The position numbers and the translations under genes are program-made. The notes under the pieces are model-generated. The model did not search any database. It was not told where the DNA came from and worked only from the letters and a program-made list of their open reading frames with translations. This document shows, piece by piece, positions 1-34,046 of a stretch of 34,046 nt of DNA (within the stretch, counting starts at the first letter, position 1; each line of letters begins with the position of its first letter). Source of the stretch: Synergistaceae bacterium (GTDB taxonomy: Bacteria; Synergistota; Synergistia; Synergistales; Synergistaceae); assembly GCA_030533085.1 (NCBI GenBank), contig JAUNJZ010000029.1, positions 1-34,046 of the forward strand. Reading direction: 5' to 3'.

Positions 1-65
1 ACGCTTCCTGCTACCGAGCGCGTAGTGGACTTTCACCACCTAGTTGTTGCACATGCCGGGCGCAC
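1..65 (-). mobile_element. 5' end of a group II intron (class C-like), cut by the window edge
   Basis: Read on the minus strand from 65 leftwards, the sequence starts GTGCGCCCGGCATG and continues through GGTGGTGAAAGTCCAC. Both blocks match what is known of the 5' end and domain I of bacterial class C group II introns (GUGYGCCCGGCAUG, then a GGUGN-GAAAGUCC-type stem). It begins only a few bases after the T-tract of an intrinsic terminator, the usual landing site of class C introns. The reverse transcriptase/maturase and domains V-VI would lie to the left, outside the window. No other element type I know shares this start. Whether the intron is complete cannot be seen here. Confidence 0.8.
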
Positions 66-102
66 AAGCAAAAAGCAGGCGGCTTTTCCGAAAGCCGCCT
101 GC
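66..102 (-). terminator. Intrinsic terminator of the S8 protease gene, intron target
   Basis: A perfect 12-bp stem (75-86 with 91-102, four-base loop) is followed on the minus strand by five T's at 74-70. It lies about 40 bases after the protease stop codon. The intron 5' boundary at 65 follows the T-tract almost directly. Confidence 0.85.
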
Positions 103-144
103 CGACGTTGTGTTGTTTATTGCCGCTACGGGGAAGCCCCGCGC

Positions 145-2388
145 TTATCCCTTGTTCTTTTTGAAAGCGGCGGGAAGCGCGAATATCAGGAGCGCAAAGA
201 TGGAGAAGAGCCCTCCGGCCGCCTGACATCCGCCGCTGCTTTCATCTTTTTTGAAGGAGACGATCGTCGCCGGATCTACGATCCGTCCCGCGGCGCTGTC
301 AAGATCATACTCTCCGTTGTCCTTTATGAAGAGCATGATTGTGTATTTTTTGCCGCTCTCAAAGCTTCCGTTAAAAATGTTTCCATTTTCGTCAAATATC
401 GTGTATCTGCCGTCGGCGTATTCTCCCTTGTTCGCCGCCCAGTAATATTCAAGGCGCGAGCCGTCCGGCTTCACCTTGAATACGGCGGTGTTTTCACGCG
501 AGCTGCCGCCGGCGAATTCCGCGCCGTCAAGCTCAAAGGCCGCCGCGCAGAGCCGTCCCGCCGTCATGTCGCCGTTCTCTGCGGCGAATACCGGGAAGAG
601 CGATATCGTTTCCGTCTTCCTACCGCCTCCGATATCCGTAAGGGCCCTCTCAACTATATCGAAATCAAGGTAAAGGCCGTTCTCTGTATTGATCAGCTGC
701 CCTCCGTCAAAGATCCCAGCGACCTGCGAAGCCTCGGTGGGCAAAGCCGCCAGCACCGGCAGAATATCGCCGGAGCTGTTGACGTCCGGGGATACCGGCG
801 CCACAGGCGTGCCGCCGAAGCCCTTTTTCCACGCGGCGTAAAGGTCGAGCGCGCCGTAGGCGGAATAGCCCTCCTTCGCGACGGAGCCGTCAGCCGTTTC
901 AAGCAGCAGGGCCTTTACCTCGGCGGCGCTCTTGGACTGGTCGAGCGAGAAGAGCAGCGCGGCGGCGGCGGCGACATGCGGCGCGGCCATCGATGTTCCG
1001 TTTATCGACTTATAGCCGGAGGCGTCCCATATACTGCCTAACAGCCTGCTTGTGCGGCAGGTCGAGAGGATTGCCGTGCCGGGGGCGAAGATGTCCACCC
1101 ATTTGCCGCTTGAGCTGTAGTCCGTATATGAGCCGTCCGGTGACATGACGCCTCCCTCTTCCTTGAGCGCTCCCACCGAAAGCGTGTTTTCGTAGCGGAA
1201 GCAGGCCGGATAGAAGCGCTTCCCAATTCTGGATGAGTTCGCCGGGCTGTCGATGTCCTCGCCGTCGTTGCCGGCCGCAATGCAGAGCAGTACGCCAAGG
1301 TCGTTCAGCTCTTTTATCTTTAGATCGTAGGCGCTCCCCTCCATCGCAGCAGGCTCCAGCCACCCGCCGAGGGATATATTCGCCACTCGGATGTTCGCCC
1401 CAGCCCGCTTCGCGGCGATTACAAAGTCAATGCCGCGAATGATATCGGAGAGTAAGGCCGTATCTCCAGTGACAAAATAGTAAGAGAATACATTTACCGG
1501 CATTATCCTGACCTTCCAGTTTACGCCGGCGACGCCTGTCTCGTTATTTCCCGCCGCGCCGATGATGCCGGCCACGTGAGTGCCGTGTCCGGTGATATCT
1601 CCGATGCGCCTCATCCTATCCCGTTCGCTTATATCGTTAATATCAGAAATTTCCGCGTCGGCCAGCGTCGGGGCCGGGCCTATAGGAATGGCAGGGTAGG
1701 GAACGTCGCTGGTGAAAAGGTTGACCTCGCTGTGGTACCAGGCGCCGTGACTTCCGGCGAAGTCGCCGCTTATCGTTCCGCCGCTTTCATTATAGATCGC
1801 GTCGGCCAGCTCGTTGCTGATGACGAACATATTATCTTTCAGGTCGGGGTGGTCGTATATTACGCCGGAGTCAATGACGGCGACGACAGTCTCCGCCGTT
1901 CCCGTTCCGTGACTCCACAGCTCGGGAGCCTTCATTGCCGCCGGCCCCCACTGGCTTGACCACAGCGGGTCGTTCGGAATCCGCGCCGACTGCAAGCGGG
2001 AGATATAATTCGGCATCGCGCTGACGACGTTCGGATTTTCTTTCAGACGCGCGATAAATTCCTCTGTGCTCTCGCCGTCGGCGGCGCGCAGATGCGCCAC
2101 TGTGAGGCTTCCGGAGCCGGCGGCGGAGCTGCGCGTCTTCCCTGAGCTATTGCTGACTTCTTCAGTGAGCGGGCTGAAAAGCTGGATTACCGAGCCGCCG
2201 GAGCTTACGACGGCGGAAGCCGGCGACGAGGCCGAAAGGCTTCTTCCCGCCGCTGAGGCTGAGCCGCCGCGTATGACTGCTATCGCCTCTCCCTCGATAT
2301 ATTCAGCGCCCCGCGCCGCCGTCAGGAATGCGAACGGCGAGAGTACGATCAACGCTGAAAGGACAAAAAGATATACGCTGCGCTTCAT
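145..2388 (-). CDS. Secreted subtilisin-like (S8) serine protease with Synergist-type C-terminal sorting tail
   Basis: Predicted 747-residue extracellular or surface serine endopeptidase. A signal peptide occupies about residues 1-28. A prodomain-like region follows, with NPNVVSAMPNY near 120. The S8 domain has the full triad: Asp173 (VIDSG), His271 (GHGTHVAG) and Ser466 (NGTSMAAP), with the oxyanion Asn at about 374 (AAGND). After the catalytic domain come about 190 residues of unassigned sequence. The C-terminus is SSGGC, a hydrophobic helix and KKNKG, the layout of the Synergistota sorting signal, so the protein is probably processed or anchored. The ATG is set by AAGGAGG nine bases upstream. 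The gene is monocistronic, with its own promoter, a 5' UTR hairpin and a terminator. Its substrate is unknown. Confidence 0.9.
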   Translation of the reverse strand: MKRSVYLFVLSALIVLSPFAFLTAARGAEYIEGEAIAVIRGGSASAAGRSLSASSPASAVVSSGGSVIQLFSPLTEEVSNSSGKTRSSAAGSGSLTVAHLRAADGESTEEFIARLKENPNVVSAMPNYISRLQSARIPNDPLWSSQWGPAAMKAPELWSHGTGTAETVVAVIDSGVIYDHPDLKDNMFVISNELADAIYNESGGTISGDFAGSHGAWYHSEVNLFTSDVPYPAIPIGPAPTLADAEISDINDISERDRMRRIGDITGHGTHVAGIIGAAGNNETGVAGVNWKVRIMPVNVFSYYFVTGDTALLSDIIRGIDFVIAAKRAGANIRVANISLGGWLEPAAMEGSAYDLKIKELNDLGVLLCIAAGNDGEDIDSPANSSRIGKRFYPACFRYENTLSVGALKEEGGVMSPDGSYTDYSSSGKWVDIFAPGTAILSTCRTSRLLGSIWDASGYKSINGTSMAAPHVAAAAALLFSLDQSKSAAEVKALLLETADGSVAKEGYSAYGALDLYAAWKKGFGGTPVAPVSPDVNSSGDILPVLAALPTEASQVAGIFDGGQLINTENGLYLDFDIVERALTDIGGGRKTETISLFPVFAAENGDMTAGRLCAAAFELDGAEFAGGSSRENTAVFKVKPDGSRLEYYWAANKGEYADGRYTIFDENGNIFNGSFESGKKYTIMLFIKDNGEYDLDSAAGRIVDPATIVSFKKDESSGGCQAAGGLFSIFALLIFALPAAFKKNKG

Positions 2389-2406
2389 TTACAGAATCCT
2401 CCTTGC

Positions 2407-2439
2407 GCCGCGCAAAGCTGTAAAATGGCTCTGCGCGGC
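2407..2439 (-). promoter_or_regulatory. Strong 5' UTR hairpin just upstream of the S8 protease ribosome site
   Basis: 2407-2418 pairs with 2428-2439 (12 bp, one G-U, nine-base loop). In the minus-strand mRNA it ends two bases before the AAGGAGG ribosome site, so it could stabilise the mRNA or tune ribosome access. It has no T-tract in the direction of transcription, so it is not a terminator of this gene. Confidence 0.5.
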
Positions 2440-2455
2440 GTCGTTTTCATTAGCC

Positions 2456-2464
2456 ATTATATCA
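2456..2464 (-). promoter_or_regulatory. Extended -10 promoter element of the S8 protease gene
   Basis: The minus strand reads TGATATAAT, an extended -10 (TGn-TATAAT). No good -35 stands 17 bases upstream, as is usual for extended -10 promoters. Transcription would start near 2449, giving a leader of about 60 bases that carries the hairpin. Confidence 0.5.
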
Positions 2465-2503
2465 TCTTCGCGTTTCCGTCTTGCCGCCGAACAGAGGATG
2501 TGC

Positions 2504-2531
2504 TTTACATTTTTATCAAAGCTGTTACAAT
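2504..2531 (+). promoter_or_regulatory. Promoter of the TPP riboswitch-cytX unit
   Basis: TTTACA (2504-2509), a 16-base spacer and TACAAT (2526-2531) form a good sigma-70 promoter. The start would be near 2538, just ahead of a small CGGAGG/CCTCCG hairpin (2541-2559) and the riboswitch. Confidence 0.65.
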
Positions 2532-2568
2532 AGCTGCCGTCGGAGGGAAGAGTCCTCCGGAAATAAAA

Positions 2569-2652
2569 TGGGGAGCCTATTTACGGCTGAGAGGGGGCGA
2601 AAGCCCCGACCCGGTGAACCTGATGCGGATAATGCCGACGCAGGGAAAATAG
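2569..2652 (+). promoter_or_regulatory. TPP (THI-box) riboswitch
   Basis: All conserved blocks of the thiamine pyrophosphate aptamer are present in order: GGGGAGCC, GGCTGAGAG with a variable stem (GGGGCGAAAGCCCC), ACCCGGTGAACCTGAT, then GCGGATAATGCCGACGCAGGGAA. It precedes a transporter of the CytX type, a known member of thiamine regulons. Together with the following terminator it should switch transcription off when TPP is plentiful. Confidence 0.95.
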
Positions 2653-2664
2653 CTTGTCTCCAAC

Positions 2665-2701
2665 GATGGCTGTCTTTCCTTAGGCGGCCATCTTATTTTT
2701 T
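2665..2701 (+). terminator. Terminator of the TPP riboswitch expression platform
   Basis: A 10-bp stem (2665-2674 with 2683-2692, two G-T pairs) is followed by TTATTTTTT. It lies between the aptamer and the cytX ribosome site (AAGGAG at 2703), which indicates control by premature termination. Confidence 0.8.
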
Positions 2702-2717
2702 AAGGAGTGTTTGCAGT

Positions 2718-3893
2718 ATGAACGAAGAAAAGAGAAGCACCGCGGCGAACGCGCTTATATGGTTCGGCGCCGCCGTATCGATCGCGGAGATATACACCGG
2801 CACGCTGATGGCTCCGCTGGGAATGGCTCGCGGAATGGCGGCCGTCGTCGCCGGACATCTGATAGGCGGCTTTTTGATGTATCTCGCCGCGCTTATCGGC
2901 GGGCTGTCCGGGCGCGGCGCGATGGAGAGCGTAAAGCTTTCGTTCGGAGAGCAGGGGGCGAAGATATTCGCTCTGTTGAACGTTTTGCAGCTCGTGGGCT
3001 GGACGGCGGTGATGATAATCGGCGGCGCGCTCTCGCTGGGGCTGATACTGAACCCGCTGTTGGGAACGACGAATTTGCTCTGGTGCGGCGTGATAGGGCT
3101 GCTGATAGCCTTCTGGGTCATGCTCGATATGAAGAACTTTGAACGTGTCAATAAGTTCGCGATGGCCGCGCTCTTCATTCTGACGGTCGTACTGAGCTTC
3201 GTCGTATTCAGCCGCGGCGAAACGGAGGCCGTCAGCGGGACGATGAGCTTCGCGGAGGCTATGGAGCTTTCCGTCGCGATGCCGCTCTCATGGCTGCCGC
3301 TCATTGCGGATTACATGCGCGACGCGAAGGAGCCGCGCAGAAGCGCCGCTGTGAGCACGCTATTCTATTCCGTCACAAGCTGCTGGATGTATTTCATCGG
3401 CCTCGGCGTCGCCATTTACACCGGCGGCTCGGGGGTGGCGCAGATAATGGCGGAGGCCGGGCTGGGCATGGCCGGCGTCGCGATAGTCCTCTTCTCAACG
3501 GTAACGACGACATTCCTCGACGCATACTCCGGCGGCATCAGCTTTCACACGCTGTTTCCGCAGATAAAGGAAAAGGCCGCCGCTGTCGCCGTCTGCGCGC
3601 TGGGAACATATATCGCGGCCACAGCGCGTCAGGAGAGCTATGAGGGGATGCTTTATCTCATCTCATCGGTATTCGCGCCGATGGCCTCGGTGATGATCGT
3701 TGACTTTTTCATTTTGAGGGAAAATTACGCGGAGCGGAGCATATGCCTGAGAAATGTCGCGCTTTGGGCAGTCGGCTTCGCCTTTTACCGCCTGCTGCTT
3801 ACCGTGAACTGTCCCTTCGGCGCGACGCTGCCTGTGATCGCGGCGACGATGCTGCTGACATGGGCTGCCGGAAAGCTCTTTCCTCGCAAATAG
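2718..3893 (+). CDS. cytX: CytX-type NCS1 transporter, probable hydroxymethylpyrimidine/thiamine precursor permease
   Basis: A 391-residue membrane protein of the cytosine/purine permease (NCS1) family with about 12 hydrophobic segments. The N-terminal NALIWFGAAVSIAEIYTG and the following GMARGMAAVVAGHLIGG are typical of this family. The TPP riboswitch just upstream points to uptake of a thiamine precursor, usually hydroxymethylpyrimidine for CytX. The start is the ATG behind AAGGAG. Reading frames that extend further upstream would run through the riboswitch and are not credible. No other thiamine gene is nearby, so the function rests on family and switch. A cytosine permease is the less likely alternative. 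Confidence 0.88.
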   Translation: MNEEKRSTAANALIWFGAAVSIAEIYTGTLMAPLGMARGMAAVVAGHLIGGFLMYLAALIGGLSGRGAMESVKLSFGEQGAKIFALLNVLQLVGWTAVMIIGGALSLGLILNPLLGTTNLLWCGVIGLLIAFWVMLDMKNFERVNKFAMAALFILTVVLSFVVFSRGETEAVSGTMSFAEAMELSVAMPLSWLPLIADYMRDAKEPRRSAAVSTLFYSVTSCWMYFIGLGVAIYTGGSGVAQIMAEAGLGMAGVAIVLFSTVTTTFLDAYSGGISFHTLFPQIKEKAAAVAVCALGTYIAATARQESYEGMLYLISSVFAPMASVMIVDFFILRENYAERSICLRNVALWAVGFAFYRLLLTVNCPFGATLPVIAATMLLTWAAGKLFPRK

Positions 3894-3896
3894 TCT

Positions 3897-3925
3897 TTGC
3901 AATTAAAGCGCGTAAGGACTACAAT
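3897..3925 (+). promoter_or_regulatory. Promoter of the class II aldolase gene
   Basis: TTGCAA (3897-3902), a 17-base spacer and TACAAT (3920-3925), starting just after the cytX stop. It would give the aldolase its own transcript with a leader of about 40 bases. Confidence 0.6.
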
Positions 3926-3970
3926 TATGGCAAGCACCTCAAATAATAAAATTTACAGGGGGAGATTCCA

Positions 3971-5233
3971 ATGGATGTAAATAGCAAGGCATATCAGGAG
4001 CTGCTGAAAAAACGTCCGCTGAACGTGCAGGCGCGTTTCGGCAGCGACGAAATGGGGCTTGTCAGCGGCCGCGATATAGCCGCCGCCGCCGGAATGGTCG
4101 ATTCTATCGTCCTCGCGGCGAACGCGCGTCATCCGCTCGTCGTCAAGGCGGTATTGCAGGCGGCGAAAAATAAAAATGCCGCCGTTTTGATAGAGCTCGC
4201 CAAGTCAGAGGCCACATACTGCGGCTCCAATTACGACAATCTTCCCGAGTACGCCCTGAAATATTCGGCGGAGATGGGACATGGCGCGGTATTCGGGCTG
4301 CATGTGGATCACTACGCTATCAAGGGCGACGCCGACGTGCTCAAGGGGGTCGGACATCTGACGAAGATAGTGAACAACGGCTTCACCTCCGTAGCTATCG
4401 ACGCCTCGCATCTCGACGACTACGACAATTTCGCCGCCACGCGCGCGCTGGCCGGATGGCTTTCGCCGGAGCTGGGGCTCGAGGTCGAAGTCGGAGAGAT
4501 AAAGGGGCCGGGCGAGCTTTCGACGGTGGAAGAGGCTCTCTATTACATCGGTGGCCTTAACGCCTGGCAGGTATTTCCCGATTATCTCGCGATCTCCAAC
4601 GGCAGCCTGCACGGCACCTACGACCCGACGGCTGGACAGATGGAGGGGATAGACCTGACGCGCACAAAGGAGATAGCCGACGCGATAGCCCCCTACGGAG
4701 TGGCGATAGCGCAGCACGGCATCTCCGGAACGCCGCTCGACAAGGTGTCGACATTCCGCAAATACGGCATCCGCAAGGGCAATGTCGCTACGCTCTTCCA
4801 GAATGTCTATTTCGGCATCAAAATGGATCCCAACACAGGCAACGCCGTCACCGAGGGCGGAACCTACACGAAAGAGGCCGACCGCGGCATTTCGGTGGAG
4901 CTGTGGGAAAAGCTGGTGGCTGCCGCGGACGAAAAGGGAATGAGCCGCAAGAGCGGAGACTACAAAAAGCTGAATCTTCCCTTCTGCGACATGATACTGG
5001 CCGAGCCGCAGCCGATCATCGACAGAATAGTCGATGAGATGAGATGGTGGGCGGAGCGCTTCATCACGGCATTCGGAGCCGAGGGAAGCGCCGACGCGGT
5101 GGCGGAGATAATGGCGAAGCGTGTGGACCACAACGCCGCCCCCGACCGCAAGGTCCTTGGCGAAAGAAAGAGCTACACGAAAGATACGGCTCCCGGCAAG
5201 GGCGGCAACGACGGCAAAAACTACGACGACTAA
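3971..5233 (+). CDS. Class II fructose-bisphosphate aldolase family protein
   Basis: A 420-residue, metal-dependent class II aldolase, predicted to cleave fructose 1,6-bisphosphate (or a related sugar bisphosphate) to DHAP and an aldehyde phosphate in the cytoplasm. The zinc motif HVDHY is at 111-115 (His111, Asp113, His114). IDASHLDD, SNGSLHGTY and AQHGISGTP correspond to the later metal and phosphate-binding loops of the family. It is longer than typical 280-360-residue enzymes and ends in a charged Lys/Gly/Asp tail. The start is the ATG behind AGGGGGAG. It stands alone between its own promoter and a terminator. The exact substrate (fructose or tagatose bisphosphate) cannot be decided from motifs. 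Confidence 0.85.
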   Translation: MDVNSKAYQELLKKRPLNVQARFGSDEMGLVSGRDIAAAAGMVDSIVLAANARHPLVVKAVLQAAKNKNAAVLIELAKSEATYCGSNYDNLPEYALKYSAEMGHGAVFGLHVDHYAIKGDADVLKGVGHLTKIVNNGFTSVAIDASHLDDYDNFAATRALAGWLSPELGLEVEVGEIKGPGELSTVEEALYYIGGLNAWQVFPDYLAISNGSLHGTYDPTAGQMEGIDLTRTKEIADAIAPYGVAIAQHGISGTPLDKVSTFRKYGIRKGNVATLFQNVYFGIKMDPNTGNAVTEGGTYTKEADRGISVELWEKLVAAADEKGMSRKSGDYKKLNLPFCDMILAEPQPIIDRIVDEMRWWAERFITAFGAEGSADAVAEIMAKRVDHNAAPDRKVLGERKSYTKDTAPGKGGNDGKNYDD

Positions 5234-5258
5234 AAGAGCGTCATATCGCAAAAAATCA

Positions 5259-5285
5259 AGCGGCCCCGCTTTTCGCGGGGCCGCT
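5259..5285. terminator. Bidirectional terminator between aldolase and tonB
   Basis: An 11-bp GC-rich stem (5259-5269 with 5275-5285) has the loop TTTTC. The plus side is followed by CTTTAT. The minus side runs into TTTTTT (complement of 5250-5255). It separates two convergent genes and serves both. Confidence 0.8.
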
Positions 5286-5300
5286 CTTTATCATACCTGC

Positions 5301-6038
5301 TCAGTTTCTTATCTTGAAGGAGAATGGGATCCTTACGCGAATCTGTCCGTCGTGGCGGAAACGCCAGCCGCGCGCGGCGCGCAGCGCGGAGGCGTCGAGC
5401 CGTTCATATCCGCTGGATTCTTCCAGCTCAGCCGCCGTCACCTTGCCATTATCTACCCTCACGATAACAACGGCCCTTCCCTCTTCCCTGCGCTTGCGGG
5501 AGAAGAGAGGATATTCCGGCATCTCCTTGCGTGTCACCTCAAGGGCGGAAAGGTCGAGCACCCCGCCGCTTCCTGAAAGGGCGGAGCCGCTTCCACTTTC
5601 GCTGCCGCCGGTACCCTCGCCGGAGGCCGAGCTGTCGGGGAGGCCGCCGCCATCTGAGACGGCCGGGATATCGGCGGCCGACGCCGTATTCACCTCATCG
5701 GAGGGCTTTACCGCTATCTCCTCCACAGGGACGTTCTCTTTTTTTATTTCCTTTTTTACCTCTTTTTTTACAGTTTTTACAGCCTCTTTTTTCAGCGGCT
5801 TTTTCACGATGGCGGCCTTGGCGCTCTCCTTTTTCACCGGAGCCGGCGGTTCATCCCTTTTCGGCGGCGCGCCTGCTTTTTCAGCGGCGGGGAGCGTCAC
5901 AAGGCGCACCTCCATCACGGGAGGCTCTTCCTCTCGCGGAAGCTCGCCCCGAACGATAAAGAGCAGTGCCAGATGCAGGGCGAGGCTTATTGCGACCGCG
6001 GCGCGCCAGCGAGCCGCCGCGCCGGAGCTGAAATTCAT
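5301..6038 (-). CDS. tonB: TonB-family energy transducer
   Basis: A 245-residue protein with TonB architecture: one N-terminal membrane anchor (about 11-30), a periplasmic Lys/Glu/Pro-rich stretch (about 40-115), a Gly/Ser linker (about 125-160), and a C-terminal TonB domain from about 165, with MPEYPLFSRKRREEG and SGYERLDASALRAARGWRF. It transfers proton-motive force from ExbB-ExbD to an outer-membrane receptor. Its start overlaps the exbD stop by four bases (ATGA), so translation is coupled. As the last gene of the B12-controlled unit, it probably serves a cobamide receptor. No BtuB-like receptor lies in this window. Confidence 0.9.
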   Translation of the reverse strand: MNFSSGAAARWRAAVAISLALHLALLFIVRGELPREEEPPVMEVRLVTLPAAEKAGAPPKRDEPPAPVKKESAKAAIVKKPLKKEAVKTVKKEVKKEIKKENVPVEEIAVKPSDEVNTASAADIPAVSDGGGLPDSSASGEGTGGSESGSGSALSGSGGVLDLSALEVTRKEMPEYPLFSRKRREEGRAVVIVRVDNGKVTAAELEESSGYERLDASALRAARGWRFRHDGQIRVRIPFSFKIRN

Positions 6039-6424
6039 TTCGCCCCTTCTCCCGAAAGCATAAGGCCGGCGGAAGCTATTCCCTCGCCGCGCAGCAGCGA
6101 GAGCAGCGCCGCCACTTCGCCGTATGGGACATTTTCGTCGCCGGCGACCAGCAGCTCGCGCCCCTTCGCGGCGGCGGCGAGAGCGGGAAGCTCATCCCTG
6201 GCCGCCTCGCGTCCATCCCAGAATATCTTTTTATCGGCGGTTATCGTGACCACCACAGCCCCCTGCATATCGGAGGATACCCCCTCGCCGGAGGGAAGCT
6301 GCACGTCGAGCTTGCCCTGCACGAATGAGGCGGTGAGCACGAAAAATATTATCAGCATAAAGAGGACGTCTATCAGCGGAGTGATATCTATCTCCGCGCC
6401 GCCCCTACCTCTGCGTCCGCGCAT
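6035..6424 (-). CDS. exbD: ExbD/TolR-family proton channel subunit
   Basis: A 129-residue inner-membrane protein with a single transmembrane helix. The ExbD signature DITPLIDVLFMLIIFF is near the N-terminus, and Asp19 is the expected proton-carrying residue. A small periplasmic domain follows. The gene overlaps exbB by 20 bases and tonB by four, so the three form one translationally coupled module. The adjacent TonB favours ExbD over TolR. Confidence 0.92.
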   Translation of the reverse strand: MRGRRGRGGAEIDITPLIDVLFMLIIFFVLTASFVQGKLDVQLPSGEGVSSDMQGAVVVTITADKKIFWDGREAARDELPALAAAAKGRELLVAGDENVPYGEVAALLSLLRGEGIASAGLMLSGEGAK

Positions 6425-7037
6425 TTTTCCTGCTCTCTATCTGCTCGCGCATCAGGTAGTCGGCTCCGCGCCGCAGCGTTTCCTCTTCGCTGTCTATCCT
6501 TGAGTTGAGCAGCCCGTATACGAATATGGTAGGAATGGCGACCGTAAGGCCGGCCACCGTCGTGAAGAGCGCCTTCCAGATGCCGCCCGTGACGGCTGAG
6601 GCGCTGATCTGCCCCCCCATGTGAAGTGACTGGAACATCTCGACCATGCCCAGCACCGTGCCGAGAAGTCCGAGCAGCGGCGCGATTTTCCCGATCATTT
6701 CAAGAATGTACAGATACTTTTCCCAGCGGTATATCTCGCGCCGTACCTGCTGTTCGGTAAGGAGCTTCATATCCTCGCCGCTCACCTCCCAGTGCGAAAG
6801 CGCCGTTTTGAAGAGCCTGTTCATAGAGCTGTCATTTTCTTTGACCACCTGCCATGCGCGCTCCATGTCGCGCCGCGACAGTGCCTCCCCGAAGGCCGTT
6901 TCCAGCTTCTCCGGATTCACCGAGGCGCGGCTGAAGAATATCAGCCGTTCTATCGCAATCGCCGCCGCTATCACCGAAAGCGCCGCGATTATCCACATTA
7001 TAATTCCGCCCTCATTCATATATGTGAGCATCGTCAC
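6405..7037 (-). CDS. exbB: ExbB/TolQ/MotA-family proton channel protein
   Basis: A 210-residue inner-membrane protein with three hydrophobic segments, at about 12-32, 110-135 and 150-175. KIAPLLGLLGTVLGMVEMF and the Thr-containing TTVAGLTVAIPTIFVYGLL are the family's pore-lining helices. It energises TonB together with ExbD. The chosen start is GTG at 7037, six bases behind AAGGAG. An in-frame ATG at 7031 is 12 bases behind it and also possible. It begins 16 bases after the cbiR stop, which ties the energy module to the B12 genes. Confidence 0.92.
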   Translation of the reverse strand: MTMLTYMNEGGIIMWIIAALSVIAAAIAIERLIFFSRASVNPEKLETAFGEALSRRDMERAWQVVKENDSSMNRLFKTALSHWEVSGEDMKLLTEQQVRREIYRWEKYLYILEMIGKIAPLLGLLGTVLGMVEMFQSLHMGGQISASAVTGGIWKALFTTVAGLTVAIPTIFVYGLLNSRIDSEEETLRRGADYLMREQIESRKNARTQR

Positions 7038-7053
7038 AGCACACTCCTTATCC

Positions 7054-7848
7054 CTATTTTCTCTTTTTCAGCGCCTCTATCGAACGCCGGTAATCCTCTT
7101 CAAAAACTTCGAGCGTCATCACGCGCTCGGCTCCGTCCTTTGCCAGCTCATTAATTATATGGTCGAATAGCTCCATGTCAAAATAGCTCATATCGAGATG
7201 ATCCGTCCCTTCGCCGTCTACGCCGTGTATATGCAGCGTGCGCGTGCGCGGCAGAAAGCGCGACAGATGCTCGCGCACCCCCCTTTTGTAGCGCACAAGA
7301 TGCCCTATGTCGAGACAGATCGATATGCCGCACTCGGAAATCACCGGCTCCGCCAGCTCTATGCTGTAGTCGAGCGTCTCTGCGCATATCTTTTTTCTGT
7401 CGTCGCCGGCGGCGGCCGCAACGCGCAGCACGGAGCGCAGCGTCTTTTCGAGCCACAGCTCCATATCCTGACAGGGGGCGTCGCCGTACTGGTCGCCGTC
7501 CAGATGCGTGATATAGGCGAACGGCTCAAGCGGCGCGAAAAGCTCCATCATACGGATACAGGAATCCTCGCAGCGGATACGCTCCGCGTCGTCGTCTTTA
7601 ACGCAGCCGGAAAGGCAGATGTCATCGGGGAAATGAACAGTGCAGCTCATATCAAGCTCCCGCCGCAGCGCCGCAAGCTCGCGGATCTCCGCCTTTGAGG
7701 GAATATTCGAGCCGTACTCGTTGTCGAAGAGCACGAACATCATATCGCTCACTTCGCCGGATAGCGCGCGCATATTATCGGCAAAGCCGCCATTCACGAC
7801 CCATGATGTGCCGCCGAGCCTCACGCCGGGGAAATTCAGCCTTCTCAT
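7054..7848 (-). CDS. cbiR: Probable cobamide-remodelling phosphodiesterase CbiR
   Basis: A TIM-barrel protein (264 residues from this start) of the AP-endonuclease/xylose-isomerase-like superfamily. It carries strand-end metal ligands: VHFPDDI, ITHLDGDQY, ICAETLDYS, ICLDIGH, LHIHGV, DHLDMS and TLEVFEEDY. By family knowledge, CbiR of Akkermansia hydrolyses a phosphoester in the lower nucleotide loop of cobamides so that the base can be exchanged. Sitting directly after btuC in a B12-riboswitch operon strongly supports this role over a generic sugar isomerase. The ATG at 7848 is one base after the btuC stop. ATGs at 7863 and 7860 overlap btuC and cannot be excluded. No lower-ligand attachment genes (cobT, cobS, cobU) are in the window. 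Confidence 0.78.
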   Translation of the reverse strand: MRRLNFPGVRLGGTSWVVNGGFADNMRALSGEVSDMMFVLFDNEYGSNIPSKAEIRELAALRRELDMSCTVHFPDDICLSGCVKDDDAERIRCEDSCIRMMELFAPLEPFAYITHLDGDQYGDAPCQDMELWLEKTLRSVLRVAAAAGDDRKKICAETLDYSIELAEPVISECGISICLDIGHLVRYKRGVREHLSRFLPRTRTLHIHGVDGEGTDHLDMSYFDMELFDHIINELAKDGAERVMTLEVFEEDYRRSIEALKKRK

Positions 7849-7849
7849 A

Positions 7850-8827
7850 TCATCGCCCATCATGGACAAGCAGCCAGATGAAGAATAGAGAGCCAAGACA
7901 GGAGGTGATTATGCCGACCGGAATCTCCGTAGGCGCCCATAGCAGGCGCGCCGCCGTGTCGCAAAGGACGAGGAAGGCTCCGCCGAAGAGGGCGCAGGCT
8001 ATCGAAAGCTCTCTGTGCGCGTCGCCGGTCAGACGGCGGCAGATATGGGGGCACATGAGACCGACAAATCCGATGGGGCCGCAGAGCGCGACGCTGACGC
8101 CGACAACGAACGAAACGGAGAGAAAGAGCAGCTTGCGCAGCCTCTTGACGGAGACTCCCCGGCTCACCGCAAGCTCCTCGCCGCAGACAAAAAGGTCGAG
8201 CTGAGGGCCAGTCAGCCAGCCGATGAGCATTATCGCCGCGAGACCGGGAAGCGACGACCAGAAGGAGACGAAGCCCACGGTTTGCAGGCCGCCCATCGTC
8301 CAGCGCATCATGCGGAATGTGTCCGTATAGCCGCCGCTGTACTGAATTATCATATTGACGCTGCCGAATAGGAAGTTCAGCGCCACACCCGTCAGCAGCA
8401 GCGACGAGAGCGAAAGAGCGCCGCGCCTCATGCTCCCCGCCAGATATAGCAGCATTATCGCGAGGAAAGAGCCGCCGAAGGCGAATACGGATATGCCGGA
8501 AATCAGCCCTAAGAGCGAGAAGGCGAGGCCGAGCCTGATGTAAGTCACCGCGCCGAAGGCCGCCCCCATCGACACGCCGAGCATATCCGGAGAGGCGAGC
8601 GGATTCCTGAAAAGAGCCTGAAAGATGAGGCCGCAGACGGCGAGGGTAGCCCCTGTAGACCAGCCGAGCAGCACCCGCGGCAGACGCAGCTGCCGCAATA
8701 TCTCAAGCGCCGCGCCGCCGGAGCCGCTCCAAAGAACGGAGGGGGCTATGAACTGCGCTCCGACGAAGGGGGCGAAGCAGAGCACCAGCGCGGAAAATAC
8801 GAATAGGGCAAATATCCTTTTCTTCAT
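7850..8827 (-). CDS. btuC: BtuC-type ABC transporter permease (FecCD family)
   Basis: A 325-residue inner-membrane permease with about nine to ten hydrophobic segments. LRLPRVLLGWSTGATLAVCG, FRNPLASPDMLGVSMGAAFG and the late GPIGFVGLMCPHICRRL are signatures of vitamin B12/iron-siderophore permeases. FecCD proteins for heme, siderophore and B12 look alike. The cobalamin riboswitch and cbiR argue for a cobamide substrate. Its start overlaps the btuD stop by four bases (ATGA). Confidence 0.88.
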   Translation of the reverse strand: MKKRIFALFVFSALVLCFAPFVGAQFIAPSVLWSGSGGAALEILRQLRLPRVLLGWSTGATLAVCGLIFQALFRNPLASPDMLGVSMGAAFGAVTYIRLGLAFSLLGLISGISVFAFGGSFLAIMLLYLAGSMRRGALSLSSLLLTGVALNFLFGSVNMIIQYSGGYTDTFRMMRWTMGGLQTVGFVSFWSSLPGLAAIMLIGWLTGPQLDLFVCGEELAVSRGVSVKRLRKLLFLSVSFVVGVSVALCGPIGFVGLMCPHICRRLTGDAHRELSIACALFGGAFLVLCDTAARLLWAPTEIPVGIITSCLGSLFFIWLLVHDGR

Positions 8828-9618
8828 CTGATTATTCCCCTTGGAACGGCGTAAGGGCGTTCGCCGCCGGCGGCGCGGAAAAATTCAAAATCCGTCTCGA
8901 ATATATCCGATAGGACGCCATCTTCGCAGATATCGCCGGCAGAGCCGCGCCAGACAGCGCGCCCGTCCTTTACCGCAAGTATATCCCCCGCGCCGTGCAG
9001 CGCGAGATTTATATCGTGAGTCACCATCAGCACCGTCATCCCGCGTCCGTTGATCTCTTCTATCAGAGCCATCATATCTACCTGATGGCGGTAATCCAGA
9101 AAGCTCGTCGGCTCGTCGAGAAAGAGCATATCCGTCCCCTGCGCGAGCGCGGCGGCAAGCAGCGCCCGCTGGCGCTCTCCGCCGGAAAGCGTGGAGATGC
9201 GCCGCTCGGCCAGCTTTTCCACTCCGGCGCCGCGCAGCGCTTCCGCGACGAAAGCCTCATCCTCGGAGGAAGCTCCGCTGAGCACGGGCCGCCACGGATA
9301 GCGGGAGAGCATCGCGAACTGGCGCACCGTAAACGGAAGCCTGTCACCCCCGCTCTGGTGAAGCCAGGCGACGCGGCGGGCGATATCGCGCTCCGACATA
9401 GAGCGCACGCCGCGTCCTCCGATGAAAACCTCCCCTTCGGTCGTCTCGTTCAGCCCGCCGAGACATTTAAGAAGAGTGCTCTTTCCCGCTCCGTTGGGGC
9501 CGATAATTGCCAGAAAACCACCTCTGGCGACGGAAAAAGAGATATCCGAAAGCACGCTCTTTCCGCCGATCGAATATGAAAGGGAGCGAACGTCGATAAG
9601 CTTTTCCGCGCCGCTCAT
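8824..9618 (-). CDS. btuD: BtuD-type ABC transporter ATPase
   Basis: A 264-residue ATP-binding subunit of the B12 importer. It has Walker A (GPNGAGKSTLLK), signature (LSGGERQRALLAAALAQG), Walker B (MLFLDEPTSFLD) and the switch His (VTHD). The chosen ATG at 9618 overlaps the btuF stop by four bases. The frame stays open upstream only inside btuF, and that extension has no family similarity. It has the FepC/BtuD layout and pairs with the FecCD permease. Confidence 0.9.
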   Translation of the reverse strand: MSGAEKLIDVRSLSYSIGGKSVLSDISFSVARGGFLAIIGPNGAGKSTLLKCLGGLNETTEGEVFIGGRGVRSMSERDIARRVAWLHQSGGDRLPFTVRQFAMLSRYPWRPVLSGASSEDEAFVAEALRGAGVEKLAERRISTLSGGERQRALLAAALAQGTDMLFLDEPTSFLDYRHQVDMMALIEEINGRGMTVLMVTHDINLALHGAGDILAVKDGRAVWRGSAGDICEDGVLSDIFETDFEFFRAAGGERPYAVPRGIIR

Positions 9619-10505
9619 CTGATCTCCGGGTGGATCGCCGCGATAAAAGCGTCGATAATCTCCGGCAGCCGGGGGCCGGGGCGCAGATAAAGAGTGCCGT
9701 CTATAATACTTACGCGGCCGCCGCGCACAGCCGGAACCTTTACCCCGCTCATCCACTGCCCCTTCAGATATTCCTTGTCGAATACCTTATCCAGATCGAT
9801 ATTATCCATAGCGTGGTAGAAGGTGCGCTCGCCGACAAGATCTATTATCACATCTGGGGCGAGCGCCAGCATACCCTCCTGAGATATCTTAGGGTAGCTC
9901 TGCCTCTTGTCCGTTATCACATTTTTGCCTCCGGCCAGCGAAATAAGCTCATTATAAAAGCTCTTCGTCCCGGCGGCGTAGAAGGTGGTTATCTGCGGCT
10001 CCGAAAGCTCGCGCGAGACGCAGAGCAGCACGGCCGGCCTTTTCAGACCGCTGACGCGCTTCACGGCACGCTCCACAGCGGCGTCGATACGGGCGTTAAG
10101 CTCCGCCGCCTTTTCATCCGCTCCGCATATCCGCCCAAGAGCCGCGATGGAATCAGTAATATCCTTCACGCTCTCCTGACGCACGACGAGATACGGTATC
10201 TTCAGCTTTTCAAGCTCGTTCTTAAATTGCATGTGCATATCCTGCAATACCAGCAGATCAGCCTGCCGCGAAAGCAGCGTTTCAAAATTGACCTCCGCGT
10301 AGCCGCCGACCTTTGGCTTCTCCAGCGCCTCCGGCGGATAATCGCAGTATTTGGTGACGCCTATCAGGCTATCTCCCTGCCCGAGCGCGAAAAGTATCTC
10401 CGTGCCGACAGGAGTCAGCGAGACTATACGCTGCGGCGCGGCCTGAGCGGCAGGCGGCAGCAGCATGAAAAAAAACAGGGCCGGCAAAATTTTCAAAAGC
10501 TTCAA
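9615..10505 (-). CDS. btuF: BtuF-type periplasmic cobamide-binding protein
   Basis: A 296-residue periplasmic binding protein of the TroA/BtuF fold. PQRIVSLTPVGTEILFALG, then GVTKYCDYPPEA and KPKVGGYAEVNFE, are typical of B12 and iron-complex binders. The start is TTG at 10505, seven bases behind GGAGGGA. It gives a clean signal peptide of about 23 residues (KLLKILPALFFFMLLPPAAQA after Met). A TTG further upstream lies inside the terminator T-tract and lacks a ribosome site. First gene of the B12 unit, directly behind the riboswitch and its terminator. A heme or siderophore ligand is the less likely alternative. Confidence 0.88.
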   Translation of the reverse strand: MKLLKILPALFFFMLLPPAAQAAPQRIVSLTPVGTEILFALGQGDSLIGVTKYCDYPPEALEKPKVGGYAEVNFETLLSRQADLLVLQDMHMQFKNELEKLKIPYLVVRQESVKDITDSIAALGRICGADEKAAELNARIDAAVERAVKRVSGLKRPAVLLCVSRELSEPQITTFYAAGTKSFYNELISLAGGKNVITDKRQSYPKISQEGMLALAPDVIIDLVGERTFYHAMDNIDLDKVFDKEYLKGQWMSGVKVPAVRGGRVSIIDGTLYLRPGPRLPEIIDAFIAAIHPEIR

Positions 10506-10527
10506 GCAAAAATCCCTCCGCGACGGA

Positions 10528-10561
10528 TACAAAATAAAGAGAGAGCCTCGGCCCTCTCTTT
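10528..10561 (-). terminator. Terminator of the cobalamin riboswitch expression platform
   Basis: Between riboswitch and btuF, 10536-10543 pairs with 10554-10561 (AAAGAGAG with CTCTCTTT), extended inside by G/C pairs. In the minus-strand RNA it continues into a U-rich tract (TTTATTTTG). It ends just before the btuF ribosome site, so B12 binding probably causes premature termination. Confidence 0.7.
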
Positions 10562-10604
10562 CTCATCGAATTATCTTCCAATGAGGATGACAAACGCCCA
10601 CGCA

Positions 10605-10712
10605 TAACATCCCTCGCCTTCCCGCAGGTCTCCTGACTTCCGTTTCCGGTCACAGTGGCGGGGCCGCTGCGGTTTCGCACCGCATTCCCCCATGAGAGGC
10701 GCAATCTATTTA
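10605..10712 (-). promoter_or_regulatory. Cobalamin (adenosylcobalamin-type) riboswitch
   Basis: The minus strand holds the conserved core: GGGGGAATGCGGTGCGAA, GCAGCGGCCCCGCCACTGTGA, then GGAAGTCAGGAGACCTGC (the B12 box). The outer GCGCCT/AAGGCG pairing may close the core. It lies about 100 bases upstream of btuF and controls the whole btuF-to-tonB unit. The promoter is not clear. TATCAT near 10726-10731 (complement) is a weak -10 candidate. Confidence 0.93.
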
Positions 10713-10809
10713 CAGGCTATATGATAGCATAAAGCAGACGAAAAATAATAAAAAGCCGCGGCGCACTTTACGCCTATTTTAATAGCGCGCGCGGCGTAAA
10801 AAAATGTAT

Positions 10810-10815
10810 TATAAT
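10810..10815 (+). promoter_or_regulatory. -10 element of the L,D-transpeptidase gene
   Basis: TATAAT at 10810-10815 sits 32 bases before the start codon. No -35 is recognisable. An inverted repeat, TTTACGCC (10767-10774) and GGCGTAAA (10793-10800), stands where -35 contacts would fall and could be an operator. Confidence 0.5.
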
Positions 10816-10846
10816 GTAATAAGCATCTGAGCATTGGAGTGTTTTT

Positions 10847-11380
10847 ATGAAAAGGATATTGACGGCTCTGCTCTTCATCATTCTCTGCGCGGCCTCCGCG
10901 CAGGCGGCGCAGTGGTCGCCCAAAGCGGACGAATACTGGATAAAGGTAAACAAAGAGCAGCTTCGCCTCACCCTCTACAAGGGACATGAGACAGTCAAAA
11001 GCTGGCCCGTTTCCGTCGGCAGGGGGCGCGGAAAGACAAAAAAATCGCGCCTCGACCTCATAACGCCGACCGGCACATACACCATATACCGCGTCGTCCA
11101 CGACGCGGAAAAGCTCGTCTTCGACCCCGCGTGGTTCAACGAGGAGGGGGAGCCGTCCGCCGGAGTTTACGGCACAAAGCTGATATCCTTCCACAACAGC
11201 TGGCAGATAGCGATACACGGCACGAACAACCCCGGCTCCGTAGGGCGCTGGGCCACGCACGGCTGCATCAGGCTGAGAAATCCCGATATCGAGGACCTTG
11301 TCGCCTACGTCAGGCCGAAAATGAAGGTCGTTATTGTAGAGAGCAATCAGAATTTGCCATATTCAAAGGAGACGATATAA
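10847..11380 (+). CDS. L,D-transpeptidase (YkuD family)
   Basis: A 177-residue exported cell-wall enzyme. The signal peptide covers about residues 1-20, ending ASAQA. The YkuD catalytic domain follows. IHGTNNPGSVGRWATHGCIRL holds the conserved His and the nucleophilic Cys of the HGC motif, with Thr in place of the common Ser before it. The family forms meso-DAP to meso-DAP crosslinks or attaches proteins to peptidoglycan. It lacks the LysM or peptidoglycan-binding domain of larger members. The start follows TTGGAG. Its stop codon overlaps the next small gene (TAATG), so both are co-translated. Confidence 0.9.
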   Translation: MKRILTALLFIILCAASAQAAQWSPKADEYWIKVNKEQLRLTLYKGHETVKSWPVSVGRGRGKTKKSRLDLITPTGTYTIYRVVHDAEKLVFDPAWFNEEGEPSAGVYGTKLISFHNSWQIAIHGTNNPGSVGRWATHGCIRLRNPDIEDLVAYVRPKMKVVIVESNQNLPYSKETI

Positions 11381-11610
11381 TGAGCCGCGCATTTGTCAAA
11401 GAGGACGACGGCGAACGCGGAAACGCCGTCGCTGAGATACAGTTCCGCGAAGCCAAAGTCGAGTGGCTCAAAATACAGCAGAAAAAGCTGGACGCCCTGC
11501 TCAACGACCCGAAATCGAAAAAAATAAAGCCTGAGACGCTCGCGCGCTGGATAAAAGATACGGAGGCCGACATAGCCAAAACGAAAAAAGAGCTGGGCTA
11601 CAAGGAATAG
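11380..11610 (+). CDS. Small charged helical protein of unknown function, coupled to the L,D-transpeptidase
   Basis: A 76-residue, highly charged soluble protein with Lys/Glu-rich, probably helical segments and no signal peptide or membrane helix. Its start shares one base with the transpeptidase stop (TAATG), and AAAGGAG lies just upstream. The first ten residues, MSRAFVKEDD, resemble, from memory, the extreme N-terminus of some GreA/GreB-family proteins. The Gre coiled coil and C-terminal domain are not present. I do not recognise a function. Confidence 0.7.
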   Translation: MSRAFVKEDDGERGNAVAEIQFREAKVEWLKIQQKKLDALLNDPKSKKIKPETLARWIKDTEADIAKTKKELGYKE

Positions 11611-11645
11611 AAAGCCTCGCGGCTAAACACAAACAATATAAGCTA

Positions 11646-11816
11646 TAGACAATTCCGCCGTGTCATGATATATTATAGTTTAGAGTTCTTTCAGACAAAG
11701 ACACGGTGAAAGTATCCTGCGGAAGATTGACGGCGTAAGCTGGAAATTCTCTGTGTTGCATTCTCCGAGTCGGAGTCCGGGGCTCTAAATCCATTCCATC
11801 GGACGCAGAGACGTCC
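11646..11816 (+). ncRNA. Candidate structured RNA with promoter, unassigned
   Basis: A promoter-like TAGACA (11646-11651), 17-base spacer and TATATT (11669-11674) precede a region whose ends pair: TTTAGAG (11679-11685) with CTCTAAA (11783-11789). Inside are GACACGG with CTGTGTT and a CTCCG/CGGAG hairpin (11763-11775). A second hairpin (11801-11805 with 11812-11816) has a six-base loop, CAGAGA, fully complementary to TCTCTG at 11748-11753. No reading frame fits and no known riboswitch core was recognised. It may be a small RNA; only visual pairing supports it. Confidence 0.3.
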
Positions 11817-11923
11817 CCTTCTTCTACTCTTCTCAAATATATGATATCTCCTCTTTCTCCGCGCAGAGCGGAGAGAGGAGGTACACTTGCCTTTTGTCCG
11901 CGGCGGGTTGAGGTTTATGAAAG
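11817..11923. other. Non-coding stretch with a hairpin masking a ribosome-site-like sequence
   Basis: Between the candidate RNA and the bioY terminator there is no credible gene. A strong hairpin, CTCCTCTTTCTCCGC with GCGGAGAGAGGAG (about 11847-11880, two-base bulge), pairs away a GGAGG on the plus strand. No real coding sequence follows; the nearest frame has about 18 codons. Confidence 0.4.
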
Positions 11924-11957
11924 AAAAAACGGCCCCTTCGCCGTAAGCGCCGGGCCG
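11924..11957 (-). terminator. Terminator of bioY
   Basis: On the minus strand CGGCCC (complement of 11952-11957) pairs with GGGCCG (complement of 11930-11935). A small inner CGC/GCG pairing lies between, and six T's follow (29-24 in the 11900s). It stands about 50 bases after the bioY stop. Confidence 0.75.
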
Positions 11958-12004
11958 CCGTATTATCGTCTGTTTTTTTTGTCAGGCTGTTTTTTTGAAT
12001 ATAA

Positions 12005-12556
12005 TTATTGCTTTTCGCCGCCAACGAGCCTTGCCGCAATGAGAGCGGCCAGGAATGCCTTCAGCAGATCTCCGCCTATTGTGCTGAGGAAGCCTATAGA
12101 GATGACCCTGTATACCGTCGCGCCGCCCTGCGCCAGCCAGAAATTGAGTATCATATAAAGGTAGATAAGGCCGGTAACGTAGAGGAGAAGAGTTCCTGCA
12201 AGCGCCGCGGCGAATAAGAGCGGCACGGTAAGGCGGCAGTATCTGCGCAGGAAGTAGTCGCGCAGCGTGCCGGAGAGCCAGGCGCAGCCGGAGAATCCGA
12301 TTATGTAGCCGAAGGTCGGCAGCAGCAGCGCGGCGGGGCCCGCCGCAGAGGTAAAGACAGGAATGCCGATAAGTCCCATCAGCATGTAAAGAAGCTGTGA
12401 AGCCGCCCCCCTTCGAGGCCCCAGCAGCAAGCCGGCAAGCATGCATACCAGCGTCTGCAATGTTATCGGAACGAACGGCAGCGGAATGATTAGTCTGGCG
12501 CAGACAGCGCTCAGCACCGCGAATATTGAGATTTCTACCATTGATTTCGTCTTCAT
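12005..12556 (-). CDS. bioY: BioY, substrate-binding component of a biotin ECF transporter
   Basis: A 183-residue membrane protein with about six hydrophobic segments. The BioY signature is clear: FVPITLQTLVCMLAGLLLGP, YMLMGLIGIPVF, PTFGYIIGF and GDLLKAFLAALIAARL. It captures biotin and needs the EcfA/EcfT module, not seen here. The ATG at 12556 is preferred over an upstream TTG that lies in the promoter. No Shine-Dalgarno precedes it, and the predicted transcript starts at or within a base or two of the ATG, so the mRNA is probably leaderless. A BirA-type operator overlaps the promoter. Confidence 0.92.
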   Translation of the reverse strand: MKTKSMVEISIFAVLSAVCARLIIPLPFVPITLQTLVCMLAGLLLGPRRGAASQLLYMLMGLIGIPVFTSAAGPAALLLPTFGYIIGFSGCAWLSGTLRDYFLRRYCRLTVPLLFAAALAGTLLLYVTGLIYLYMILNFWLAQGGATVYRVISIGFLSTIGGDLLKAFLAALIAARLVGGEKQ

Positions 12557-12563
12557 GGCGATA

Positions 12564-12617
12564 ATGTTAGCGCAATGACAAAGGCTTGTCAACTATGTTT
12601 TTAAAACCAGTTGACAT
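12564..12617 (-). promoter_or_regulatory. bioY promoter with BirA-type biotin operator
   Basis: On the minus strand TTGACA (complement of 12587-12592), a 17-base spacer and TAACAT (complement of 12564-12569) form a strong promoter. The -35 lies in one arm of TTGTCAAC (12586-12593), N16, GTTGACAT (12610-12617). This fits the known BirA operator pattern (TTGTnAAC, spacer, GTTnACAA). Biotin-loaded BirA would block RNA polymerase. Confidence 0.8.
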
Positions 12618-12661
12618 GTAGCGCGCCCCCTCCGAACGCTTTTCTTCATTTATATCTATGC

Positions 12662-12667
12662 TATAAT
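12662..12667 (+). promoter_or_regulatory. -10 element of the MATE transporter gene
   Basis: TATAAT stands alone without a clear -35. Transcription would begin near 12674, just before GAAAGGG (12684-12690), the only ribosome-site-like sequence ahead of the MATE gene. Confidence 0.45.
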
Positions 12668-12733
12668 GGCGCAACTAACGCGAGAAAGGGTGTCTTTGTC
12701 ATAAACAATGAAAGAGAAGCGCGGCACAGCCGC

Positions 12734-14074
12734 ATGGTTTCGGAGCCGATACCCGGACTGATTCTCAGCTTTGCCATGCCCGCCATTATCGGCATGATTG
12801 CCGGAGCCGTCTACAATATCGTCGACAGGATTTTTGTCGGACAGTTTGTCGGCTCCGTCGGCCTTGCCGCCATTTCGGTATCATTTCCCGCCATGCTTTT
12901 TATGATGGCTTTCGCTATGCTTATCTGTATCGGCGGCTCTTCGCGGGTGGCCATACTTTTCGGCGCGCGGCGGATTCGCGCGGCGGAGCAGGCGCTTACG
13001 ACGACATTTGTTTTGCTGGCGATTGTCGGCATATGCTGCGTTGCCGCCAGCTTCTGCGGCCTTGACCGGATTCTTTCGCTGGCCGGAGGTTCGGGAGAGG
13101 TTTTGGAGACGGCGCGCGCATATCTGCGCATAGTCATGCTGGGCGCTCCTTTCGGACTTTTCGGCTTCGGCGCGAATTTTCTTGTGCGCGCGAGCGGCAG
13201 CCCCAGATATGCGATGTACACGCAGATAATAGGCGCGCTCTGCAATGTGGCGCTTGACGCTTTTTTTATAATGAAGCTCGATATGGGCGTCGCCGGGGCG
13301 GCCTACGGCACTGTCGCCGCTCAGGCTATATCGGCCGTCTTTGGTCTGGCCTTTTTCTGGCGCAGGGAAGCTCCGCTGCGTCCGCGCGCCGCTTTTGTAA
13401 GCTGGCCGCGCTTTGACGTTGTGAAGAAAATTTTCGCCGTCGGCAGCGCCCCCTTTTTCATGGAAATTTCTTTCGTCCTCTATATGACTATCATGAATCA
13501 GTTGGTTTTGAAATATGGCGGAGAGACTGGGCTTTCGGCGATGGGGATCTTCTTTAGTCTTGATTCGCTCTTTTTCCTGCCGGCAATGGCGATAGGGGAG
13601 GCGGCGCAACCGATAATCGGCTACAACTACGGCGCGGGAGAACCAAAGCGCGTGCTGAAGGCTATCTTCTGCGCGATGACGATGGCGATAGTTTTTTATA
13701 TTATCAGCGGCGCGCTGGCGGAGATTTTCGCGCGTGAGCTGATGGCTCTCTTTACCGGCGATGAAACGCTGCTGGCTATCGGAGTGCCGGGTATGCGCAT
13801 CGGCTATATCGGCATTCCCTTCATGGGTGTGACGATCATCACCAACGCCTCCCTTCAGGGGCTTGGAAAGGGAATGGCCTCGCTCATACTCTCTTTCTGC
13901 CGCCATGTGCTCTGTATGTTCGTTCCGCTGCTGACGCTGCCGCATTTCTTCGGGCTGAACGGGGTCTGGATGTCCTTCCCCTTCGGCGATATCGGCGGCA
14001 GTCTGATATCGGCGGGCTTCCTTATATGGCTTGTAAGGTGGCTGAAAAGCCCCGCGGCTCTTGTGATAAAGTAG
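12734..14074 (+). CDS. MATE-family multidrug/sodium antiporter
   Basis: A 446-residue (from this ATG) inner-membrane exporter with 12 predicted helices in two similar halves. EPIPGLILSFAMPAIIGMIAGAVYNIVDRIFVG, summarised by its AIIGM and VDRIF blocks, is the DinF/NorM-type MATE start, and PIIGYNYGAG marks the second half. It would expel cationic drugs or metabolites using Na+ or H+. The start is uncertain. Family N-termini usually include the preceding INNEREARHSR, but no ATG, GTG or TTG opens there. The only ribosome-like site (12684-12690) would serve an ATA at 12701. A TTG at 12611 lies upstream of the -10. Confidence 0.88.
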   Translation: MVSEPIPGLILSFAMPAIIGMIAGAVYNIVDRIFVGQFVGSVGLAAISVSFPAMLFMMAFAMLICIGGSSRVAILFGARRIRAAEQALTTTFVLLAIVGICCVAASFCGLDRILSLAGGSGEVLETARAYLRIVMLGAPFGLFGFGANFLVRASGSPRYAMYTQIIGALCNVALDAFFIMKLDMGVAGAAYGTVAAQAISAVFGLAFFWRREAPLRPRAAFVSWPRFDVVKKIFAVGSAPFFMEISFVLYMTIMNQLVLKYGGETGLSAMGIFFSLDSLFFLPAMAIGEAAQPIIGYNYGAGEPKRVLKAIFCAMTMAIVFYIISGALAEIFARELMALFTGDETLLAIGVPGMRIGYIGIPFMGVTIITNASLQGLGKGMASLILSFCRHVLCMFVPLLTLPHFFGLNGVWMSFPFGDIGGSLISAGFLIWLVRWLKSPAALVIK

Positions 14075-14257
14075 CGGGGCGCAAGAAAGCGAGGGAACCG
14101 GACGGAGATTTTAAAGCCGTTAATTATGCCCCGCGCCGCTTCTGTGCTTTTATCTTTTTTTTTGCAGCCGTAAAGGGCGGAATTTATTCAGCAGGCGGCA
14201 TACTTACTGTCCGCCTGCTGCCGTATTTTTGCGGTCAGCCGCCCGCGCGTTTTGTTA
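14075..14257. terminator. Intergenic region with terminator hairpins between convergent genes
   Basis: A perfect 10-bp stem, CAGCAGGCGG (14189-14198) with CCGCCTGCTG (14211-14220), is followed on the plus strand by CCGTATTTTTG and flanked on the other side by an AT-rich run. It can end transcripts from both sides. Before it lies a long-range GCGGGGC/GCCCCGC pairing and a T-rich stretch (about 14148-14164), which may be a second terminator of the MATE gene. No gene was seen. Confidence 0.6.
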
Positions 14258-14902
14258 TTACTTTACCGCGACAGGGACGGGAGGCATGATTTTGCGCGCC
14301 GGAACGCCGACGTAGGTGCCGGGAAATTCGATGTTTTTCAGCACCGCGCTGCCCATTCCAATCATCACGTCGTCGCTCACCTTGACGTAGGGCTTGACTA
14401 TAGCGCCTATTCCAAGAAAGACCCCGTCTCCAACGCTGACATTGTTGCCGGTCATGCTCTTTGGCGCGAGATGGCAGAAGCTGCCTATTTTACAGTCGTG
14501 TCCGATGAAGCAGGCGGAATTGATTATGCTCTGCTTTCCTATTTCAGCGTCGGATTCTATTATGCAGCCCGCGAATATGATGGAGCCTTCTCCTATCCGC
14601 ACCGAGCTGTGAACTATCCCCAGCGGATGCACGAATACCGGCCAGCAGACGTTTTTGAAATTTTCGTGGATACTGCGGCGGATTTCGTTCGAGCCGATGG
14701 CTATGACGGCCATCGTTTCAGCCGTGTCCGGCATGTCGGAGACAGGCCCGAGGATGGGGACGCACCAGAGCGTCTTTCCCCACAGCTCAGGGTTGTCGTC
14801 GTAGATGCCCGCGCACTCCACGCCGCACGCCTCAAGCGTCGAAAGAACGACCTTCGCGTGATCTCCGGCCCCTATGACAAAAACCTTTTCCTTCTTATCC
14901 AT
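14258..14902 (-). CDS. NeuD/PglD-like sugar O- or N-acyltransferase
   Basis: A 214-residue cytoplasmic acetyltransferase. The N-terminal part is a Rossmann-like sugar-nucleotide domain (FVIGAGDHAKVVLSTLEACG). The C-terminal part is a left-handed parallel beta-helix of hexapeptide repeats (IGEGSIIFAGCIIESDAEIG, INSACFIGHDCKIGSFCHLA, VGDGVFLGIGAIV), ending VGVPARKI. His139 of GHDC is the expected catalytic base by analogy with PglD. The family acetylates sialic acids or bacillosamine-type UDP-sugars with acetyl-CoA. No other surface-glycan genes are nearby, so the substrate is open. A minus-strand -10 (TACAAT, complement of 14951-14956) gives it a promoter of its own. Confidence 0.85.
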   Translation of the reverse strand: MDKKEKVFVIGAGDHAKVVLSTLEACGVECAGIYDDNPELWGKTLWCVPILGPVSDMPDTAETMAVIAIGSNEIRRSIHENFKNVCWPVFVHPLGIVHSSVRIGEGSIIFAGCIIESDAEIGKQSIINSACFIGHDCKIGSFCHLAPKSMTGNNVSVGDGVFLGIGAIVKPYVKVSDDVMIGMGSAVLKNIEFPGTYVGVPARKIMPPVPVAVK

Positions 14903-14950
14903 CAGCCAACACCCTTTCCGTCATTGCCGCGAAATATTGATGACGTCCCT

Positions 14951-14979
14951 ATTGTAACCTAATTTATGATAAAGTAAAA
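14951..14979 (-). promoter_or_regulatory. Promoter of the NeuD-like gene
   Basis: The minus strand reads TTTTAC, 17 bases, TACAAT (complement of 14951-14956). The -35 is weak. Confidence 0.4.
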
Positions 14980-15077
14980 TAAAAAATCGGGTAAAGATAC
15001 TCTGTCATGATATAATGACTCTATTATACCGGACTCGCGCCTCCACTAATTTTTGCGGGTCCATCGGAGGGATTTTT

Positions 15078-17219
15078 TTGCGTCGGTTGATTGTAAAGCT
15101 TATTTTGCGTCTTTTTTTCCGCGTTGAGGTCAAGGGTTGGGAGAACTGGGAGAATGCGGGCAAGGGCGTGCTGATAGCTCCGAATTACGTATCGTTCATA
15201 GACCCGCTCATTCTTGCCGCCTTTCTGCCGGAGAAGGTTCCCTTCGCTATCGAGCGGCGGCTGACGAAAAAGCGTTTCGCCAGATTCTTTCTCCCCATCG
15301 CGGACACTCATATTCTCGACGCGGACGCGCCGCTCTCCCTGAAATACTTCCTTAACCTGCTGAAAAACGGCGGGCGCTGCGTCATCTTCCCCGAGTTGCA
15401 GCCTACGACTATAGGCAACCCGATGAAGGTCTCTCAGGGGGTGGCGATGATAGCGGATCATACGAAGGCGAAGATTCTTCCCATACATATAGAGGGAACT
15501 CAGCGCACCCCCTTTTCGCGCATCCAGCACAAGCGCGGAGTGCGTTTCTTCTCAAAGGTTACTATAACGGTATTCCCCGTCAAGGAGCTGAAAGTGCCGG
15601 AGGGGCTTTCCGGCTCGAAGCGCAACGCGGCCGCCGGGCGCGCGCTTGAACGCATAATGGACGAAGCCTCGCTTTACGCGCGCCGCAAGGAGAAGCCCTT
15701 CTGGGACACGCTGCTCGACGCGCGCAGCGAATTTGGCGGCAACGTGCGCCTTTTCAGCGACGCGGGGGCGAAGCCGGTAACTTACAACGGCTTTATTACG
15801 CGCGTGCTGCTTATCGAAGAGGCGCTGCGCGCGCAGAATCTTGAGGGAGAAAATATCGGAGTGCTGCTTCCCACCTCGCTGGGCGGCGTCGTTACAATAT
15901 ACGCGCTCCAGAAGATGGGCAAAATTCCCGCGATGCTGAACTTCTCCCTCGGCCCGCGCTCTCTGGTGAACTGCTGCCGCACCGCCTGCATAAAGACGGT
16001 CATATCCGCGCACAAGTTTATAGAACTCGGCAAGCTGGAAGCGCTCTCAAACGCCATAGAGGAGGCCGGAATCCGCATATTCTGGCTTGAGGATGCGGCC
16101 CCGCTGATAACGACGGGGAAAAAGCTCTCCGCCGCGCTGCGCGCCCCATTCCTGCGCTCCAACCCCGTTGACCGGGCGGCGGTGGAAAAGCCGGCCGTCA
16201 TACTCTTCACGTCAGGCTCGGAGGGCGCGCCCAAAGGCGTCGTGCTGAGCTACAAGAACCTCAACACGAACCACGCGCAGATGTTCACGCGCGTCGATTT
16301 CTACCGCTCTGACCGCGTGCTCAACGCGATGCCGATATTCCATTCCTTCGGCCTCTGCGGCGTATTCATGCCGGTGGCGCTGGGATTTTTCGTCTACCTC
16401 TACCCGTCGCCGCTGCACTATAAGACGATATCCTCGATATGCTACGATGAGCGCATTACTTTGCTCTTCGCGACAGACACCTTCCTCGCCGGATACGCCA
16501 AAGCGGCGAACGACAATTACGACTTCGCGACAATGCGCCTGCTGGTGCAGGGGGGCGAAAAGCTGAAAGCCTCCACGCAGCACACCTGGTTTGAACGCTT
16601 CAATACGCGCATAACGGAGGGCTACGGCGTTACGGAGGCCTCCCCCGTCGTCTCGAACAACTACTACGCGCACCATAAGAGCGGCACAGTCGGGACGCTG
16701 GTGGAGGGTATGGAATACCGGCTGGAAGAGGTGGAGGGCGTTCACAACGGCGGACGGCTCTGGCTGAAAGGCGACAACATCATGCTCGGCTACCTGCGCG
16801 CCACGAACCCGGGAGTGCTGGAACCGCCAAAAGACGGCTGGTATGACACCGGAGACATCGTGAATATAGACGACGAAGGCTACGTGACGATCCTCGGACG
16901 CGCGAAGCGCTTCGCGAAGATAGGCGGCGAAATGATATCGCTGGCCGCCGTCGAAGAGGCCATCTATGAGATATGGCCTGATGATCAGCACGCGGTAACC
17001 ATGATGCACGGCGTGAACCGCGAGACGCTGACCGCCGTCACGACGCGCGCGGATATGAAGCGCGACGAGCTTCGCCAGAAGCTGACCGCCATAGGCATGG
17101 CGGAGATAGCGATACCGAAAAAAATCATCTGCATGGAGAGCCTGCCGCTGCTCGGCAACGGCAAGACAAGCTATGTGGAGCTTGACGAAATGCTGAAAAA
17201 CATGAGCGCCGAGGAATAA
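15078..17219 (+). CDS. aas: Aas-like fused acyltransferase / acyl-ACP synthetase, acyltransferase motif altered
   Basis: A 713-residue two-domain membrane-associated protein. Residues about 1-190 are a PlsC-type acyltransferase; about 190-713 are an AMP-forming acyl-ACP/CoA synthetase. The synthetase half is intact: LFTSGSEGAPKGVV, EGYGVTEASPVVS, GWYDTGDIV, GRAKRFAKIGGEM and the C-terminal GNGK. In E. coli, Aas re-acylates 2-acyl-GPE. Here the NHxxxxD motif is NYVSFID (Tyr37 for His) and FPEG is FPEL (105-107), so acyltransferase activity may be lost while acyl activation remains. The start is TTG at 15078, six bases behind GGAGGG. An upstream in-frame ATG at 15015 lies in a TATAAT sequence. 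Confidence 0.87.
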   Translation: MRRLIVKLILRLFFRVEVKGWENWENAGKGVLIAPNYVSFIDPLILAAFLPEKVPFAIERRLTKKRFARFFLPIADTHILDADAPLSLKYFLNLLKNGGRCVIFPELQPTTIGNPMKVSQGVAMIADHTKAKILPIHIEGTQRTPFSRIQHKRGVRFFSKVTITVFPVKELKVPEGLSGSKRNAAAGRALERIMDEASLYARRKEKPFWDTLLDARSEFGGNVRLFSDAGAKPVTYNGFITRVLLIEEALRAQNLEGENIGVLLPTSLGGVVTIYALQKMGKIPAMLNFSLGPRSLVNCCRTACIKTVISAHKFIELGKLEALSNAIEEAGIRIFWLEDAAPLITTGKKLSAALRAPFLRSNPVDRAAVEKPAVILFTSGSEGAPKGVVLSYKNLNTNHAQMFTRVDFYRSDRVLNAMPIFHSFGLCGVFMPVALGFFVYLYPSPLHYKTISSICYDERITLLFATDTFLAGYAKAANDNYDFATMRLLVQGGEKLKASTQHTWFERFNTRITEGYGVTEASPVVSNNYYAHHKSGTVGTLVEGMEYRLEEVEGVHNGGRLWLKGDNIMLGYLRATNPGVLEPPKDGWYDTGDIVNIDDEGYVTILGRAKRFAKIGGEMISLAAVEEAIYEIWPDDQHAVTMMHGVNRETLTAVTTRADMKRDELRQKLTAIGMAEIAIPKKIICMESLPLLGNGKTSYVELDEMLKNMSAEE

Positions 17220-17245
17220 GGGGCTCCTTTCCCACGCGAGTCAAC

Positions 17246-17285
17246 AGGCGGACCGGCAGTCTAATCCGGCCCGCCTTATTTTTTC
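17246..17285 (+). terminator. Terminator of the aas-like gene
   Basis: AGGCGG-A-CCGG (17246-17256) pairs with CCGG-C-CCGCCT (17266-17276) with one mismatch, followed by TTATTTTTT. Confidence 0.85.
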
Positions 17286-17327
17286 CCCATTCGTTTTTTC
17301 TGAATTTTATTAATTATACTTTCACTA

Positions 17328-17357
17328 TTGACATACCTGCCCGTAGGTATATATAAT
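17328..17357 (+). promoter_or_regulatory. Promoter and TetR-type operator of the efflux operon
   Basis: TTGACA (17328-17333), an 18-base spacer and TATAAT (17352-17357). Inside the spacer is an inverted repeat, ATACCT (17333-17338), N6, AGGTAT (17345-17350). A repressor there would block polymerase. The adjacent TetR gene is the obvious ligand, giving autoregulation of the whole operon. Confidence 0.75.
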
Positions 17358-17410
17358 TCTTTCCGCTTATGGCTGCTATGGCTACTATATATATTGCAGG
17401 GGGTGAGTTT

Positions 17411-18031
17411 ATGAGAAGAACAAAGGCGGACGCGATGAAGACCAGGGCGAAGATTATGGAATCGGCGCTCGACGTTTTCAGCGAGAAGGGCTTTTCCGGC
17501 GCGTCACTGACGGAGATATCTTCCAGAGTGGGGGTGACGAAGGGGGCTCTTTACTGGCATTTCCGCAACAAGGACGACCTGCTTCTTCAGCTTGTGGAGG
17601 AGCTTTGCAGGCGCGGAGAAGAAGATGTAAAGAACGCTTTCAGATCCGATAATCCGGCGGAGATGATGCGGAGCTACTACAAAGAAGCTTTCGAGCATGT
17701 GGCGGCGGACAGCCGTCATAAAAAAATCTATAAAATCATTCAGAAGCAGGACGAGCTGCCCGAAGAAATTCAGAAAAGCATACGTCAGACCATGAAGAAT
17801 TACATAGAGAGCGAAAAGGCTATGGTTGAAGAGGCCTTCCGCAAAGGTCAGGAAAGAGGTTCCATTCGGAAGGATATTTCGCCGGCGGCGGCGGCGGAGG
17901 TAGTCAGCTCGACCTTTCACGGCCTCGGCGTGCTGCATATGTCCGGGATACTGTCGAAGGAATTTCCGCAATATATCAATATACTCTTTGACGCTTTCGA
18001 TAAAGAATTCAGAGCGGGCTTAAAGCGATAG
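17411..18031 (+). CDS. TetR/AcrR-family transcriptional repressor
   Basis: A 206-residue regulator. The N-terminal helix-turn-helix (SLTEISSRVGVTKGALYWHF, about 34-53) is typical of AcrR/TtgR-type pump repressors. The helical C-terminal half is the presumed drug-binding, dimerising domain. The ATG behind GGGGGTGAG is preferred to an in-frame ATG 42 bases upstream that has no ribosome site. It is the first gene of an operon with three efflux genes (63 bases to the adaptor) and lies behind a promoter with a palindrome, so it probably represses itself and the pump until a toxic ligand binds. Confidence 0.9.
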   Translation: MRRTKADAMKTRAKIMESALDVFSEKGFSGASLTEISSRVGVTKGALYWHFRNKDDLLLQLVEELCRRGEEDVKNAFRSDNPAEMMRSYYKEAFEHVAADSRHKKIYKIIQKQDELPEEIQKSIRQTMKNYIESEKAMVEEAFRKGQERGSIRKDISPAAAAEVVSSTFHGLGVLHMSGILSKEFPQYINILFDAFDKEFRAGLKR

Positions 18032-18094
18032 CGCCTTTCTCGCGGAAGGATTCCGGAGAAAAGTGAAGAAAAAAAGAAAAGGTGTGTACAGACG

Positions 18095-19366
18095 ATGCAG
18101 AATAAGGAAGAAAAGAGGAATATAGAATTGAAGAGCAGAAATAAAAGCGGCTGGGGCAAAATAGCTCTCGCAGTCGTGATAGTCGCCGCGGCGGCTTTCG
18201 GCTATAGGGCATGGAGCGGCGGCGAGGCGCGGCAGCAGCAACAGCAGGCGGCGCAGGGGACGGAGCCGCTCGTCGTCGTGAAGCAGGTCGAAAAGGCCGA
18301 CGCGTCGTCGCAGCCGTCGGAGTACGTAGGGCGCGTCGAGGCGATACAGACTGTTCAGGTGAGGCCGCAGATCTCCGGCGAGATAACGAAAGTCGCCTTC
18401 AAAGAGGGAGCCGTCGTCAAGGCCGGACAGCTGCTTTTTCAGATAGACCCTTTGCAGTACGAGGCGGCCGTCGCGCTGCGCAAGGCGGAGCTGGAGCAGG
18501 CTCAGGCGGCGCTTGACACGGCGGAGAAGTATTACGCGCGCGTCACCTCAGCCAACGAGCAGGCGGTATCCGCCGCCGACCGCGACGCGGCCGAGAGCAG
18601 CGTCCTACAGGGGAAGGCCGCCGTATCGCAGGCTAAGGCAAATCTCCGTCTCGCGCAGATAAATCTCGGCTACTGCCGCGTAACAGCCCCGATAACGGGC
18701 AAAATAGGGCTTGCGAATCTGACGAAGGGCAACTACGTAACGCCGTCAAGCGGCCCGCTCGCGACCATAGTGCAGATGAATCCAGTCCGCGTATCCTATT
18801 CTCTGCCGGACAGAGACTATCTCGACCAGCTCGAATTTTTCAAAAAAGAGGGCGCGGTATATAAGACGCGGCTGGTACTGAGCAACGGCACGGAGCTTAA
18901 CGTTACGGGAGAGCGCGATTTTGAGGACAATACCGTAGATCAGGCCACCGGAACGGTGATGGTGCGCCTGCGCTACGCCAACAACAGCGGAATGCTCATA
19001 CCGGGCGAGATGGTGCGCGTTTACACACAGCCTGTTAAGAGCCGTATCGTGAACGTAATACCGCAGGAGGCCGTTATGGCCGACGCAAACGGAGACTTCG
19101 TCTACATCCTGCAAGCCGACGACACGGTGAAGGACGTACGCGTGAAGCTGGGGATCGAGCTTGGTTCTCTGCGCGAGGTGACAGAGGGGGTCAAAGCGGG
19201 AGAAAATATCGTCGTCGCGGGATTGCAGAATATCCGCCCCGGAATGAAGGTCAGGGTCGATCGCTCCGCGGAGGCAAACGCCCCCGATTCGGACGCCGCC
19301 CTTGAGGAGGCTTCAGACGCGAAGCTGCTGCCGGACGAGGCCGCTAAGGAAAAAGAGGCGAAATAA
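18095..19366 (+). CDS. RND efflux periplasmic adaptor (AcrA/MexA family)
   Basis: A 423-residue membrane-fusion protein. The N-terminus is a basic stretch and a single hydrophobic anchor (about 23-40); no lipobox Cys was seen, unlike AcrA. A Gln-rich linker leads to the lipoyl and barrel domains: YVGRVEAIQTVQVRPQISG, FKEGAVVKAGQLLFQIDP, and an alpha-hairpin at about 125-190. CRVTAPITGKIG closes the lipoyl half. LIPGEMVRVY and GLQNIRPGMKVRV belong to the membrane-proximal part. It links the inner pump to the outer channel. The pump gene starts three bases after its stop. Confidence 0.93.
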   Translation: MQNKEEKRNIELKSRNKSGWGKIALAVVIVAAAAFGYRAWSGGEARQQQQQAAQGTEPLVVVKQVEKADASSQPSEYVGRVEAIQTVQVRPQISGEITKVAFKEGAVVKAGQLLFQIDPLQYEAAVALRKAELEQAQAALDTAEKYYARVTSANEQAVSAADRDAAESSVLQGKAAVSQAKANLRLAQINLGYCRVTAPITGKIGLANLTKGNYVTPSSGPLATIVQMNPVRVSYSLPDRDYLDQLEFFKKEGAVYKTRLVLSNGTELNVTGERDFEDNTVDQATGTVMVRLRYANNSGMLIPGEMVRVYTQPVKSRIVNVIPQEAVMADANGDFVYILQADDTVKDVRVKLGIELGSLREVTEGVKAGENIVVAGLQNIRPGMKVRVDRSAEANAPDSDAALEEASDAKLLPDEAAKEKEAK

Positions 19367-19369
19367 ACC

Positions 19370-22300
19370 ATGTTCGCTAAATTCTTTATCGACCGTCCGC
19401 GTTTCGCAGTCGTTATCAGCGTTCTGATGGCGCTTGCCGGAATAATCGCGGCCTTCTCGCTGCCGGTGGAGCAGTATCCGAACGTCACTCCGCCTCAGAT
19501 ACGTGTCTCCACGACCTACCGCGGCTCTGACGCGGAGACTGTCGCGAACACCGTCGGAGCGCCCCTTGAAGAGATGGTAAACGGCGTCGACGGAATGATC
19601 TATATGAACTCCACCTCCAGCAACAACGGAGACTATGAGCTTTACGTCACCTTTGAGACGGGGACAGACCCTGACATGGCTCTCGTCCGCGTGCAGAACC
19701 GCGTATCACAGGTAACGCCGCAGCTCCCGTCGGAGGTCACGAACGAGGGTATCACGGTAGAATCCTCCTACTCCGACATACTGGCCTTCGTAGCGCTCAT
19801 CTCACCGAACAACAGCTACGACGAAAAGGCCCTGCTGAACTACGCGCACAGCAACATAAAGAACCAGCTGAAGCGCGTCACCGGTATGGGAAATGTCGAA
19901 GTATACGGCGCGAAGTACGCTATTCGTATCTGGCTCGACCCGCAGCGGATAACATCGCTGGGGCTTTCGATCTCCGACGTGGCGAACGCCATTTCAAGCC
20001 AGAACAGGCAGGCCTCTATAGGCTCTATAGGAGCCTCGCCGGCAGACACGGAAAGCCCAATAGTCTATTCCCTCCAGACGAAGGGGCGTCTCTCCACAGT
20101 AAAGGACTTTGAGGAGATCATCGTCCGCACGAACGCGCAGGGCGGCCTCGTCAAGCTGAAAGATGTGGCCAGAATAGAGCTTGGCTCCGAGACCTACTCC
20201 TACGGCGCGACGGCCAACGGCGCGCCGGCCGCGATGATAGCTCTCTCGCAGTCCGCCGGCTCCAACGCGCTGAGCGTCATGGCCGGCGCGAAAAGAGAAA
20301 TGGAAAGGCTCTCGGCGGCGATGCCGGCGGATATGGAGCTGGTGACGATTCACGACTCGACGCTTTACGTCAAGGCGACGATCCGCGAGATACTCTTTAC
20401 GCTGATGCTCACATTCTGCCTTGTCGTTCTGGTCTGCTATCTCTTTCTTCAGGACTGGCGCGTCACGCTCGTTCCCGTCGCGGCCATACCCATCTCGCTC
20501 TGCGCCACCTTCGCGGGGCTGGCGGCTATCGGATATACGATAAACATACTGTCGCTATTCGGCCTGGTGCTGGTCATAGGCACGGTCGTCGATAACGCCA
20601 TCGTCGTCGTCGAACGCGTCATATTCCTTATGGACAGAGACGGCAGCAGCGCGGAAGAGGCGACGGTTCAGGCGATGAAGGACGTCTCCGGCCCTATGGC
20701 GGCCACGACGCTGGTCTTCCTCGCGATTTTCGTTCCGGTCGCCTTCATGGGCGGTATCACAGGACAGATCTACAAGCAGTTCGCGGTAACTATTTCCTTC
20801 TCGGTCGTCTTCTCGCTCGTCGTAGCCCTCACGCTCTCGCCGGCAATGTGCGCCCACCTGCTGAAAAGAGTCACCCCTAAGACGCGCGGCCCGCTCAAAT
20901 GGTTCAACACGATGCTGGCAAAGTCTACCAGAGGCTATGTCGCCGGAGCAGTCTGGCTCGCTCACCGCGTTGTGGTAACGCTGATTCTGCTGGCGGCGGT
21001 CGTCGGCGTCTGCTGGACTCTCACGAAAACCATGCCGACGGCCTTCGTACCGGACGAGGATCAGGGCGTAGTCTTCGTCGCGGGGCAGATGCCGGAAGGC
21101 TCCCCCAAAGGGCGCACTGACAGTCTCGCCGCGGAGATGACGCAAAAGATAAGAGATATTCCGGGCGTTCAAAACGTCGTTTCAATCACAGGAATGAACA
21201 TGATGGGCGGAAACGGAGAAAACACACTCACAGTCCTCGTCCCGCTGCGGCAATGGAATCAGCGCAAGAGCGGCGAGCTGTCGCTAGCCTCCGTAACGTC
21301 GCGGATAAGCGCCGTTACGAGGGAGTTCCCGCAGGCCAATCTGAACGTCTTCACCCCTCCCGCGATAATGGGGCTTGGCATGGCCTCCGGCCTTGACCTG
21401 AGACTCCAATCCAGAGAGGAAAATGACCCGGAGAGGCTGGCGGAGGTAATGCGCGGCTTCATCATGGCGCTGAATCAGGCGCCTGAGTTCGCCTACGCCT
21501 TCAGTACCTACACGGCTGATACGCCGCATCTCTTCCTCGATATCGACCGCCAGAAGGCCGAGCTGATGAATGTGCCTGTGAGCACGATATTCTCCACACT
21601 GCAAACCTATTTCGGCTCCGCCTACGTAAACGACATCAACATCGGAACGCAGGTAAACCGCGTCATGCTCCAGTCTCAGTGGGCATACAGAAACAAGATA
21701 GAGGATATCGGCTCCATATACGTCAGAGGCTCGAACGGGGAGCAGGTTCCCCTCCAGTCGCTGGTTACGGTAAACAAGGTTCTGTCGCCGCGCTCTATCT
21801 CCCGCTACAACCTCTTCCCAAGCGCCGCGATAACCGTCGCCATGAATCAGGGCTATTCCACCGGACAGGGCATCGCCCGCGTCGCGGAGCTGGCGAAGAC
21901 GAATCTTCCCGCCGGCTACAGCTACGACTGGTCCGGCATGACCTATCAGGAACAGGACTCGCGCGGCGGCATCATCCTCGTGCTGGTGATAGCGCTCATC
22001 TTCGCCTACCTCTTCCTCGTCGCGCAGTATGAAAGCTGGTCGGTGCCGGTGCCGGTCATCCTCTCGCTGCCGGTCGCCATGTTCGGCGCTCTGGCCGGAC
22101 TGCTGGTAATGGGGCTTTCCATCTCCGTTTACGCGCAGCTCGGTATACTGCTCCTCATCGGACTCGCGGCGAAGAACGCGATACTCATCGTAGAATTTGC
22201 CAAGGAACAGCGCGAAGAACACGGCCTGCCTCTGATACAGGCGGCGGCGACGGCGGCGAGCGAACGCTTCCGCGCCGTTCTGATGACCGCCTTCACCTGC

Positions 22301-22504
22301 GTCCTCGGCGTGCTGCCGATGCTCTTCGCCTCCGGCGCGGGAGCGGCCAGCCGTAAGGCTGTCGGAACGACGATGTTCTTCGGAATGAACGCCGCTACGA
22401 TCTTCGGTATATTCCTCATTCCGGCTCTCTACGTCGTATTCCAGGGGACGCGGGAAAGAGTCAAGGGACGGGTAAGCAACACCGTGAAAAAAGAAGAGGC
22501 ATAG
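19370..22504 (+). CDS. RND multidrug efflux pump, HAE1 family (AcrB-like)
   Basis: A 1044-residue inner-membrane proton/drug antiporter of normal family length, with 12 helices and two large periplasmic loops. It begins [17 protein letters not shown] and continues with [12 protein letters not shown], both standard. Proton-relay residues are Asp408 in TM4 ([12 protein letters not shown]) and the TM10 Lys in [17 protein letters not shown]. AcrB has Asp-Asp where this protein has Asp-Asn; to my knowledge many HAE1 pumps share the Asn form. It works with the adaptor upstream and the outer-membrane factor 10 bases downstream. The actual drugs cannot be predicted. Confidence 0.95.
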
Positions 22505-22514
22505 GAGGCGCGAT

Positions 22515-24011
22515 ATGATGAAAAAGAAAATTATATGCGCGATATCCGCGCTGATAATACTGGCCGCCGCGGCGGCCTGCGCCGCCGCTGAAACGAAAGA
22601 GCCGGCCTCGCGCGACCTCATGCTCAAAAACGGGGAATGGATCGCTCTGGCGCAGATATACCCGATAAAGGATATCTCAAAAGAAGTATCCGACGAGCTG
22701 ACGCCGGAAAGGCTGGCCGCGTGGTGGGAGGTCTTCGGCGACCCGACGATGACGGAGCTTATCATGAAGGCGCTGGACAACAACCGCAGCCTCGAGGCCG
22801 CGCGCGCAAAAGTGACGGAGGCCCGCGCCTCGCTCGGCGTAAGCCGCGCAAGCCTGCTCCCGTGGCTTGACTCCACAAACTTCTGGAACAACAGCCGCAC
22901 GCCGATAGCGGCCGGAGGCAGCGGAAACAGCGGGAACCTTTACAAGCTGGGCATCGACGCCTCGTGGGAAATAGACATATTCGGCGGCAGACGCGCGAGC
23001 GTCAGGGCGCAGCGCGCGACTCTCGAAGCTCAGTACGCCGCCCTCTACTCCGCGTGGACAAGCCTCGCCTCCGAGGTGGCGATAAACTATATCTCGCTGC
23101 GCACCTTGCAGGAACGTCTGGCGATAGCGAACAACAACCTCGCGTTACAGCAGAACACCGTCGATATACAGCAGTCGCGCGTAGATGCCGGCCTTTCCGA
23201 CTCGCTGACGCTCAAACAGGCGCAATACACGATGGAGCAGACGCGCGCCCAGATCCCGGCGATAACCGCCTCGATAGAAAACAGCAAAAACGCGATAGCT
23301 ATACTCATCGGAGAGATCCCCGGCGCGCTGGAAGAGTCGCTGGACGACGTGAAGCCGATACCGCAGATATCGGGAGTCGAGCTGATAGGCATTCCGGCAA
23401 ACGCTCTGCGTCAGCGTCCTGACATCCGTCAGGCGGAACGGCTGCTCGTGGCGCAGCTCGCCCGTAAAAAATCGGCGCAGGCCGACCTGTGGCCCAAATT
23501 CTACCTCACCGGCTCCATAGGCACGGAAAGCGGAAACTGGGGCAGCCTCTTCAACGGCCCCGCGAAGCTCTACAGCTTCATGCCGCAGATAAGCTGGCCG
23601 ATATTCCACGCCGGAGCGATACGCAACAACATCAAAGTTCAGGGGGCTGTGGCCGAACAGCTGCTGGCCTCTTACGAACAGACCGTGCTCACGGCCGTAG
23701 GCGAGGTGCGCGACGCGCTGTCAGACAACGTGCATGAATACGACAGGCGCGAAGCGCTCAGAAACGGCATGGAGGCGGCGCAGGCCGCGCTCGACCTCGC
23801 GAATGAAAAGTACCTCCGCGGCCTGGTAGACTTCACGAACGTGATAAACGCCCAGCGTTCGCTGACCGCTCTCTCCGAGGAATACGTGATAAGCGGCGGC
23901 CAGATATCGACAAACGCCGTAAAGCTTTTCAAGGCTCTCGGCGGCGGCTGGCAGCCGATGGAAGAGGCCGAAAAGGCGCTGGCGGAAGCCGCGGCCAAGG
24001 CTGAAAAATAA
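22515..24011 (+). CDS. Outer-membrane efflux channel (NodT/OprM family, TolC-like)
   Basis: A 498-residue trimeric outer-membrane factor. The N-terminal signal region is about 20-26 residues with a Cys (LAAAAACAAA). That is not a canonical lipobox, so lipidation is uncertain. Two OEP repeats follow, with WWEVFGDPTMTELIMKALDN, SWEIDIFGGRRASVRAQRA, LRQRPDIRQAERLLVAQLA and the closing ANEKYLRGLVDFTNVINAQR. An additional Ala/Glu/Lys tail extends the C-terminus. ATG behind AGGAGG. It completes the tripartite pump, and the operon ends at the terminator that follows. Confidence 0.93.
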   Translation: MMKKKIICAISALIILAAAAACAAAETKEPASRDLMLKNGEWIALAQIYPIKDISKEVSDELTPERLAAWWEVFGDPTMTELIMKALDNNRSLEAARAKVTEARASLGVSRASLLPWLDSTNFWNNSRTPIAAGGSGNSGNLYKLGIDASWEIDIFGGRRASVRAQRATLEAQYAALYSAWTSLASEVAINYISLRTLQERLAIANNNLALQQNTVDIQQSRVDAGLSDSLTLKQAQYTMEQTRAQIPAITASIENSKNAIAILIGEIPGALEESLDDVKPIPQISGVELIGIPANALRQRPDIRQAERLLVAQLARKKSAQADLWPKFYLTGSIGTESGNWGSLFNGPAKLYSFMPQISWPIFHAGAIRNNIKVQGAVAEQLLASYEQTVLTAVGEVRDALSDNVHEYDRREALRNGMEAAQAALDLANEKYLRGLVDFTNVINAQRSLTALSEEYVISGGQISTNAVKLFKALGGGWQPMEEAEKALAEAAAKAEK

Positions 24012-24035
24012 GATTCCTGACAAATGATCGAAGGC
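23991..24035 (+). repeat. Diverged direct repeat, copy 1 (3' end of outer-membrane factor gene)
   Basis: Forty-five bases match 25309-25353 at 39 positions when aligned by eye without gaps. This copy covers the last codons and stop of the outer-membrane factor and runs into its terminator, which also resembles the hairpin after copy 2. Confidence 0.8.
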
Positions 24036-24068
24036 CGGGCCTCTCTGATAAAGAGAGGCCCGTTTTTT
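24036..24068 (+). terminator. Terminator of the efflux operon
   Basis: An 11-bp stem (24036-24046 with 24052-24062), loop GATAA, followed by TTTTTT. Confidence 0.92.
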
Positions 24069-24212
24069 ATGACATGAGGCAAAGGCGGCTTTGGCAGACA
24101 ACGGTAAATGCTGCCGCCCTGCGTTTTGTGCGGGCGATTGTTGTTTTTACGCAGGTTATTATGTTAGAATGCCGAAGTACTTCCTGATATTGAAGAGGGT
24201 GCGGAGAAGAAG

Positions 24213-25322
24213 ATGGAAGAGAAGCATTCCGTATTCAAAATGGTATTATTAACAAGCGCCTCTTTCGCGGGCTATAATATCGGTTCAGGATTTGCGACAG
24301 GCATAGAGGCATTGCAATTTTTCAGTTCATGGGGGGCGCTTCGCGCCTTTACAGGTATTTCTATTGCATTGGCCGCCGCGGCGGTCTTTCTGAGCGCGGT
24401 TTATCTGACCGGATACGAGCGGCAATTTAATGACAGCAAACAGGTGTACCGTTACCTTTGCGGCAAACGGGTCGGCGCTGTGTTTGACTACTACATTTAT
24501 ATCAGCATGATTCTGGTGACGCTCACGATGATGAGCGGCGCGGGGGCGACAATCAATCAGTACAGCGGACTTCCGACCTATGCGGGCGCAGCGCTTATGG
24601 GGATAATGTGCGTCGTAACATCTCTGCTCGGCCTTGAAAAGCTTAGGAAAATCCTGAGTTATATGTGCATTTTGATTCTGCTGTTTGTTTTTTCATGCGC
24701 TGTTTACGCGGCGTTCACCTCCGCTTTAGGGCCGATAGAAGGCTCCGCAAAGGTCGAGCGGTATGTTGCGTCCGGGCAGATTTTGAGGGCCAGCGCCTTT
24801 GGATTCATGAATCCGTATCTCGGCGGGCTCGCTTCCGCGGGGGTGCTGATCAATTCAGGCTTTGCCTGGGCCTCGGCCACCGGCGCTCTCTGTAAAAGCA
24901 GAAAAGAGGCGCTGCTTTCCGGCGTTTTTTCTGCCGTTTTTTTCTATCTGTCAACAGCGGTCGTCGTCTACTTGATTCTTATATCAATCGACCATGTAGC
25001 CGGCAAAGAGGTGCCTATGATGGCTGTGATACAATACTTTCTGCCCGGATTATCGGCGGCGTACTCATGTATTATTATCCTTGCCATCTTTTCCACCATT
25101 TCCGGCAGGCTCTTTCTGATAGGAGTACGCTATGGCCGCGGAAATAAAAATCTGACTCTCGCTGTCGTGACCGGCATTACCGTATTCGCCTCAGTCGGGG
25201 CGTCGTTCATTCCATTCAGTAAGATATCAAATATGACCTTCGCCATATGCGGAGCTGTGGGATTCCTTCTCGGCGTCATCGTTTTGACTCGATACTGTAT
25301 GAGTAAGCGCGGCCAAAGCTGA
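24213..25322 (+). CDS. YkvI-like membrane transporter (LeuT-fold superfamily)
   Basis: A 369-residue membrane protein with about ten helices. SFAGYNIGSGFATGIEALQFF in helix 1 has the broken-helix Gly-Ser-Gly pattern of sodium-coupled LeuT-fold carriers. The overall layout matches the YkvI family, whose substrates are poorly known. Codon choice is visibly more AT-rich than in neighbours (many TTT, ATT and TAT codons), suggesting separate ancestry. A TAGAAT near 24160 may be its -10. The last codons lie inside the second copy of a repeat derived from the preceding operon's end, an unusual arrangement. Confidence 0.75.
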   Translation: MEEKHSVFKMVLLTSASFAGYNIGSGFATGIEALQFFSSWGALRAFTGISIALAAAAVFLSAVYLTGYERQFNDSKQVYRYLCGKRVGAVFDYYIYISMILVTLTMMSGAGATINQYSGLPTYAGAALMGIMCVVTSLLGLEKLRKILSYMCILILLFVFSCAVYAAFTSALGPIEGSAKVERYVASGQILRASAFGFMNPYLGGLASAGVLINSGFAWASATGALCKSRKEALLSGVFSAVFFYLSTAVVVYLILISIDHVAGKEVPMMAVIQYFLPGLSAAYSCIIILAIFSTISGRLFLIGVRYGRGNKNLTLAVVTGITVFASVGASFIPFSKISNMTFAICGAVGFLLGVIVLTRYCMSKRGQS

Positions 25323-25353
25323 AAAATGAAATTCCGGACAGCTGATCGAAGGC
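25309..25353 (+). repeat. Diverged direct repeat, copy 2 (3' end of ykvI-like gene)
   Basis: Matches 23991-24035 at 39 of 45 positions. Here the same bases are read in a different frame: GCGGCCAAAGCTGA supplies the end and TGA stop of the transporter, whereas in copy 1 the frame encodes Ala-Lys-Ala-Glu-Lys-stop. Confidence 0.8.
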
Positions 25354-25383
25354 GGGGGCTTATCTGACAAGGACAGCCCCCGC
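25352..25383. terminator. Terminator-like hairpin after the ykvI-like gene
   Basis: A 9-bp stem, GCGGGGGCT (25352-25360) with AGCCCCCGC (25375-25383), followed only by TTATG, so weak as an intrinsic terminator. It is homologous in position and loop sequence to the efflux terminator, with both arms changed together so that the stem is kept. Confidence 0.6.
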
Positions 25384-25402
25384 TTATGTCCGCGCGTAAG
25401 CT

Positions 25403-25804
25403 TTAGAGCGCGTATTCCTTCGGCGGGTTGCCGGAGAAATCGGCTATCACGGCATGAGCGTCGTCGAGGTAGAAAACCTCAAATATAGGGTTGTCCGCGC
25501 TCTGATAAATGCCCTTCACAAGTGGGAAGGCCATGCAGCCCTCCTTTACCGCCATGTTATTTTCAAAAACGGCCTTGCCGGAAACGCGCAGCCAGGCGTA
25601 GGCGGGGCTTGAGACAGTCAGCTCCACATAAGGATTCCCCTTCATCTCCCTGTATACCTCTTTCGTGCTGTTCGTGCAGAACCAGAGCTTCCCATCCCTT
25701 TCAAAGCAGAACATGAAGGGGCGGCACTTTGCCCGTCCGTCAACGCCCACCGTCGCCAGATACTGCACCGGATTTTCGCTCAGAAACTTTAGCACTTCAT
25801 TCAT
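25403..25804 (-). CDS. Pyridoxamine 5'-phosphate oxidase-like flavin-binding protein
   Basis: A 133-residue protein with the split-barrel flavin fold. VQYLATVGVDGRAKCRPFMF and KLWFCTNSTKEVYREMKGNPYVELTV, seen as the VDGRAKCRPF and STKEVYREM blocks, are typical of the small PNPOx-like family. Such proteins bind FMN, heme or F420, and true pyridoxamine oxidase activity is not implied. ATG at 25804 is set by GGGAGGA seven bases upstream; the longer frame has no ribosome site. It is divergent from an HxlR regulator with a palindrome between, so HxlR probably controls it, perhaps in redox stress. Confidence 0.85.
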   Translation of the reverse strand: MNEVLKFLSENPVQYLATVGVDGRAKCRPFMFCFERDGKLWFCTNSTKEVYREMKGNPYVELTVSSPAYAWLRVSGKAVFENNMAVKEGCMAFPLVKGIYQSADNPIFEVFYLDDAHAVIADFSGNPPKEYAL

Positions 25805-25867
25805 TGAAATATTCCTCCCGTAAAATGTTTTTATACAAAGAGCCTGTATTTGAGCTTTCATGATGTT

Positions 25868-25896
25868 ATAATATGGCTCTAAGGATATAATGTAAA
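25868..25896 (-). promoter_or_regulatory. Promoter of the PNPOx-like gene
   Basis: The minus strand reads TTTACA (complement of 25891-25896), 17 bases, TATTAT (complement of 25868-25873). Confidence 0.65.
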
Positions 25897-25899
25897 GTA

Positions 25900-25915
25900 A
25901 GCACAAAATTGTGCT
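25900..25915. promoter_or_regulatory. Palindromic operator between PNPOx-like and hxlR genes
   Basis: AGCACAA-AA-TTGTGCT has perfect 7-base arms. It abuts the -35 of the minus promoter and overlaps the first base of TATAGT (25915-25920), a likely -10 of the hxlR gene. It is well placed for HxlR to regulate both genes. Confidence 0.65.
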
Positions 25916-25950
25916 ATAGTTACCTTAATGATACTAATGGAGGGATATGA

Positions 25951-26280
25951 ATGCAGCCGGAAGATTTGCCGCCCTGCCCCGTAGAGACGACGCTGACGCT
26001 GATCGGAGACAAATGGAAGGTGCTCATCCTGCGCGAGCTGATGCCGGGCACCAGACGCTTCGGCGAGCTGAAAAAATCGCTCGGCGGCATCACGCAGAAG
26101 GTGCTTACGCAGCAGCTGCGCACGATGGAAAAGAGCGGCCTGCTGACGCGAAAGGTTTACGCGGAGGTTCCGCCGCGCGTAGAATACACTCTCACAGAAA
26201 CCGGCCGCAGCTTGAAGCCGGTTCTTGACGCGATGCAGAGCTGGGGCGAGGGCTACAAAAAAGCTTTAAGCGGCGACTGA
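25951..26280 (+). CDS. HxlR-family transcriptional regulator
   Basis: A 109-residue winged-helix dimer protein. CPVETTLTLIGDKWKVLILREL near the N-terminus is the family signature. Cys9 is the residue that senses electrophiles or oxidants in several HxlR/HypR-like members. TRRFGELKKSLGGITQKVLTQ is the DNA-reading helix region. ATG behind GGAGGG. It is divergent from the PNPOx-like gene and shares a palindromic operator with it. Whether it activates or represses is not visible. Confidence 0.92.
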   Translation: MQPEDLPPCPVETTLTLIGDKWKVLILRELMPGTRRFGELKKSLGGITQKVLTQQLRTMEKSGLLTRKVYAEVPPRVEYTLTETGRSLKPVLDAMQSWGEGYKKALSGD

Positions 26281-26329
26281 TTTATAGGCGCAGGCCGCGA
26301 TATTTACATGCACTGGAGGATAGATTCCA

Positions 26330-28237
26330 ATGAGAGACGGATTTATAAAAGTCGCCGCCGCTTCGCCGGAGCTTCGCGCAGCGGACTGCGCGTACAACGC
26401 GGAAAGGATAATCGAGACTGTCGCGCGCGCCGCGCGGGAGGGGGCGCGGCTGCTCGTTCTGCCGGAGCTGTGCGTTACAGGCTACACCTGCGGAGATCTC
26501 TTCCTGCAAAAGAAGCTTATTGAGGGGGCGGAGGCGGCGCTTGAAAAGATAATGCGGGAAACAGAGAGCTTCTCGATAGCGACGCTTGTCGGGCTGCCCG
26601 CGCTGATGGAGGGGAAGCTGTATAACTGCGCGGCCGTCCTCTGCGGCGGCGCTCTGCTCGGCCTCGTGCCGAAGAAAAATCTGCCGAACTACGGCGAGTT
26701 CTACGAAAAAAGATGGTTCTGCCCCGCGCCGGAGGAAAACGCCAGGGTCAGGCTCTGCGGCAGAGAGGTACCTTTCGGCGTCAAGCTGCTCTTTCAGTGC
26801 GCGGCGCTGAGCGATTTCCGCTTTGCCGCGGAGATATGCGAAGACTTATGGGTTCCGGAGCCGCCCTCCGTCTCTCACGCGCTCGCCGGCGCCGTCATAA
26901 TCGCCAACCTGTCTGCGAGCGACGAGACGGCAGGCAAGGCGGAATACCGCCGCTCGCTGGCCGCGGGACAGTCGGCGCGCCTCGTCTGCGCCTATGTCTA
27001 CGCCGACGCGGGCTGCGGCGAATCGACGACGGATATGGTCTTCGGCGGGCACAACATCATAGCGGAGAACGGCCGTCTGCTGGCTGAATGCGCCCCCTTC
27101 ACCACCGGACGCTGCTCCGCCGTGGCGGATTTGCAGCTGCTCGCGCGGGAGCGGACGCGCCTCACGACCTATCCTGAGAACAGCGCGCGCGGCTACGAGA
27201 CTGTATTCTTTGACATGGAAATTTCCGAAACAGAGCTGGCGGAACGAGAGATCGCGCGGCTGCCCTTCGTGCCGGAGGACGACGCGGAACGCGGCGAACG
27301 CGCGGGGCTCATCCTCACGATGCAGGCCCACGCACTGAAAAAACGGCTGGAACACTCTCAGTCGAAGCGCGCCGTCATAGGTATATCCGGCGGGCTGGAC
27401 TCCTGTCTCGCGCTGCTTGTCGCAGTCAGGGCGATGGAGCTGGCGGGACGCCCTAAGAGCGACGTCCTCGCCGTGACAATGCCCGGCTTCGGCACGACGG
27501 AGCGGACAAGAAGAAACGCGGAGCTGCTCTGCGAATCGCTGGGTGTGGAGTTCCGCCAGATAGATATCACGGAGGCGGCGCGCCTACATCTCCGCGACAT
27601 CGGCCACTCCGGACGGGATTACGACGTTACCTTTGAAAACTCTCAGGCGCCCGAGCGCACGCAGATACTGATGGACGTCGCGAACATGGAAAAAGGGCTT
27701 GTCGTAGGCTCAGGAGACCTTTCGGAGCTTGCGCTGGGCTGGGCCACCTACGGCGGCGACCAGATGTCGATGTACGGCGTCAACAGCTCGGTGCCCAAAA
27801 CTCTGGTGCGCCATATAGTCGGCCGCGCCGCCGAATGTACGGAGAACGAGGCGCTGCGGCGCGCGCTGCTGGATATTCTCGACACTCCGGTCAGCCCGGA
27901 GCTGCTGCCGCCCGACGGAGAAAATATAGCTCAAAAGACGGAGGAGCTTGTCGGCCCCTATGAGCTGCATGATTTCTTCCTCTATCACGCGCTGCGCTTC
28001 GGCTTCGCCCCCCGGAAGATCCGTCGTCTGGCAGCGGCCGCCTTCGCCGGCGCGTACTCCGCCGAAACGATAGACAAATGGCTGAAAAGCTTTTACCGCC
28101 GCTTCTTCGCGCAGCAGTTCAAACGCTCCTGTATGCCTGACGGCCCGAAAATCGGCTCCGTGACGCTCTCGCCGCGCGGCGACTGGCGTATGCCCTCCGA
28201 CGCGGCACCTGCGCTATGGCTGGACGATTTGCCGTAA
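26330..28237 (+). CDS. nadE: Glutamine-dependent NAD+ synthetase
   Basis: A 635-residue cytoplasmic enzyme that amidates nicotinic acid adenine dinucleotide to NAD+, the last step of NAD synthesis. The N-terminal nitrilase-type glutaminase has Glu (LPELCVTGY), Lys (VPKKNLPNYGEFYE) and Cys (AEICEDLW). The C-terminal synthetase has the PP-loop GISGGLDSCLAL at about 350, with SGDLSELALGW and YGVNSSVPKTL downstream. The ammonia channel enzyme type has the usual length. ATG behind TGGAGGA. It begins 49 bases after hxlR and might be co-transcribed, but there is no obvious functional link. Confidence 0.95.
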   Translation: MRDGFIKVAAASPELRAADCAYNAERIIETVARAAREGARLLVLPELCVTGYTCGDLFLQKKLIEGAEAALEKIMRETESFSIATLVGLPALMEGKLYNCAAVLCGGALLGLVPKKNLPNYGEFYEKRWFCPAPEENARVRLCGREVPFGVKLLFQCAALSDFRFAAEICEDLWVPEPPSVSHALAGAVIIANLSASDETAGKAEYRRSLAAGQSARLVCAYVYADAGCGESTTDMVFGGHNIIAENGRLLAECAPFTTGRCSAVADLQLLARERTRLTTYPENSARGYETVFFDMEISETELAEREIARLPFVPEDDAERGERAGLILTMQAHALKKRLEHSQSKRAVIGISGGLDSCLALLVAVRAMELAGRPKSDVLAVTMPGFGTTERTRRNAELLCESLGVEFRQIDITEAARLHLRDIGHSGRDYDVTFENSQAPERTQILMDVANMEKGLVVGSGDLSELALGWATYGGDQMSMYGVNSSVPKTLVRHIVGRAAECTENEALRRALLDILDTPVSPELLPPDGENIAQKTEELVGPYELHDFFLYHALRFGFAPRKIRRLAAAAFAGAYSAETIDKWLKSFYRRFFAQQFKRSCMPDGPKIGSVTLSPRGDWRMPSDAAPALWLDDLP

Positions 28238-28250
28238 AACGCGGCGGCGC

Positions 28251-28287
28251 AAAAAGTGGCGGCCTCTCTGAAAAAAGAGAAGCCGCC
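28251..28287. terminator. Bidirectional terminator between nadE and ilvD
   Basis: GGCGGC-C-TCTCT (28258-28269) pairs with AGAGA-A-GCCGCC (28276-28287), one mismatch. On the minus strand TTTTT follows (complement of 28251-28255); on the plus strand CCTTTAT. Confidence 0.8.
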
Positions 28288-28317
28288 CCTTTATGATATC
28301 CTTTTATCCGCCGTCTG

Positions 28318-29982
28318 TTATTGCTTCTTCAGCACGCCGCCCTCTACTCCGCTGGTGGCGAAGGCGCGGTAGCGGTTCAGGAACGGGCTGTCTGTCTCCT
28401 GAACGTGGGGGGTGAATTTTTTCCGGCGTTCTTCCAGCGTCTTTTCTGAGACGAGAAGATCCAGCCGCTTTTCCGGTATGTTGATGGATATCTCGTCCCC
28501 CTCCTCAACGAGCCCTATCGGGCCGCCGACAGCCGCCTCAGGCGATACGTGCCCTATCGCCGCGCCGCGCGTCGCCCCTGAGAATCTGCCGTCCGTAATA
28601 AGCGCGACTGTGCCGCCCTTGCCCTGTCCCATAATGGCGGAGGTGGGGGCGAGCATTTCGCGCATTCCGGGGCCGCCCTTCGGCCCTTCGTAGCGTATCA
28701 CCACGACGTCGCCGTCGTTGATTTTGTTCGCCATGATCGCGGCGCTGGCCTCTTCCTCGCAGTTGAAGACGCGCGCCGGCCCTTTGTGGACGAGCATTTC
28801 CGGCGCTACGGCCGCCTGCTTGACTATCGCTCCGAGCGGGGCGAGCGTCCCCTTCATGAAGGCCAGCCCCCCCTCCTTGTGGTGCGGGGCGTCGAGCGGG
28901 CGAATGACTTCCGCGTCCGTCACCTTCGCGCCGGCAACATTTTCCGCCGTCGTCGCGGCCGTGACCGTTATCGTTTCGCCGTTTATCAGACCTGCCTCCA
29001 GCAGCTGCGCCATGAGCGCCTGCACGCCTCCGGCGCGCCACAGGTCTTCTATGTGGTGAGCGCCGCCGGGGCTCATCGAACAGAGATGCGGGACCTTCGC
29101 GCCGATTTCGTTGAAGATGTCAAGCGACAGATTCAGCCCAGCCGCCCACGCGATGGCGGGCAGGTGCAGAGCCGTATTTGTCGAGCCGCCGAGCGCCAGG
29201 TCAACCGCGACGGCGTTTTTGAAGGCCTCCGCCGTGAGTATGTCTCGCGGGCGGATATTCTTCTCCACAAGCTTCATTATCGCGCGTCCGGCGTCTTTCG
29301 CGAGGCGGATGCGTCCGGCGTGTACGGCGGGGATCGTTCCGTTTCCGGGAAGTCCCAGCCCCAGCGCCTCCATCATGCAGTTCATGGTGTTGGCCGTGAA
29401 CATGCCGGAGCAGGAGCCGCAGCCGGGGCAGGCGTTGTCCTCTATGTCGCGGAGCGCCGCGTCGTCTATCTTTCCCGCGCCGCGCTGCCCCACTCCCTCA
29501 AATACGCTGTTGAGGTCGAGCGTGCGTCCGTTGTGCTGTCCCGCCATCATCGGGCCGCCCGATATCACGACCGCGGGGAGATTCAGCTCCGCCGCCGCCA
29601 TCGCCATGCCGGGGATTATCTTGTCGCAGTTCGGCACGAGGACAAGGCCGTCCAGCGCGTGGGCGCGGGTCATAACCTCTACGGAGTCCATGATCAGCTC
29701 GCGGCTCGGCAGGGAGAATTTCATCCCCTCGTGGTTCATCGCGATCCCGTCGCAGACGCCGATTACCGGAAATTCCACCGGCAGGCCGCCCGCCGCGTAT
29801 ATGCCGGCCTTCACCGCCTCCGTTATCGTGCGCAGATGCACATGACCCGGTATCACGGCGTTATAGGCGTTCGCGACGCCTATCCACGGGCGCTCTATTT
29901 CCCAGTCCGTATAGCCGGCCGCTTTAAGGAGCGAACGGTGCGGGCTGCGCAGATATCCTTTTTTCGCTTTGTCGCTGTTCAT
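28318..29982 (-). CDS. ilvD: Dihydroxy-acid dehydratase
   Basis: A 554-residue Fe-S enzyme that dehydrates 2,3-dihydroxy-isovalerate and its isoleucine counterpart to the 2-keto acids. Cluster and metal motifs are present: [22 protein letters not shown] and [18 protein letters not shown]. Family length is normal. The ATG at 29982 is eight bases behind AGGAG; a longer open frame upstream is antisense-like noise in ilvB. It is the last gene of the ilvN-C-B-D unit, 11 bases after ilvB. Confidence 0.95.
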
Positions 29983-29993
29983 CTTATATTCTC

Positions 29994-31682
29994 CTATCCT
30001 ATGGAGCTTACCATGTGGTCTATCGAGTCTCCGGGATAGACCATCGGCAGAACCAACGCCCCCTGCGGTATCCTGACGTCGAGAAGCGCAGGCCCCGGCT
30101 CCGCCAGCAGCCGTTCCAGCGCCCGCGTCAGCTCTTCGGGGCGCGAGACGGCGAAGGCAGGCACGCCCATCGCCTCCGACAGCCTTACAAAGTCGGGGTT
30201 GCGCGTGTAAATCGTATTTGAATAGCGGCAGTCGTAGAAAAGCTGCTGCCACTGGCGCACGTTGCCGAGGCAGGCGTTGTTGAGCAGCACCACCTTCACC
30301 GGTATGTTGTAGCGCGCGCATGTGTCAAATTCCTGTATATTCATCATCAGGCTTCCGTCGCCCGCTATGCAGATCACGGGCTGCTCCGGACAGGCGTAGG
30401 CCGCGCCTATCGCCGCCGGAAAGCCGAAGCCCATCGTGCCGAGGCCGCCGGAGGTGAGGAAGCGGCGCGGAGCCTCAAAGTTGAAATGCTGCGCCGTCCA
30501 CATCTGATTCTGTCCGACCTCCGTCGTAACGACGGCGCTGCCGCCGGTCAGCCCGCGCAGCGTTTCAAGCACCTGCCACGGCGCTATCTCTCCCTCTATC
30601 TCGCCGCGCGGCATAGGCTCCTTTATCCGTATTTCGGCCAGCTCGCGGTTCCATTCGCTGTGGTCGGCTATCTTTTTTCTTATCGCGGCCATGAGCGCCT
30701 CCAACACCCGCGAAGCGTCGCCCACAAGCCAGACGTCCGTCTCGATCGCCTTATCTATCTCCGCCGCGTCCAGATCTATATGGATTATCTTCGCGTCCGC
30801 GGCGAAGCTCTGGCGTTTTCCCGTCGTGCGGTCGCTGAAGCGCGAGCCGATAGCTATCACGACGTCCGCCGCCATCAGCGCGCGGTTGGCTACCGGATGT
30901 CCGTGCATACCGGCCATGCCGAGCGAAAGGCCGCTGGGATGCGACTCGGGGAAGCCCCCCTTGCCCAGCAGCGTCGTAGCCACCGGTATCTCATATTTGA
31001 GCGCGAATTCTGTAAGCAGCTCCGAAGCGCCGGAACGTATGACCCCGCCGCCGGCGAAAATCACCGGGCGCTCCGCGTGCTCGATAAGCGAGACGGCCGC
31101 GTCAAGCTGCGATACGTCGTAGAGATTTTCGGGATGATATCCCATAAAGTCGAGCTGCGTAGAATATTTATAATCCCCCATGCCCTTCTGCACGTCGGCG
31201 GGAACGTCTACAAGCACAGGGCCGGGGCGGCCTGTCGAGGCGATATAAAAGGCCTTGTGTATAGTAGACTGCACCGCGTCGGGCGAATGGAGCTGAAAGC
31301 TGTGCTTTACGAGCGGAAGGCTCGCCCCTACGATGTCCGCCTCCTGAAAGGCGTCCGTGCCTATCATCGTCGTCGCGACCTGTCCTGTTATCGCCACCAT
31401 CGGAACGGAATCGAGATTTGCCGTGGCAATGCCCGTTACAAGATTCGTGGCGCCGGGGCCGGAGGTCGCGATGCAGACCCCCGGCCTGCCGCTCGCGCGT
31501 GCATAGCCGTCGGCCGCGTGCGAAGCCGCCTGTTCGTGGCGCATCAGTATGTGGTTTATTTTGGAATCATAGAGAGCGTCATAAAGATGAATGACCGTTC
31601 CGCCCGGGATTCCGAAGACGGTGCTTACCCCTTCGTCCTCCAGAGCCTTGACCACCATCTGTGCCCCGTTCATTTTCGCCAT
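29994..31682 (-). CDS. ilvB: Acetolactate synthase, large (catalytic) subunit
   Basis: A 562-residue ThDP-dependent enzyme that condenses two pyruvates, or pyruvate and 2-ketobutyrate, in the first common step of branched-chain amino acid synthesis. The activating Glu is in [24 protein letters not shown] and the ThDP site GDGSLMMN...NN are in place. ATG at 31682 is eight bases behind AAGGAG. It is separated from its regulatory subunit gene ilvN by ilvC, which is not the usual ilvBN arrangement. A hairpin lies in the 123-base gap after ilvC. Confidence 0.95.
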
Positions 31683-31759
31683 CTGTACTGCTCCTTTTTC
31701 GTTTTTTTGCTTTCCTCCCGTCATTCGCGGCGAGCGGAAATATCAGACTCTGAAAGCCA

Positions 31760-31792
31760 GGCTCCGGCGCTTTGCCTTCGCGCGCCGGAGCC
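31760..31792 (-). other. Intercistronic hairpin between ilvC and ilvB
   Basis: A perfect 11-bp GC-rich stem (31760-31770 with 31782-31792). In the minus-strand RNA it is followed by TGGCTTTC, not a T-run. It more likely protects the upstream ilvNC message or sets a processing point than terminates. Confidence 0.55.
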
Positions 31793-31805
31793 GCGGCGTA
31801 TAATA

Positions 31806-32831
<1,026 letters not shown>

Positions 32832-32883
32832 TTATGGTTTTTATTTATATCGCTAAGCTGTTTTCAAGCCTGTGATAACGAAA

Positions 32884-33372
32884 TTAATCTCCGAAGCCGG
32901 CCCTTGAAAGCGCCACCTGACCGGAGCCGGCCGTCTCCAGAATGCCGTAAGGCTTCAGCGCCTCCATGCAGGCCTCGACCTTGCCGCGGTCGCCCGTCAC
33001 CTCGAGCGTGATCGCGTCGGAGCCGAGATCCACCACGCGGCAGCGGAAAATCTCCGCCGTCTGTAAAATATGCGGCCTCCGCTCCACCGGCGCCATAACC
33101 TTCACCAGAGAAAGCCAGCGCTCGACGAAAGGCCCCTCCCTGGTGAGATCCCTCACCTCGACCACCTCTATCAGCTTCGTAAGCTGCTTGCGAATCTGCT
33201 CGTAAGCCCCCTCCTCGCCCTCGATGATGACGGTGAATCGGGACAGCCCCGGAACGTCCGTCCGCCCTACGCTGAGGCTTTCGATGTTGTATCCGCGGCG
33301 GTATATGAGATTTGCTATACGCATAAGCACGCCCGGGTTATCTTCGGATACTATGCTGAATGTACTCTTCAA
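32884..33372 (-). CDS. ilvN: Acetolactate synthase, small (regulatory) subunit
   Basis: A 162-residue protein with an N-terminal ACT domain (FSIVSEDNPGVLMRIANLIY, RRGYNIESLSVG) and the C-terminal ALS-small domain. It confers valine feedback on IlvB. The start is TTG, as deduced from the conserved N-terminus; AAAGGGCG lies upstream. It is the first structural gene after the attenuator. Two GC-rich hairpins lie in the 96 bases between terminator and start. Confidence 0.93.
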   Translation of the reverse strand: MKSTFSIVSEDNPGVLMRIANLIYRRGYNIESLSVGRTDVPGLSRFTVIIEGEEGAYEQIRKQLTKLIEVVEVRDLTREGPFVERWLSLVKVMAPVERRPHILQTAEIFRCRVVDLGSDAITLEVTGDRGKVEACMEALKPYGILETAGSGQVALSRAGFGD

Positions 33373-33468
33373 TCTGAAAACGCCCTTTCTCTGATTACTT
33401 GCCGGAGGAGCGCGCCCTCGCGCCGCCTCCCGCTATCCTCTCCGCCGCCGGAGAGAGCCTTGGCCTAT

Positions 33469-33505
33469 AAAAAAAAGACCGGAACCCCTCTCGCGGGTCC
33501 CGGTC
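33469..33505 (-). terminator. Attenuator terminator of the ilv operon
   Basis: On the minus strand GACCGG and GGG/CCC segments (33495-33505 with 33477-33487, one mismatch) form a long stem with seven-base loop, followed by eight T's (complement of 33469-33476). It stands 18 bases beyond the leader peptide stop and before ilvN. Confidence 0.9.
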
Positions 33506-33522
33506 CGATAGTAACGCGGCTA

Positions 33523-33609
33523 TTACGCGCCGGTCACTTCGGGGGACCCGCTGCTAATAACGACGACGACTATCCTTGTTACGTTGTTTATAAAGCTCTC
33601 TCTTCGCAT
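33523..33609 (-). CDS. ilv operon leader peptide
   Basis: A 28-codon frame: MRRESFINNVTRIVVVVISS, then GSPEVTGA and stop. The consecutive Ile-Val-Val-Val-Val-Ile codons in front of a terminator in an ilv operon are the signature of ribosome-stalling attenuation. When charged Val or Ile tRNA is short, the ribosome stalls and alternative RNA pairing prevents termination. GAAGGGG upstream is a plausible ribosome site. The codons just after the Val run contain CGGGTCCC (complement of 33543-33550), which can pair perfectly with GGGACCCG in the terminator (complement of 33494-33501). Confidence 0.85.
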   Translation of the reverse strand: MRRESFINNVTRIVVVVISSGSPEVTGA

Positions 33610-33670
33610 TGCCGCCCGCCCCTTCGACGCCGGATTAAGAGGCCGAAGCCCCTTTCGCATATTACGCTAC

Positions 33671-33699
33671 ATAATAAAAGCACTTTCCGTAAATGTCAA
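33671..33699 (-). promoter_or_regulatory. Promoter of the ilv operon
   Basis: The minus strand reads TTGACA (complement of 33694-33699), exactly 17 bases, then TATTAT (complement of 33671-33676): a near-consensus promoter. Start near 33664, giving a leader of about 290 bases to ilvN. Confidence 0.85.
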
Positions 33700-33751
33700 C
33701 AGATTTTTTTGATATTTCGCGTCGATGTCAGCGGCCGAAGAAAAGCCGCGC

Positions 33752-33790
33752 GAAGGGCCGCCGCGAAAATTTTCTTCGGGGCGGCCCTTC
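33752..33790. terminator. Hairpin after the Big_2 protein gene, probable terminator
   Basis: An 11-bp stem (33752-33762 with 33780-33790). T-rich sequence on the plus side (CTTTGCCTTTT) is better than on the minus side, where GCGGCTTTT follows after a gap. It lies 14 bases beyond the minus-strand stop codon of the Synergist-tail protein. Confidence 0.5.
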
Positions 33791-33803
33791 TTTGCCTTTT
33801 ACG

Positions 33804-34046
33804 TTATTTCTTTCTTCTTCTCAGCGCAAGCGGAAGCAGCGCGAGCAGCGCCGTTGCGCCGATGCCGGCGGCGCAGCCGCCGGAGGAGCCGCCCGACGGC
33901 GTCGGGGTAGGCGTCGGCGCGCCGTTTACCGTTACGGCGCAGCTCGCCGTTTTGCCGCCGTCAGCGGTCGTAACCGTTATCGTCGCCGTGCCGGCCGTTA
34001 CAGCCGTTACAAGGCCGCTCGCGTCCACCGTGGCGACGGCGGTATT
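33804..34046 (-). CDS. C-terminal part of a surface protein with Big_2 domain and Synergist-type sorting tail (partial)
   Basis: Eighty codons plus stop, open to the right window edge. The visible part begins in a bacterial Ig-like (Big_2) domain: VATVDASGLVTAVTAGTATI, then DGGKTASCAVTV. A short Thr-Pro repeat (PTPTPTP) follows, then SGGSSGGCAAGIGA, a hydrophobic helix and RRRKK. This tail is the Synergistota sorting signal, shared in layout with the S8 protease at the other end of the window. The protein is probably exported and surface-linked, and its N-terminal domains are out of view. Confidence 0.88.
   Translation of the reverse strand, partial: NTAVATVDASGLVTAVTAGTATITVTTADGGKTASCAVTVNGAPTPTPTPSGGSSGGCAAGIGATALLALLPLALRRRKK

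Follow-up and report, generated by a model that had tools for sequence, protein, structure and literature searches.

A short reading frame rich in Val and Ile codons, followed by a terminator, precedes ilvN in a Synergistaceae genome and raises the question of whether the ilv operon is controlled by ribosome stalling on a leader peptide. We examined this locus in the window, that is, the whole 34,046-nt stretch of DNA analysed. The operon has the order ilvN-ilvC-ilvB-ilvD on the minus strand, as do all leader features below, which lie 5' of ilvN. Its first gene, ilvN (acetolactate synthase small subunit, 32884..33372; NF008864 and TIGR00119 above cut-off), has a TTG start at 33372 and is followed by ilvC (ketol-acid reductoisomerase, 31806..32816), ilvB (acetolactate synthase large subunit, 29994..31724) and ilvD (dihydroxy-acid dehydratase, 28318..30015). 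The sequence immediately 5' of the ilv promoter encodes the last part of a protein that carries a Synerg-CTERM sorting domain (TIGR04564; 33804-34028, minus). The window also contains a TPP riboswitch (2559-2663, plus) and a cobalamin riboswitch (10606-10747, minus).

Elements of the ilv leader

The promoter combines a -35 box TTGACA (33694..33699) with a -10 box TATTAT (33671..33676) across a 17-nt spacer, matching the consensus at 11 of 12 positions. From these boxes the transcription start is predicted near 33664. The Shine-Dalgarno-like AAGGGG (33619..33624) has the leader ATG 9 nt downstream, and the leader ORF (33523..33609) encodes a predicted 28-codon peptide, MRRESFINNVTRIVVVVISSGSPEVTGA; homologous ORFs were found in 74 distinct sequences. 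Its codons 13-18, ATA GTC GTC GTC GTT ATT (33556..33573), specify IVVVVI, and these tandem Val/Ile codons are kept in relatives. At least six consecutive V/I/L codons in a short ORF occurred in 15 of 5000 shuffles of the leader region (0.3%). Between the leader ORF and ilvN there is an intrinsic terminator, a 12-bp hairpin (33476..33506) ending in a T8 tract (33469..33476). The promoter, the 28-codon peptide with IVVVVI and the terminator with eight T's, all claimed in a preliminary description of this DNA, were thus confirmed.

Intrinsic terminators are missing from some actinobacterial leaders (PMC1262725), and a leader of this kind could instead work through Rho-dependent termination or by acting on translation. 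The 12-bp hairpin with T8 in the window argues against such a mechanism, as does the T tract found at a similar distance after the leader in nearly all homologous leaders, and we regard it as highly unlikely.

An antiterminator hairpin embedded in the reading frame

Folding of the leader revealed a second, 23-bp hairpin (33493..33551). Its 5' arm (33551-33529) is the end of the leader ORF, its loop (33528-33521) contains the leader stop codon, and its 3' arm (33520-33493) overlaps the terminator, taking nine bases of the terminator 5' arm. Since positions 33501-33493 are shared by the two stems, base pairing of this antiterminator excludes the terminator. The predicted folding energy of the antiterminator hairpin is -40.0 kcal/mol versus -23.8 kcal/mol for the terminator, and none of 200 dinucleotide shuffles of the antiterminator region folded as well (z -6.6). 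An eight-base match between leader and terminator had been proposed earlier; the pairing is real, but its true length is 9 bp (GCGGGUCCC:GGGACCCGC) and it lies within the 23-bp hairpin (33551-33493). The leader sequence GACCGG does recur in the terminator, as had been noted in support of alternative folds, and the best fold places the leader copy in the antiterminator arm.

The antiterminator is supported by covariation. Among 31 sequences, 15 of the 23 pairs had changed on both sides, and 82% of cells were paired, a level reached by none of 500 shuffles. When one strand was slid by 1-3 bases as a control, pairing in the same 31 sequences fell to 34-52%. Pairing stood at 93% in 14 close relatives. 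Divergent leaders retain it with other letters, as with GGGCTCC:GGAGCCC in one sequence (L067) versus GGGTCCC:GGGACCC in the window. When 42 representatives were folded singly, the antiterminator region beat shuffles in most (median z -3.5) and in 40 of them exceeded the terminator in stability. The terminator alone showed modest covariation, its paired percentage being reached by 37 of 500 shuffles.

Conservation across Synergistota

We surveyed leaders in the sequence 5' of ilvN at retrieved loci. The ilvN domain was present in 127 of 188 Synergistota genomes, and 74 distinct sequences, spread over many family-level groups of Synergistota, had a homologous leader 5' of ilvN. Their ORFs are mostly 20-40 codons long, and most end in variants of SxGSPxxxGA after the V/I/L run; this peptide tail may be conserved because it is encoded within the RNA helix. 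Promoters scoring 10-12 of 12 (TTGACA/TAnnnT type) lie 5' of 71 of the 74 leaders, and mononucleotide shuffles gave a score of 10 in 6 of 370 cases and none higher. Attenuation appears to be old and widespread in Synergistota. The leader was missing from all four ilvB-first operons checked (three genomes of genus g38 and G090). Tandem duplicate ilvN genes were seen in two genomes (G139, locus L120, and G140), and the leader tail at L120 is unusual.

The frame, the start, the V/I/L run and the ribosome-binding site of the leader ORF are all conserved among relatives. Differences numbered 566, 214 and 651 at codon positions 1, 2 and 3, respectively, with V, I and L exchanged for one another. Lack of conservation of the leader codons had been named beforehand as an observation that would speak against attenuation; the V/I/L runs are conserved phylum-wide and the antiterminator covaries, so the proposal stood.

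The strength of the terminator, together with other cis-acting RNAs in the window and the genome, could suggest that the terminator is simply constitutive or that the leader is a metabolite riboswitch, the ORF being incidental either way. However, the ORF is conserved in the features listed above, with differences falling chiefly at codon positions 1 and 3, the antiterminator arm falls inside it, and no Rfam family matches the locus. We consider this explanation extremely unlikely. The preliminary description had added that a T-box might have been expected in this lineage. T-boxes were indeed found in 135 of the 188 genomes, with five matches elsewhere in this genome, but none was found at the ilv locus: the T-box model (RF00230) matched nothing in 33360-33720 at E values up to 10, and no family of Rfam 15 reached its gathering score at the ilv leader of the window or in eight relatives. 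A T-box or riboswitch at the ilv leader was ruled out as a candidate on this lack of a covariance-model match. Probable attenuators and T-boxes occur in the same phylum, so a single genome allows the two RNA solutions to be compared.

Ribosome position and the proposed mechanism

The effect of a translating ribosome was modelled by removing the bases it covers and refolding the RNA, with coverage of 12 nt ahead of the A-site as an assumption. In this model the antiterminator kept its full -40.0 kcal/mol for A-site positions I13 to V16; its energy was -35.7 kcal/mol at V17, -25.2 kcal/mol at I18 and -2.2 kcal/mol at the stop codon. A modelled ribosome at the control codons thus leaves the antiterminator intact and one at the end of the ORF blocks it. 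The full energy through V16 and its loss beyond indicate that the control codons sit where the ribosome front just meets the helix. The elements of the leader, their conservation, the covariation of the antiterminator and this register between codons and hairpin are observed, and on this basis the ilvNCBD leader is very probably a ribosome-mediated transcription attenuator of the classical type.

We propose the following mechanism. RNA polymerase would start near 33664 and a ribosome would begin on the 28-codon leader. A shortage of charged tRNA-Val or tRNA-Ile would stall the ribosome at codons 13-18, with its front just before the antiterminator 5' arm. The 23-bp antiterminator could then fold ahead of synthesis of the terminator 3' arm and capture the terminator 5' arm, and transcription would go on into ilvN. 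With ample Val and Ile, the ribosome would enter the antiterminator 5' arm, which encodes SGSPEVTG, and melt the antiterminator; the terminator would form and transcription would end at the T tract. The stalling, the kinetics and the regulatory response are our inference from this architecture.

For five of the seven modelled leaders, equilibrium folding favoured the terminator together with a shortened antiterminator, even when the ribosome was still upstream. Full-equilibrium folding therefore fails as a predictor of the ON and OFF states in these five, and the switch there must be kinetic, decided before the terminator 3' arm exists. A protector hairpin was not identified in the ilv leader, and the naked leader RNA of the window favoured the antiterminator in the model. 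Untranslated window transcripts should accordingly read through, an expectation that differs from the E. coli trp model. One report counts against attenuation: as cited in PMC1262725, mutation of the control codons in a similar-looking Streptomyces coelicolor ilvB leader left regulation unchanged.

Codon specificity and leu genes

The absence of Leu codons from the leader peptide had suggested sensing of Val and Ile only. This holds in the clade of the window, but most relatives use Leu codons too. Where leu genes follow ilvNC, 38 of 39 operons have leaders with at least two Leu codons, versus 5 of 19 operons lacking leu genes (Fisher p = 1.5e-8 over genomes, where kinship reduces the pattern to two Leu-codon losses on the ilvC tree). 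With only two independent losses, a phylogenetic sign test is powerless; the association is therefore suggestive only and was set aside as independent evidence. The leader in the window, without Leu codons, fits its operon, which is without leu genes.

Eleven relatives have a stand-alone leuA, and in each of them a leader combining a run of Leu codons with a terminator lies upstream of it, as in TISLLLLGCRFPPGTPAA*. Three of these leuA leaders, L200, L201 and L202 (genomes G093, G095 and G098), have Leu runs with a differing tail (ADSLFF...) and a hairpin region that looks dissimilar. A leuA gene above the curated family cut-off was not found in the clade of the window. The genome under study has a divergent LeuA-like gene (G000 C70) preceded by a T-box with a possible CUC specifier (L188:5950-6320) and followed by a fused xylose-isomerase-like/AMP-ligase gene. 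Because of this LeuA-like gene behind a T-box, the idea that the leucine pathway was lost in this clade was not upheld; leucine synthesis is possible and we do not claim auxotrophy.

A probable wider family of leaders

A search with a covariance model of the ilv leader gave two further candidates in this genome, with weak scores (24 and 37 bits). A candidate Ile-only leader with a terminator precedes porC, the 2-oxoacid oxidoreductase gamma subunit gene (G000 C52:5254-5363, L211:1501-1610; encoding MLRSISNQNIIIIIINAAPPRGIGA; NIIIIIINAAPPRGIGA*), and porC-type Ile leaders were also seen in about 20 retrieved relatives. A candidate Met-codon leader with a terminator precedes a metQ-like lipoprotein gene (G000 C71:35458-35565, L210:1501-1608; MYMMMRGGCGSLPDLAGV*); Met leaders were read in eight genomes, this one and seven relatives. 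To our knowledge, methionine-codon leaders are uncommon, and our literature search for them found no paper on the subject. Candidates built like the ilv leader were also found in another genome, one Val-rich before panB (L215; G122 C4) and one Phe-rich (FFFSFFF) before an SBP_bac_3 gene (L213; G122 C14). Elsewhere, the model also returned candidate V/I/L leaders ahead of ilvC and of genes for DctP and an SNF transporter.

These leaders probably form one homologous attenuator family across Synergistota. Copies of one RNA chassis, made up of the promoter, an ORF ending like SxGSPxxxGA, the coding-embedded antiterminator and the terminator, would have come to lie before different genes and would differ only in their control codons. 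These codons would be V/I/L at ilv-leu, Leu at leuA, Ile at porC, Met at metQ, Val at panB and Phe at an SBP_bac_3 gene.

We also considered that the leader may be a general translation sensor, in which any slowing of the ribosome near the hairpin leads to read-through and the V/I run is weakly amino-acid specific. In the model, the structure by itself ties read-through to ribosome position, and Val, Ile and Leu codons interchange among relatives. Against this, the identity of the codons tracks the gene behind the leader: Leu with leuA, Val with panB, Phe with SBP_bac_3, Met with the metQ-like gene and Ile with porC. A general sensor is thus very unlikely in our judgement. Under attenuation by specific codons, leaders that look homologous and sense an amino acid that varies with the gene could be used to trace gains and losses of amino-acid sensing. 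They could also predict the substrates of unassigned transporters, such as those behind Met or Phe leaders, and serve as re-codable switches.

Comparison with known systems

In E. coli, the ilvL (ilvGMEDA) and ivbL (ilvBN) leaders combine a Val/Ile(/Leu)-rich leader peptide, a terminator and an antiterminator before a branched-chain amino acid operon. The Synergistota leader shares a Val/Ile-rich peptide, a terminator and an antiterminator with them. Its peptide is different, however, and the E. coli leaders have several segments with a protector hairpin, none of which was identified in the Synergistota leader. Like the proposed attenuator, the T-box (RF00230) responds to tRNA charging at the RNA level and is able to switch a terminator; in contrast to the attenuator, it binds tRNA directly without translation.

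Leader-peptide attenuation is known mainly from Proteobacteria and Actinobacteria, with some cases in Firmicutes (PMC2965389, PMC9413887). The class of mechanism is therefore already known, and an ilv attenuator in Synergistota is apparently undescribed. Our literature search, which covered the main texts of openly accessible papers and may thus have passed over an earlier mention, found no description of one, and the main text of Stav et al. 2019, who analysed Thermovirga lienii, does not contain the term 'ilv'.

The actinobacterial leuA uORFs (LEU element, PMC1262725) resemble the Synergistota leuA leaders in having runs of Leu codons before leuA. A pseudoknot involving the ribosome-binding site has been proposed for the LEU element, whereas the Synergistota leuA leaders have an intrinsic terminator. 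The closest described systems, compared by description, are the Corynebacterium ilvB leaders. The Corynebacterium ilvBNC attenuator, or ilvB-II motif (PMC10272879, PMC11857589), likewise has a short uORF rich in Ile, Leu and Val codons, a U-tract terminator and an antiterminator formed jointly from uORF and terminator sequence, all 5' of acetolactate synthase genes. By published lengths, the Corynebacterium uORF is usually 15-17 codons compared to 28 in the window and mostly 20-40 in its relatives. By published description, its first gene is ilvB and a third, antiantiterminator hairpin has been proposed. The Synergistota leaders differ from it in their single long antiterminator hairpin, which spans the end of the ORF, and in a peptide tail of SxGSPxxxGA variants.
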